In this document: positions 1 to 64,000 of the stretch, piece after piece
How positions within the stretch are numbered: position 1 is the stretch's first letter
How the letters are laid out: every line of letters starts with the position of its first letter
Assembly: GCF_000340215.1 (NCBI RefSeq)
Contig: NW_006921539.1
Coordinates: forward strand, 1,436,507 to 1,500,506
Direction: 5' to 3'
Length of the DNA stretch: 64,000 nucleotides
DNA from: Pseudocercospora fijiensis CIRAD86
Taxonomy: Eukaryota; Ascomycota; Dothideomycetes; Mycosphaerellales; Mycosphaerellaceae
Made by a program: the position numbers and the translations under genes
The notes under the pieces: model-generated
What the model saw: the letters and a program-made list of their open reading frames with translations, nothing else
The model's database searches: none
What the model was told of the DNA's origin: nothing

Positions 1-1
1 C

Positions 2-121
2 GAGAAGGCGTTTGTGGGGTTATTGGAGGACTGTCGGTGCATAAATCCAGACTGCACGTTTTCGCAATCCGATAGCGAGGCGTTGGCAGTTCTCGAGGGA
101 TCAGTAGGCATTGGCGCTTGA
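2..121 (+). CDS. Possible 3' end of a protein gene cut by the left edge
   Basis: From base 2 an open frame of 39 codons runs to TGA at 119-121. Its composition looks like a real protein tail, with a short Cys pair region (CRCINPDC) followed by an acidic and hydrophobic end. No start is in the window and no family is recognised. It could also be a chance open frame. Confidence 0.25.
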   Translation, partial: EKAFVGLLEDCRCINPDCTFSQSDSEALAVLEGSVGIGA

Positions 122-1140
122 TGGGTAGGCATGCGTATATGGCCTTGCGACGGTCTCATTGCTCGTGATGGGAAGGGCTCGCCACGATGAGCTTGAGCTG
201 TGGTCTGAAGCCTAGTCTGCTGGACGGATTGGGGTCTGCCATTCACAGCTGCGACATTTCCTGAGACTTGCTTAACTTTCAGAGAGACCTAAATGGACAA
301 GACAAGTCAGCGACAGAATAGAGCCCACCAAATCGGTCCCGACCAGAGCTGTCGGAAAGACCGTGGCAATTGACACTTGCATCCCATCCTAGACAGATTT
401 TCAGCCCAAGGATTCCAGAATTACCTGGAATTGGCGCGACCTGCTCTGCAAGTCAGCATTCACCGTTCTGATGCACAATATCTTTTGCGATCATGGCGCA
501 CCTCGATATCGAAAAACCCATCTCTGATATGTTTACGGCTTGTGTGGAATGTGATGATGTGCACAGAAGCGGATACCGTGAGTTGGAGTCGATACTGGGG
601 CCTGCTGGGATCTCGCAATAGCGCGACTCGAGCTTGGGTTACAGGGTGGAAGTTATGCATCCCATCTTGAACAACAATGGGCTGCGCGATGGTGTGGTGG
701 CTCATCGGATCCATATTGGACCCCATGTTGCAGCTGACTCGAATGCTCGTGGTGGTTGTTGTGTATGTGATCAGACCTGGTTTGATGTTAGTGGTCGGAA
801 TGGAGGTGTGGAAAGGAAATTTTGAAGCTCTGGTGCAAGAAGCGCGGCTTAAATAAGAGTCTGACATGGCAGAAGAATGAAGCCGTGTACAATAGGTATT
901 GTCGCACATGGCCTTGTTGACAGACTGCTGCATGGACACCAAGTGAAGGCGACAACTTCGAAAGCTTCCTATTGTCACTGCGAATAGTACGTGGGCCGTG
1001 TGCTTGTCAGTTGCCAGCCTAAAATCGCATGTGAAAGGATTGGTTAGCGTCAGCCACTCCTACGCTGGTCCTATGTGATGCAGATGGGCGTCCTCATCAA
1101 CGGCGCCGCCGGTTTTGTTATTCAAGCTCCACAGGAAAGT
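122..1140. other. Intergenic stretch, no recognised gene
   Basis: The longest frame here, on the minus strand at 460-978, encodes a Ser/Thr/His-rich string without any recognisable domain, and it overlaps other frames of similar quality. I see no tRNA, repeat or conserved exon. Confidence 0.4.
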
Positions 1141-1620
1141 TCAGTAGTTGTCCCATAAATCTTTCACGTAGCCTTCTGTAAGTTCCTTGTCGTCGCCATA
1201 GCTGTGACAATGAAGTTAGATGCCATCAGAAGTCATAGTCAATACACGATGGCCGACTTACTCCTCTTGCCATTTCGAGAATCCGCCATCCAGAACATAC
1301 ACCTTCTGCTTCTCCTGTGCACCCTTGCCCTGCAACCGCTCCCGCTCACGTAGATACTTGAGAGCACTTGATGGACCTCGTTGCTGCGAAAGCGCACAAT
1401 GGAAGACCACAGTGTCCTTTTCCTTCAGCGTCCGAACCAGTTCGGGAATCCGGTAGTCGTGCGTGGCAGTGGGTACATTTTGGCATCCCCGGATGTGGCC
1501 ACCGATGTAGTCGCTATCTCGCACATCTATTACTGCTAAGCCTGCATTCTGCTCGCGGACTAGTGGCGCCAATTGGTGGCGTGAGATATAGGTGAGGTCT
1601 GAGATTGTATAGATTGACAT
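1141..1620 (-). CDS. Rhodanese-fold CDC25-like phosphatase / arsenate reductase (YCH1/Arr2-like)
   Basis: Predicted product is 139 aa from two exons, 1262-1620 and 1141-1201, joined across a 60 nt intron with donor GTAAGT and acceptor CACAG. The single rhodanese domain fills the protein. It has the early motif VIDVRDSDYIGGHI and the catalytic loop HCALSQQRGP with its active-site cysteine, as in small fungal CDC25/Ych1-type proteins. The loop is the longer HCxxSxxR form typical of phosphatase-active rhodaneses rather than sulphurtransferases. The second exon adds the usual C-terminal helix, ending KDLWDNY. Longer upstream frames exist, but the ATG at 1620 gives the standard family N-terminus MSIYTISDL. 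Substrate unknown; arsenate reductase or protein phosphatase activity is a family-based inference. Confidence 0.85.
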
Positions 1621-1924
1621 CTTGACTTGTCGGTGAAGCAGTCGTGGTGTGCGTCCAAATCCTTTTGATAGCAAACCTTCTGCACCGATGGCGAGACGGT
1701 GCATGCAAGGAGTCGCCGGAAGTTTGCAGGTGATATGTGAAAGAGGAAGTAGCAATCTGCAGCAGGATCGAGGACGTGAAGTCCACCAAGTGAGGCAGAA
1801 TAGCATTGATTAGGGATTTGACTGGAATTTGGTTTAGCACTTTGATTGAGGTGCTCGGGCTTAACACATGCATATTGCCATCCATACATGCCATACGTGC
1901 AGCTGTACATCGCTACTGACAGGA

Positions 1925-2816
1925 CTATAGCTTCGCGCCCTTCCACTTCGGCTTCCTCTTCTCAACAAAAGCCCTCACGCCCTCCTTCATATTCTCACCA
2001 GCCTGCAATCTTGGCTGCCACACATCTAGGGCCATCCTCGTAGCATCCTCAGCACCCATACCTTCCCAACCCAACTTGATTCCTTCTCGACTCACAATCA
2101 CAGCATCAGGACTATTCGCCGCAATCATCTTCGCATACTCCACAGCAGCATCCACGACCTCACCTTCCTTGTCCCCCACAACCTTATTTATAAGTCCCCA
2201 ATCCATCGCCTCATCCGCAGATACAGGCCTCCCAGTCAATGCCATCTCCATAGCTCTAGGCCGACCTACTGTTCGAATGATACGTGGCAGAGCGCCTGCC
2301 GCGGCCACAACGCCGACCTTGACTTCAGGAAGTGCGAAAGTAGCCTTCTTTGCGGCGACAACTAGATCGCAATTCACGATCATTTCGCAACCTCCACCAA
2401 AACAAATCCCATTCACCGCCGCGATGATCGGTTTCCTTCCACTCCGTCTCGACAGAGCACCAAACCCACTACCCGACATGGATTTCGGCTGATTATTCTT
2501 GTTCAAAGAATTCCATTCTGCTCCATCCGATCAGTATTCTCCTCTTGACTTTCTGACGCATGCTACCTTTCAAATCTGCTCCAGCACAGAAAGCTCTACC
2601 AGTACCTGTGATTATGCCAACGATAAACGCTGGTTCCAGATCTAGCCATCCCCATATCCTTTCTAGCTCTTTGTTGGCTTCTGTGTTCAAGCAATTCAGG
2701 TCTTTCGGTCGGTTTATGCGGACGAGAAGTACGCCTTCGGCTGGGTAGGAGATTACTGTGTATTTGGTGGGTAGTTCTTCGTTTTGCAGTTGTGGTGTCC
2801 AGCTTATGGGAGCCAT
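1925..2816 (-). CDS. Enoyl-CoA hydratase/isomerase family protein
   Basis: A 280 aa crotonase-fold protein from exons 2567-2816 and 1925-2517. The 49 nt intron (2518-2566) has an atypical donor GTAGCA, branch TACTGATC and acceptor GAGCAG; removing it restores the family motif ADLKEWN. The oxyanion-hole segments AFCAGADLK and NGICFGGGCE are present. Both glutamates expected for hydratase chemistry are in place, one in GGGCE and one in LPEVKVG. The likely role is hydration of 2-enoyl-CoA in fatty-acid or branched-chain amino-acid breakdown. I see no clear peroxisomal C-terminal signal (the protein ends KGAKL, which resembles but is not a standard PTS1) and no strong mitochondrial presequence. 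About 300 bp separate it from the rhodanese gene on the same strand. Confidence 0.9.
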
Positions 2817-3325
2817 AATCTGGGAATCTCTGCTGGGAGTACAACGGATGCGTTGTACGGATATTTCAGCAAGATCTCGAGGATGCGTCTGATGAAGCTC
2901 AGTATTGATCCCCCATGGACGTGGAGCTCAGCGGGGACGCATCTTCCGAGCAACGCACGCTTGCCGAGGCTGATCACTCATTCATTACCTCGTTTTCAGC
3001 AGCTTTCTCGTCAAGACGATCTGCTCTGTGCGATGCCTTGATCTCAGGTTGCTGTGTGTTCTATATTTGTGACGCCGTAAGGAGGAGCCGAAGCTTTCTC
3101 CGGCCAGACTCGGCATGTTCCAAACCCGGAAACTGAAGGCTTCTTCAGCCACATTCCTACAACTTCTTCTCACATCTTTACCCTTATACGGAGCTGACTG
3201 GGACTGAGATCTCAAATGGATCTGATGGGTCATCAAGTCACCTCCAACAATTTTCCTCCCAGAAGGAGTATTGCGGCAACATATACGATTTGCAGAACAC
3301 CGCAGCCAATCACAATAGAGATACG
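2817..3325. other. Intergenic stretch upstream of the hydratase and the tRNA gene
   Basis: Only short overlapping frames are visible. It must hold the hydratase promoter (read leftward) and the 5' flank of tRNA-Asn. No other structure seen. Confidence 0.4.
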
Positions 3326-3478
3326 TCCCCCATGGCGCAATTGGCTAGCGCGTTCGACTGTTACTCGTTTGGTGAGAAATGGAATCGGGAGGTTGATAGG
3401 TAAGAATACCTCATTACACATACAGCTGATTGTATTCACCACTAACACCGCCTTTCAGTTCGAGCCTATCTGGGGGAG
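3326..3478 (+). tRNA. tRNA-Asn(GTT) with anticodon-loop intron and a second, mRNA-type intron in the T arm
   Basis: The cloverleaf closes fully after two inserts are removed. The acceptor stem TCCCCCA/TGGGGGA has seven pairs, with discriminator G73. The D stem is GCGC/GCGC with loop AATTGGCTA. The anticodon stem is TTCGA/TCGGG with two outer G-T pairs and loop CTGTTAA, anticodon GTT. The T stem is GATAG/CTATC with loop TTCGAGC. Insert 1 is the normal eukaryotic intron after base 37 (3364-3383, 20 nt). Insert 2 (3400-3458, 59 nt) lies exactly between positions 53 and 54. It starts GTAAGA, contains CACTAAC and ends CTTTCAG. The mature RNA is 74 nt before CCA. The A box TGGCGCAATTGG is intact; the B box is split but rebuilt by the AG that ends insert 2 (AGTTCGAGCC). 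A TTTT terminator follows at 3486-3489. It could be a defective copy, but a second copy with the same architecture argues against that. Confidence 0.85.
3400..3458 (+). other. Putative spliceosomal intron inside tRNA-Asn (copy 1)
   Basis: 59 nt with GTAAGA at the 5' end, ACTAAC about 13 nt before the 3' end, a short pyrimidine run and terminal CAG. Its removal leaves a perfect 5 bp T stem and a 7 nt T loop. These are the signals of the mRNA introns in this same window. Use of the spliceosome is inferred, not shown. Confidence 0.7.
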
Positions 3479-3662
3479 ATAAATCTTTTGCTCTCTACGA
3501 TGTTTTCAGTTCGTTTGAACTAGAAAAGTGAGATTGTTTCGAGCTTTTTGTGGGACTTGTCATTGTGCTCGTATTTGGTCAGGAAACGCCATTGGGATAA
3601 GAAACGATCGATCGATAGAACAAGTCGAGCTGAATGCAATGGATCAAGATTGACAATTCACA

Positions 3663-5667
3663 TCAGACTCTACAAACACGTCCGGTTGACTCTTCAACTT
3701 CCCATTCCTCGCCCCCAATACATGGACGACACCAGAAAACGCCTTCTGGATCTAGTCGGTGCTTGAGTTTCAATAGTCGTTCGTAATGCTCGCCCCAAAA
3801 GACTTCTGGATAATCAGGATCGTACGGATCGGCTTCATTCAGATATGTGCCTTTGCCTGGAGAATGCTCTCGTATGGCTCTTCCAAAGACATTGGTATTG
3901 CTTTCCAAAATCTCTGCTTGGCGAGTGAAATTTCTCGGGTTCCATTGCTGGCCGGCCGCTGTATTGAAATCAGTCTGGAAGATCCAATGAAGAAGTGCTG
4001 CGTTCGACACTTACTCAATATGACATACGAATCCCTCCAACTCGGACTCACAGAAGTCGTCAACGTCTTCTTGTGATCTCGAAGCGCCGGACCAGAAACA
4101 AATGTTGCGCCAACACCGATGCCGCTCAACTTCTCAAACGTCTTGATCAAACCATCTCGATCCAGCAACTCTTTCCGCGACCACAATCGACTAGTCATAA
4201 CATAATTGTAACCACTCTGAATCACAACGCTTCCCATGATATCTGCGACCCGCTCGAGATGAGCAGAGCTATACGATCCATTGACACCCTGAGTAGCATT
4301 CAGCCTCGCAATAAAAGGCGCAAGAAGCTCATCAAGGCTCTCTTTCGAACGATTATGTCCAAAGCCACCGAAGCTGAAACTCATAGGTCCACCATCAGCA
4401 ACGAAAGTAGAGTATCCCGATCCTTCGAGCGACCCGTCTGGACTGATCTCTTGAGTCGAAGCAGTTGGACCGAAAGTGATGTATCCGTTGATATAATTCT
4501 CGGACCAAGAGATCAACACTTCAAAAAGCTCTGCGAGAAGCGAGAAGAAAGCGCCTCGACTCCTATCCGAACCATCGATCGACTGAAACGCCAGCGAGAA
4601 AGTATTCGTGTCAAACATAGGATACGTCCTCAAAGTCGCGGAAATCATGACGCCGAACGTCGAAGAACCAGCCTAAATCACTCACGGTCAACACGCGGCA
4701 AAGCTTCATCTCGTAGGAATATTCCCACTTACACCCCTCATAGCCCAGAAAAGTTCCTGATTCTCACACTCATTCGCAACCACCAACTCTCCACTCGGAA
4801 GCACAATTTCCATTTCCAAAACATTATCAACCCCCAACCCCACAATCGCACCCGCCGGTCCATGTCCCCCAGACGTCAACCATCCTGCGAGCCCAACACT
4901 GGGTTCAATTCCTCCAGACACCACAAAGTCATGCTCATCCGCGACTTTGTAAAGTTCCGAGAAAATGACTCCAGATCCAGCTTTAACCGCTTTCACGGGC
5001 GGCGGCGGCGGCTCAGACTTTTCATCCGAGCCAGAAGACTTCGCAACGACGAAATCGTCCAGAACTTCGATATTTTTGAAATTATACATATAAATCGAGA
5101 AATCGGGCGTCGAAGACCTATCTCGTCCTCATCAGCACCGATTCTTCCTCTCTCTCAATCATCCTCCTCACTCACACACACTCACCGTCCCAAAAAATCA
5201 TGTCCCGAATTCTTGATTCCCACCCTCAAATTCCATCTCCTCGCAAACTTAATCCCTTCCACCACATCTTCCGTCTTCGTAGCGTTAATAACATACTGAG
5301 AAAAAGGCCAAAGATCACAAGTCGCATTTCCACCGAAGAGGTCAGGCGGAACGCAAGAATCGTTTTGCCAGAAAGGTTGATGAGCGCTGACGGGATCTTT
5401 GTTAAAGAATTCTGGAGAATGCCAGTCGGCTGCGACTTTGGAGCAGAGGGAGGCGTTGTAAATTTGGAGGTTGGGATCGCAGACTGCGGCTGGAGGGAGG
5501 GGGGAGAGGAGGGAGCCGGAGAGGGTGGTGTTGAGGTCGGACCAGGTTTGTTGGGAGGGCCAGGCTGGGGAGAAAGAGGATTCTTTGCAGGAGCGGCGAG
5601 GTTTGGAGAAGGAGGGTGTTACTGCTGCTGCTAAGACTAGGGAGAGAAGGAGTTTTGAAAACGGCAT
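3663..5667 (-). CDS. Secreted FAD-linked oxidoreductase (berberine-bridge-enzyme-like, FAD_binding_4)
   Basis: Four exons (5186-5667, 4733-5117, 4015-4672, 3663-3958) give 606 aa. Introns are 68, 60 and 56 nt, with donors GTGAGT, GTAAGT and GTAAGT. A signal peptide is clear at residues 1-21 (MPFSKLLLSLVLAAAVTPSFS). The FAD-binding domain carries the flavin-attachment-type motif SGHDFLGRSS and the GGHG loop in GWLTSGGHGPAG, then LFWAMRG across the second intron. The C-terminal BBE region contains YLNEADPYDPDYPEVFWG. Several N-glycosylation sequons fit secretion. Such enzymes oxidise alcohols, sugars or secondary metabolites with O2; the substrate cannot be read from sequence. A proline run near residue 190 is an unusual insertion. 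No biosynthetic partners lie next to it. Confidence 0.88.
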
Positions 5668-6343
5668 TGTGGGTGTAGATGGTGAAGGAAAGGATCGGGT
5701 CCCAGATCAAAGAATTGTACTAGGCAGACACCAAGATTCGGCCTGATTCAGTTGAGCTCCTCCAAGGGGGACATTGTGGGACGGGTTGCTGGATATACCT
5801 TCTCATTGCAACACCTTCCTCAGCCCAGCATTTTGTTCTTGTCCATGATCAACGCAGGCACAGCTCCGCCAAGCCCTCGGCGAGTTGCTCTGCATTCAGC
5901 GCTGCAAGGCTCATACCCACCTTCACGTTCGCGATCCGCAAAGAATTGGCCGAGACAGCTGCACTCATAAAGTCGAATGTGTGGCTCGAGCGAATTTACA
6001 GTGGAGATGGTGCTGGTTCGTGACTGCAGATTGCTAGATTAAGTTGTACTGTCAGCATGGTGGGGAATGTAGCACAGGACGATGGGCCGTTCCACATAAT
6101 ACATTCATTCGTGACCGCCACATACAAATGTGTTACTGCCCTAGCTCTATGTCGCACTCTCCACTTTTACATAATATCGTCGCAGGCCTTCTTCAATGCG
6201 CGCAAACCTTGGCACAAGGGTGTGGTGGTGTGCGACGGACTTGGCCAGAGGACCGGCTCGCGCTTTTTACGAGCGATCGTCGGCGGCGCATCCGGCGGAT
6301 GGATTCAGCAGCATCCTTTCAGCTCTTGGTATGCTTGCTACTT
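5668..6343. other. Intergenic stretch, no recognised gene
   Basis: Lies between the start of the FAD oxidase and the stop of the M3 peptidase (both minus strand). It presumably contains the oxidase promoter. Nothing else seen. Confidence 0.4.
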
Positions 6344-8738
6344 TCACGAGAGACCGAGCTCCTTGTAGAAGGCCTCCGTGCTGGGCTTTCGGCCGAGGAA
6401 TTGCTCAAGCGTAAGCATCTCGTCTTGAGAACCGCCCTTTTCGAGTACAGTGTGTCTGCAAAATCATTAACTGTCGTCTTCTCAATTGTCGACGCTTCAT
6501 AACTCACCTGTAACGTCTTCCCTCCTTCTTGTTCATCGGATCTTTCTTGAACACGGTGTGGAACATGTCCGAGGAGTATACTTGACTTGACAGGTAACCG
6601 TAGTATCCGGCGTCGTAACCACCGATCAAGTGCCCGAAGGTAGCTTGTCCACTGCCCCATTTCAAAGTTGCTCCTTCAGCTTCCGGTCCATCCAGCTTAC
6701 AGATATTCTTACGGAGCAAATTGTAGGTCTCGCTTACCTCAAGACTCTCTACATAGCTGTGGTCAGGGGGCTCATGGACATTCATATCGAAAATACCGAA
6801 GTGAAGCTGTCGCAAGTTGAAGAGTGCGTCATTAACGTGCTGCGTGTTGATAATTGACTGGATCAGATCATCTGGGATGGTCTCGGATGGCTTATGTGTT
6901 CCACTGGCCGAAGCCTTGTATGCCGCCTCGTACTCTGGCGACAAGTATGACCAGTGTTTAGAGAGCGACTTCAGCGGCGACGGAGTCCAGCACCAATTTT
7001 CGAGCATCTGAGAAGGTGCTTCAACAAAGTCGCGGACAGTGTTGGTGCCATGGAAGCGACTGTAGATGGTTCTTGAGACCAGATCGTGAATGCCGTGGCC
7101 GAGCTCATGGAACAAGGTTACCACTTCGTCGTGCTTTAGAAGGGAAGGCTTCTTTGGCGATGGCTTGCTGAAGTTGCACACCAATGCGGTTGCAGGGTAG
7201 TGCCTCGACCCATCCTCCTTGATGAAGCCAGGCTGGATATTGAAGTTGGCAGCATGACCGTACTTGCCCTCTCTCGGGTGCAGATCGAGGTAAAGATAGC
7301 CAACGAACTCGCCACCTTCACCTGCGTCGTCCCACACAGCGAATACTTGGACATCCTCATGCCAGACGATATCGGCGCCCTTGCCGGATGGCGAGATTTG
7401 ATCGCGATGCTCTCCTTCGATCTGGACGAATTGCAAGCCGAAGATCTCCTCGAAGATCTTAAGCATTCCGGCAATGGAGGTCTGAAGAGGGAAGTATTCC
7501 GCAATCTTGTTCTGATCAAGTTGGTAGTCGCGCTCGAGCATGAGAGTGTCGTAAAAGCGATGATCCCAGAGGAAGTATCTGTCAGCTTCACCGGTGACTT
7601 CTTTCTTGAGGGTCTTGAGCTTCTCGATCTCCTTCAGTCCACCTGGTGCGAGTCGGTCGCGGAGGTCGGCCAGGAAGTCGTCGACGGTCTTGGGAGTCTT
7701 TGCCATCTTGTCCTCGATGCGGAAAGCAGCATGATTTGGGTAGCCAAGGATGCGAGCGGCCTCATCGCGGAGCACAATAGCCTCCTTGAATAGGTCAACA
7801 TTTTCTGGGCATCTGTTCTCGTTGGCGATGAATACATGCCGGCGCACTTTCTCGTTCTTGCAGTATTTCAGGACAGGGAATAGATCGGGATATTTGAACG
7901 TGAGCCAGAGCTTGCCCTCGGTAGGTGTCCCTTGCTTGCCCTTCATCAAGCCCTCCACCACATCGGCAGGTGTACCTTCCAGCTCCTTTTGAGTCAGCCA
8001 TACTCCGCCTTTTTCTTCATTCAAGTTTTTCTGGAACGTTATGCTCAGATCGGATAATTGCTTCTTGATCTCTTTGAAGCGGTCGCGCTGTTTGCCGGCT
8101 GGAATTCCGAGGCCCATTTGAATGAAGCCTTTGTGCTCTTTTTCGAGCAATCGTCTACTCTCTGGGTCAAGGCTCTGGTCATCCTTCTGCTTCTTGTAGA
8201 CGGCGTCCACAAGCGTGAAGATGTCCTCGCGCATGGACGACTCAATGGAGAAATCGTCCACCTGCTTTTCCGCCTCTGTTGACGCATCGCGTATCTCGGC
8301 ATCTGTAGACACTGCCTGGTAGAAGCCTATGATGTGCGCGTCAAGGGACATGCGATTTTCATCTTGCGCAAAGGGCAGCAGTACGTTGTTGAAAGTGGCA
8401 TGTTCTGGGGTGACGTCGTTCACGATCTTATCCTCCAAAGCTTTCGTGTTTTCGATCAGGCGCTTTGTTTCGGAGAGAATGGTGTCTGGAGTGTGGGTAA
8501 AGGTGGGTGGGGCCTGCGGCGGCTTCTTGAACGCTGATGAAGCCATAATGCCAGTGGTGCTCGTGACGAGGGGCCGTTGTTGGACGAAGCTGAAGGGTGC
8601 TTTGGGGACGGCAAGTTGGTGGACGAATGCTCGCATGCGCGGGAGCACGGTATAGAGAGCCACAATTGCAGCGAGGAAGAGGAAGAAGAGGAGGAAGGGT
8701 CGGCGGATGAGGGAGGTCTGGCGGCCTTGGGGAAGCAT
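6344..8738 (-). CDS. Zinc metallopeptidase of family M3 (thimet oligopeptidase / saccharolysin-like)
   Basis: 780 aa from exons 6508-8738 and 6344-6455, joined across a 52 nt intron (donor GTGAGT, acceptor TTGCAG). The zinc site HExxH lies in LFHELGHGIHDL, followed by the typical EAPSQMLENW segment supplying the third zinc ligand. The family C-terminus is made only after splicing (FLGRKPSTEAFYKELGLS). The enzyme cleaves short peptides after proteasome or organelle proteolysis. Unusually, residues about 15-38 form a hydrophobic segment (RRPFLLFFLFLAAIVALYTV) ahead of the soluble domain. An internal Met about 65 residues in (MASSAFKKP) would give a cytosolic form of usual length. Divergent from the CHIP-like gene, 860 bp apart. 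Confidence 0.9.
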
Positions 8739-9598
8739 CAATACATCGGCGCCCGCCAGTGGGTTTGGTTCGGGGAACGTTTCAAGTGCAAGCGCAACGT
8801 GTCAGCCACGGCTGCTGCTGCTGGTGTTGGTGCGCCAGACGTCAGCTTTCCGACTGAGCGACTCCGCGTACGGGAGGTATGTCTGTGGTCCTGAGAATAA
8901 TGCGATTCAGCACATGCAAGAGTCTGGTATGGATGTGAATGTGCAATCGAGAGTGCTTGAAACACCGCCGGCCATCCTCCTGAGTCCTCTTCCAGCACTT
9001 TGGGTTCGGGCACATCCCAGGAACCCGGCTTGTATTCTGTTCTACCCAAATAATGTGCACTGGAGAAGCGGCATTGCGACAGCCATCCTCAACGAGCCAA
9101 CGCCCACGAACATCACAGGCAATATGAAGATCAAGGACTGCGGATGATGTTCGGGTATGCCTGCAGTGGGCAGCGTTCGATACTCGATGGAGGCTGGATT
9201 GATCGATCGCACGTCTCGCTAGAATAATACCCTACCGAAATATGTATCATGCTTTCCGGACACACTAACGATGCGGCACGCAAATGCGTAACATCCGTCG
9301 GCAAGCGATTGCCACCGGACGGTACTCACAGCATTCACATGCTGAATTACATAATAACACGCAGTAGAATCGTCTAGAAGTGAATGACCATCCGAAGTCT
9401 GTTTCGGGCCCGCTAGCCGGAAGCGGCATCAGCGGGGTCTTGCCTTTCGCCCATGCTTCGCAGCAGTGCATCTTGTCTTGTGACAACAAGTTCTTTCGAG
9501 TTTGCTACAAGTATTTCGCCCTTGGGCCCCTCCGTCTCCGTCTCACCCGCTCGGCCTTCGATCTTGGATTTTTGCGCTTCTGCTGCGCCGCTGCTGCC
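8739..9598. promoter_or_regulatory. Divergent intergenic region, M3 peptidase / CHIP-like gene
   Basis: About 860 bp between two divergent starts, so it must contain both promoters. No convincing ORF of its own; I see no TATA box I would trust. Confidence 0.4.
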
Positions 9599-10585
9599 AT
9601 GTCGTACCTCGCCGACCAATTGAAAGAGAAGGGCAATCTCGCATTTCGAGCGGGCGATTATCAAGAAGCAGAGAACTTGTACACGCAGGCCGTACAGAAG
9701 TACAGTCGCAATCAGCTCATCTTCACCAATCGCGCCAATGTCAGATTAAAGTTGCAGAAATGGGACGACGCGGTGAACGACTGCCTGAAGTCCATTGAGA
9801 TTACGGGCCAAGGGCAGAATCATAAGGCGTACTATTTTTTGGGTGAGTCATAAGACTCCGAAAGGCTGGGGCCGACAAGGCTGGGCACTCAATTCGCCAA
9901 GCCATCCCTGCCCAACATGCGTGTGCCATGGCTGACCACGTCTACAGCACAAGCACAGCTTGCAATGCATCACCCACACGAAGCACTCTCATCAGCATTG
10001 ACAGCCTACGACCAGGTTCTCCACCCTGCACCGGCGACAAAAGTGACGTCTCAAGACCTGCAAACATTCTCCCAGTTTGTGCTTCGCTGCAAGAAAGAAA
10101 AGTTTCGAGCTCGCGACAGAGAACGCTTACGACGACAAGGCGACTTACGAGCAGAGTATGAGGAGACTTTGGAGCAGAATCGACAGCGTGACCTCGACGA
10201 CATCGCGAATCAATTACATTCGGGACAACTTGGTACTATCGAGGCCTCGGAACGCAGTCAGGAAATCAACTCGAATCACGAGAAGAAGCTCACCACTTTA
10301 CGAACACTATTCGAAGCGGCAGATCCTAAGAACCATAAGCCTCGAGAGATTCCAGATCATCTGGTCGACATGATCACTTTTGAGCCCATGCATGATCCGG
10401 TCATCACCAAGAACGGCCACTCCTACGAACGCGCTACCATATACGAGCATTTGAAGCGCACGCATACGGATCCGTTGACCAGAGAACCTTTGAAGGTTGA
10501 CGACTTGCGCAACAATTATGGACTGAAAGCCGCTTGTGACGAATTTTGGGAAAGTGGTGCGAGCCAGTGGATTGTTGACTGGTAG
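9599..10585 (+). CDS. TPR and U-box E3 ubiquitin ligase, CHIP/STUB1-like
   Basis: 293 aa from exons 9599-9842 and 9948-10585, with a 105 nt intron (donor GGTGAGT, acceptor CTACAG). Residues about 1-110 form TPR repeats beginning ADQLKEKGNLAFRAGDY, the usual chaperone-binding N-terminus. A charged helical linker (residues about 120-205) follows. The C-terminal U-box (about 210-290) reads IPDHLVDMITFEPMHDPV, with YERATIYEHL and DPLTREPL, matching the E2-binding fold. The family binds the EEVD tails of Hsp70/Hsp90 and ubiquitinates misfolded clients. The start at 9599 is chosen because the TPR begins there; an open frame extends upstream. Convergent with the membrane protein gene, 377 bp apart. 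Confidence 0.92.
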
Positions 10586-10962
10586 GACGCGGTATCGACT
10601 CTGCACTGAGCAGAGCACTGAGCAGCTTCATCAACGAATGTGGACCAGAGGAAGCACCACTGCTTGGCGAAGTAACAGTATTGGATGGCTGTCCTCAAAA
10701 CTGGCAGTTACACCTACCTTTTGTCGTCATGCTGTCTCCAAAAGCTGCTTCCCAAGCACCGATGTTCCCAGCGACCCGGCAGTTCCAATGGACCCATGGC
10801 AGCCACTTCGATTATGCTATATGAGAAGACCGAATGCTCAATTCGGGGTGTTCAGAGGCACTGCTGATAGAGTGATGATGAATTCCGTAAGAACATATCT
10901 TGTAATCAGTCGCACGACGTGTGGACTCCAGGGCTATCATCAAGCGACTGAAAGGATTCTTC
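10586..10962. other. Convergent 3' intergenic region
   Basis: Lies between two convergent stop codons and contains the 3' ends of both transcripts. No gene seen. Confidence 0.4.
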
Positions 10963-12441
10963 TTACAAATTTTCCAAGTCTGCTGTATCAGACCTCAACA
11001 CCTCCACCGGGTACTGCTCCAAGCATTCGTACCATCTGAGAACGCTCGAAATCAAGAATGCCCAAGAACCCCATACGCAATGAATGGCAGATTGATATTG
11101 CGCCCATTGAGACTGGTTGAGGCCAAAGCACGCAAGTAGCAGAAATCCAATACCACCGAAAAACTTCCAAAACCCGACATGCCAACCAAGTGAGCGAACG
11201 GCAGGCTTCCACCATTCATTCTGCGTTTCAACGGTGTAAAGAAATCCAGTGACCACGAACCCGCAGCTCGCCACCAGTTTCGGAACCCAATACACGCCAA
11301 ACATGAGAGGCTTCGTCAACCGATCCGACATCCCAGGAATCGACGCAACACCCGAGATGAAGAAGATGAGCGCACTGACGACCTGAATGCCCGCCGCAAT
11401 AAACCCAATCTCATGAATGTAATGCTCTTTCACATCCCCCCACCTCGGAAGCCAAATCCAACTCTTCACCCCACTCTGATGATGCTGCTCATGTGTACAA
11501 TTTGCTTCCACGGGCCTCAATCTCCACAACACCTTTTCGTCCCCATCTTCATCCGCGCCCGGCCGAACTTCCCATCCGAAACAACCCACACGATTCTCGT
11601 TGAAAGACTCGAGGAACAAAAAGATATTCCCGATCACGAAGACAACAGATCCAATAAACGCCGTAATCCCACCTCCATACAACCTCTGTCCCGGAAACGA
11701 AGTCGCCGGATCGTACCCCAAAAGATTGAAAGTCGCCGAAAGAATCCATAAAACACTCCCACCCGTGAATACCACCGCAGCCCACCACGAAATATTCCCC
11801 ACCGGGAAATCCGTAAACATTCGCCGAACGCCCTCTTGTATCGCTTCCCAACTCCCACTCCTCGGCGGCGTAGAAATCCTTTCATCGTCTAAAGCTTCTT
11901 CTGTTATGACGAGCGTATGCCGGCCTTTACGGTTATCTCGAGACGACCATTTATACCCCACATCTACGGGGAGGAGATTCTCGTCTTCGATTCGTGGGCC
12001 GTCGCCTTCGGCTAGGATTCGAGCTCGACTGTATGAGGCTGCGGTGGGATTGAACCAGGAAATCGCGCCGGAGGTGGAATGTTCTTTGCATTTGAGGGAA
12101 GGATCGTGGCGGAAGGGTTCCTATTCTTTCCCGAACTTGCGATTCCTGGTCTGGCTGTCTTGGCGGAGTGTTGCTTGGACTTCGGAGGCGTGGAGGATGT
12201 CTTCTGGGTTTGAGGAGGATGTTGAGGAGTTGCTGGTGTTACTGTCGATTTCTGATTCGCTAAGTATTGCTTGGACTTCGGAGGCGTTGAAGATGTCTTC
12301 TGGGCTTGAAGAGGATGTTGAGGAGTTCCTGGTATTACTGTCGATGTCTGATTCGAAGAGATTGTCGGTAAGACTGCTATTTTGAGAGTACTGGTTAGGA
12401 TATCTTTCTTCATGATTTGGAATACTGTCGGCGTGGCTCAT
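10963..12441 (-). pseudogene. Multi-pass integral membrane protein gene with an in-frame TAG (nonsense allele, or unresolved intron)
   Basis: The reading frame starts at ATG 12441 with a Ser/Asn-rich tail holding two 32-residue repeats. It meets TAG at 12121-12123, then continues in the same frame without a break to TAA at 10963-10965. The part after the stop is clearly coding: soluble residues including GAISWFNPTAASYSRAR and LPVDVGYKWSSRD, then about four to five hydrophobic helices (for example AFIGSVVFVIGNIFLFL and GGIGFLLLACFG). It resembles fungal hypothetical integral membrane proteins; no function is known to me. No ATG lies between the TAG and residue M of RRMFTDF. I could not find an intron with acceptable donor, branch site and length that removes the stop. 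The TAG could itself be an intron acceptor, but the only in-phase donor is a poor GTCCAA 60 nt upstream. Confidence 0.6.
12171..12362 (-). repeat. Tandem 96 bp coding duplication (two copies)
   Basis: Copies 12171-12266 and 12267-12362 share the start TTGCTTGGAC (plus strand) and most of their length. They encode two 32-residue Ser/Asn/Glu-rich repeats in the N-terminal tail of the membrane protein. Confidence 0.8.
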
Positions 12442-13408
12442 GTTGTTGTAAATGCGTTGGTAATGCGAGCGCCAGTGGTCGGGTCAAGTTGAGAGCGATC
12501 AGAGTGTTTTGCTGTTGAAGTAAACAAAGTCGCGCAAGTAAGCAAGTCGAAGGAGATTGTGTTGGAAAGAACATGTCCGATACCTACCCCGATTACATGT
12601 ATTCAGAGACCGGGCACTCTTTCTACGTATGCCATCATCAACGCGACATCCTTCCTCATGATCGGGTCCACATGTCGGAACGATGTAAGTGAAAGACACA
12701 GACAGCTCATTCATCGTCGTTCTCCAAAAACGCTTCATCGCGCATGGCTATCCAACCGAAGACTCAGCACCATGACAGTGAGCTAAGTTTATGAGAGGAA
12801 ATCGTAAAATGTAACTCATCCATCGCTGTATTCTGATGATGCTGGGTGGTTCCACGCGCACTTCTGCAATCCAACGAAGGAATTTTAGCCCCTCTGGCCG
12901 TCTGAACTGCTTTGATCTAAGTCCAAGATCCTTGCAGACAGCCAGACGGAATTGAGTAACATCCGCCATCTCTCAGGGACCGAGCAAATTTGGCTCCACT
13001 GTCCTCTGTGATCGCAGTCTCCGTGTACTTCGATTCTCGCATCCTCAAATCCGGAAGAAACATTGGCAGGCTGAACAGGTCACAAGATATCTGAGTAGCG
13101 CCCAAGTAGTGTGGTCGTGACTGAGTGGGTCGTGGGTATAGGTCTATACGTAGGGAAAGGAGAATGGTATGCATTGCTCTGTGTGCTGCGATGGGTCTGC
13201 ATACTTCGACGGAAGGAATGCAACGATAGGTATATACAGACAAGAAGACCGAAGGGATGAGAATGAGAATGAGTTACATTATTGATACTGCATGTCGCAT
13301 TCAGGTGTTGTATGAGCTGCTGTGTCGCTATGTATGTCGGTGATGTGTCGTAGTCGTGAGAACTCTCCGTCTATGCAAGACCCAATGCCGGGGTTTCCCG
13401 CTAATATT
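12442..13408. other. Intergenic stretch, no recognised gene
   Basis: Short overlapping frames only, between the membrane protein start and the BTB stop. A GAATGA-type run near 13259-13272 is simple sequence. Confidence 0.4.
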
Positions 13409-14181
13409 CTACAATAGCCCATCGTCACTTTCTTGACCGCTGTGCTCAGGAACGGTGGGCGTAGATGCCACGGCGGCGAGAGCAACTTCTGTTGCCAACA
13501 TTGGCTGCTTGTCCATGAGCTTCGAGAATGGGGACTCCTGGGCTTCGTTGGTGAAGAAGAAATCTGGGTGGCGAGAAGCGGCCATCGCAATGTAGCCGCG
13601 AATCTGGGCCGTCGGCCCTGGTGCATCGTAGGCGATTGCAGCAGCTTCCGTGAACGCCTGTGTCTCGTCAATATTCGATTCTTGCAATTTTCGTCGAGCT
13701 GACTTACTTCATTGTCTGGATCTCCGTCGGATACAATGCAGTACGCGATCTCCGTTGCGAGTCGGTGCAGACCTGGAATGTCGTACTGGCGTTCGAATTA
13801 GCAATGAATCTACACAGCGTCCACTTCTCGACTTACCTTGTCGGCAATGATTGCGACTTCAACGTGCGCGCTGAGTGTGGAAGCCTCATAGAGGCCAGAG
13901 GAGATGCCGTAGCCGAAATTGTACATATATTCGACCATCGCCTCGACAGCGATCCCAGGGTCTTCGGAGAGATTGATGGTGGCGTTATGAGCTTCTTGAA
14001 AGTCTCCGCTGCAGGCTTTCCCAAGAACAGGAGAATGCAAGTGCAGGATGACCCGGTGCACTTTCCAGCTTCGATCGCCGCAGATGATGGTGAAGTCGCT
14101 CAATTTAGGGGCGTTCTGTGTCATATCTGACAGGCGAGACACGAAACATCGCGGGACTTGGGTGAATGGTGAGACGTTCAT
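13409..14181 (-). CDS. BTB/POZ domain protein
   Basis: 223 aa from exons 13837-14181, 13708-13785 and 13409-13657. Introns are 51 and 50 nt, both GTAAGT donors with CAG acceptors. The BTB fold spans about residues 15-115: LSDFTIICGDRSWKVHRVIL is the signature start, followed by EAMVEYMYNFGY. The short middle exon gives KYDIPGLHRLATEIAY, the helix that normally closes fungal BTB proteins. These proteins act as dimer or cullin-3 adaptor modules; there is no second domain here to indicate a target. An upstream in-frame Met at 14277 and a downstream one at 14124 are alternative starts. A 95 bp tandem duplication lies about 155 bp upstream. Confidence 0.82.
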
Positions 14182-14335
14182 AGTAGTCGTATAAGGATCC
14201 AGTGCCTCAGCGATGATCAGAGATCGATGCGTTGTAATGCACTTGCAGATGTCTTGAGGTAATCGGCAATGTCGCAAAGATTAGAAGCAACCGTGAGACT
14301 CGAGAGGGTGTTGGAGCGACCTCGGAGGGCGGTTG

Positions 14336-14524
14336 GTAGTGCTTTGTTCGTCGAGCGTAGTGAAGGATGTTGATAACAGGTATAGGAGTGAGAGCTGAAG
14401 GTTTATTAGGTGGCGCGCACAGCAGAGCGAGTAGTGGTTTGGTTATCGAGCGTCGAGGTGGATGTTGAGAACAGGTATAGAAGTGAGGGCTGAAGGTTTT
14501 CAAGGTGGCGCACGCAGCAGAGCG
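14336..14524. repeat. Tandem duplication of about 95 bp upstream of the BTB gene
   Basis: Copies 14336-14430 and 14431-14524 align end to end. Shared blocks include ACAGGTATA, GCTGAAGGTTT and CAGCAGAGCGA, with roughly one difference in six. It lies in the 5' flank of the BTB gene. Confidence 0.85.
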
Positions 14525-14771
14525 AACAAAGTCCGTGCGCTCCGCGCGCTAGCGCTATATTTTGCTTGTGAATACAACATGTGAACCGAAGCTTCATGAC
14601 TCGTAACATTTTGCATGTGATACTGCTAACTGAGCACATGCCTCTTTCTCTCTCTCTAGTAGAGTCTTCCAAACGCCAAAGATACTGATGGACCGCACTA
14701 CCAGGCCGGCAAGGTAGGAGTAAGGTCAAGGGTGGAGCCTTGGTTCTCCATTCGAATTGACTCGGCCTAAA

Positions 14772-15883
14772 TTAAGAAACTAAGGGTCGCAAAGTCAGCA
14801 TCGAGGCTCTGTAGCTTCGAGACGGCAGAGGTGACTTACATTTCCAACGATTCCCGCAGACCGTGCACTCACAGAAGGTAGTGAGAGGCTCATCAGCGGA
14901 GCGGGTCTGAGCCTGGCTGTATGCGACCTTGGCTTGTTTGCACTTGCCGCACACAAATCTGATACGTCGCTTAGTCAGCAGGCATTCGAAAGCAAAGAAA
15001 CCCTGCACTGCCGTCGCAAAACGACGAGAGCACAGGGCGGAAATGTGGTCGAGCGGCATAAGAGTACGTACGTCGTAGAAATGGCTTTCTCTTCCTGCGC
15101 GGTCATGGCCTTGTTCATGTTCTCCCTTTCAATGACGGCGTCTTCCTTCCGCATCTCTTCCGACTTCAGCTCATCCGAAGTCATCGCGACAAAACGCTTG
15201 GGCATGATCTCCATGGAGTAGACATCTTTGCGGAGACGAGCGTTGCCTTTCATCTTCAAATTCTGGTATAGGCTGCGCATCTTGGCCTTGTATTCCGGGC
15301 TCGTCTGGTGCTTGAAGTGTTCGAACGCAGCCACCTCGACCTTTCGTGCGACGTCGAAGATGGCGTCTGGCGATTTATCGGACATGTAAGCGATCCCATC
15401 GTACATCAGCTTCAGACATCCGTCACGTGCTCGATCGCCAGTGACCTCGTGCTCGATGCCATCAGTCTTGGTGTTGCGTTTCTCCGGATCCACCTTGTTT
15501 GCACGCTGTTCCTTCTTGATCTCAGGCTTCGACGGTGGTGCCGGAGAGTTTGTGCCACTGCTACGACCGTTCGTAGCGTTGAGACCTTTGCCGGCAGGCG
15601 CGGGGCTCGCCGTGCCATCCGGCCGCTTCTTTTTTGCGTTGACCTCTTGCTTCCACCGGTTTACTAGGCTCGTGGCTGTCGAGGCGACTTTCGGATCCTT
15701 GTTCTGACGGAGCTTCGTGACGGCGACACCGATCTTCGACTGTCGCAGCAGATCTTCGGTCGCTTTGAACTGCTCAAGCGGCGCGAGAAGCTGAAGAATG
15801 GTCGCTGACGTATCGCCAGACTCGATTGCTTTAGAGATCTGCTTGCCGGTATCGTAAAGCTGCTTCGCGTCCATGGTTGCCAT
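14772..15883 (-). CDS. Transcription elongation factor TFIIS
   Basis: 312 aa from three exons: 15072-15883, 14840-14958 and a terminal coding exon of only 8 nt, 14772-14779. Introns are 113 and 60 nt. The N-terminal LW/TFIIS-N domain begins [15 protein letters not shown]. The central domain follows (residues about 150-250, with [14 protein letters not shown]). The zinc ribbon has CGKC and CTVC with the catalytic hairpin RSADEP. The last exon completes the standard WKFS ending. TFIIS rescues backtracked RNA polymerase II by stimulating transcript cleavage. An open frame extends upstream of 15883, but homologous proteins start at this Met. Divergent from the mitochondrial RRF gene. Confidence 0.95.
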
Positions 15884-16316
15884 TTCGTGGGCTGGCGGAC
15901 CCGTCGATGAGCGTGGGGTGTGTCGTGCAGCGCAGGCGCAAGCGATGGCGTCCAGGTGAGCGGTGGTGTTGTAGCGAGTGGAATGCGGCTGGTCGCAGGA
16001 AGCAGGCGCAAAGGTAAAGGTCGGCAAGGACGATGTGGTGTGGTCAAAGAAAGAGTGTTGGAACTGAGAGGTCGCGATTGCCCGCTTTGGGCCTCTTGGA
16101 TTGTGGTCCGAGCTTCTCGTCGCGTGCGCGTCGGCCCACCTTCCGTCCGCTTGTGACAGCCGGCACGGAGGTGAATGTTTGGCGGCAGTGTATTGTGGTT
16201 GTGTTATGATAGAAGATGTGTCGGTATTGCTTGCTGGGTAAGGAGTGCCTTGATGGCCTGATCAGAAGATATGCCGGGTCGGCAAGATCAAGGCAGCTGT
16301 AAGAAGCAAGAACGAC
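15884..16316. promoter_or_regulatory. Divergent promoter region, TFIIS / mitochondrial RRF
   Basis: 433 bp between the two divergent start codons, so both promoters lie here. No specific element identified. Confidence 0.5.
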
Positions 16317-17183
16317 ATGGCTCCACTCCGTCATTTGCTCACATGCGACAGCAGCAATCACTTCCAACGGACACAACAATGCAGACCATTGTCTCAATAC
16401 ATTGCTGCACGATCAACGCATGCTCCAGCTGTATGCAATAGCAATCCAAGACAATTCTCAACGACAAGATGTCTGGCGAAGAAAGGGGGCAAAGCCAGTC
16501 GCGAAGAGAAGAAAGCAGATACCAAGTCCTCCAAAGGCGAGGCAGCCACCGAGGACCCATATGACTTCTCTACCCTCGAAGCGGATATCGCGAGCACTCT
16601 CGAGCGTCTGAAAAATGACCTGTCAAAGCTTCGGGCAGGAGGACGATTCAATCCCGAAGTGGTAGAGAACCTACGCGTGCAGCCGGACAAGGCCAACAAC
16701 CAGACTGTCAAGTTGAGCGATGTGGCACAAGTCATACCAAAAGGACGAATCGTACAGATACTGGTCGGCGAGCAAGACGTAAGTGGCGAGCATCTCAATT
16801 GAGTCGGCCTAAGTTAAACCATTGTGCAGCACGTCAAACCTGTCTCCTCCGCCATCCAATCTTCGAACCTCTCGTTGACGCCACAACCTGATCCCACAGG
16901 CCAGAACCCCTTACTTCTAATTTTGAACATCCCACCGCCTACAGCGGAATCTCGTAAGGCTGCTGTAAATGAAGCGACGAAAGCAGGAGACAAGGCAAGC
17001 ACTAGTGTTCGGGATGCAAGAGGAAGGCAGCAGAAGAAGTTGAGAGCTCTGCAATTGAACAAATCTGCAAGACCAGATGACTTGAAAAAAGCTGGGACCA
17101 TGATGGAGAAAGTGGTTGAGAAGGCAACAGCGGAGCTGAAGAAGGTCGTGGATAACGCGAAGAAAGTGCTAGAGAGTGGCTGA
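16317..17183 (+). CDS. Mitochondrial ribosome recycling factor
   Basis: 271 aa from exons 16317-16778 and 16830-17183; the 51 nt intron has donor GTAAGT, branch-like TTAAAC and acceptor TGCAG. The first 50 or so residues are Arg/Ser-rich with the presequence-type cleavage region RQFSTTRCLAKKGGK. The RRF domain follows: a helical segment with LERLKNDLSKLRAGGRFNPE, the beta domain (VKLSDVAQVIPKGR), and the C-terminal helix (TAESRKAAVNEATKAGDKA). It splits post-termination mitoribosomes together with mitochondrial EF-G2. Length is usual for fungal RRF1 homologues. Confidence 0.93.
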
Positions 17184-17780
17184 GCCACAGCATGCGTGAA
17201 AGGATGGACCGGCCAGGTCGTGAACTGGGAGCTCAGCTCAGCTCAGCTTGAGCGACACGAAGAGACACTGGTGAATGAAGTTAGTCGCTGCGATCTTGGC
17301 AGGTAGCGGACCCCATTGACGAAGAACAACGAACCAGGGAGAAAATCGAGCGAGATCAGAGGGACGTGGCCAGATAGCGTGTGCCTTCGGCATTCAAGTG
17401 GATAGCTCCGGAATGGCCAGCCCTCGCGAGAAGATGGATCCATTTTCAGACTTCCAGAAATACAAGAAGCATATACAAACTTTCTTCTGCCAACCTCTGC
17501 CTCAACTCATTTCTCAATTCTTGACACTCACTTGGTTTCCATCACCTCCATTCGAATGCAGGTTCACGAGGATAACCATGGAATATAACAAGAAAGTAGA
17601 GAGAAGAATACGGAGACTTGAGGGAGAGGAAGGAGAGGAGCAGTAGTGGGTGCATTAGATGGCTCAGTGAATTTGAGAAGTCGGGTGCCTCTGCTGTATG
17701 GCCCTATGGCTCTGTGATTGGCCAGACCTGACTGCGTTACGGATTCAGCAATTCGCACGTTCGCAAGCGTACGGTCGCTC
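17184..17780. other. Convergent intergenic region
   Basis: 597 bp between the RRF stop and the WD40 stop. Only short overlapping frames; no gene seen. Confidence 0.4.
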
Positions 17781-20033
17781 TTATATCAGCAACTCTCCAA
17801 CATACTCATCGTCCTTAAGACTCTTTCCCCTCCGGCTGTTAGCGCCATTAGGACCTGCCTTTGCAACCTTCCGCCCGTAACTCCCACAACCCACACCGCG
17901 ACTTGACCTTTCGAATGTCATGAGACCACCAACAGTCTTGTCGGCATTTGCGATAGCCAGCTCGGCGCCTCCATCGACGAGTGCAACACCTGCTATGGAG
18001 CCAAAGAATCGCAGCTCTTGCCACGCATCGAAGCGACCAGCATCGTACACTCTCACGACATCATCGTTCTCAGCGACGATCAGCTCGCCAGTGTGGGTGA
18101 AGTTGAGAGATCGTGCGCATGACATGACCGAGTCCAGCGATCGCAATGGCTTCGACCACTTTCGAGAGTCCCAGACTAAGATACTGCCATCTTGTGCGCC
18201 AGTGGCCACGTGCCGGCCGTCCTTCGACCAAGCACACGCGAAGCCATGGTCGTTGTGCTCTTTCAGCGTAATGATCGGAGCGCCACGCTCTGCGTCAGTG
18301 ATGAGGGTATCTGAGGTATCCCCGACGAGGACGCGCAGTCGACCGTCGGGCGCAGTGGCAGAGCAGTTGATGGCATTATCGTATGAGAACTCGTCAGTGA
18401 ATCTCAGCGTACTCACATCCATCAAGCGAACTTTCCGGTCGTTGGAACAAAATGCGGCGCGAAGGTTGCCTGATTTTCGGTCGTGATAATTGTGGATGTG
18501 TGTGACGAGGCCATTGTAGGCGTGCGTGACGAAGCCTTCGCTGTGCCGTTGGTCGGCGTCCAGATTTAGAACAGCGTATTCGCCACAAAATCCGCCTGCG
18601 AGCAAGACATCATCCGAGCGGTACTCGGAGAATACTTGCTTGGAAGAGGTAGACAAGCACGTCACTCGGAAGGAAGACGCGCTGGTACCAGGCTTTGACA
18701 AGTCCATTGCGGTCTCCTTCATTGTGGGACAGGCCATGGATGCTCTCATAACGTGATTGCCAGTGGCGTAGAACACATCATTGCGGTTGCTCGCGGCTAA
18801 CACGTTCCGAAGCTGATAATGACTGAAGTTCGCTTTGTGCCGCGAGACAGTAGCACGGAACTGATAATGTCTCTCATGATCGCCGACGAAAGCATTGTGT
18901 GTGGTTTGCTGTTTCGACGGCAAGAAGGTCGCGCCAAGTCCAGAGGGATGCAGCATGGCGCGAGCGGTGGTGGCTTGCCTCCGAGAAGGTCCGATTAATT
19001 GCCATCGAATGCCCTGCATATCGACAGATGAGGTGTTCACATTCGCTCTCGTGATCTGATCAGGTCTACGCCCCAGGCGAAGAGATGACTGTAAACCAAG
19101 TTCGAAAGATGGTAGTCGTTTATTACAAAGGGAATGCAACCTCCACGTGTCCATGAAATCCGCGAAATCATAATTACGTCGAGGATCATCGACAGCAAGC
19201 GCGTCCTCGTCCAGTTCGTGAGATTGAGCATCGATGGCCATGACTACTTGAGCAGCTTCAATTTCCGCCTCGGTTGGTTGATAGGTCCTTGATGATTGAG
19301 GAGCAAAGGCTGGCACGCGAGCTTGTGTTTCGTGTTGGGCTGGACCCGAGTTGAGTTGAGGCGCTGATAGCGCCTGTGACAATTGCTCATTCCTGTTCTC
19401 AAATAAAGTTGAATGTGCATGTGACGGACGAAACTCTGCAAGACGATCAGGTGGCTCGCCTTCAAGCGCAAGTCTCGTCCGACGCCCATACTCTTCCTCT
19501 AACATTTCTCTCGTCACTGGGCGGGGATGGCTCCGCCGCCGTGTTGTCGTTGACCGGGCAAATGATGATGATGGTAGAATAAAGCGGCGATGATCCTGCA
19601 TATCGTCATCGCGGGTATCTCGGGCATAAGTTTCATGTCGTGGGGACGTCGAGGGAATCGCAATATGTACATCGTCCAGAGCATCGGGCATAATAGTATC
19701 GTCTTCGTCTTGCGGCAGTGGGACCCCACCAGCGTCCATATCGTCGTCATCATGGTCATCAGCTCGTTCAATATGTCTGTGTGTGTAAAGCGATGACGGG
19801 GTATCTCGAGTAGAAGCAGAAATGGTATGCAGGAACGCTCCAGATATGTAGATCGCAGATTCATTGTTCGGGCAAAAGGTCGGCTCATGAAAGTGAGCTA
19901 CACATGCTCGCTGGCTGAACATGTTCTCGGCGCGACGCTGTCTGATGACTTTGGGCCTTTTCCGGAATGAATGCCGATGCCTAGCAGGGACAGCAGGCTT
20001 ATATGGACTGCTGAATTGAAAAATATCACCCAT
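17781..20033 (-). CDS. WD40 repeat protein
   Basis: Intronless, 750 aa from ATG 20033 (MGDIFQFSSPYKP). Residues 1-300 are low-complexity, acidic and Arg/His-rich, with a short conserved-looking segment AIDAQSHELDEDALAVDDPR. WD40 blades occupy about 390-720; the clearest is HGFACAWSKDGRHVATGAQDG followed by ILVWDSRKW. Others are RAAFCSNDRKVRLMDV and TGELIVAENDDVVRVYD. Such beta-propellers act as scaffolds; the ligand is not evident. It resembles a family of fungal WD proteins sometimes described as transducin family/meiotic regulators, but I do not assign a name. A run of 14 G lies about 40 bp upstream. Confidence 0.8.
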   Translation of the reverse strand: MGDIFQFSSPYKPAVPARHRHSFRKRPKVIRQRRAENMFSQRACVAHFHEPTFCPNNESAIYISGAFLHTISASTRDTPSSLYTHRHIERADDHDDDDMDAGGVPLPQDEDDTIMPDALDDVHIAIPSTSPRHETYARDTRDDDMQDHRRFILPSSSFARSTTTRRRSHPRPVTREMLEEEYGRRTRLALEGEPPDRLAEFRPSHAHSTLFENRNEQLSQALSAPQLNSGPAQHETQARVPAFAPQSSRTYQPTEAEIEAAQVVMAIDAQSHELDEDALAVDDPRRNYDFADFMDTWRLHSLCNKRLPSFELGLQSSLRLGRRPDQITRANVNTSSVDMQGIRWQLIGPSRRQATTARAMLHPSGLGATFLPSKQQTTHNAFVGDHERHYQFRATVSRHKANFSHYQLRNVLAASNRNDVFYATGNHVMRASMACPTMKETAMDLSKPGTSASSFRVTCLSTSSKQVFSEYRSDDVLLAGGFCGEYAVLNLDADQRHSEGFVTHAYNGLVTHIHNYHDRKSGNLRAAFCSNDRKVRLMDVSTLRFTDEFSYDNAINCSATAPDGRLRVLVGDTSDTLITDAERGAPIITLKEHNDHGFACAWSKDGRHVATGAQDGSILVWDSRKWSKPLRSLDSVMSCARSLNFTHTGELIVAENDDVVRVYDAGRFDAWQELRFFGSIAGVALVDGGAELAIANADKTVGGLMTFERSSRGVGCGSYGRKVAKAGPNGANSRRGKSLKDDEYVGELLI

Positions 20034-20071
20034 CGTAGGACACGGAAGCCGCACGCCGGCTATATGAAGTC

Positions 20072-20085
20072 GGGGGGGGGGGGGG
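20072..20085. repeat. G14 homopolymer
   Basis: Fourteen consecutive G on the plus strand in the 5' flank of the WD40 gene. Such a run is error-prone in sequencing and can form a G-quadruplex. Confidence 0.9.
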
Positions 20086-20782
20086 ATCTGTTCCGGCGGC
20101 AGCGTGGTACTGTGAGCGTCCTCGTGGAAGTGGCTAAGCTGTCATGTAAGAATGCTGGGCCGGACGGCACTGGGTAGAATAGAGATCCCGAGGCCACGGT
20201 GCGGGATAGAGATGGGTGAAGCGTCGCTCGATGGGAGCTGGATCGCTGGAAGGTGCAGTTCCGTGGTTTCAGTGCAAGAACGACTGGTGGGAAGGTATGT
20301 GCTCTCTGCAGGCCAGGCCAGGGCCCACGACACGAGGCGAAAGGAGCCGAGCAGGTGCTACAGACAGCGGTTGCGTGAAGACGAGCAGAGCATGTTTCCC
20401 GGCGCGTCCCAAGGTGACGAGGTGGTGAAGGTCGTGGTGGCAAGGGCGGAAGATGTTCGTTCCTGCCTGGCTGCAAGGAAGGAGATTGTATGCGATCTTC
20501 GGTTCCGCTTGAAGGCTAGGAGAGCTGTCGTGTGCTCGCCACAGACGCAGACCCTGGGGAAGGGAAAGCGTGATCCGCTCGTGTGGGGTGGGGGGTCGAA
20601 TATGCAATGGAGTCGGGGAGTGGAATAACACTTTTCCTCATATGGCCGGCGCTCCGGGCAGTCTGATGGAAGTTAACTGTGTGCAGAGAAGAGCGTGGTG
20701 ATGTGATGCGCGAGTTCTACCAGGCTCAGCGCGTGCGGCTGATGGTGTCGACAGGGTGGGTGAGAAAGGCTTCAGGCTTCAG

Positions 20783-20807
20783 CATCGCATCGCATCGCAT
20801 CGCATCG
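20783..20807. repeat. Microsatellite (CATCG)5
   Basis: Five perfect tandem copies of CATCG. Confidence 0.95.
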
Positions 20808-20920
20808 AGCGTGCCCCGGCCTGCTGCAGTATGACAGCTGCACGCGGCGACAAAATCATGCAGCGGCCGTCTCGTGATGGGGTCTGCGTAACGGTCGCTG
20901 TGATTGCAGGTGAAGAAGAA

Positions 20921-20938
20921 AGCAGCAGCAGCAGCAGC
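20921..20938. repeat. Microsatellite (AGC)6
   Basis: Six perfect AGC copies, preceded by a GAAGAA run. Confidence 0.9.
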
Positions 20939-21525
20939 GTCATGGTGGGAACTCGAGTCGTTCTTCCGGCACGGCGCACGGATCACTGGTTGCCACCGAA
21001 AATCAACCACCGAGATTCTTACCTACTATCCATTCCCATTCCCACGCGATCACCTGCGACGTGACAGCCATCGACGCCTCCGCCTCCGCCTTCGCATCGC
21101 CCCGCTCGCGACTTCATCACAGCACCCCAGGCCAGCAAGATACAGTACTGTACGCCGCCGCCATGCCTGATATCCATCCTGGTCCTCGCCCGGCAGCCCA
21201 CTGTTCTCCTCGCCACCCCAAAGCGGCGACATGCAGCTGTCACATTCCAAGCCAGAGCTGTAGCCCATGCGATCGCATGCGAATGCTGAACCAGCTCCAC
21301 CGCCGGGAGCCAATGGCAGCACTTCACTACTCCCGAGCGCCTCCTCCGCCCTCCAAAAGGGGACGTTGCAGTCTATGCAGAGTACTGTTTCACAGCACTG
21401 TGCAATGCATACCAAACTGCTGCGCCCGCCCAATCACCGCCCGCGTTCGTCGACGTCGCATCTATGTAGTGTTGTGGGTTTACAGCCCCTGAGAAATGGA
21501 GGTTGTGTACATCGTATATTATACT

Positions 21526-21700
21526 GGTGTACACCCATGGATACACATCGGGTATACCCGAATACCAGGATATCCGAGCAATATTAAGCAGCTTGGCGGG
21601 TTGTAGGCGGGATATCAGCGTATCCGATAACTCCGCCTTGTGTATACACAACGAGCTCGCCTAAAAGGGTCGTATACATAGTGTATTACAGAGCGTGTAC
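21526..21700. repeat. Cluster of perfect palindromes
   Basis: Within about 175 bp there are GGTGTACACC (21526-21535), CGGGTATACCCG (21549-21560), GGATATCC (21568-21575), TTGTGTATACACAA (21638-21651), CGAGCTCG, and a further GTGTACAC near 21693. No gene overlaps them. Confidence 0.6.
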
Positions 21701-23764
21701 ACCATCCACAGGTTGGTGGACCCCATAGATGATCTATGGCGAAGTACAAAGGGACTGCTTGCTTCCTAGCAATCTAACCGACGCGGCAAGCTAACCAATC
21801 GTGCACACATACCACCTCATGTCTAATCTTGAGACAATCTCGTGTCCGATGGCGACACAACGCATCGTCATGGTAGCTCGATCAGAATTCCAGCCTCCTG
21901 CTGTACCCTCCATGCTCTACTCTGCCACTCCTCACGACACTGGTGATACTTCATGCGCGCGCAAGAACCCGTCGATTGCGACGCCGTCAATATCCTGCGC
22001 GAAATTGCGCCACTAAAGGATTTGCCATGTGGTTCGACTCCACCTGCAAGGCCCTAAACATGGCCGTTTTCGTCTCTCGCTCGAAGCGGCAGTGTCAGGA
22101 CTGCCGGAGCGACACTTGGACCTCACTTCCAGCTCGGCACTCTGCCAACGTCGTCACGCGTGGGCACACGGTTGATCATGCATGTAATCCCCGGCCAGTG
22201 CTATCTGCCCACATCTAACTTAATAGGCAATGTGATCTTCGGCTAACGATATGTCAACTTGTCGTGAGTTGCACAGCTGGTAATTCCCATGTCACTCGCG
22301 CGAACCATGCTCTACACCATGCGAATCTCTTTCATTCTCCAGCGAAGCGATCGCATAGTGTCAACTTAGCCCCGTCTGTGCTCTTTGACGATGGTTGCAC
22401 AGTGGCAGGATGGTCTTGACCGCTCGCGGCACTTGTTTGAGGGAAAAGCTACGTGGGTCTAGCGGTGAATATTATGGAGTAACACGAGGTTGAGAGGAAC
22501 AAGGTGATTGTTGCACTTGCTCATGCATCAGCCTCCATTTGTCGTTCCTCGAGTCATGACAGCTTCGCGGCAACGATTACACGTGGGAAATGTCTGGAGG
22601 ACGACCTGGAGACATGCAACAGGACGCTTCCGATCCCTTTACTGACTATACCGGTTATGCTTGGCGAACATAAGTGGAGCAGAAAAGGTGGTTAATTGTG
22701 TGCACAGACAGAATTTGTACGAGCGCACAGGCAAAACTGGGGCGACTTGCATGAACGCTCACAGCCGTCGAAATTTCAAAGGGATCACAGCAATTGCCTC
22801 GAGCAACAAGCAATCGGCCTGCACCGTCCGAGCGGCCTCGAATTGACTAGCAAGTGTGGCACTGCTAGACGCATTTGAGAAGATGAGTGGAAGACGGACT
22901 TAAGCCAAGAAATAGTCCACAATCGACTCTAAAGTCCGAAAGTCTGTTCTGGTCGAATACCTCGATTGACCAAGATCAGTCCAAGTCAGGCAATTCTAGG
23001 GCGCCTCAGGCAAGCTCATACGATGCCGACTGGATGATGTCGGCCGAGAAGGGCAAAGCTCTCGGTCATAGAGAAACAAGTCAACCAATTAAGGCAGTAG
23101 TGGTGATCCCTTTCTCTCTACCAAGGTAAGTCCTGGGAGTGCTCTATCGCCAGATGTATATATATGAGAAATCGCCATGTGGTACAGTGTCAGGCCTCGC
23201 ACTTCTTAAGACACCACACACATGCTCTCAAATTTCCGCTCACAGCTCAGCGAGGAAGTGCTGCTCGGTTTGATGGGTAGAGTACTGTAGCTTCTGTGAT
23301 GATCGGCCTTGGTTGGGTGATATATAGACTAGAAGAGCTGATCGAAGCCTGATCTCGAATCTCGTATTTATACAGAGTTGAGGAATGATTCTCCTCTCTA
23401 TGATCTCAATCTGACCCTTCTCAGAGCGATCGAATGCAACGCATTTGGTAACCTCATCGTCGCCAAGAATTGCCCTAAGCACGGACCATCCTACGGGAAG
23501 TCCTGCAACGAGCGGTATTACCCACTCAGCCCTGTTGCGATGTTAAAGGCTACTAGTAATATTGACAAAATCTTCAGCAACAAAGGGCCTTGGAGTGTTG
23601 CTAATATTTCGATATCCCTCGAACGGAACATGTCGAGCAAGATCTTCGGTGCCGAATTCTCTTGGCAGGAACGAACCCTAACGCTGCTGACACATCCAGC
23701 AACTCATGTCATACAAATGCCATCGCGCCGTCCATCAAGGTCGTGCCGAGAGATGTAGACAACC

Positions 23765-24454
23765 ATGTCCTCTCCCATAATTCTCCGAGGCAGCTGTGCC
23801 TGCAATGCCACAAGCTGGACCTCGACCGCCGCCCCATCGCACCTCGATTTCTGCTATTGCTCCCAATGCCAACGCGTCTCCGGCGCGCCTTTCGTATCCT
23901 GGATGGGCGTAAACCGCTCCAGCATAGTCTGGTCCGGTAATTTACAAACCTTCCGTCTCCAAATCTCGAACGGCATGAACAGCATCGCTACACGAAGTTG
24001 CTGCTCGACATGTGGCGGGACAATGAGTATGCAGTACGACTGTTATCCCGAGAAGACTCACCTTTCGGCTGGGAGTGTCGTTGAAGATGTGGAAGGTGTG
24101 ATGAAGATTTTGAAAGCTGGGGATCATATTTTTGTTGCTGATAAGCCGGCGTGGTATACGATACCGGAAGATGGAGTGGAGAGGTATGATGGCTTTGACC
24201 AGTCGTTTTCGGATAGGCAGAGGAGATATGAAGAGCGGCAGAGGCATGAGCAGAGTAAAGTCAGCTCTCAGGCGCCGTATGATAATGAATATCGTGGAGA
24301 TGAGGAGAAAGTTATGCCTGACTTCACGATTGCTCGTGATCATGAGAAGACGTTTGAGGAGTCTGATTCGGAGATTGAAGCTTTAAGACGACAGTATGGC
24401 GGCACACAGCGACTTACAATAGGATCCACGCTTGACGAAATGGATTCTGACTGA
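23765..24454 (+). CDS. GFA/CENP-V domain protein (glutathione-dependent formaldehyde-activating enzyme-like)
   Basis: Intronless, 229 aa. The GFA fold covers residues about 5-130, with zinc-ligand motifs GSCACNA at the start, CYCSQCQRVSGAPF, and CCSTCGG followed by the conserved turn. The family includes S-(hydroxymethyl)glutathione synthase and many fungal members of unknown activity, so formaldehyde handling is only a family label. Residues about 150-229 form an extra charged tail (Arg/Glu/Asp-rich, SFSDRQRRYEERQRHEQSK) that the core family lacks; function unknown. It stands alone in a gene-poor stretch. Confidence 0.85.
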   Translation: MSSPIILRGSCACNATSWTSTAAPSHLDFCYCSQCQRVSGAPFVSWMGVNRSSIVWSGNLQTFRLQISNGMNSIATRSCCSTCGGTMSMQYDCYPEKTHLSAGSVVEDVEGVMKILKAGDHIFVADKPAWYTIPEDGVERYDGFDQSFSDRQRRYEERQRHEQSKVSSQAPYDNEYRGDEEKVMPDFTIARDHEKTFEESDSEIEALRRQYGGTQRLTIGSTLDEMDSD

Positions 24455-24679
24455 TTATGACGCTCATTTCCACTTCTTTCATGTATGGAATGCGATATTA
24501 GAGCCTAACGTTTTCCAACATTGCTCCGTTTAACAGTCTAAGGGCCTGTCTACAACAAACCAGTGAACTCAAAGCAGAAGGTCTACGGGGAGAGTCGCAT
24601 TCTTTGAAAGGATATAAGATGGAACTACGACCGTATGGCGAAAGGACCGTCTTCGCGGGACCAATATCTCAGCGCGAAG

Positions 24680-25188
24680 ATGTACGCAAGACCCGCTCTC
24701 TCGCCTCTGCTCCTCATAGGTCTCCTTGCGAACGCTCGCGTTATCGACCATGCCGAAACGGAAAGAAGCTTGCTTGAACGCTCGACGGCCATCGATGGGT
24801 GGAGCTATGTTGGATGCTTCATAGAGAGCGTGAATTCACGCGGCCTTCGCTCGGATTCCCGAGGTCGTTTGCAAGCCACGACATGAGCAAAGAAAAGTGC
24901 ATATCCTACTGCAACCAGGAAGGCTATTCATTTCCAGGCGTCGAATACGGACAAGAATTTTGGTGCGGCTTTATCTCATACTCAACCTCAGCTTCGAGAA
25001 GGGTATGGGTTACTGGAACTTCAACACATACGGCGCAACAGCCCGGCTACCACGTCGGCATAGATGGTCCATCAGCCCTCCAAACCGAACCCAAAAGCTC
25101 CGCAATTGACATCTACCCGCTCACAACAAACCCACTCATCGCTGGCTACACCTACAACTTGAGAGATTCTATCAAGGCAAGTACGTGA
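24680..25188 (+). pseudogene. Secreted WSC-domain protein gene, broken by a frameshift
   Basis: ATG 24680 opens a signal peptide (MYARPALSPLLLIGLLANA) and the first half of a WSC domain, WSYVGCFIESVNSRGL. This frame stops at 24884-24886. The second half of the same domain (MSKEKCISYCNQEGYSF then GVEYGQEFWCG) is in the next frame, which runs to a stop at 25186-25188. The switch falls near 24870-24885; no intron of usable size fits. WSC domains bind carbohydrate or act as cell-wall stress sensors. Downstream coding-like sequence is not recognised. A sequencing indel rather than true decay is possible. Confidence 0.6.
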
Positions 25189-26690
25189 ACAATCTAAGGA
25201 GACGGCGCTCGGCAATGATCTGGCAATAAGTGCGACGGGAGCTTGTGCTAGCCTTCAAACTTGTAATATCAAGGGCGTCGCGGAGAGACTGTATATCAGA
25301 ATTCACAACACGGTTCAGATGGCATGCACAGAAAGCAAATCTATGATGTAACCCGGCGAATTTGTATATTCAGGCTTCGTGGCCTGCGCAGAAGCCTCCG
25401 AGGAAATCGGGGCCGCCTTTGTTTGATGGTATCAGGTCCGTCTCGTACAGATCAGTTAGTCTATATAGTGTAGTACTAGATCTGATCGACAAGTTGACGA
25501 CGATGTTGGGTTGTACTTCTTCTTCTTGTCTAGCCCTTTCAGCTGATCCAGACCTGAGTCTCGAATGTAAACGCTTGTTTACACTCCAACTCTCAAGTTT
25601 CTATCATCAGCGAGCATGTTTATGGAACACCTTACCCGCGATCTCCCAATCAGGAAGGCATTGCCCAGAGCGCAACCTAATTTGCGACTTCACCTGTCGA
25701 TCGGGTATAGCCGCCGTTCTCTTACCAGTACGACAGAATCGCGGCATTGGTTGCAAAAGGCTCGTTTTGCGGCGGGACTTTTGCGGGTAACTAAGCTGAG
25801 ATGCAAGCGAGCGAGCAGCTCTTTCTTCACCAAGTGCCTCCAACGTAGCAAGAACGAGGTACCAACGGTAGCAGAAGTTTGCATTGCCATTGCCATTGCC
25901 ATGGACCTTCACAAAGATGATGACTGATCATGAACGAACGTCCTTTACGAGCTCGGCATCGTCTTTCTCCGAGCCATTGACGATGCGACGTTGCAGAGAG
26001 GAATAGAACCACTTTGGCTCGAAGTGTGGTACTCTTGGACGAGTAAGTTGCATGTAAACTTGGACCGTGTTGCTGTTGAGCGAGTAACACTCATTTGAAG
26101 CTGACTGCGCGCTAAGAATGCGTGTTGGTTGCTCGGCTGGTCCCAATGGTGCAAGAACACCGGCATCCCGAAGTCTCATACAAAGTTTCCTTGAGGGCGG
26201 CATGCACAAACCACGCTGTTGCGCGCGGCCTGGCGCGAACAACGTGATACGCTCGGGAACAAGAGTGGTATAAATGCATAGTCTGCATTGCAATGAGTTG
26301 TTAATCTCAAAGGCAATGTGCTTTCCGCATTGCGATGGTCTTGAGGGTGGTTTGCGGTGCACATCCTGCCTCCACCTGAGTTGCCATAAGTCTTGCTCCA
26401 ATGCCATTCTGCTAGCTGCTCGCATACATGGTCCAATCTAGCAGTGAGGGAGTTTTACAATGGTACTGCCATACCGCGACTTATGAATCGCGTAATCTCC
26501 GGTCAATGTGTTGGCTGTGTTGTGCAGATACTGCTCACCGTGACGTGGTACATCCGTAGGTCGGACTCCTGGCGATGCCTGGGATTCGCCGACATGCTCT
26601 CACATGCTGGTGATCACTCTCACTCAATGGTAGAGCGTCTCTCTTCATCCAAAGACCATTGATGCCACCGGTCTCTTGCAATTAGTCATG
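25189..26690. other. Gene-poor stretch, one weak hypothetical frame
   Basis: No recognised gene. A minus-strand frame at 25928-26425 (up to 165 codons, with RVPHFEPKWFYSSLQRR near its end) is the only one with protein-like composition; I cannot assign it and would not call it a gene. Confidence 0.35.
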
Positions 26691-26699
26691 AGGCCCGTC

Positions 26700-28460
26700 T
26701 CTGCAGCATAAAAGAGCCCTTCTCCCTCGAAAATCTCGTTCTGCACTCTTCCTCCTGCATCCCACTTTCGACCTTCTTCTCGCCACACCACCACAACACA
26801 ACAACCTCCAGTAAGTCCATCATTCCCCAGCACTCTTTCTACAACAAAATCACCTCCCAAATCTTCTCCTCTGACACATTCTCACCTCACTGCCCTCACC
26901 ATCCAACCATCACCTGCCGAATCTCACCTCGCCATCTCACACACATACAATGACTTCTCTTGCAACATGCTTCCGCTTTCACAACATCTCTTCCTTTCGT
27001 CTCACCACTGACTTCTCTAAAGATCCGCCGCCTCGGCCGCCACCAACATGGTTTCACTGACACCACCGCGCTCCGCCTCGAAAGACAATGGCGTTTGAGC
27101 GCGCGACACAACAATCTCGAGGCCCTGAGCAGCGGCAGCATCCTAAGTCTCTTCCAGAGAAACTCGAATTCGACTTTGCTGACATCCTGAACAGTTCGGC
27201 TACTGATTGCAGATGTCGGTGGCGCCTTGGCCTTCGATCCAGCAGCTTCGAAGCGCTGAGAACTCTGCAGCGTGACGATACGGCCCACGGCTTCACACCA
27301 CAGATCGCGAAATCAGCTGGCCTTCGAGGTTTCTGGAGCTTGTGTCGCATTTGATAGTGCTGCCTTACAACAATCTCACGGCCTCCAATCCGCAACCGCA
27401 CCGTGAGACGAACTTTTCCTTGACATCTTGGCGAAACTGACATTGACATTGACAGGCCCGGCCTGTTCTGGGAAGTACATGGCCTTTTGCTCGTATATCA
27501 GACCTCCTCGCTGACACTTTTCATAGTCTCCGAGCCACGGCACTGTCGACTGCCGATTCGCCACCATCGAAGCGGACGGCCAGATCTCAAAAGAAGTTTG
27601 AGTTGGTGAGGCCGACGGTAACACGCGAAGGTCGGGGCGTGGTACATAACCACACCATCGTGACATTGGCAAAGCGAGGCGATCTTCCTGACACGCTGGT
27701 GACGATGGGCTTTGAGCGGCCAACACAACAATCTCGAGGCGCGAACAGCATCCTGACCTGGAAAGTAGCCGACTCCTTCCACCACTCTGAATTTGCTGAC
27801 GTTCTTCGCAGATCGTCCATCATCCTGTCGCTTTTCAGCCACTGAGATACCATCATCGATCCCGAACCACTCGCCGCCTCCACCACCGACTACATCGCCC
27901 TGCCGTCGATCTTTCACACGTCGAATCTCCCACATCGTGGCGCGACTCTCACACGTTAAACACCAACGCCGTCGGTCGCTCAGACGTTAAACTTCCAGGC
28001 GTGGTCCGACTCACACGTTAAACTCCAATGGCGTCCGCCGACGACGTAAAACTCCAGGCGACAGCCTTCGGGTCGTTAACTGCCGTCGATTCCTGGATAG
28101 ACGTTAAAGCCAGGCGTCTGCCGACGACGTGAAACTCCAGGCGACAGCCTTCGGGTCGTTAACTGCCGTCATTCCTTGGAGGACGTTAAACTCCTAGGCG
28201 TGGTCCGACTCACACGTTAAACTCCAATGGCGACCGCTGATGTCGATACAACTCCAAGCGTCTGCCGCATGACGATAAACTCCAGGCGTGGCCCGACTCA
28301 CACGTTAACCTCCAATGGCGACCGCTGATGTCGATACAACTCCAAGTGTCCGCCGTATGACAGAAAACTCCAGGCGACAGCCTTCGGGTCGTTAACTGCC
28401 GTGGGCCGCTCACACGTTAAACTCCCTGGTGCCCGAAACTGGCATTAAACTACAGGTAAG
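26700..28460 (+). ncRNA. Candidate multi-exon transcription unit without a long ORF
   Basis: CATAAAAGAG at 26707-26716 is followed by a C/A-rich leader of about 230 bp typical of fungal 5' UTRs, containing a good donor CCA/GTAAGT near 26813. Downstream there are several intron-3'-end-like strings (TACTGATTGCAG, GACATTGACAG, GCTGACGTTCTTCGCAG), diverged repeats, then a minisatellite ending exactly at CAG/GTAAGT (28456). Frames are short and broken. A non-coding RNA, or a gene whose protein I fail to assemble, are both possible. Confidence 0.25.
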
Positions 28461-28720
28461 TGTCGTAGGCATAGGTACGTAAGAATTACTGTTCTCTCCT
28501 TCGCCACACAAAAGACCTCGCCTTCTCGCGGCGTGTGGCGTCAGTACTGATGAATGTCTCGTCGTCGGTCCATGGCGTTCGGGCTTCTGATGGAAGCGAA
28601 GAAGGTCCACTCGTCTTCATCTTGTGTTTGTTGACTTTGAGCAGATCTTCAATCTCGAGGCGATCCAGCAGTCTCCGCGAAAATCTCCGAGCAGATGCGA
28701 GGCTTGCTGACGCCTTTCTG
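27091..28720 (+). repeat. Diverged dispersed repeat, three or four copies of about 100 bp
   Basis: Copies near 27091, 27706 and 28634 share TTTGAGC, then CAATCTCGAGGC 10-20 bp later, then TTGCTGAC about 60-80 bp further on. A weaker copy lies near 27366 (ACAACAATCTCACGGC). Copies one and two both begin ATGGSBTTTGAGCG and read MxFERxTQQSRG. Confidence 0.6.
27911..28456 (+). repeat. Minisatellite, about 19 units of 21-35 bp with core ACGTTAAACTCCA
   Basis: Units vary but share a core close to ACGTTAAACTCCA followed by RGGCG. Unit types recur in order, giving a higher-order pattern: a CTCACACGTTAAACTCC type, a GACAGCCTTCGG type, and a GTCGTTAACTGCCG type, the last seen three times. Variable unit length and a TAA in the core argue against protein coding. 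Confidence 0.85.
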
Positions 28721-29180
28721 GGAAGTCGAGAGTTGACAGTTGGGAAGCGAATTCTGATCAGTCTCTCTGCTTACACATGTTGTGTTGCAGCTGACAGGTC
28801 GTGAATAGTGTTAGTGTTGTTGGCCATGTCCTTGCGAGAGGTGGAAAGTGCAACTCGACATTCACGCCGCTTCCACATGACATCGTCGCAGTTTCCATTG
28901 AGTAGTGGTCTGGTGATTCCTGTGCTTTTTGGCAGTCCATGCCGTATAATCTTCAGTCAACGCAGCTCTTTGTGTAGATACTATGTAGCCTGCCAACATG
29001 AGATCGGTTAAGGCGGATAGTTATGGAATGATCAGTGAAGCGGTGTCCGCACTATCCAATGTGACACACCCAGGCTACGCGATAAAACAGCATTTACACG
29101 GCTTCGTGGCATGCGTCGTGGAGAGAATATTGATGAGATGAAGTGAAGCCATCGCGACTGCTGCCAAGACTTGACGGAGC
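28457..29180. other. Stretch between the minisatellite and the transposon relic
   Basis: Contains the third diverged repeat copy (near 28634). No gene recognised. Confidence 0.4.
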
Positions 29181-29207
29181 TCCATACATACTAGATTGTC
29201 AATGGAG
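29181..29207 (+). repeat. Left terminal inverted repeat
   Basis: Begins CCATACATACTAGATTG and ends AATGGAGG; pairs with 33266-33292. Confidence 0.85.
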
Positions 29208-30229
29208 GGTTGGCTTCACTTTAGTCTATTGTCCTGTTGCGCCTTCCTTACTAACCTCACTATGCCTATTGTCGCGATAAACCTTACTCAGACTCGCTAT
29301 ACTTTCGCGCCTTACCTCGTAATGTTCTTCTTCTATCGACAATACCGACAGCGATACCGATACCGATAGTAGCAGCCGCTATAACTAGTATTCCGCGAGA
29401 CCTTATTCTTAGCGTAGCTTTAGTAGCTTCAGCTTCAACTTTAGCAGCGCACTTACTAGTAGCGTACTTACTAGTAGGAGGAGGAGAATATTTATCGTAA
29501 GTCGCGAGGCGTATCGCTATAGACTCGCTACTAACTCGCTCTAGACTTCGACGCCCTACGACTACAAACACCTACGATTTCTAGTACTATAGCGCGCAAA
29601 TATAGCAAGAGCTACTCGATTAGATAGCGATACCGGATAAGAAGAAGGCGGCATTAAATAGACTGCGGAAATATAAGGCTACTAGAATTATTATAGAAAC
29701 GGACTCTAGCAAGCTTGCACTAGCGCTATGCTACTACTATATACGCTCTAATAACTTTGAGTATCGTATACTTAATACTAAGGGCGAGCGTGTCTGCGCT
29801 TATTACAAGTATAAGGGCAAGTCTAGCTATACGGCTAGTATAGAAGAGGTTGAAGAAGACGATAGAAACAGCGAGCTAGCCGCGATATAGGCGCGAGTCG
29901 AGGCCGTAGAGGCAAAGAATACTAAACTAGAGGCAAAGATTAAGGCATTAGAAGCTAGGTTCGATAAGTTAGAAGGATATTGCCTCTCGTAGTTTAAATA
30001 GCTTAAGAATAAGGCTATTATTAAGTCTAAGGATGTATATACGATATAGAAGGAGCTATAGCTAAATAGCGATCGCGAGCTACTAGTAGATAATATTTAA
30101 GGAGCGAGTCTATAGCGAGTCTATAGCGAGTCTATATTTCAATTTCCTTTCTTCTTCGATTGTATCTCTATAGATAATAGATTAACTAGCTTCTAAGTAC
30201 GCTTTAGCTTCTAACTCTTCTGTCCGCTC

Positions 30230-30385
30230 TAACTATCTTGCTAACTATCTTGCTAGCTATCTTGCTAGCTATCTTACTAGCTATCTTGCTAACCTTGCTA
30301 ACCTTGCTAACCTTGCTAGCCTTACTAGCCTTGCTAGCCTTGCTAGCCTTCTTGCTAACTATCTTGCTAACTATCTTGCTAGTCC
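30230..30385. repeat. Tandem CTTGCTAAC / CTATCTTGCTAG array inside the element
   Basis: About 156 bp of alternating 12 bp (CTATCTTGCTAG-like) and 9 bp (CTTGCTAAC/CTTGCTAGC-like) units. TCTATAGCGAG repeats also occur near 30107-30135 and 31862-31902. Confidence 0.85.
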
Positions 30386-30597
30386 TTAGCTTCGCTCGAC
30401 TCTTTTAGAATAGGCGTAACTCGCGGTAGCCTCGCGGTGTCCTCGCCGCTTAGGTTAATAAACTTAGGCGGCTTTTTAGTATCGATTACCTTCTCCTTCT
30501 ATAGCTTCTCTTGCTTAATCTCTATAGATAGAACAACCCCGTCCTAACTCGCTATAGCACTCGCGCTACTACTCGTAGTAGGAGTACTTAGCCGGTA

Positions 30598-30665
30598 CTT
30601 CCGCTTTAGTTGCCTTTATTGCTATAGCTTCCGCTTTAGTTGCCTTTATTGCTATAGCTTCCGCT
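30598..30665. repeat. Tandem 30 bp duplication inside the element
   Basis: Two adjacent copies of a 30 bp unit beginning CTTCCGCTTTAGTTGCC. Confidence 0.8.
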
Positions 30666-33265
30666 ATTATTAGATACAGATTTTAAGGTAATAGATTAGT
30701 AGCTGCTTTGTTGCTTTCCCTCCTATTTGCGGTTTAAAGAGTATAAGAGCCTCTTTAACTAGTCCTAGGCCGAGTGCTTTAGAAGCGACTTTCTCTAGTA
30801 ATAAGCGCTTATTATCGAAATTAGTATAAAAGAAGTAGTCCGTATAGTCGTCGACCTAATAGACGCTACCTTACGGTAGGTCCTTAGCGTTAATCCGACT
30901 AAGAACCTAGTCTATAAGTAATATATTGGCTTCTTCGAAGTCTTTGTTAGACTAGATATTAGTAATAGAAGTCTATAGGACTAGCGGATTATATTCCTAT
31001 AGGTCGACTCTACCCCTACGAGAAACCTCTACTCGCTAGCTAAAAACTAAATAGCGGCAGGTAAATAATACCTTTGTTGGCTCCTTTAATAGTTGTATAG
31101 GTATTAGTAGACGTTGCGAGAGGCTCTAAGATCTAGCATTTGGTCGAGAAGTTAGCTTATACTGCTAAATAGCAGTATTGCGTACAGTATTCGCCGCCTT
31201 AGGTAGAGAAGGGAACGTATTAAAGCCTCGTACTATACTCGTAGTTGAACTCGTAGCAGCAGCGGCAGTAGTAGCGGCTGCTACTAACGGCTCGCGTACA
31301 AATCGCTCGGTTAGTAGATTAGGGTTCTTAAGACTATATTAGTTATAGAATGCGTATGCTTTTAATAGTATTGCATAGTTAGCGCCGGTAATAGTATAAA
31401 AGGTACCCTAGACAGGCATTGTTAGTAGTAGAACTAAGGTAGAACTATAGCAGTAGTATAGAGGTAGAACAAGATAGGAATTGAAAGATTAAGAAGGAAA
31501 TAGAACTGAAATAAGCGACTCGCGGCCGGCTCGCGGCCGGCTCGCAAATCCCTTATTTTAGATTAGTATATATTATTTATAAACTTAATTAATCTAGCCC
31601 CGGTATTCGCCCTACCTAACGTCTAATTACGAGCTGCTAATAGCTTATCTAACTCTATTAGTTTAGGCCCTAACCCTATAGCTGTATACTCGGCAATTAG
31701 CTATCGAAGAAGTAAGTATACCTAGCGGTAAACTCGCTCTCTATCGCTATTATTCTCGCTACTACTAACTAGATACGAGAAGCCGCGAGTCTATAATGCT
31801 ATCTAACACTAAGTAAGCGTAGCCTCGGGTAGGTAGGCTTTAAGATCTAGGAATTAGCGAGTCTATTAGCGAGTCTATAGCGAGTCTATAGCGAGTACTA
31901 TAGAATCTAATATATACCGAATCCTTAAAGGTCTTGCTCTATATTATTAAGTACGCTATTAGGCATAGGAATACCTTAATAAGAATGCCCGCTTAGCTCT
32001 AGATAATAGTATAGAATATGCGGAATACCTAGTATAACGTATAGTCGATTAGCCTGCTTCCTAATCCGATAGCTATTCTAGAAGTAAACAAATTCGAGGA
32101 CTTTATAGCGTATAATTGGTATATAGACTGCAAGGAAGGCAATCCGATCGGCTAGCAATTTAGTATCGTATAGTAACTCGCGTAGCAACTCGTAAAAATA
32201 GCCCCTCTAGCTATTTAATGCAGGTACTTGCTAGCGCTACTATACCTCGATCCGCTAGTTTATCTTGCTCGTACTATATTTAAAGCAGTCTTCGAAAGCT
32301 AGTAGTTCTAGTTCTAGTTCCGGTTCTAGGTTACTACGAGTCGTAAGGCGAGTCGTATAGTAAGCGTCCGCGGCTAGAATCGTTTCCGCCCTACGGTCTA
32401 ATCGGATAATCTATAGTATTATACTACTATTCTTAATCGTTGCAATATATTAAGCGAGTACGGATATAGCTATACGGCTAGTAATCCCTACGTAGACCTA
32501 GATAATGTAACGCGAGTAGATATTAATAGCTGCGTAGATCTGTATTCCCTAATGCTCGAATTTATAGTAAGTATCTATTAATATTACGTAGCTAGGGCCT
32601 AGTATAATAATCGCTCTATAGTACTCTTGCGCCCGCTCGCGGCGGACTTGCAACCCTTTAGGATTTAGTAAGCAAGCTATACGATATAGCCGATCTCTAC
32701 TAATAATGTTGTATTTAGACCTAATATAGGTATATAGGTACCGTCGGCCGAAGGACTCTACCGTAGACTTCTCGAGCTCTTCCTATAAGACCTCTACTAT
32801 TTCCTCTTCCGCTTCTATCTATCTATCTCGCGATAATGCCTTCTTTAATCTAAACTCTTAATGTATCCGTTAATATCTCCGCTAGCTAATATTAAATCTA
32901 TCTATCTTTAGTACTTTAACCGCTTCTTTATTAGTTAAGCGTAAAGCGGAGAAGGTATATACGACTCGGATCTTTAGTACCTCGACATTATTAACTCGGT
33001 TATAGTAAGCGTAATAGCTATAATTAACCCCCTATTCCTTAAGCCTCCGACAAAGCGTAGAAAGAGCTATCTAGTAACTAGTCTCTTATATAAGGTGCTA
33101 TAGGATTTCGCCTTATATAGTGCCGCTATTGACCTGTAAGGTTATCTAAGCCCTCTATAGCGAGAGATCGATACGTAGAGGCATTTTGCGAGTCAATAGC
33201 GAGTATAGTGCGAGGGCAAACATAGAAAGTTGGTCGTAGAGGTAGGTTAGTGGAGGCGGTGAGAA

Positions 33266-33292
33266 CCTCCATTGACAATCTGGTATGTATGG
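33266..33292 (-). repeat. Right terminal inverted repeat
   Basis: On the minus strand it begins CCATACATACCAGATTG and ends AATGGAGG. It keeps the CA that the left end has lost. Confidence 0.85.
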
Positions 33293-33397
33293 GCCTCCCT
33301 AAGACTTGCGACCGCGAGACGAGGCAGACGCGTTTCTTGAGTTGTCCTCAGAAGTTCATATCACGCACAAGAACAAGACGCTTTCTTGCAGCATAAT

Positions 33398-34681
33398 ATG
33401 GCTTCCGCGGTTAACGGTCAGAGCGAAGACGCGCTCAGCCTATTGCGCCGAACCATCGCCAAAAACACGCTACCCATACCATCCACAGACGCAGATCCCT
33501 CGAAAGGCTCGACCGATGTATCGCTGGCAGAGGCCTCATACCTGATCTTCAACTTCGACTCGCCTCAAGATGGCGCCCAACACATTCCCATATCGCTTTC
33601 TCTGCCCACGCGATTCATCTCCAAGCAAGCCGGTAATCAACCACTCGATCTTCGATCCATCTACTTCGCATGGCTCAAGAAGGACCTCTCTGTGCCTCAA
33701 TACCTTGCAGCGATTGGCGAGCTCAATGGCGAATTGCAAAAGGCGGGCAAGAGTGAGACAGTCTCCAACTTGGTCTTCACCGAGCGTATGGACCTAAGTT
33801 CCTGGCTGTCTGGTGAAATCGGGGAGAATGAGAGCGAGTTCATCAAGAGCTTAGACGATAACAAAGCGACTCGCGCAGAGACTGCGGATGCGCTGAAGCA
33901 AGCCGAGGAAGATGTAGAGATGCGCGATGTGGGCACGGAGGAAGGCAAGCGGAGGGAAGAGGAGGAGAGACTGAGAGATATCTATGCTGCAGAGCGTAGA
34001 ATGGGAGACCACAATACCGTGCTGCGCGGCTTCAAGATTCAAGACTTCAGCGGCATGCGTAAATACAGTCCGTTATTCCTCGGCAAGGCCAAGGTCGCGC
34101 CAGGTCAGCAAGCGCCTGCACCAGCGCTGAACAGCAACCCAGCGATTCGAGCACCTGTCAAGCCTACGCAGTCCGGACGACGACCAGAACCCATCATCTT
34201 GCTCTCCTCATCCTTCTCGTCGCTTCTCAAGATGCAAAACATCAAGAGCTTCTTGGCGGAAGGTGTCTACACTCCCCTCGAAGAGTCTGGCGAGGCAGCC
34301 AACATTCTCCACATTACCCGACAGCTGCGCACTGTGCATCCCGGCCACACTACACGATTTATCCTCGTGGACGACCCGTCCAATTTTCGACCAGACTACT
34401 GGGATCGTGTGGTGGCAGTCTTTACCACGGGGCAGACTTGGCAGTTCAAGAGCTACAAATGGACGAACCCGGCAGAGCTGTTCAACCATGCGCTCGGGGT
34501 ATACGTTGGCTGGAAGGGAGAAGTGATACCAGATACGGTCAAGGGTTGGGGCAGGCAAGTGCTGAGTGTGCAGATTGACAAGGGCTCCAATCGGTGGAGA
34601 GATCGGGAGGTGGTGGAAGATATCTGGAGTCAAATCGAGGCGAGAATGAGGGCCAAGGGATGGGGCAAGGATGGTCGATAG
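33398..34681 (+). CDS. CDC73: Paf1 complex subunit Cdc73
   Basis: Intronless, 427 aa. The N-terminal part (residues 1-135) contains SEDALSLLRRTIAKNTLP and the SIYFAWLKKD segment typical of parafibromin/Cdc73. A charged linker at about 150-215 is followed by DIYAAERRMGDHNTVLRGFKIQDFS. The C-terminal Ras-like fold (about 255-427) begins RRPEPIILLSSSFSSLLKM and includes TRFILVDDPSNFRPDYWDRV. Cdc73 links the Paf1 complex to RNA polymerase II and supports elongation and histone modification. ATG 33398 is used; the frame upstream has only TTG. The transposon relic ends about 105 bp before this ATG. Confidence 0.95.
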   Translation: MASAVNGQSEDALSLLRRTIAKNTLPIPSTDADPSKGSTDVSLAEASYLIFNFDSPQDGAQHIPISLSLPTRFISKQAGNQPLDLRSIYFAWLKKDLSVPQYLAAIGELNGELQKAGKSETVSNLVFTERMDLSSWLSGEIGENESEFIKSLDDNKATRAETADALKQAEEDVEMRDVGTEEGKRREEEERLRDIYAAERRMGDHNTVLRGFKIQDFSGMRKYSPLFLGKAKVAPGQQAPAPALNSNPAIRAPVKPTQSGRRPEPIILLSSSFSSLLKMQNIKSFLAEGVYTPLEESGEAANILHITRQLRTVHPGHTTRFILVDDPSNFRPDYWDRVVAVFTTGQTWQFKSYKWTNPAELFNHALGVYVGWKGEVIPDTVKGWGRQVLSVQIDKGSNRWRDREVVEDIWSQIEARMRAKGWGKDGR

Positions 34682-34927
34682 GCGTGTGAATGATTCATCG
34701 CGTTCGAGCGGGCAGGCGTTGGGGAGGGAGACTGCGAAACAGGGCAGCAAATGTCACGCATAGCATCTGGAAATTTGATGCTTCTGGACGAGGCGACGAC
34801 ATGCGGTATTGTCCTTTCGAGGCGAGGCGAAAGTCATACGGTATCAGCTCGCGTGGATCGGGAGTGATTGGATGACCTGTGAAGTCCATTGCATCTTCAT
34901 TCTCTCGCTCTCTACGAAGCTTCGCTT

Positions 34928-37414
34928 TCACTGTGGTCTGCATACCAGATATCCTCTCGCATCTCGCTTGGGCTTCGGCTTTGATGGGGCTTTGGGTGCT
35001 GTGGGCCCTCGCATTCTCGTCGCCGCACCTTTGCTCAGCTCGTCGCCTTTCCCTTTCTTCTCGACATGCGCGTTGATGATGTGCGCAACTTCTCCCATCG
35101 CCGAGTGCTCCAGCGGAGTTCGCAGCCGCTCAGCCTCTGCAGCACGGTCAAAGATGGCGAGCACAAGCATGTCCTCGTACTTGGTGCACAGTTCCGGTAT
35201 CGTGTCTGCGACGGCGCGACGAATGTTGTCCAACATCTCCCAGCACGCCATCCAGAAGGAGACATAATCGAAGTTGAGCGGCATGTCCTCCGCAATCCTC
35301 ATCTTCTTGTACGTCTCTAAGAGTTGGAGGCCGGTAAACTTTGGCTTTTGACCAGAGCCTGGTCTGCGCGATGTCGTCTTCTGCCTGTCGGCATCGCTCT
35401 TCTCCGTCATCTTCTCCAAAAGCGCGAAAAAAGGATCCCGATGCGACACTGGCGCCTTCTCGCGGCCATAGAGCTCGTCGCTGGCCAAGCTGAGCTCACA
35501 GGGTGTGTCGAACATTCTTTGCTGCGCGCGTCGAGGCACTGCTGACCAGCTTTGTGCTGCTCTCGGCATGGCCTTGAGACGCGCCAGCATCGTAATGGGC
35601 GTGCCCAGCGCAAGCGAGAAGTGGCGAGAAAAGGAGCTCATGCCACCATACTTGCCGACATCTTGCACGAAGGCGCGACGCTTGCTATGCTGCTCCAAGA
35701 ACCACTCCATATCTGTCCACGCCGTACGCAAGAGCTTTGCATGGCGTGCTGCTTTGTAGAGATGGGCCACGGCAAGAATGACACAGCCGTCGTTGCCAAT
35801 ATGCACTCCAGCATCGTGCATCAAGGCATGGTGCGCATCCACCTTCTCACCCACCAGGATATGAAGGCCTCGGAAAGCTTTCGACGGAACGCTGTCCGCA
35901 CTGGGCAGCAACGACTCGAATTGGACGCTCTTGTCCGTGGCCAAGCTCATAGTCGCTGCTTTGCGTTCGCGTTCGACCTCTTTTATCGTCTTGTCGAGCT
36001 GACTCGCATTGATGTGACTTCCATACCGCTCACGAATCTTGGCGTACTTCGAAAGCACTTCGGCGGCTTGTGTGGTACGCTCACGAAGAATCTCCAGGCC
36101 TATTGGCTCATCGCCCACGATATCGTGCATGTCCATGCAGATCTGAACGACACATACCAACCAGAGCGGGAGTTGACCTGTGACGTGCATCGTCCGCAGT
36201 CCATGGAAGAGTGCCTGTGCATCGCGCGCCGTATTCTTTAATGCGTCGAGGGAAAGCACCAGGGCGTACAGGTCCGGGAACATCTTCCACATCAGCTTCG
36301 CAAACGGATGGAAGTCCAGCCGCCCTGTCGTATCTTCCGGATGCTTGTATGACCACATTTGGCGCGCATCTTCTGGAACTCCGTCTTTGGCGCGCTCTGC
36401 CAAGAACATAGTTGTCGCGTTCCAATGGTGCCAGAAGACATGCAGTAATCCGCCTGCGTGTGGGAACAGCAGTTCTTCTCCATTGCCGGCGTCGCTAGCC
36501 ACGAATTCCGTTCCTTCTGCGAGCACGGTGGGGATCTGAGTCCAGGAATTCACTCTGGTCTCGTAGCCCAGCAGGTCCAAGACATGAGGGTAGTGCGCCA
36601 CCTCGGGATGTTCCTCAGCTACGGCATCGCCTGCACGCCGGACAATGCCCATCGCTGTCTCCGTAATCACCGCCGCAGCTTCAAAGCTCATGCGACGCTC
36701 GTCGCGCCACTCGTGCCAGATCTGCTTGACGAAGTCTCGAATCTCTTTGGCATCCTGGAGGAAACACCAGATCGAAAAACGCTTCTCTGCGCTCTTGTCG
36801 ACTTGTAGCGTTGCCGGAGCTCGCGGAGCAGAGTCCTTGCGCTCTTTCTTCGATGCCGCGGAAGACCAAGCAGCCTCGCACGGTTCCTCGATTTGCAAGT
36901 TCTGGAAAAGATTGTTGAGTTTTTCGGTGGCCTTTGGTGGATGAGAAGCATGATCCTCCTGCGCACTCGCTTTTGTCGTTCTCGACTTCTTAGATCGCGT
37001 AGCCCTGGCGTCTCTCAGCAACACAAGCATATCTTCCAAGACCGACACGAAGTGCGCATGACTACGATCGCTTTCGATCTCTGCCGCAGACCTCGCGTGC
37101 TGGATCGTGTAAAATTCCGCGCACAAAGATCTCCCAGCTATCACATCTGCTATGTGTCAGTACACGATCGCATTCGGGAGTTTGAGAGACGAGCCTTCAA
37201 GCAATTCAATCGTGCTGACCGGAATCTCAACAGGTGGCTTCCATTCCACAATTGATCTTGTGCACTCCAGAAGCTCTTTCGTGGAAACGGTCCCATCACT
37301 GGACTTGACAAAACTTCTCCGACATGAGGAAGCGGTCTTGATTATCCAGCGGACGAGGCGATCGGTGCCTTCCTTGTACATGCAGTACCGACTGCTGAGC
37401 TGTTCTGTCGACAT
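34928..37414 (-). CDS. DUF6604-type fungal protein, copy 1
   Basis: 812 aa if exons 37195-37414 and 34928-37146 are joined. The N-terminus reads YKEGTDRLVRWIIKTASSC, the start of the fungal DUF6604 domain, which continues to about residue 250. The rest is helical with no known motif, including FSIWCFLQDAKEIRDFV and PLNFDYVSFWMACWEMLDN, and ends in a basic Ala/Lys/Pro tail. The whole length aligns with the gene at 46189-48822. The intron is atypical: 48 nt, GC at the 5' end (GCTCGT), branch TACTGAC, end GCAG. Without it an in-frame TGA at 37157-37159 would stop translation. Alignment to the paralogue (ELL then VIxGR) supports removing exactly these 48 nt. Function unknown. Confidence 0.75.
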
Positions 37415-38379
37415 CGTTGGCGTATGATATGATACGACCAGTAAGAATTCGATTCAGGATCCAAGGTTAAAGGAATGTGCGTGCCGAAAACCTCACATAG
37501 GATGCAAGGGAGTTTTCAGGCGTTTGCATGGTCCGTGCGCAGCTGCGGATGCCTGCATGAGACAGTTCGCAACGTTGACACAAATCTCACGTCTGGTGTG
37601 GAGACTTCTCGCAGTACGCGCGTTGCCATATGACGCTGTCCTCGATGCATATCTGAAGTACGAAGAAGTCAAAGTGAGCGAGATGATTGCAATTCGGTGG
37701 ATTTGTTGTAATCAATCATCTTCAGGTAATGGCATCGACAAGACCACATTTCCTTGGTCACACAAGTCTCTCCGTTCGACTCAACATCTCCTCTTCATGC
37801 CTTCTCCATCTCCCTCGAATGGACCCGTCCTTGTCAAGCCAGCAGGTGGGATGGAATGCCCCGGACCTTTATTCATAGCTAGCTAGCTACGAGGGTTGCT
37901 GATAACATTTCTTCCTGGAATAATTGCTGTGCGCAGTTGCTGGGCAGTTTCAAATTGGCTGGCTGTTGCTGGTCGTTTGCCAAAACTAAACTCGCCATGA
38001 CCTCGCCATGTGCATTTGGGCGGCGCTGAGGTCGTTCTCGAAGAGATGGAAGTAATTGCACCACAGCAGTCGGGTCTTGCTGAGATGGTCATGATCTTGG
38101 TATTCGCCAAGATGGATCTCAACGCAAAGCGGTGGATGTCGATGTCGATGTCGCAACAAGCTAGCTTTCCTTTCTATCCGGCGATATATAGACCAGTTCT
38201 ATTCTTCACAATAATAGCACTTATCATGCATGCAAGGGCTTCGAACCATGGCATCATGACTTGGAAGAACAGAAAAGCCAGAACGGTTCATGTCTTTGTG
38301 TACGTGAGTACAGTCCTGTCTGGTCTCAAGGATCTGAGGCGGCAATGAAATGGTCTGCTCACCCACAACAGTGCTCAAC
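37415..38379. other. Intergenic stretch, no recognised gene
   Basis: Contains the promoter of the DUF6604 gene and the 3' flank of the P450 gene. Only short frames. Confidence 0.4.
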
Positions 38380-39948
38380 TCAACTCTGCATCTTCTCATC
38401 AACAGGGCCCGAAGGAAACACAAGCATCACACCCTTCCGTCCCTTCCTCGGTCTCGGCACCAGGGTATCTCGCGTCATCCTCACATCCCCCTCATCCGTC
38501 CCCTCCGCCAAAACCGCCTGACTCCCCCCCAACGGCGAACGAAAAAAGTGCGCCATCGCAATGTAAAACTCGGCATAAGCGAAATGTATCCCCGTACAAC
38601 TCCTCTGCTCCTTGCCCCCAAACGCAACCTGATACCTCGCCAAAGGCCTCCCATCCGCCGCAACGGGATTTCCCATCCATCTCTCCGGGTTAAAAGCGAA
38701 CGAATCCGGAAAAATCGCTTCATCGTGAGCGACGTCGAAGTTATCCATGCCCACCCACGTCCCTGGCGGCAATTCCCAGTTCTGATATACGAGTGGTCCA
38801 TCTCTGTACCCGCGAGTCCGGCGCTGGCTCACACCGTATGTGAATCTCAAAGCTTCTTCAATGCATCCTGTAAGGTACGGAAGCTTCTGGAGAGAATCCC
38901 AGCCGGGGATGTTACTCGGGTCCGGGATTGCTTCGGTCAGCTCGGAGACGACTCGGGTCCGGATTTTGGGGTCGTGGATGATGTAGTAACAGGCGATGGT
39001 TAGGGCGCGGTTGACGGTTTCCACGCCGGCGCCTATGACGGACATGGCTTCTTGGTGCAGAGCGAGATGTGTCAGTTCTTCGGGTGGGAGGCCTTGGTGG
39101 AGGAGAGAGCCGAAGATGGTGTCGGATTGCTTCCGGTCGGGGTCGTGGAGAGATAGGACGTCGGTGATTTTGGTTCGCAAGTCGTCCTGGACTTTGAGGA
39201 CGGGCAAGATTGCTGGGTTGAGCTTGCCGACCAACCATGAAGGGAGTTTTTCCATCATCTTGGGCACGTAGGTGAGGTATTTGAAGATATTCGACATCTC
39301 GGTAATGGCATCCATGCCTTCGCTGATGCTGGAGTGGAAGTTAGGACTGTTGACAAAGTCGTGGTGCTGATCGAAGGCAAAGGCCATGATGTTATCCGAA
39401 GCGTAGCAGTCCCAGAAATGGTGAAGACTCAGGACTTTGTCGGTTCCACTGTATTCTTCCTGAAGCCGGCTCATGACTCTGGTCATGTGGCGGTGCATTT
39501 GGGGTTCGTATGCCACGATGTTCTTGCGTGAGAAGAATGGACTGATGGCATTCCTCTTGATTCGCCATCGATCAGGATTGAACGCGGCTACGGTTGACTT
39601 GCCCATCCCGACAGCGTCCAACACCGGCAGATGTTTCCATGACTTGCGAGTGCTGGAGTAGCACGTGTCGTACCAAGACGAGTCTTTCACATGCAGTTCG
39701 TTCGGGTTGATGCGAACAATAGGGCCGTATTGCTCATGCCACTTCCGAATAGCCCAGGGGAATTGGCCGCCTTCTCCGTGGAAAAGATCATAGTAGATTT
39801 CCGGTAGGTACGTGGCGGCCGCGAGTCTTGGTCCGGGAAACTTGGCCAACGGACTGAAATACAGGCGATAGACGATGCGGCAAACAAAGGATGCGACCAA
39901 GTAGAGCAGTACGGCGGCGGCCGCATTCCCCAGGGTCAGAAGGGCCAT
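38380..39948 (-). CDS. Cytochrome P450 monooxygenase
   Basis: Intronless, 522 aa from ATG 39948. An N-terminal membrane anchor (AAAAVLLYLVASFVCRIVY) is followed by the proline hinge YFSPLAKFPGPRLA. The I helix has VIGAGVETVN (an A/G-G-x-E-T form), the K helix EEALR, and the PERF-type motif NPERW. The heme loop reads AFGGKEQRSCTGIHFA. The cysteine and its i-2 arginine are present, but Phe is one residue too far upstream and Glu replaces the usual Gly at i-4. It resembles fungal CYP65-like secondary-metabolism P450s; the substrate is unknown. Starts at 40062 (MARRIDKTL) would add a second N-terminal hydrophobic segment. No other biosynthetic gene is adjacent. Confidence 0.88.
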   Translation of the reverse strand: MALLTLGNAAAAVLLYLVASFVCRIVYRLYFSPLAKFPGPRLAAATYLPEIYYDLFHGEGGQFPWAIRKWHEQYGPIVRINPNELHVKDSSWYDTCYSSTRKSWKHLPVLDAVGMGKSTVAAFNPDRWRIKRNAISPFFSRKNIVAYEPQMHRHMTRVMSRLQEEYSGTDKVLSLHHFWDCYASDNIMAFAFDQHHDFVNSPNFHSSISEGMDAITEMSNIFKYLTYVPKMMEKLPSWLVGKLNPAILPVLKVQDDLRTKITDVLSLHDPDRKQSDTIFGSLLHQGLPPEELTHLALHQEAMSVIGAGVETVNRALTIACYYIIHDPKIRTRVVSELTEAIPDPSNIPGWDSLQKLPYLTGCIEEALRFTYGVSQRRTRGYRDGPLVYQNWELPPGTWVGMDNFDVAHDEAIFPDSFAFNPERWMGNPVAADGRPLARYQVAFGGKEQRSCTGIHFAYAEFYIAMAHFFRSPLGGSQAVLAEGTDEGDVRMTRDTLVPRPRKGRKGVMLVFPSGPVDEKMQS

Positions 39949-41133
39949 AATATCTTCCTTTGGCCACAGATCTCGGAGGATTATGGGGAGGCCGAGGGCT
40001 GTTGGCACGACAGGCAGTACATACCGCTCGAGATGGAGCGTTTTATCAATGCGGCGTGCCATTGCTCGTCGGCGGCGTGGTGGAGATGGAGCCTGATGTT
40101 TCTGCGGGTGATAGCCAATGGGTGCGAATGGCCGCAGCATCATCTGGCTCCATTGGGTGACTGATGTGTTCCGGAAGCACACGTCGCTGTACCGTGGGCC
40201 GTGGCGCATGCGCAGATGGGGAGACGGCGATGTGGCCGGCGGACAAGCAGGTGTGTTTTAATATGACGGTGTTCGCTATGCAGTAGTAACGTTACGCCAG
40301 TTGGCAGTAGTATACATAGTGGCCACGGCCAGCTCGCACCCGGCTGGCTTTCACCTTTCACCTTTCATCACCTTTCAACGCTCCCTCAAATTGCCATGCC
40401 GTCGTTCGTTGGTGGACCAGGATGTGAAATGGTCCGCCATTGGTTCGTCACAGGGCATGCATGTCGTTGCATGTCTTTGCTGGCATCTGCACCTTATTCT
40501 ACGGAGTACTAGTTCTACTGCACGAGCTCTTCCTAGCACGTCTAGCCTACTTCGGCTTCGCACCCCCAGCGCCGTTTCCCTGCGCTCCGGCACCTTGGTT
40601 AAACAGATCCAGTGGTGTGGCGCCGATGCAGCAAGCCGAAATCGATTGCCTTCTACACCCTATCGGTCTCTTCACACACGTGACCCTTCATCGTGGTGCA
40701 CCACAGGGGCTACGGGCCCGGAGCGTCGGCATGCTTCTGACTCCTGAGCCATTAATGTACACGCGGGCTCACTCCCTCCCTCTTCCTGAAGTGATCTGAT
40801 ATCATAGCTAATATAAGCGCGAGCGTTGGGCATCAGCCTCGGTGGGAGACATATGATCTTTCCGAGTTGTCGGGCATAACTACTGTGTTCGCCCTTGAGA
40901 TCCCATAGTTGGATCCTTTCAGCATATCGTTGCATTCGTGTTGTTAGGAGACCTCCACACGCTGGTGAGAGTGCGTGTTGTACGAAGGCAAGCTGAACGA
41001 AAACACATCTTGCATGTTTTATTGCAAGCCCAGCTAGCTGCTAAAGATCTCGAACGTCGTTCCACCTCGAGATTTAGACTTCCACACTCTTGCACCACGC
41101 CCGAGCTTCAGCACCGTCGCTTGGCATTGCCTG
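39949..41133. other. Intergenic stretch, no recognised gene
   Basis: Contains the P450 promoter and the 3' flank of the 2EXR-like gene. CACCTTTCA-type short repeats near 40350-40375; nothing else. Confidence 0.4.
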
Positions 41134-42378
41134 TCACATTGCCAGCCTCCCAACCTTCAAGTCGATATCCAGCCGAGAGAGCTGATACATCTCATACAGC
41201 AACGCTTCATTCCGCCAGTCTGCACCCAAGGACGGACCTGTGATGTGGGGTTAGTCGTCTCACACTCAAGCATATGGTGTCCTAGCCGGACTTACCAGAC
41301 GCATTGATGACACAGCGCAACCTGACGATAGCCTTCTCGAAGATGGCAGTCAGTACATTTCGCAGATGGTACGGATCGCGCGCAGCCCATTTCAGCACGT
41401 CCGCTGCGGTAAGAGCGCCAAAGAGCAGCATGTCAAGAGGTGCGCCCTGCCCACCATACATAATGGAAAGGGCTCGACTTGCCACGTGGTGACATTTGCG
41501 AATGACCTGCATTTTCTTCCACGGACTTGCAGCAAGGAAGTCGATGTCGAGTTCCTCTCGTGAGAGAATGACAGGTAGTCCTGCGAGCGTGGCCACTTGG
41601 ACGCCAGCCCCCAAGAGACGTACTGGATACAGCATTTGATGTAGCTGAGTCTCGTTGTGAGCTACCCGGTCAAAGTCGAATTGTATGCTTCGCAGTCGGT
41701 GTTTCTTCGCCAGAGCTTCGCAGAGTGAGAGGACAATGCTGCTGATGAAGATCCGCTTGGAGAGCTCTGATAGCGTGGTTGGCGGGTGTGTGTGAACATT
41801 GCGCCAGACGCCCCACGCTAGCGAGACCCGGACGAACTGAGCTTGGTGGAGGAAGTCAGGCCACTGGATTCGGCTTGTGTCGGAAAGTGTGAGATCAGCA
41901 GCAGTATGTCTATACTTGCCGCAGCGCTGTCCGTGCGCACGAATACCGTCCGGCCAGATCTTGATGTCGATGAGATTGTGGCCGTACAGCGTATTCGTAG
42001 CTTCGTTCTTGATTTGCCTGCAAGTCCTCAGAATTTGTGGGAAGCAGGTGTAAGAATTGTTGAGGATGAGCAGATCGTCGTAGATGAGAGTGCGCAGTTC
42101 TAGAATGTGTCAGCGGTCGGCACCGAGTCCCAAGATCCATCACAATTCCAGGCGCAGATTACAGAAAAGGTGCACTGTGTCTTACCTGGAGGAAGGTCGA
42201 GGAAGCGAAAGGTGGCATCGCGGTCAGCAGCCCCGAGCGCTTTCTTGTAGTCTGAATAGCTGGGAGCCTCGCCTGGCTTACTCGAGGGGACCGTGAGGTT
42301 ACGCTCTCTTGCAAATCTGACGAGATCTGCCTTCTTGTAGCGGCCGTATCTTGGTTTCCATCTTCGGAGCGGAGCCAT
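41134..42378 (-). CDS. 2EXR/F-box-like fungal protein with SAP-like N-terminus
   Basis: 366 aa from exons 42186-42378, 41296-42099 and 41134-41237. Introns are 86 and 58 nt, with donors GTAAGA and GTAAGT and branch sites GCTGACA and GACTAAC. The N-terminus (RYGRYKKADLVRFARER) looks like a SAP-type helix pair. It leads into FRFLDLPPELRTLIYDDLL, formed across intron 1, the hallmark of the 2EXR/F-box-like family. The motif FPQILRTCRQIKNEATNTLY follows, the usual second block. The rest is helical. These proteins are abundant in Dothideomycetes; molecular function is unknown, with F-box-like roles proposed by similarity. Two relatives lie at 53.0-55.4 kb. Confidence 0.8.
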
Positions 42379-43608
42379 AGCAGCGATGTTGGGGACAAGG
42401 CAGCAAGTCAGCACCGAGAGTTGACTGTTGCAGATTACCTAGAGCGTCGGGAAATGGATATCGCAGGAGTCGACGTGTTCTGCGTGATGTTGGCGATGTC
42501 TGTCAAATTGAAGAGAAAGGCTTATATAGCTCTGGGAGAGATGGTTGCCTGGCGTGCTGATAAGCGAGGTGAGGTATTCACTTGTCGAGAGCGCTTCACT
42601 CGTGCTCAACGTGAATGAATCGCTCTGGTTAAACGCGCGCGCTATACACTCCGCAGATGCGTTCAGAACTCCCAGCAATGCCATGCGTGATGCAAGCCGT
42701 CGTGAGGCCGCAGAACCTGCAGCTGACAGCATTCTGAAGGCATAGAGCAAGTGGAGTGCGTATCCTTCCAGTCCTATTATCCGTAGATTATGCAGACAGC
42801 CGCTCAATCGTCTTGTGCGCGTGGCTAGTATTGTCTGTGCTCTACCATCTCTTTCTCTTGCATTTGCGGTTGAATCCATTCCTCTGCGGTTCCCATCTCG
42901 CCTTCAAGAGCGCACTAGGCGATGTCACTAAGCTCATTTCCCTGTGGATTGAATCAAACGGACGAAGCTCGCGACAGGCTTTGGTAGGAAGGTAGGAGGG
43001 CGTTGTTGAGCCGAGCTGAGGTGATGAGGTCGGTTGTTGTTGTCGTCTTCACGAACCAGACTGGCGGCCAGCATTCGATCTGGCTTGCATCAACGCTTCT
43101 AATTGTGACCGTCTTCCAACGTATTGGACCGCGTCTACGTCCGCGTCCGGGTTGTTTTCTCTTCCTAACCACGACGTTCTGACCGCGACGATAGGCCACT
43201 TCCGATACGTATTCCTCCGTATTCTGGGAGCGACGACGAGCCACGACGACTAGCGAGCCCCATGACGACCGACCGATCCACGACCTGGCTGTTCGAGCGA
43301 CGACCTAGCAAACCGAGCGACGACCTGGGCAGCTGGCTGTTCGAGCTACAACCTGGCTGGCTGGCTGTCCGAGCCACGACGCAGCTGGCTAGCTGTTCGA
43401 GGGCTAGCTAGAATAGCTATTCGAGCTACGACGTGGCTGGCTGGCTGTTCAAGCTACGACCCAGCTCTTCGCAAGAGGCTATCGATCAAAGATACGTCCT
43501 ACATTCTCAACCTCATTACATTGGATAAGTATCGTGACACATCATGACTTTCTGTGACTACACATAGCTACTCCCGACACGGCATCTACATCAGTCCCTC
43601 CGATCGAC
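42379..43608. other. Intergenic stretch with a degenerate minisatellite
   Basis: Holds the promoter of the 2EXR-like gene and the 3' flank of the peroxidase. A degenerate repeat occupies about 43225-43465 (listed separately). No gene seen. Confidence 0.4.
43225..43465. repeat. Degenerate minisatellite, core GGCTGTTCGAGCNACGACCT
   Basis: About eight imperfect units built from GGCTGGCTGTTCGAGC and GACGACC blocks, for example near 43288, 43330, 43367, 43398 and 43440. It lies about 145 bp beyond the peroxidase stop codon. Confidence 0.65.
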
Positions 43609-45006
43609 CTAAGTCAAAGCGATCGGACATCCCAGGTTCCCAAAAGTCGGATTCAGTTTCTTTGCCACGAAGGCCAGCGCATCGACGGAAGGCGTAATGA
43701 CACCATTCAGGGAAGACGGCACCGAACCCGTCGCGAGCTGATAAAGCAAGCACGAAGTCTCAGCCGGAGAGATCGTAGATGGGATCTGGCCGTTCTTGAT
43801 GGCGCCGAAGTTCGAAGGAAGAGCATTGAATGAACCGGCAGCCGTGTTGCCGCCGAACAGGACTGGGTGGAGCAAGTACATCTTTACGATTTCCGCGGTG
43901 ACTTTGTTGTTGTCGTATGGACTGGAAATTCCTTAGCTTGGGCTCCTCTCCTCTCCTCTCCAATTGAGAGGCGACTTACTCTTTACGGTTTGTCCAATTA
44001 TCTGGAATCCTCTCGCGGACGAAGAACGAGGTGATGGTTGGGAGGTCTGGAGCATAGCCTCGAGTCCCGGATGGAAAGAGCTCGTACAAGAATGAAGCAG
44101 CTCCGTACAAGAGCAAGCTAAGCGGACCGAAGAAGAAGTTCGGGTTGTCGCGCTTGGACTGATCGTATCTCTGCTTGCGGTAGGTCGCCAGGCCTTGAAG
44201 ATTGTAGTTGCCTCCGGTCGTCCTGGTCATCATGGCGAAGAGTGTCGCATTGAACTTGAAGTTGTCTCCCTTGCCCAGGAAGTAGTCATTTCTGGTGAGC
44301 GAGGTATCCCCTTCGAACCTGTAAAGCAAGGTCAGATCAAGCTTGCGGAAACAGATACACAGCACGCGACATACTTGTTATGACCATCCAGTCCTGGTTC
44401 GCTACCCGTCAACGCACGATTGAAAGACGTGCGCCCCGTGGCATCGCAACCAATGGAAAGTTTCGAAGTAACGATGTCGCCATCCATAACCACCCCGAGC
44501 GTTGCAAGCAAATTGGCCAGATCGTAACCGACATTGTAAACATTCTGTTGAGCATCGACGAGCTCATTGTACGTGACAACTCCATCTCTAGCAAGGAACC
44601 CATGATTGGCAGCAGTATCTAATCCCCCGTCAGCAAAAAAATCTCAAAGTCCCAATCATCATCTCCACTTACTCAACCCCGGACACGGTCCCCGAATATC
44701 CGTCGACTTGGGAGCGATATACTGATGATCAGTATCTCCGACGGCCGGGACACGATATCCTCCCGTCTCTCGACCCTTCTGACCATTCTGCGCTCCGTTA
44801 TACGGGTACTTGGCAAAGTTGTATGCGACAGCAGGTTTATGGTTCGGATTGTTGGGACATGTCGCCTCGCTGCCCGGGCCAGTCCCTGCTTGTTGCCGTC
44901 TGCGATGAGAGGCGAGGAGGGAGGAATCTGTGCCTGGGATCTCCGAGACGAAAGGAAATGCCAAGGTCGAAGAAGCGAAAAGTGCTGCACTCACGATGGC
45001 CTTCAT
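43609..45006 (-). CDS. Secreted heme-thiolate peroxidase, long unspecific peroxygenase type
   Basis: 409 aa from exons 44673-45006, 44375-44618, 43980-44318 and 43609-43921. The introns are 54, 56 and 58 nt and all have standard signals. The signal peptide MKAIVSAALFASSTLA is followed by a likely propeptide ending SHRRRQQ. The proximal heme ligand lies in PCPG, followed by LNTAANHGFLARDG across intron 1. The distal motif is FEGDTSLTRNDYF; the EGD form, together with length above 350 aa, is typical of the long peroxygenase group (short ones have EHD). Family members use H2O2 to insert oxygen or halide into organic substrates. Multiple N-glycosylation sequons fit secretion. Confidence 0.88.
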
Positions 45007-46188
45007 AATTGCGCGTTTTGCAGAGAGGTCTGCTGGCTGAGAATTTCTTCGGGCGCTCTTCGCGATTCTTATGTTCGCCATACCAAGACATTTTCTGTCC
45101 TTGCCCTCGCGATATGTCGCCTGATTTCTTGCAAACTCGCGCTCCTGAATCGTGGACACCGCTTCCTTTGCGACGCACTTCCCGCCTCTGCGCTGTCAGA
45201 CAGTGGTAGATGGGAGGATTCATGAAGCGATCGAGGGTCGCCGCCTACGAAAGTGGTTGTCGCGCCTGACCGCCACCAGTGTTGTGGTCGTTTCTACTTG
45301 TCGGGGTAAAGAGACAGAGTTAGACGGCGCGATACTCTGCATGGCCTCCACGTGAGCCACACGAGGAGTTCTCAGTTCGCTGTAGAGACGTGAACAGTGC
45401 TCGCATTCTGAATGACCGGATTCGGTAGGCGTGGATGCTAGCTTCGTAATGCCCTCGTTGTGGTAGGCTGGGGAGTCAGAAGTCTCTGTATGGCTGTATG
45501 GTAGGCATGATCAGATCGGTACCTCGTCGGCAACGTCTCCTTTGAGTCGAGGTGGTCCGAACAGGCCAGTTGGGACTCGTGCTGAACGCCGTGGCGTGTG
45601 CCAAGGGCGTCAGGCTTGGCTTCTCGCTCTCCTCAAGCTTCGTCGCCAGCCGCAAGCTTCGTGGAGAAAGAAGCATATATCTTGTTGCCTATATGCGAAC
45701 CATTTTATTGTCAGCAGGCAATCTCCTACTCGTATGTAGCTTCCGATCCATGGGCCAATGTCCTGGACGACATGGGAGCAGAGCATCTCAGGTTATGATC
45801 ACGTCGATTTTCTAGAATAGTCAGTTGATGGGAGTGGCCATGCGTGACTTGTTTGGAGAATAGCCTGATGTCCACTGATTCATTCGATGGAGAGGCTACA
45901 TAGTTGCAAAACAAGACTGCGGAACGCTTGTCGTGGACTTCAAGCCTCGTCAACGTGGCTAGCAGCCTGTCAGCACCAGCCTTCAAAATAGCTGAAAGCT
46001 TATGCGGACACTTCCATGCATGATGCATTGCGGCGTGCGCTAGACTTCCACTGCTCCGTGCATGGCACAGCGCTACTGGTGCAAAGTCTGGAGAAATGCG
46101 TACATCCAATACCGTATCGTCTTCCTCAATCTGTATTCTGAAAGTGCAGTAGCCAAGTCGGTTGTGACAGACTTATATGTTTTGGATA
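45007..46188. other. Intergenic stretch, no recognised gene
   Basis: Contains the peroxidase promoter and the 3' flank of DUF6604 copy 2. Overlapping short frames on both strands; none convincing. Confidence 0.4.
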
Positions 46189-48822
46189 CTACTCTGCTTG
46201 AGCGGAATGATCATGGCTGTCCAGCTTCCGCACGTCAGCGACAGCGCTGATGATACTCAAAGCTTTCTGCTCAGATCCCTCCGGATCGTAAATCGTGATA
46301 CCATTGGCATCTTTGCGTATCGTTAAATCGCCAAACTGCTTAGTGATGAGCCCAAGATGGCAGCAGCAGGGCTTGAATTGCCGGAGATTCGGGCGCAGAT
46401 CTTTAGGTATTCTGCCGCTGGACTGGCTGAATGCCATTGTGGAGAACTGCTTTCCTTGGTCACCGCTGACGGCCTCGTTCAAGACAGCGGCTGCAGCAGA
46501 GAGCGGCGAGTGCAGCAATGTCTTGTTGCCGGTAGCTGTATCCTCGAGCACTTTGTAGACAAATTGCCAAGGCTCGAGAACACCTGTGACTGTACTCAGT
46601 TGGGGACACAGCTTCGCGCATAGAGCCCCATAAACCTTGTCGCAGAAACGCCAGAATGCGAAATGATCGAAGTTAAGCTGAGGCTCCTCCTTCACAAAGT
46701 TCGTCTTGAAAGTATCGAGCAGTTCTGTCAAAGAATAGACATCTCTCCTGCTCGAAGCTGGTCCGCTTGGCTTTTGTTTGGCGATGCCCGCTGGACCTGC
46801 TATTTTCTTGGCCAGTTGCGCGAGCACAACCTCGATGACATTGCCTCTAGTGAAACCCATCTTTCTGTCTTGTTTCACCCTCTCATTGAATGCCATCATC
46901 ATTTCACAAGTAGGAATGATCTTGCGACCCCGTAGCAAAACATCCTTGCTCTCAGGATACTGCGGCGTTTGCCCATTCGCAAACTTGCTTGCCGGAACTC
47001 CAAGAGCCACGATGTATTGACGAAACAGGCGGCGGGCATCAGAGTTATTGCTGCTTGATCTTGACACCACCGGGCTCTGCCCCTTCTGGAAGGCGAGTAT
47101 GGCTTCCATGTCATGCCATTGGGTATGCATGAGCCCTAGCCGACGACAGGCTGAGTAGAGGTGACCCATTGCCACCATCATCCCGCCGTCGTTTGCTGAC
47201 GTGGTTCCAAGAGTATGCCAGTAGCCTTTAGCAACCCAGAGAGCCATGCCAGGGGCGCAGGGCAGAACAGCCAATGAACCCAAAGGTTTACCCACAGACT
47301 GGGGAATGCCGTATCGCATGATGTTCTGCAAACGCTCCTTGTGTAGCGGATCAAGCTTTGCTGGAGCTTGTTCTTCACATGCTCTCATGAAGCCGTCCGC
47401 AAGCCCAGACGAAACTCTTGTGACTTCTAATGCTGATCGAGACAGCTCTATAGCATCGCGTATAGATTTTTCACAGGCATCTGACTCATACTGCCAATAT
47501 GTATGATTTGCTTTGAAGTTCTTCCACGTCTGCTCCAACCGCTCCATCTCATCGAGGTAAAATTCAGATGCACACGCCGGGTCTTCGCCAATGATTTCGT
47601 ATATGTCCGAGTAAGTCTGTGCGGCTGACACGAGCCACATTGGAAGCTCGCCGGTCTTGCAGAAGTCCAAAAGACCAATCAAGAACTCAGGACGTCTCCG
47701 CGTGTGGTCTTTGCTGCCTACCTTGTGCGTCTTCGTCAACATTGCCAGGTAGTAGGTCTGGTGGTATAGGATGTATGCGAAGCTGAAGAATGGTCGGATC
47801 ATGAGGAGGGAGACATTTTTGCTTTGATCGAGTGTCTTCTCCAACTGCTTCGTATGCGACCTGACGTCTTGTAGAAGCGAAGCGATGGCCGGACACAATA
47901 GCTCAATCATGTCCAGGTCGTGTCTTGCCGTGTGGGAAGGTTTACCAGCCTCGGGATACAAATAAGCCGTACAAAGGTCCTCATTTGTGGCTAGTGGCTT
48001 ATTTGCTGAAGTGCATCTGAGTGACAAGAACCGCAGTGTGCCATTCCAAGAGCTAAGCTCGGGATAGTTCGACGCTAGTTCTTCGCCAGCAAAACGCATC
48101 AGCGACATGGCTGTGTCGGCGACCATTGTGGCTGCTAGAAGGCTGACTTCGCCTCGTGCGTACTGCTGCCACACGTCCTGTACGTATCGGCGCAAGTCAC
48201 GCAGGTCTTCGCAGTGACACCAGAGCGCAAAAGCAGCGTCCTGCGCATCATCTTCGAGCACTACATTGGTACTCTCCGGAGTGGTGGCCTTCTGATTGGG
48301 GCTAGGCGCCGAGCCAAGCGGTGTGGCAGACGGCTCTTCAACTTCCAGTCGCGCAAAGATATTACTGAGTTCCGATTCCAGGCTCTTTGCACTCGATTTG
48401 GTCTCCTGAGAGCGAGCTTGCGGGAATTCACACTTGGCGGGCGGCGCTCGAAGAGCAGCGAGCTGTTTATGGACATCCTCGAGTATTTGTATGAAGAAGA
48501 GGTGTGAGTTGTTTGCCGCGACATCGCTGCTGTGCTGACTGGCATAAAATACTGCGCAAGCTTTCCGACCTTCGATGACCTTCACAAGGAGCTCGACAAT
48601 GGCGAGAGGGACAGTCGCGTCGGCTGAAGTGATTATCTTTGCAAGACTCATCAGATCTCGAGCCTTGATGGTGGACTTCGACTTCTTCTGTGGCGTGTCA
48701 AGAATATGCGCGATGTCGCGAAGGGTGCTGGCGGTGCGTAGTAGCCAGTCAACAATTTTCTTAGTCCCCGCCTTATACAGAAGATGCCGACCGCGCACGG
48801 ATGGCCTGCTGCTGTCAGACAT
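46189..48822 (-). CDS. DUF6604-type fungal protein, copy 2
   Basis: Intronless, 877 aa from ATG 48822 (MSDSSRPSVRGRHLLYKAG). The DUF6604 N-terminal motif is YKAGTKKIVDWLLRTASTL, and the region VIEGRKACAVFYASQ matches VIAGRSLCAEFY of copy 1. Other shared blocks are ALWCHCEDLRDLRRYVQDVW and LNFDHFAFWRFCDKVYGAL. It is about 65 aa longer than copy 1, mainly in the linker and C-terminus. The C-terminal 40 residues (DLTIRKDANGITIYDPEGS) look like a small beta-rich extension. Function unknown. It lacks the intron of copy 1, so the two are old duplicates that diverged. Confidence 0.8.
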   Translation of the reverse strand: MSDSSRPSVRGRHLLYKAGTKKIVDWLLRTASTLRDIAHILDTPQKKSKSTIKARDLMSLAKIITSADATVPLAIVELLVKVIEGRKACAVFYASQHSSDVAANNSHLFFIQILEDVHKQLAALRAPPAKCEFPQARSQETKSSAKSLESELSNIFARLEVEEPSATPLGSAPSPNQKATTPESTNVVLEDDAQDAAFALWCHCEDLRDLRRYVQDVWQQYARGEVSLLAATMVADTAMSLMRFAGEELASNYPELSSWNGTLRFLSLRCTSANKPLATNEDLCTAYLYPEAGKPSHTARHDLDMIELLCPAIASLLQDVRSHTKQLEKTLDQSKNVSLLMIRPFFSFAYILYHQTYYLAMLTKTHKVGSKDHTRRRPEFLIGLLDFCKTGELPMWLVSAAQTYSDIYEIIGEDPACASEFYLDEMERLEQTWKNFKANHTYWQYESDACEKSIRDAIELSRSALEVTRVSSGLADGFMRACEEQAPAKLDPLHKERLQNIMRYGIPQSVGKPLGSLAVLPCAPGMALWVAKGYWHTLGTTSANDGGMMVAMGHLYSACRRLGLMHTQWHDMEAILAFQKGQSPVVSRSSSNNSDARRLFRQYIVALGVPASKFANGQTPQYPESKDVLLRGRKIIPTCEMMMAFNERVKQDRKMGFTRGNVIEVVLAQLAKKIAGPAGIAKQKPSGPASSRRDVYSLTELLDTFKTNFVKEEPQLNFDHFAFWRFCDKVYGALCAKLCPQLSTVTGVLEPWQFVYKVLEDTATGNKTLLHSPLSAAAAVLNEAVSGDQGKQFSTMAFSQSSGRIPKDLRPNLRQFKPCCCHLGLITKQFGDLTIRKDANGITIYDPEGSEQKALSIISAVADVRKLDSHDHSAQAE

Positions 48823-49269
48823 GTTCGCGGTGTATGTGTTGCGAAGGTGTTGAGAATGCCATAGCTTTACTTTCAATGATGGAAGGCGAGCGAAGTGAGC
48901 TTCAAATTAAAGTTCTGGAGCTTGGGCCCTGGCATGTGAACGGCGCTGCATGAACATTCCATCCACTTCAGGTCTCACATGCAAGTTGGCCATGACTCCT
49001 TCCCACTCTGCGCCACAGGACGTTACAAAGTGCTATTAAGAGAGGGTTCATCACGGACCGGGCGGGCGACGATGCTTGCAGATGAGGCATGCGAGATTCT
49101 TCGCAAGATGTAGTCGAGGCACGATGCACAGGCACGTGGAAACTGGAGAATCGGTTATGCAGCGGAGGGACTCGCAGTCCACTTCGTTCCAGAAAGTGCA
49201 GACTATAGACGCAGGTGTGGAGATGACAGCCTCTGCGACATCACGCAGCTATTCGAAGCCTAGATGCTC
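48823..49269. other. Intergenic stretch, no recognised gene
   Basis: 447 bp between the DUF6604 start and the RBM25-like stop. Promoter of the former; no gene. Confidence 0.4.
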
Positions 49270-51639
49270 CTATGCGGCCAAACCTCTCGATTCGCACTCG
49301 CCCAGGAAAATGAGCAGACGCCACACCTTTCTCATCAGAAGCTCGGCTTCGTCGTCCAGTGCTTCCTCAATCTCATCCCGGATAGCGGTAGGTGAGCGCT
49401 TGTCACGAATTCCGTCCATCACTACATTGACGAGTGACTCTTCCTGTAGCCCAAGGTATTCAACCACTTTGCGCTCAACAAATGGCCGAATCTGAGCGTG
49501 AATGAGCGACTGTGAGAGGCTGTCCCATTTGATGGTGTGCGCATAGAGTTTCTCACTCTCGTGAGGGATCTCACTTGCAAGCTGTTGGCGTGCAGCAGCT
49601 CTCTCATCATCAGTAAGGTCTGCGCCATTGACAGGGACTGTTGACGTGTCTTGCAGCTCTTTCAGTTCAAGTCGCTTTGTACCCGAGGCAGCCGCATCTT
49701 CCTCGTCTTCAAGCAAACCTTCCACGTCTGCGATAGCGCGTCGACCTGCTGGGGCAGAGATGGACTGCTTAGTCTTTGCCGCATTGCCAAGCGAAATCTT
49801 GAAACCGGCAGGACCAGATTTCTCATTGGTAGCGGGACCATGCATGTCGACTCCCATCTGACCCAAGAAGTCATCCGCAAGACCTTTGGCTTCCGCTTCT
49901 TGTCGACGAGTATTGGCCTTCTCGCGCTCTTCCTGCTTCCGGTCTGCGTCATCGTCTCTGGCCTCCCTGTTCCTCTCGGCTTCACGAGCACGAGCCCAGG
50001 CAGAGCGATCGCGGTAGTAGAGCTCCTTGCCCTTTGCTGCTTCCTCATCATCGTTCCAGTTGGCAAGCCGATGAAGTATCTCGTTCTTGGCTTTCTCGAT
50101 GTTCCGTCGCTCAGCTTCCTCTCGATTGCGCTCACGTTCCTGGGCCATGCCACGCTGACGTTCACGAGCCTGCCAACGCTTGACGTGGTCTTGGTACTCC
50201 TGCTCCAGGGCAGCGTTCCTCTTTTCCTGCCTTTGCCGCTCGAGTTCGCCGTCCGATTCCTCCGCGTCATCGTCCTCTCTGCTCACCGAGACATGAATGC
50301 CGCGACCATCACGACCAGCGCCAGGAACAAAAGCTACGCCGTTGACGTAGTCGTTCGGCAGCTGCGCGCCGCGATAGCCTTTTGGACCTGCTGGAGCACC
50401 CTGCACGCCTTGTTGTCCTCGCGGACCCACCGGTATGCCATTGGAGGCACCAGGTCCGGCAGGTGCGCCATTCGGAGGTGGAGAGGCAAGACGGTTGATG
50501 CGCGCTCGGTCGGCCATGCCTGCTCGTTGTCTCTCCTCGCGCTCCATTTCCTCTTCTCGACGTAAACGCTCAATGTCGCGTCGGTTTGACCGATCACGGA
50601 ATGCCTTGATTTCTTCAGCGACCGTCGCCCGCATCTCAACTGGAATGTCAGCCAGCTCATCCTCGAGACTAGCAGGTATTGTGACGACTTCCACGCCGTC
50701 GCCCTTGGCGTCACCATTTGCATCGCCCATTGCGATGTCGCCATCTCCGTCGTGGACACCATTGGTGCCATTCGCAGCGTGCTGGCTCGTGTTCAAAATG
50801 TTGGTGATGGTAGATCGCAGCTCATCCTTTGCAGAGTCCATCCTGAATTGACGCTGATTCTCGTCCTCCTTCCGTCTACCCATCCACTCCTGAATGTACT
50901 TTTGACTTGCTTCATCAACCACCACCAAAAGCTTCATCTTCTTGACCTCACCACCCTCGCCATCCTCTTTCTGCACGGTGCCATCTGCGTTGAAAAGAGG
51001 GACTTCAAGGTTGGGCAAAGACTCTGCCGCGGCCTCGAGACTCTCGACATCTTCATATTCGGCAAAGCCGAACTTACATTTCTTGTCGTCGGCATCTCTG
51101 GCTCTCACCCACCTGCGAAGCTTTCCAGGACAGCGCAGAATGGCCTCGAGAATGTCATCATGGGGTGCGCCTGCTCCCAGACCTCCAATGAAGATGGTTC
51201 TTGCCACTTCTTCTCTCGTCGGCGGCTGCATTGCCATCATGCTCTCCCGCACCTGCTGCCTCTCGCGATCAAGATTTCTGTCTGCACCCTGCGCGCCCAA
51301 GCCCATGCGCCCTCTGTTGCCCATTGGCTCTGTGTTGCCATCTCTGCCACGTCCACCTCTATCGCCGCCTCTGCGGTCGGCTTGGGAGTCATTCCGCTGA
51401 CCGTCCACACCAAGGCGAATCACTGGCGCGTTGAAATTGATATTGGGCATGTTTGGCGGAGGCTGGAATTGACCTTGCATGCCGGTTGGAGACTGAGCTG
51501 CCATGCCTGGAGGGACATCCATGCCTGGCGCGCCAAACCCTGGAGGCATAGCCATTCCCGGCGGTTGGAAGTTGCCTCCAGGCGGACCATATGGCTGACG
51601 CCCGCCATATGCGCCTGGAGGTGGGCCGTAGCCGGACAT
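49270..51639 (-). CDS. RBM25-like splicing factor (RRM and PWI domains)
   Basis: Intronless, 789 aa from ATG 51639 (MSGYGPPPGAYGG). A Gly/Pro/Met-rich N-terminus is followed by an RRM (about residues 145-235) with ARTIFIGGLGAGAPHDD as RNP2 and KCKFGFAEYEDVE as RNP1. A long RE/RD-rich coiled region (about 350-610) carries many Arg-Glu repeats. The C-terminal PWI domain (about 695-785) includes IKWDSLSQSLIHAQIRPFVE and RDEIEEALDDEAE. This order is that of human RBM25 and the yeast U1-associated Snu71. It probably helps 5' splice-site choice through the U1 snRNP. Divergent from the mitoribosomal bS21m gene. Confidence 0.93.
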   Translation of the reverse strand: MSGYGPPPGAYGGRQPYGPPGGNFQPPGMAMPPGFGAPGMDVPPGMAAQSPTGMQGQFQPPPNMPNINFNAPVIRLGVDGQRNDSQADRRGGDRGGRGRDGNTEPMGNRGRMGLGAQGADRNLDRERQQVRESMMAMQPPTREEVARTIFIGGLGAGAPHDDILEAILRCPGKLRRWVRARDADDKKCKFGFAEYEDVESLEAAAESLPNLEVPLFNADGTVQKEDGEGGEVKKMKLLVVVDEASQKYIQEWMGRRKEDENQRQFRMDSAKDELRSTITNILNTSQHAANGTNGVHDGDGDIAMGDANGDAKGDGVEVVTIPASLEDELADIPVEMRATVAEEIKAFRDRSNRRDIERLRREEEMEREERQRAGMADRARINRLASPPPNGAPAGPGASNGIPVGPRGQQGVQGAPAGPKGYRGAQLPNDYVNGVAFVPGAGRDGRGIHVSVSREDDDAEESDGELERQRQEKRNAALEQEYQDHVKRWQARERQRGMAQERERNREEAERRNIEKAKNEILHRLANWNDDEEAAKGKELYYRDRSAWARAREAERNREARDDDADRKQEEREKANTRRQEAEAKGLADDFLGQMGVDMHGPATNEKSGPAGFKISLGNAAKTKQSISAPAGRRAIADVEGLLEDEEDAAASGTKRLELKELQDTSTVPVNGADLTDDERAAARQQLASEIPHESEKLYAHTIKWDSLSQSLIHAQIRPFVERKVVEYLGLQEESLVNVVMDGIRDKRSPTAIRDEIEEALDDEAELLMRKVWRLLIFLGECESRGLAA

Positions 51640-51941
51640 GGCGGAAAACAGTGATGCACTCGAGGTCAGCGCAAGTGTGGCGTCGCAAGAAGAATGTTGT
51701 GTTTGGCCCGATATCAGTAAAGTAGTGATATAGTGCCGACTTGGCGCAGGGCGACTTGGAGTCGAAAGTAGAGTGGAGCAGTTGTTGTTCAAGTTGTCGC
51801 AAACTTTCATGTGAGGTACATGTATGTAGAACTGCAGCTCCAAGTCTTGGCAGCAGGCGCGGAGGTTCTCCGCCTCCACCGTGCGGCAAGAGCAACATTG
51901 GTATTGGCACCACCATACTCACTGACTTTCTCATCTCTCAC
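51640..51941. promoter_or_regulatory. Divergent promoter region, RBM25-like / bS21m
   Basis: 302 bp between two start codons; both promoters must lie here. No specific box assigned. Confidence 0.5.
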
Positions 51942-52757
51942 ATGCCAATGCCAATGCCAATGGAAGCATACAGGGCAGGCGAGGCTTTGCTTCGCTCATC
52001 ACAGCCATTGCTGCCTTTCCTCGCGCCGGCCGTGTACAGGCAAGCATCACGAGCTCCGGCCACTCCCATAGCAAGACATTGCAGAGGCACGCGAAACACA
52101 TCACGCTCATTTAGCACAACGCATTGTCGGTATCAACAGCAGAATAACTCACCACCTGGACTTCCGTCGACCACACCACCATCTCAATCAACAGCTAGCG
52201 ATGCCCTTTCATCCCTGCTCGGTGACCCGTTAGATTTGAACCAGGGCACACCCACAACACGGTTCTCGTCACGGAATACACAAGGTCAGAACTCACCTTC
52301 CCGAGGAATTGCGCAAGAACTGCAGGAAGCACAAGGGAAGGGACGAAGAAGTTTTGATGATCTCTTCGACAGCATCACCACGCAAATACCCCGCCCAAAT
52401 CGAGGCCCCTCGCCATATGGCGGCAGCGACATCAGTGCATGGCTCAATCCGAATGGCTTGGATGGCCCACCCGCTGCTATTTCGAGCGAGGAGAAGCCAG
52501 TGGAATTGCCTAAAAATGTTGGAAGGATGGTGGAAGTCAATGAGACTAGGAATATGGATGTTGGCAGGGCTTTCAGGGCGATGGAGATGGGCTGCGCGAG
52601 GAATAGAGTGAGGAGGGACTTCATGGACCAACGATTCCACGAGCGGCCTGGAATGAAACGAAAGCGTCTCAAGAGACAGCGATGGGCGAAGCGATTCAAG
52701 GACAATTTTGTCAGAACTGTACAGCTTGTACAGCGCATGAAGAAGCAGGGCTGGTAG
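51942..52757 (+). CDS. Mitochondrial small-subunit ribosomal protein bS21m (MRP21-like)
   Basis: Intronless, 271 aa. The C-terminal 75 residues are the bS21 domain: VNETRNMDVGRAFRAMEMGC, then FHERPGMKRKRLKRQRWAKR and a basic end. The N-terminal 60 residues are Arg/Ser-rich with RSFSTTHCRY, a typical mitochondrial presequence and cleavage region. The 130-residue middle is disordered. The protein belongs to the head and platform of the 37S mitoribosome. The start is uncertain: four in-frame ATGs at 51942, 51948, 51954 and 51960, spaced by ATGCCA repeats. Confidence 0.9.
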   Translation: MPMPMPMEAYRAGEALLRSSQPLLPFLAPAVYRQASRAPATPIARHCRGTRNTSRSFSTTHCRYQQQNNSPPGLPSTTPPSQSTASDALSSLLGDPLDLNQGTPTTRFSSRNTQGQNSPSRGIAQELQEAQGKGRRSFDDLFDSITTQIPRPNRGPSPYGGSDISAWLNPNGLDGPPAAISSEEKPVELPKNVGRMVEVNETRNMDVGRAFRAMEMGCARNRVRRDFMDQRFHERPGMKRKRLKRQRWAKRFKDNFVRTVQLVQRMKKQGW

Positions 52758-52992
52758 ATAATAAGATGTGTATCGTATTCGGATCGACATGATATGCAGG
52801 CTGCGGAGCGTCGACGCTGGATTGCCGAGCTGGTGCTGGTTCAATTGCAGAGAAACACTGCTCAAATCAAAGCTGGAGTACTGAAGCTGACCTCTGTCGA
52901 CACACTTTTCAAAATTGCAATTTTCCGCTTGCACTTTCAGCGCTTGATACACACCTTGACCTTCTGAGCAACATTGTCAGCCATCATAAGCG

Positions 52993-54063
52993 ATGGCACC
53001 CGCGGATAGCAAGACCAGGAGCCGACTACTTTACAGCTGGCTAGTCTCTCAGTTCAGCCAGGCTCCACTCGCGGTGAAGCCCACTCAGACGGCTTTTCTC
53101 ACTTTCGAACGTCTTCAACGCTGTTCCGGCTGCGATCTGATCTTGTCGCGCGAGCTGCAAGGGTTCCTCTGCAAAATCTGGGGACCACCCCATAGCTGTT
53201 GCACTCTCGATTGCCCCCGGTCGAACAAGATCGTAGCGCAAATCATGCTATGCGTCCGTATGGTAGCCTATGATGCAACGTACATTGGCCCTGGCTTGAG
53301 CCTGAAGCAGGCACTGAGCGGTTTGTCGCTTGACCACCTTGACTACCAACAGTACATGCTTATTACCGCTCAATGCTGGGTCCGAATATCCTGTCCTCCA
53401 GTCATCAATGTGCGAAGTCACAGGAACTCGCGCACATACCAGAGATGGAACTACGTGCGTGCAGGCGTCGAGTCAAGGCCTCTCGTGCTATGGAAGAATA
53501 TCGGATTCCTGGACTTGCCAGCAGAGCTCAGAAATAACGTCTACAGCAATCTCATGATACCTAAAGATCGGGCATACCCTATCAACGATATGGCCTTCTC
53601 CGCGTCTGGTTTGGTAAACCATCCAGTCCCCCGTTTCAGTCAGACGTGTCGGAAAGTACGATCAGAGTTGCTACCCATATTCTATGGTCAACAAACCTTT
53701 CACGCCACGTTGGCTAGCTTCGTCGACATCGAAAATGCCCGTCGCTGGGTCAAGGCTATTCCGGCACAGTATCAGCAGTACCTCACCAGCCTCGTAATAT
53801 CCGAAGTACTTGACTCCACATGCGACGGCTACCACGCCTCACGCATGCACTATGAGCCGGCGGGTAGCTTGTCAGGAAAAGTGTTCCTGTTGCGTGGCAA
53901 CGGGATAAGCCTCAGCTCATGGAAATACTACGTCCATGGAGAGACGGAACAACCCATCAGGGCATGGATTATGAAGAACAAAGGGACGACGAAGGAGCTG
54001 TTCGCAAAGATTTTGGATACTGCCGAACAAAAGTGGCGACGAAGCCAAGACTCACTCGAGTAA
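52993..54063 (+). CDS. 2EXR/F-box-like fungal protein
   Basis: Intronless, 356 aa. The core starts near residue 170: IGFLDLPAELRNNVYSNLMI is the first 2EXR block, and PRFSQTCRKVRSELLPIFY with GQQTFHA is the second. The N-terminal 165 residues are helical and unassigned. Its neighbour at 54328 on the same strand has the same layout, with a similar N-terminal region and YDxxxIGPxL motif (YDATYIGPGL here, YDPRFIGPPL there). The two are tandem paralogues 264 bp apart. Molecular function unknown. Confidence 0.78.
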   Translation: MAPADSKTRSRLLYSWLVSQFSQAPLAVKPTQTAFLTFERLQRCSGCDLILSRELQGFLCKIWGPPHSCCTLDCPRSNKIVAQIMLCVRMVAYDATYIGPGLSLKQALSGLSLDHLDYQQYMLITAQCWVRISCPPVINVRSHRNSRTYQRWNYVRAGVESRPLVLWKNIGFLDLPAELRNNVYSNLMIPKDRAYPINDMAFSASGLVNHPVPRFSQTCRKVRSELLPIFYGQQTFHATLASFVDIENARRWVKAIPAQYQQYLTSLVISEVLDSTCDGYHASRMHYEPAGSLSGKVFLLRGNGISLSSWKYYVHGETEQPIRAWIMKNKGTTKELFAKILDTAEQKWRRSQDSLE

Positions 54064-54327
54064 CAGGACTGGCGGGCTACCATGTGGATTGGCCATAATG
54101 AAGGAGCTATTGGGCAGAAGGTTTCATGCTTAACTCTCCGACAGCCTGGTCGACCCAAACTCTGCGCAAAATTGGAGCTACTCAGCAAATATTCTACCCT
54201 TGGCGCACATTTTCTTCTCGCCTGTCAACCTGACCAAAAGCTTGTCGCAATTTCAAGTGCAACATTTCATTCCAAATATAAATATCTTACACCTTACCCT
54301 GACCTGATCATCGAGTCTCAAGTCACC

Positions 54328-55434
54328 ATGGATACAGATACGCATTTGCTCGCCGTGTGGCTCAAGATCATTCTTGAACAAAGTGAACTCAGCTGCGAAG
54401 TCAGCGCTCCGGCTCTGGCAGCACAAATCACACGCTTCTTGCAAGGCAGAAAATATGACCTGGCCACTGTTCAAGAGTTCACGATACTTCTCAACGGGAT
54501 CTTCGACACACCGATCTCGAACTGGTCCCACCTTATACGTGTCTGGCAGATGTTGGAATGTCTGTCGCATCGTACATATGACCCAAGATTCATCGGTCCA
54601 CCGCTGCTATATGGCGACATCTTCACGTTCGGCTCTACGCATCGACAACACAAGACCCAGCCTGTCCGGGCCAGCAAAGCGAGAGCGCAACACTTGATCC
54701 ATAAGTCGCTCGAGATGAAAGGCAGGACAAAGTCGATGCAATGGAATTCTCGAAGAGCCGCGTTGAGACAACAGAACATCAGCTTCTTCACATTACCCAA
54801 GGAAATCAGAACCATGATCTACATGAACACCATTCTACCCAACGGAACCGCTCGAGTAATCTCCGTCACCGAGCCCTTCGAACCTCCAAAACCCAACGAA
54901 GCCAAAATACCAACCTTGGCCCAAACTTCTCAACTCATCCGTGCCGAAATCTTTGAACTTCTTCCTAAATTCTACCGCCTCAACACTTTCAACATCACGA
55001 TCAACAAGAAAGCAGACGCTGAGCGTGCATGCGCTTGGCTAGACACAATACCCGTATCATGCCGTAAAGCTCTCACTCGGCTCGTCATGACGAACCCGAT
55101 TTTGCGGAACGGACTAGGAACACCTTCGGTCCAAGCGCTATATAAATTTCGCTATACGCTCCACATGGACGGTGAAGGAAAAGTCATCCATTACCACCGA
55201 TCGTTCTGCTCAGCAAGCCGATCCACCCGGTATCCTTCCATTCACGACGATGGCAGGAAATTCCTCGCCAAGACGCGAGGGCTCGAAACGAATGTGGATT
55301 TCTTCAAGAGGTGTATCATGCAAGCAGCTTCTGGAAGATTTGCGCACCCTAGAGATGGCAAGAATGGCGTCATGTGTCAGAATTTTGAGGGTTGTGGAGA
55401 TGAGATGGATACTGACTGGATTTTGGGAAGGTGA
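54328..55434 (+). CDS. 2EXR/F-box-like fungal protein, tandem paralogue
   Basis: Intronless, 368 aa from ATG 54328, which sits in the good context CACCATGG. The frame is open further upstream to 54082, but that part has no similarity to the neighbour. The first block is ISFFTLPKEIRTMIYMNTIL; the second is LAQTSQLIRAEIFELLPKFY with LNTFNITI. The shared N-terminal motif YDPRFIGPPL marks it as a paralogue of 52993-54063. The tail is Cys/Asp-rich (MCQNFEGCGDEMD). Function unknown. Confidence 0.78.
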   Translation: MDTDTHLLAVWLKIILEQSELSCEVSAPALAAQITRFLQGRKYDLATVQEFTILLNGIFDTPISNWSHLIRVWQMLECLSHRTYDPRFIGPPLLYGDIFTFGSTHRQHKTQPVRASKARAQHLIHKSLEMKGRTKSMQWNSRRAALRQQNISFFTLPKEIRTMIYMNTILPNGTARVISVTEPFEPPKPNEAKIPTLAQTSQLIRAEIFELLPKFYRLNTFNITINKKADAERACAWLDTIPVSCRKALTRLVMTNPILRNGLGTPSVQALYKFRYTLHMDGEGKVIHYHRSFCSASRSTRYPSIHDDGRKFLAKTRGLETNVDFFKRCIMQAASGRFAHPRDGKNGVMCQNFEGCGDEMDTDWILGR

Positions 55435-55929
55435 AATCTCGCGGTCGGCGATGTGAAGAAAGATTCCACGAGGCTTTAAGTTTTGTGACGATTTTCAGGA
55501 CTCCGACGCCGTCTCCCTCAATCGCAGTGCGTCGAAGCTAGGGGAAATGTTTGATCAATGATTGAGGCTGAGGGATCTGCAAGCATACCATTTATGGAGT
55601 GAGAGGGAGGATAGCATCTTGGTGTATAGAAGTAGAAGTTATTGAACAGAATGCAGGTTGATAAGGCACTCCAAAATGCATCTCGTTCCTGGTGTGGTCA
55701 TCGCAGGCTCTCAGGCTTGCCCAGCCGTTGGCGTGTCAAGCTGCCAGTACTAGAATCTATTTGTTCAATGCGTACTCAAACGAGGGACCCGAAGCTAAGA
55801 GTTAAGCACCGAAGGCATACTAAAACCTAGATCTGCAAAAAATGAACTCGGTCTCTTCTATCGATTTTAATTGCTTTGATAATTCTATCTACTTTTAATA
55901 ATATATTCTACAAAATAGCAAAAAAAAAT
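55435..55929. other. Intergenic stretch between the 2EXR-like gene and tRNA-Asn
   Basis: The 3' flanks of both. AT-rich from 55850, with a run of nine A at 55920-55928 that is the T9 terminator of the minus-strand tRNA gene. Confidence 0.5.
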
Positions 55930-56076
55930 CTCCCCCAGATAGGCTCGAACTGAAAGGCGGACGTTAGCAGGACTTAAGTTAGAGTATTGAGTGGTAAGGC
56001 TTACCTATCAACCTCCCGATACCATTTCTCAAAGCGAGTAACAGTCGAACGCGCTAGCCAATTGCGCCATGGGGGA
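55930..56076 (-). tRNA. tRNA-Asn(GTT), second copy, same two-intron architecture
   Basis: Read on the minus strand, the 74 nt mature sequence is identical to that of the gene at 3326-3478, including acceptor TCCCCCA/TGGGGGA, anticodon GTT and G73. The anticodon-loop intron is 18 nt (56021-56038), two shorter than in copy 1. The T-arm insert is 55 nt (55950-56004), placed between positions 53 and 54 exactly as in copy 1. It starts GTAAGC, has TGCTAAC near the end and finishes CGCCTTTCAG. A T9 terminator follows directly. Identical exons, diverged inserts and a strong terminator suggest an active gene under selection, not a relic. Confidence 0.87.
55950..56004 (-). other. Putative spliceosomal intron inside tRNA-Asn (copy 2)
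   Basis: 55 nt, donor GTAAGC, branch TGCTAAC, acceptor CTTTCAG. Its middle is unrelated to the 59 nt insert of copy 1 apart from these signals and the last ten bases CGCCTTTCAG. Confidence 0.7.
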
Positions 56077-56394
56077 TATACTGGTTGGATAAGAGTGCCA
56101 AAATCTTGCATGTATATGGATGTGGGTTTGCCAAGAGACAGGACGGAACCCGAGAATAGCGCCGAACTGAGCAGGGCATTTGTTTGCTGGGCCTTCGCGT
56201 CGACGAATCATTGGGTTGACATTCGTATCATGAAAAGAAAACAGTTGATATATGTACATTCTCTGCACCAAAATTCTGTCGTTCTGCCATTTCTTTCGCG
56301 CACTTGTGGTATCAATAAACAGTTACTCGAACAGCAGACGTACAGATTCTCATTCTTAGCCACTTCGCCCACCAAACCTTGTTTTTTTTTTGAA

Positions 56395-58280
56395 TCAGTC
56401 CTCTCCAGCTGCGCTACTTCCACCGACAGCACCGTAGTCACTCCTCTTCACTCCTCGTGGCTTACCGGTAATGTCTTGCCAAGTCGCGCCAAATCTTCTT
56501 CCCGTACTCGCCAATAGACCTTCCTCTTCAGCCTCGCGGAGATCCTCGTCCATTTGTTCCTCGTCAAGCTTGGGTACGCGGAAGAGCGTGACCAAGAAGA
56601 CGATGATGAAGATGCCAAGGAAGGCAAACTGTGCGTAGAAGTCGACGACACCGAGGTAGGGGAAGTTGGCAGTAATGCGATTGAGGAAAGTGGAGACGAC
56701 AGATGGCGTGCAGACCATCTTGGCGATAGGATTATCGGTGCGTTCGGAGCAGGGCTGGAGGATGTCAATATGATTCGCGTACGTTGTAGAAACTGTGACT
56801 TACCTTGATCGCCTTGTGATGCTCGCTGCAGTCCGGCTGCAGGTCTGGATTGTGGGATGGCCTGTCGCAGAATGTCTGGGGCCCGAATGTGGCATATTGA
56901 GGAGCGACAATCATTGCCAAGCTATAGTTGAGGGCCAAAGTCATTAACGTCAGCAGCACTGTGGCCATGAGCATGGCGTTGGGTGTGGTGTGGCCTTTGC
57001 GAATCCTGAAAAGCATGACCCAGAGGAAGCGGATGCCGATAGTGGCCAGACCGACGACGGTAGCGCAAAAGAAGAGCAGGGTGATCAAGAGGAAGATGAC
57101 ATAGTCGATTGGGAAGACCTTTGATGTCTCGCGGAGAAGCGCATTGACCGGCTGGAAGATCTTGGTCTTGCCTAGCAGGTAGCCGCACGAGACGCCGCAG
57201 ACGGAATTCTTAATCTTGTCGACCATGGTGATGAGCATGCTTGCGAAGATGATCAAAGCAATGAGCAGAATGAGGAGACCAAATATCAGTTTGAGAGGTC
57301 GGAAAATGGCTTCAAGCTTGAGCCAGACCTTGATGAAGAAGTTCTGACCCTCGCCAGCATTCTCCTCTGCAAGTCGTTGTCTGCGTGCCAAGGTGCGCTC
57401 TTCCCGAACTAGAGCCTCGAGCTCGCGTCGGTCTCTGGGATCCAGTCCACCTTCACGGCCCTCACTACGACCTTCGAGCTGGCGTTGTCGTTCACGGTTC
57501 TGGTCGAGTTGGCTCTGGGTCGTTTCGCGAAGTTGAGGTGCTGAGATTGCTGGAGCAGTCTTGATCAACGAGACGGGAAGGAGAGCCAGGCCAGGAGCTG
57601 TGTATAGACAGTACAAGACAGTGCCAACCAAAATCAGCACTCCAATTGCAAAGGTCAACGCACGTTCGCCGTCTAACAGGCGTCAGTTGGTAGCATCTCA
57701 TGTATAGCACTATGAAAGACTCACGATTCTCAGTCAGAAGGTCCTTGAAGTAGTCAAGATCTTTGTGGTCGTCTCTCGCCCTCTTCGCGACCGGCACGAA
57801 GAAGCCAACCAGGAACAGAATGACGCAGAACAGGATAAAAGCAAAAGTCCACTTGAATGCGGCCCAGAGTCTGCTGCCAATCGTCTGCTGTCCCTCTTCC
57901 GTCGCCACCTCATCGTACTCTTCGTAGTAGAAGTACGTGAAGGGCACGACCAGCAGACACAAAACAGCGTCCAGGCTGTAAAGCGTGTAGTATACGATCT
58001 TCAGGGTGTGCAGAGTGTCGTCCACCTTGTCAGGTGTCGCCCAGTCCTTTTTCCGGCCCAATTTCCTCGAAGTCGTACTGCTGACAAGGGCGATATCTAC
58101 GGGCATGAGGAGTACGGTCGCCAGCAGTGAGAGCACTGTGATCCAGCATATGATAGTTACGGCGACTGTTCGCTCGCCTGGCTTTTGGTATGTGTACACG
58201 AAGATGGCACTGACGAAGAATAGGATGGCAATGCACACGGCGTATGCGACCCATATCAGCGACGTCTCAATGAGCGCCAT
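56395..58280 (-). CDS. LMBD1-like probable lysosomal/vacuolar cobalamin transporter
   Basis: 594 aa from exons 57725-58280, 56804-57672 and 56395-56754. Introns are 52 and 49 nt, with GTGAGT and GTAAGT donors. It has about nine hydrophobic segments with the LMBR1 pattern. The N-terminus [19 protein letters not shown] and the motif [12 protein letters not shown], rebuilt across intron 1, are characteristic. A long cytosolic Arg/Glu-rich loop (residues about 230-285) separates the two halves. The [12 protein letters not shown] segment is made by joining exon 3. By family it exports cobalamin from the lysosome in animals; in fungi, which generally do not use cobalamin, the true role is unknown. 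Divergent from CFT1. Confidence 0.92.
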
Positions 58281-58753
58281 GTTGGAGGGATGTTGCACCA
58301 AGCAGGGTGAAGGGCTTTGAGGAAGAGCTCGTCGTGTGCCCGCGCGCAGGTGGAGTGGAGCTGTCTCGTCGGGCGGCGCGTGTCGGGAAGCGGCGTGATG
58401 GTCGTTGATTCTCTCTTCCGTCCTTGCCCTCCGCTCGACAGATTTCTTCTGATCCTCCACGCGTCTCCCACTGACCAGGCAGAGCAGAGCGAGCAAGGCA
58501 GCAGAGGAGCAAGTAGTTGGCATTAAGCTTTACGCGCCGTCAATCAAACGTCAACGTCACCGTGCTGCAAGAACGCGGCTGCCAAATCTGGTTAGAATAC
58601 TGTGTCATCAATCAAATTGCCCATCAAATTCTAGGTAGCACGCTCGGCTCTAACGCGACTCGACTTCTCTCACCATCAGACGCGAGCTCTACCATGTGCA
58701 ACACCACCACCACCACCACCTCGATGCTCTGCATATGAGCTGTCGCCGTCAGC
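58281..58753. promoter_or_regulatory. Divergent promoter region, LMBD1-like / CFT1
   Basis: 473 bp between two start codons. A (CAC)n run lies near 58702-58720, close to the CFT1 start. Confidence 0.5.
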
Positions 58754-61700
58754 ATGCAGTGCTATAGCGAGCTACTGCCGCCGACAGCAGTCACTCATGC
58801 GCTATCCTGCTCGCTGCTGAGCGCCAGCAGCAACAATCTTGTTGTCGCAAAGACCTCCTTGCTCCAGGTCTTCAATGTCGACCAGAAACTCTCCCTCGTG
58901 GCCGAGTATCCTCTCGCCGGCACCGTCATCTCGCTTGCCCGAACTAAACCGCGCGACAATGCCAGCGGCGGCGATGCCATCATTATCGCATTCCGAGATG
59001 CCAAATTGAGTCTGGTTGAATGGGACCCAGAAAACCATCGAATCAGCACAATCAGTCTTCACTACTACGAGGGCGACAACGTCATCACGCCTCCATTCGG
59101 ACCTACACTCGCCGAATCTGAGAGCATCTTAACCGTCGACCCGAGCTCGAGATGCGCGGCATTGAAGTTCGGCGCCAGGCAACTGGCTATCCTGCCTTTC
59201 CGCCACTTTGGGGATGAACTAGCGGGCGAAGAGGAAGAAGATGGATTTGAGAATGAGCCCATGTCGGCTGTAAGCAAGCGTCGAGAATCGACCCATCTCA
59301 ACGGCGAAGAGGAGCAAACACCATACAAGGCTTCTTTCGTGCTGCCTCTCACAGCTCTTGATCCAACTTTGAGTCATACCGTGCATTTGGCGTTTTTGCA
59401 CGAGTACAGAGAACCGACTTTCGGCATACTTTCCGCGCCAATGGAGCCCTCAAACGCGCTTCTCGAAGAACGAAAGGACGTCTTGACATACACTGTCTAC
59501 ACTCTCGACTTGGAGCAGAGAGCGTCCACAAATCTCATCACTGTTCCAAAGCTTCCCTCAACACTTTGGAAGGTGAAACCTCTACCCCTACCAATCGGTG
59601 GCGCACTACTAGTCGGCACAAATGAGCTGGTGCATGTTGATCAAAGCGGGAAGGCCAACGCCACTGCAGTCAATGAGTTCGCCAAGCTGGAAAGCGACTT
59701 TGGCATGTCGGATCAATCCCATCTCAATCTTAAGTTAGAGGACTGCAGCATTGAGACCATTGACCCCAAATCGGGTCAACTTCTGCTCGTGACCAGTGAT
59801 GGCGCATTGGCAATCATCGAGTTCAAGTTGCTAGGCCGTAGCATAAGCGCAATAAATGTCACGCCAGTTACTGAAGACAATGGTGTCACTTCTCTCAGTG
59901 CTGCGCCCTCGTGCATTGCGAATCTAGCAAACGGTAGTGTCTTTATTGGTAGCGAGGATGGCGCGTCATCGCTGATGGGCTGGTCCCAGCCTACAGCTCC
60001 ACTTACCAGGAAACGCTCTCATGCTCAAATGCTAGGTAAAGATGGCGACGAGGAAGATGAAGACGCCATAGAAGAGGATGACGACGACCTGTACGATGCT
60101 GCACCAGAGGCAAAGAAGCGCGCAGTATCTGACACCGAGCTTGGTTCGTCAAATGCCGCGTACCAATTCGAGATTCGAGACCATCTGCAGTCTCTTGGAC
60201 CTATACATCGAATGTGTGTCGGTCGGCAAGGCAAGAGCAGCGACAAGTTACAGCTTGCTGCTGCCACAGGTCGAAAGCAGTCTGGCAGACTCACTCTGCT
60301 GAATCGCGATGTCGTGCCTACTCCAGGTCGCGCTAGCAGATTTGAGAACGCGAAGAGTGCATGGGCCGTTCGTGCCCATCAAGCTGGAGACGAGTCTACC
60401 TTGGACAACAAGCTTTTCGTGTTCGAAGGCGCCAACACAAAAGCTTACGAAATTTCTTCTGCCGATGAACATTTCGTTGAGGACAGGTATCCAGAACATG
60501 CCAAGTCAGAGTGGGAAAGCGAGGGAGAGACTTTAGAGGTCGTGGCCCTCGCTGACGGCAAGATCATAGTCCAATTTCGCAAGCAGGAGGTGCGAACGTA
60601 CGATGCGAACTTGGCCATGAATCAAATTCTGCCCATGGAAGACGAAGCAGAGAATGAGCTAAACATCGTCCACATCGCAGTCTGCGATCCATACGTACTG
60701 GTCATTCGTGACGACAGTAGCATTCAGATTCTCTCGGTCCAGGGCAACGAGCTGGAACCACTCGAAGCTGAAGGAAGCGTGGCAGAGAAGAAGTGGCTCA
60801 CTGGATCGCTTTACGCCGGCACATTGACGCAAGGGTCTGCTGCGGTTTTCCTGCTCAATGCTGATGGCGGTCTGCATGCTTTCGCTTTACCTGATCTTCA
60901 ACCTTTGTTCGCCATTCCCACCCTACCTCACCTTCCACCAGTGATTGCCGTCGACGCGGCGCAGCGTAGGGCCGGTACCAGAGAGACATTGACGGAGGTG
61001 CTCGTCTCCGATCTTGGTCAACATGGTGTCACGCAGCCGTACCTGGTCCTTCGAACAGCTATGGACGATGTTGTACTTTACGAACCTTTTCACTATCCTC
61101 AAACATCAGGACGGAAGTCCTGGCACCAAGACTTGCGATTTCGGAAGGTTCCCTTTTCCCACATACCCAAATACAGCGAAAGCATTGCAGAGTCACAGAG
61201 CGCCCGTCCGCCACCCCTCAAGAGCGTCAAGATCGATACCTACAGTGCAATTGCGATTCCTGGCGCCCCGCCTTGTTTGCTGCTGAAGGAGCCTTCGACT
61301 CTACCCAAGGTCCTAGAGATTAGACAAAGTGCAGAACTCAATCGTCTGAGCATGCTTTGCCCAATCAACCGAGTGGGATGCGAGAATGGCTTCTTTATGA
61401 TTAATGCCGATGAGGAGCTGGAGGAGCAGCAACTTCCTCTGAACACGTGGTACGGCACAGGGTGGAGCGTACACCAAGTCCCCATTGGACATCCAAACCA
61501 GATTGAGGACGTTCGGCGTATCGCTTATCATGAAGAGAGAGGACTCTACGTAGTGGCTACGTGCAGAGAGGTCGACTTTTACTTTGCCGAAGAGGACGGG
61601 CGACATCCTGAACAAGATGGTAAGTCAACTCCCTCCTACCCTGCGTTTTCTCTCTCAGTGCTGCAAAATTCCCTCCAACCACCTGTGCACCTCTTCAAGC

Positions 61701-63020
61701 ATCACGTTCTCTCCAGGTCAGTGGAGTGCAGGGTCTACAAGAGGCTGCTAGACCAACTAGCTTTCACTTTCAATTCGTCCATCCGCAACGCCTTTTTGGG
61801 TTCCGTTGGTGGCTGAATCCATAACGGAGCTGACACCTCTTCTAGACATTACGCTTCGACCCAAAGTACCGCAATACAACGTGCATCTCATCTCGGCAAT
61901 TTCACACCACATCATTGACACCGTTCATATGCCATACCTAGCAGCAATCACCGACCTACAAGTCATGATGCTCGAGGCATCCGAGAACACGCATGAACAG
62001 AAGCCGCTGGTTGTGGTATCTGCTGCTGCACAACGTGGCGAAGACATGCCTGCGAAAGGCACTCTATACGTCTACGATATCATCGACGTGGTCCCAGATC
62101 CAGACATTGCCGAATCTGGCGTCAAACTGCACCAGCTCGCGCGAGAAGAAAATAGAGGTGCCATTACGGCGCTCGCCGGACCTTTCCCTGGTGGCTTCAT
62201 CGGCACAGCTCAAGGACTGAAGGTGATGATTCGGGGCATGAAGGAGGACGGATCGTGCCTACCCGTTGCATTCCTTGACGCGCAAAGCTATACCCACGTG
62301 CTCAAGACCCTTCCAGGTCGTGGTATGTGGCTAGCTGGAGACGCATGGAAAGGACTCTGGTTCGGAGGCTTCACTGAGGAGCCTTACCGAGTCACCGTGC
62401 TCGGAAAAGCCCCAAAGATGCATATGGAAGTCATGTCTGCAGAATTCTTGCCCTTCGATGGAGCACTCTACATCGTGGTCCTCGATGCCGATTGCGACAT
62501 GCATGTCCTGCAGTACGATCCCGAGAATCCAAAGAGTCTGAACGGCATGAGACTGCTCCATCGAAGCACTTTCCACATCGGCCACTTTACCACGAATAGC
62601 ATGCTGTTGCCTTCGACTTTGGCCTCCTTCGCAGCCCAGCAACACGAGATGATGAACGGCGGTTCCAAGGCCGAGGTAAAGCCAGATCCTTTACAGCATG
62701 TCCTCACTTCCTCAACATCTGGTGCTATCGGTCTCATCACCCCTCTCGATGAACAAGCATATCGACGCTTGTCGGCACTACAGACACACCTGACCTCAAT
62801 CTTGGAGCACGCGGCTGGTCTAAACCCTCGAGCTTACCGATCAATTGAATCAGAAAGTTTCGGCGGTGCTCGCGGTGTGGTCGATGGTCTGCTTGTGAGA
62901 AGAATCCATGAACTTGGCGCTGCTCGCAGAGCGGATGTTCTCGGTAGAGCAGGTGTCAGTGCTTGGGGGTTGAGAAGTGATTTGGAGATTATTGGAGGCG
63001 GTGGGCTTGGATATTTGTGA
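58754..63020 (+). CDS. CFT1: Cleavage and polyadenylation factor subunit Cft1 (CPSF160 homologue)
   Basis: 1346 aa from exons 58754-61619 and 61846-63020. The 226 nt intron is the longest in the window (donor GGTAAGT, branch GCTGACA, acceptor TTCTAG). The N-terminus MQCYSELLPPTAVTHALSCS is the standard Cft1 start. The protein is an all-beta three-propeller protein of the CPSF-A/DDB1 group. The CPSF-A region in the C-terminal third includes GTLYVYDIIDVVPDPD, VLVIRDDSSIQ (in the middle third) and GLWFGGFTEEPYR. Acidic low-complexity loops occur near residues 155-165 and 430-450. Cft1 scaffolds the poly(A)-signal recognition module of the 3'-end processing complex. Confidence 0.95.
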
Positions 63021-63539
63021 GAGTAAAGTAGAGATATGGATGTGACAATGTGATTGATGAACTCGTTGACTGTGCTGAAAATGGCTGTGGCCTGGTTTCT
63101 GCCGCGCCCTGTCGGCCTTATCGCAAATGTGTTTCAACGAGTTGAAATGAAGTTGAGCGAACCTGCTGCGTTGAAACATCTGAAGAAGCGTGGGAGTTCG
63201 AGGTCCCATATCAGACGAACACTTGCCAATTTCAGCACTACGTTGCGGCGGAAGAGCTGTGCCGCTCGGAAAGACATGCAATCCTGTTAGGACGAATCTG
63301 ACGATCCAGCGCTGCGTGATGGTCTGCTACTCGACGAAGGGACGCCATCAAGACATTACCGCTGACTTTCCAACCATGGCCACCGATTCTCTGGAGATGA
63401 CGCCGAGCCTTGCGGACTGTGCTACCCATCTCGCCAACAATGAGAACCGGAGCCAGCAACTCTCACCGAAACACAGCTGTCACATCATTTCCCAACCTCC
63501 TAGGAACCTCACAAGGATGTATCGACAATCTTTCGAACT
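63021..63539. other. Intergenic stretch, no recognised gene
   Basis: Short overlapping frames between CFT1 and the right-edge gene. It should contain the promoter of the latter. Confidence 0.4.
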
Positions 63540-64000
63540 ATGATGACCGATTCTCGTGCGAAAAAATCAAACGACATCTTTCAATGCACGTTCTCAACGA
63601 GATCCACAGCTGAATGGGGATCGCCGGGAGTTTCGACAACATTTCTGCGCTACACCATTCAAAGCTGCTACGGCGAGATCACCAGTCATCGCGAATATGC
63701 GACGTACTTCAGCTATTACTTTAAGACGTTCATCACGGTTTTCGCATTCTTGACGACCATTTTGAGCGCGATGCAGGTCATTGTTAGTGTTGATGACAAG
63801 CCCTCTCAGCTGAACAATAATATCTGCTACCGCTTTGCAGTTGGTGCTCTTGTGTTAGTGGCTGTTTGCTTTGGCTCTGTGCTCTTCCTATTTTCAGCCC
63901 TGTTCTTTTACAATGCCATTGCGTCTTTTCTGATCCATATGGTAGAAAAAGGGTTTGGGCAAGAGCAGCGCGGAGAAAATGCCGGAGTCTGGCCAAATAA
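63540..64000 (+). CDS. Membrane protein, 5' part, cut by the right edge
   Basis: An open frame starts at ATG ATG 63540 (an in-frame TAG lies 36-38 nt upstream) and is still open at the window end: 153 codons. Residues about 1-60 are soluble (KKSNDIFQCTFSTRSTAEWG). Then come two hydrophobic helices: FKTFITVFAFLTTILSAMQV and FAVGALVLVAVCFGSVLFLF. They are separated by a short Asp/Asn-rich loop. The rest (MVEKGFGQEQRGENAG) is hydrophilic. The layout, a short N-terminus and a two-helix hairpin, is common in fungal hypothetical proteins. No family recognised; an intron could follow. Confidence 0.6.
   Translation, partial: MMTDSRAKKSNDIFQCTFSTRSTAEWGSPGVSTTFLRYTIQSCYGEITSHREYATYFSYYFKTFITVFAFLTTILSAMQVIVSVDDKPSQLNNNICYRFAVGALVLVAVCFGSVLFLFSALFFYNAIASFLIHMVEKGFGQEQRGENAGVWPN

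Follow-up and report, generated by a model that had tools for sequence, protein, structure and literature searches.

Predicted spliceosome-type introns in nuclear tRNA genes of a dothideomycete fungus

In textbook accounts, introns of nuclear tRNAs are removed by the tRNA endonuclease at position 37/38. A tRNA-Asn(GTT) gene in a 64,000-nucleotide stretch of the Pseudocercospora fijiensis genome (the window; G000:C8:1436507-1500506 in a 73.9-Mb assembly of 30 contigs) raises the question of whether such a gene can additionally carry an intron of the mRNA type and depend on the spliceosome for its removal. The first-pass annotation of this DNA had placed an insert of this kind in the T arm of the gene, here called copy 1, which we read as follows.

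3326..3478, plus strand: tRNA-Asn(GTT) copy 1, with three exons and two introns (sequence reading)
3326-3363, 3384-3399 and 3459-3478, plus strand: exons of copy 1 (sequence reading)
3364..3383, plus strand: canonical 37/38 tRNA intron of copy 1, 20 nt (sequence reading)
3400..3458, plus strand: spliceosome-type intron of copy 1 at 53/54, 59 nt (sequence reading, splice signals)
3400..3405, plus strand: GTAAGA, 5' splice-site-like
3440..3446, plus strand: CACTAAC, branch-point-like, 12 nt ahead of the intron end
3456..3466, plus strand: 3' splice site CAG followed by TTCGAGCC
3281..3286, plus strand: ATATAC element, 45 nt upstream of copy 1
3306..3312, plus strand: CCAATCA element upstream of copy 1
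3486..3489, plus strand: TTTT, Pol III terminator-like

The sequence confirms that the 59-nt insert lies exactly at 53/54 and that the same gene has a canonical 20-nt intron at 37/38. The GTAAGA start, the CACTAAC element and the CAG end ascribed to the insert are likewise in place, with the branch-point-like element 12 nt from the end of the insert instead of the proposed ~13. The spliced RNA can pair an acceptor stem (TCCCCCA/TGGGGGA), a D stem (GCGC/GCGC), a T stem (GATAG/CTATC) and an anticodon stem with two G-T pairs, and ARAGORN recognizes it as tRNA-Asn(gtt). The cloverleaf had been described as flawless, and this holds for the four pairable stems but not for the minimum free energy (MFE) fold, which in ViennaRNA is a rival long hairpin; across the interrupted genes described here, MFE folding of the spliced RNAs gives a cloverleaf for tRNA-Phe but not for tRNA-Asn or tRNA-Glu.

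A second interrupted tRNA-Asn gene is present in the window on the opposite strand.

55930..56076, minus strand: tRNA-Asn(GTT) copy 2, exons identical to those of copy 1 (sequence reading)
56021..56038, minus strand: canonical 37/38 intron of copy 2, 18 nt
55950..56004, minus strand: spliceosome-type intron of copy 2 at 53/54, 55 nt, GTAAGC...TGCTAAC...CAG
55963..55969, minus strand: TGCTAAC, branch-point-like, 13 nt ahead of the intron end
56112..56117, minus strand: ATATAC element upstream of copy 2
55920..55928, minus strand: run of nine T residues (T9), Pol III terminator-like

Copies 1 and 2 agree at 74/74 exon positions, and their 53/54 introns match at 40/53 positions with gaps; the two inserts are of common ancestry and do not count as independent observations. 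A search of the assembly with GCGCGTTCGACTGTTA found exact matches in three tRNA-Asn genes, one of them with an intact T arm (Asn3, C8:379034), and a fourth place with one mismatch that by eye is no tRNA. The 153-nt gene used as a query likewise matched only three places in the assembly, all of them tRNA-Asn, a count that is a lower bound. An intact tRNA-Asn set elsewhere in the genome had been named as an observation that would speak against the intron, and what we find goes part of the way towards it, a single gene with an uninterrupted T arm alongside two interrupted ones. Elsewhere in the window, two reading frames contain DUF6604 domains (34928-37156 and 46189-48906 (-)). The window also encodes a CFT1 protein whose first 1025 residues share 86% identity with that of Pseudocercospora musae, the top match among the 120 listed of 1735.

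Comparable interruptions were identified in genes for two other isotypes of the same assembly.

C3:746612: Phe1, tRNA-Phe(GAA) (L044), with inserts at 4/5 and 53/54
C1:8362808: Phe2, tRNA-Phe(GAA) (L053), with an insert at 53/54
C8:1752991: Glu, tRNA-Glu(CTC) (L041/L048), with inserts at 15/16 and 53/54

Together with the Asn pair, this makes five interrupted genes, which represent three isotypes and contain seven inserts. The inserts fall at three kinds of site: at 53/54 in both Asn genes, both Phe genes and the Glu gene, at 4/5 in Phe1, and at 15/16 in Glu. The acceptor-stem insert of Phe1 (56 nt, GTATGT...GACTAAT...AAG) is positioned between the 5' exon GTCG and CTTTAGCTC; its removal yields GTCGCTTTAGCTC, an exact match to Phe2, where this insert is absent. 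The D-loop insert of Glu (60 nt, GTAAGT...GCTGAC...CAG) separates TCCGATGTGGTGTAG from TGGCTAGCAT. As with the Asn pair, the two Phe genes have identical exons (73/73) and 53/54 introns that differ (46/51 with a gap). We also observed a Gln-like tRNA 3' half (L057, ~1500; G000:C9:763833-763888) with an insert at 53/54 of the form GTAAGC...CTGAC...TAG; no 5' half was found within its 3-kb locus, and this fragment is probably a relic.

The manner in which these inserts were recovered determines how their signals should be weighed. The pattern CTAACN{5,25}YAGTTCRANNCC matched five places in the assembly, one of which is an interrupted tRNA, tRNA-Glu(CTC) (8 for the reversed-pattern control), while CTAACN{5,20}CAGTTCRANNC matched six, namely, both Asn genes, Glu, Phe1 and two sites that by eye are no tRNA (reversed control, 13). 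A two-gap pattern matched seven places, comprising both Asn genes, Phe2, L057, an intron in an Rpb12-like gene (L052) and two sites without a tRNA (reversed control, 13), and its TTCAA counterpart matched two, Glu and a coding intron of a sugar transporter (reversed control, 6). As none of these genome-wide counts exceeds that of its reversed control, the evidence is in the location of the matches and not in their number. Matches at L039, L040, L042, L043, L045, L049, L054 and L058 are not interrupted tRNA genes, and those at L052 and L073 are coding. Of the three places matched by a separate D-arm pattern, one is the Glu gene again, another is a tRNA-Gly(CCC), and the last is an unusual tRNA-like locus. 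The two-gap patterns cover a restricted range of lengths and missed Phe1, so that further interrupted genes may exist. Because three of the five T-arm inserts (both Phe and Glu) were found with patterns containing splice signals, their fit to such signals is by construction; the remaining four of the seven were picked by no pattern, the Asn pair having come from the first-pass annotation and the Phe 4/5 and Glu 15/16 inserts having emerged when the respective tRNAs were completed.

With three of the seven pattern-found in this way, every insert starts with GTRNG, ends with AG and has a CTRAY element 9-13 nt from its end. All are 51-63 nt long, directly follow an exonic G at the 5' site and lack TTTT. 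Among 400,000 random 48-64-nt segments of the window, each taken in three registers, 1.1% have the GT..AG ends, and 0.009% (9e-5) also combine GTRNG with CTRAY 4-25 nt from the end. Intron calls based on reading frames, made for the window and the loci, proved too noisy to serve as a control set, and a pair of coding introns from this genome took their place. One, in the Rpb12-like gene, is 63 nt long (GTGAGT..CTGAC..TAG), with a Pfam match on exon 1 and a joined frame that continues to a stop; the other, in the sugar transporter gene, is 54 nt long (GTACGT..CTGAC..CAG), and the Pfam Sugar_tr domain spans the joined exons. In size and signals the tRNA inserts resemble these coding introns (n = 2), one of which contains TTTT, in contrast to none of the seven tRNA inserts.

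The gene finders used largely miss these genes as they stand. ARAGORN called none of the five from the unspliced sequence, and after in-script removal of the inserts it called all five, as Asn(gtt) twice, Phe(gaa) twice and Glu(ctc). Phe1 was called only with both inserts removed, and Glu was called with just the T-arm insert removed, at the price of an odd 73-nt intron. ARAGORN often accepted shifted cuts as well, as seen in Asn1, Asn2 and Phe2, the three genes tried for this, and was therefore dropped as a test of exact boundaries; these are instead taken from stem pairing and splice signals. Neither Asn copy was detected in the window by Rfam at gathering scores, and with E values up to 1 one of the five interrupted genes was retrieved, its 29.5 bits lying just above the cut-off of 29. 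For tRNAscan-SE 2.0, analysis of noncanonical introns is described in PMC8450103 for archaeal-mode candidates. A different tRNA-like sequence (L071 c1292-1526; G000:C1:8210246) has good acceptor, D, anticodon and T stems and an insert of ~160 nt in the anticodon loop; our own reading gives it no sensible anticodon with a single 37/38 intron, and ARAGORN calls it Thr(agt).

If the interrupted genes are functional, their products should have to be freed of the inserts wherever no uninterrupted gene can stand in, and tRNA-Phe offers the clearest case. With up to two mismatches, GAGAGCGYCAGACTGAAG matched seven places in the assembly: Phe1 and Phe2 without any mismatch, and five others, each at two mismatches, that by eye are no tRNA; the spliced tRNA-Phe used as a query returned four pieces, all inside Phe1 and Phe2. 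Neither search thus found an uninterrupted tRNA-Phe(GAA) in the assembly, though a strongly diverged or unassembled gene would escape both, and on this basis removal of the inserts looks obligatory for tRNA-Phe. The locus that bears most directly on this is L030 (G000:C1:6337008-6337089, minus strand), which ARAGORN calls Phe(gaa) with an intron at 33/34 and which we read, with a 37/38 intron, as having the anticodon CCG; were it a true tRNA-Phe, the statement that no uninterrupted Phe gene exists would fail. ARAGORN places the introns of L027, L028 and L030 at 32/33 and 33/34; none of the three was counted as tRNA-Phe(GAA). L027 and L028 (G000:C5:3511043 and C1:11104490), both called Phe(aaa) by ARAGORN, are near-identical AT-rich tRNA-like genes of 160 nt and are perhaps mutated copies of a repeat. 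For tRNA-Glu(CTC) we found one gene; the DNA of the spliced tRNA-Glu used as a query matched nothing, the known gene included, and so gives no information on copy number. Similarly, the search with the Rfam tRNA model (RF00005) returned 32 matches from 63 scored candidates out of 3083 and is no census of tRNA genes.

These observations bear on the most conservative explanation, under which the interrupted genes are decaying pseudogenes with insertions while uninterrupted genes supply the tRNAs. A tRNA-Asn gene with an intact T arm exists, L057 has the look of a relic, and L030 would be a tRNA-Phe with an uninterrupted T arm if ARAGORN's call is right; moreover, insertions in the D or T arm of eukaryotic tRNA genes are mostly taken as marks of pseudogenes, with nucleomorphs and a red alga given as exceptions in PMC4090602. 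Decay, however, is hard to reconcile with paralogs whose exons are identical while their introns differ, or with the failure of both searches to find another tRNA-Phe(GAA). All five genes have also kept T runs of 4-9 residues behind them that resemble Pol III terminators, and random insertions would not bring along the whole set of splice signals. We therefore consider it very unlikely that these are pseudogenes.

A second explanation retains functional genes and regards the inserts as tRNA-type introns at noncanonical sites, each flanked by a bulge-helix-bulge (BHB) at which the tRNA splicing endonuclease would cleave. It has precedent in archaeal introns at 53/54 and in the noncanonical introns, including some in the T and D arms, of red algal and nucleomorph tRNA genes (PMC4090602). 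We looked for such a structure, whose cleavage here by the endonuclease had been named as evidence that would count against the spliceosome, and found no full BHB in any allowed register of any of the seven inserts, although this test is weak, as three canonical control introns themselves reach just 3/4 central pairs and score little better than the inserts. Also against this explanation are the mRNA splice signals common to all seven inserts, which BHB introns do not need, and the insert lengths of 51-63 nt, which resemble the 54 and 63 nt of the coding controls. Endonuclease cleavage of these inserts is accordingly highly improbable.

The best reading of the five genes is that the inserts are U2-type spliceosomal introns in nuclear tRNA genes transcribed by Pol III, predicted from their sequences to be removed by the spliceosome, and we regard this reading as very likely. 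It supports the original proposal that a tRNA gene transcribed by Pol III contains an intron of the mRNA type and extends it to seven inserts in five genes and three isotypes, with two coding introns of like form beside them; here, Pol III transcription, spliceosomal splicing and the order of the steps are what we infer.

Sequences of the A- and B-box type are retained in the interrupted genes, with the full A box of Phe1 and Glu ~60 nt farther from the mature 5' end than is usual. In Asn copy 1, the DNA contains GTTCGA..C, which we take to be the B-box core, completed by the final G of the intron; the 53/54 intron would in this manner keep the core intact in the DNA by substituting its own final G for that of the exon. 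The end of the Glu D-loop intron, TGGCGCAG, together with the following TGG presumably rebuilds an A-box-like sequence, and the acceptor-stem intron of Phe1 is situated ahead of the A box. These positions suggest that an intron may persist only at a site where the gene remains readable to Pol III.

Farther upstream, three of the five have a TATA-like element, namely Asn1, Asn2 and Phe2, and a CCAAT element is likewise found in three (Asn1, Phe1 and Phe2), with both present ahead of the intact Asn3 and neither ahead of Glu. The CCAATCA of Phe1 lies 4 nt ahead of the 5' exon, as it does in Phe2, and the element is thus tied to the 5' exon and not to the A box. Among ordinary tRNA loci, 11/21 have a TATA-like element at -60..-20 and 9/21 a CCAAT at -40..0, compared with 4.3% and 3.6%, respectively, of random 60-mers. 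These 21 were drawn from 30 loci of the RF00005 search after leaving out L010, L011 and L018 (AT-rich, mitochondrial-like), L027, L028, L033 and L034 (AT-rich or odd) and L029 and L032 (partial). TATA-like elements, often ATATAC, and CCAAT are hence recurrent ahead of tRNA genes in this genome, which suggests that they are upstream Pol III promoter elements. A third explanation, in which spliceosomal introns interrupt transcripts of Pol II and the tRNA is cut from a capped RNA, is very unlikely: ordinary splicing is coupled to Pol II, and the Phe1 and Glu introns do displace the full A box downstream, but T runs from TTTT to T9 stand behind every gene, TTTT occurs in none of the seven introns and in one of the two coding controls, and the upstream elements are in part those of ordinary tRNA genes.

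With spliceosomal introns in Pol III transcripts, a route to the mature tRNA can be conceived. Pol III would make a precursor ending in the T run, using the A- and B-box sequences left readable by the introns, and the spliceosome would recognize GTRNG, CTRAY and AG and excise the T-arm, acceptor-stem or D-loop intron. Spliceosomal excision would probably be the first step, because the folded acceptor/T-arm domain is the substrate of RNase P, tRNase Z and the tRNA endonuclease. The 37/38 intron, where there is one, would leave afterwards by the ordinary tRNA endonuclease route.

Precedents exist for the separate parts of this scheme. Fungal U6 snRNA genes can contain a GT-AG intron in a short Pol III RNA that is removed by the spliceosome (PMC8917221), which bears out the appeal made earlier to U6 as a case of mRNA-type introns in Pol III RNA. 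The tRNA inserts would similarly be GT-AG introns in short, structured Pol III RNAs; U6, however, is itself part of the spliceosome, whereas the hosts here are tRNAs of several isotypes, interrupted at several sites, with endonuclease-type introns alongside. The two U6 matches in this genome (L050, G000:C5:4776035; L051, C9:2205067) are full length at 110 nt and have no intron. Fungal U3 snoRNA likewise has normal spliceosomal introns in a structured noncoding RNA but differs in being a snoRNA whose introns are almost exclusively in the 5' stem-loop, and PMC5832005 names U3 and U6 as the sole small structured RNAs for which frequent interruption by an intron is known to date.

The tRNA introns of archaea, nucleomorphs and Cyanidioschyzon resemble those described here in lying outside 37/38, including at 53/54 and in the acceptor stem, sometimes with several in one gene (PMC4090602); the archaeal noncanonical introns use BHB-type structures and the tRNA endonuclease, in contrast to the GT-AG and branch-point signals of our inserts. 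The string "spliceosom" is absent from the main text of that paper. Introner-like elements are a source of spliceosomal introns in the same class, Dothideomycetes, and in the study concerned P. fijiensis DNA served as the negative control when element families were examined (PMC4457414). The tRNA introns themselves form no clear common family, with one Asn-Glu pair aligning above shuffled sequences (z 5.1), a result that may stem from the splice signals common to both.

Among the literature matches listed, which comprised titles and the starts of abstracts, none described a spliceosomal intron in a nuclear tRNA gene, so an earlier report is possible; the phrase "spliceosomal splicing of tRNA" was set aside as belonging, where it appears, to a cited title on nonspliceosomal splicing. 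Thus, while mRNA-type introns in a Pol III RNA are already established for U6, as a class of tRNA intron they appear to be new.

Taken further, the arrangement of these genes makes it likely, with somewhat more reservation than for the nature of the introns, that the supply of one or more essential cytosolic tRNAs, tRNA-Phe among them, depends wholly on a spliceosome acting on Pol III precursors. On the same view, the introns would have spread among tRNA genes at positions that spare the promoter, and the maturation of a single tRNA could call for both splicing machines and as many as three rounds of splicing. If this is true, obligatory spliceosomal introns in tRNAs would couple the supply for translation to the spliceosome, and Pol III precursors besides U6 could be substrates of the latter. 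The genes would also offer intron gains with presence and absence between paralogs in genes of known product, and annotation would be missing essential genes.
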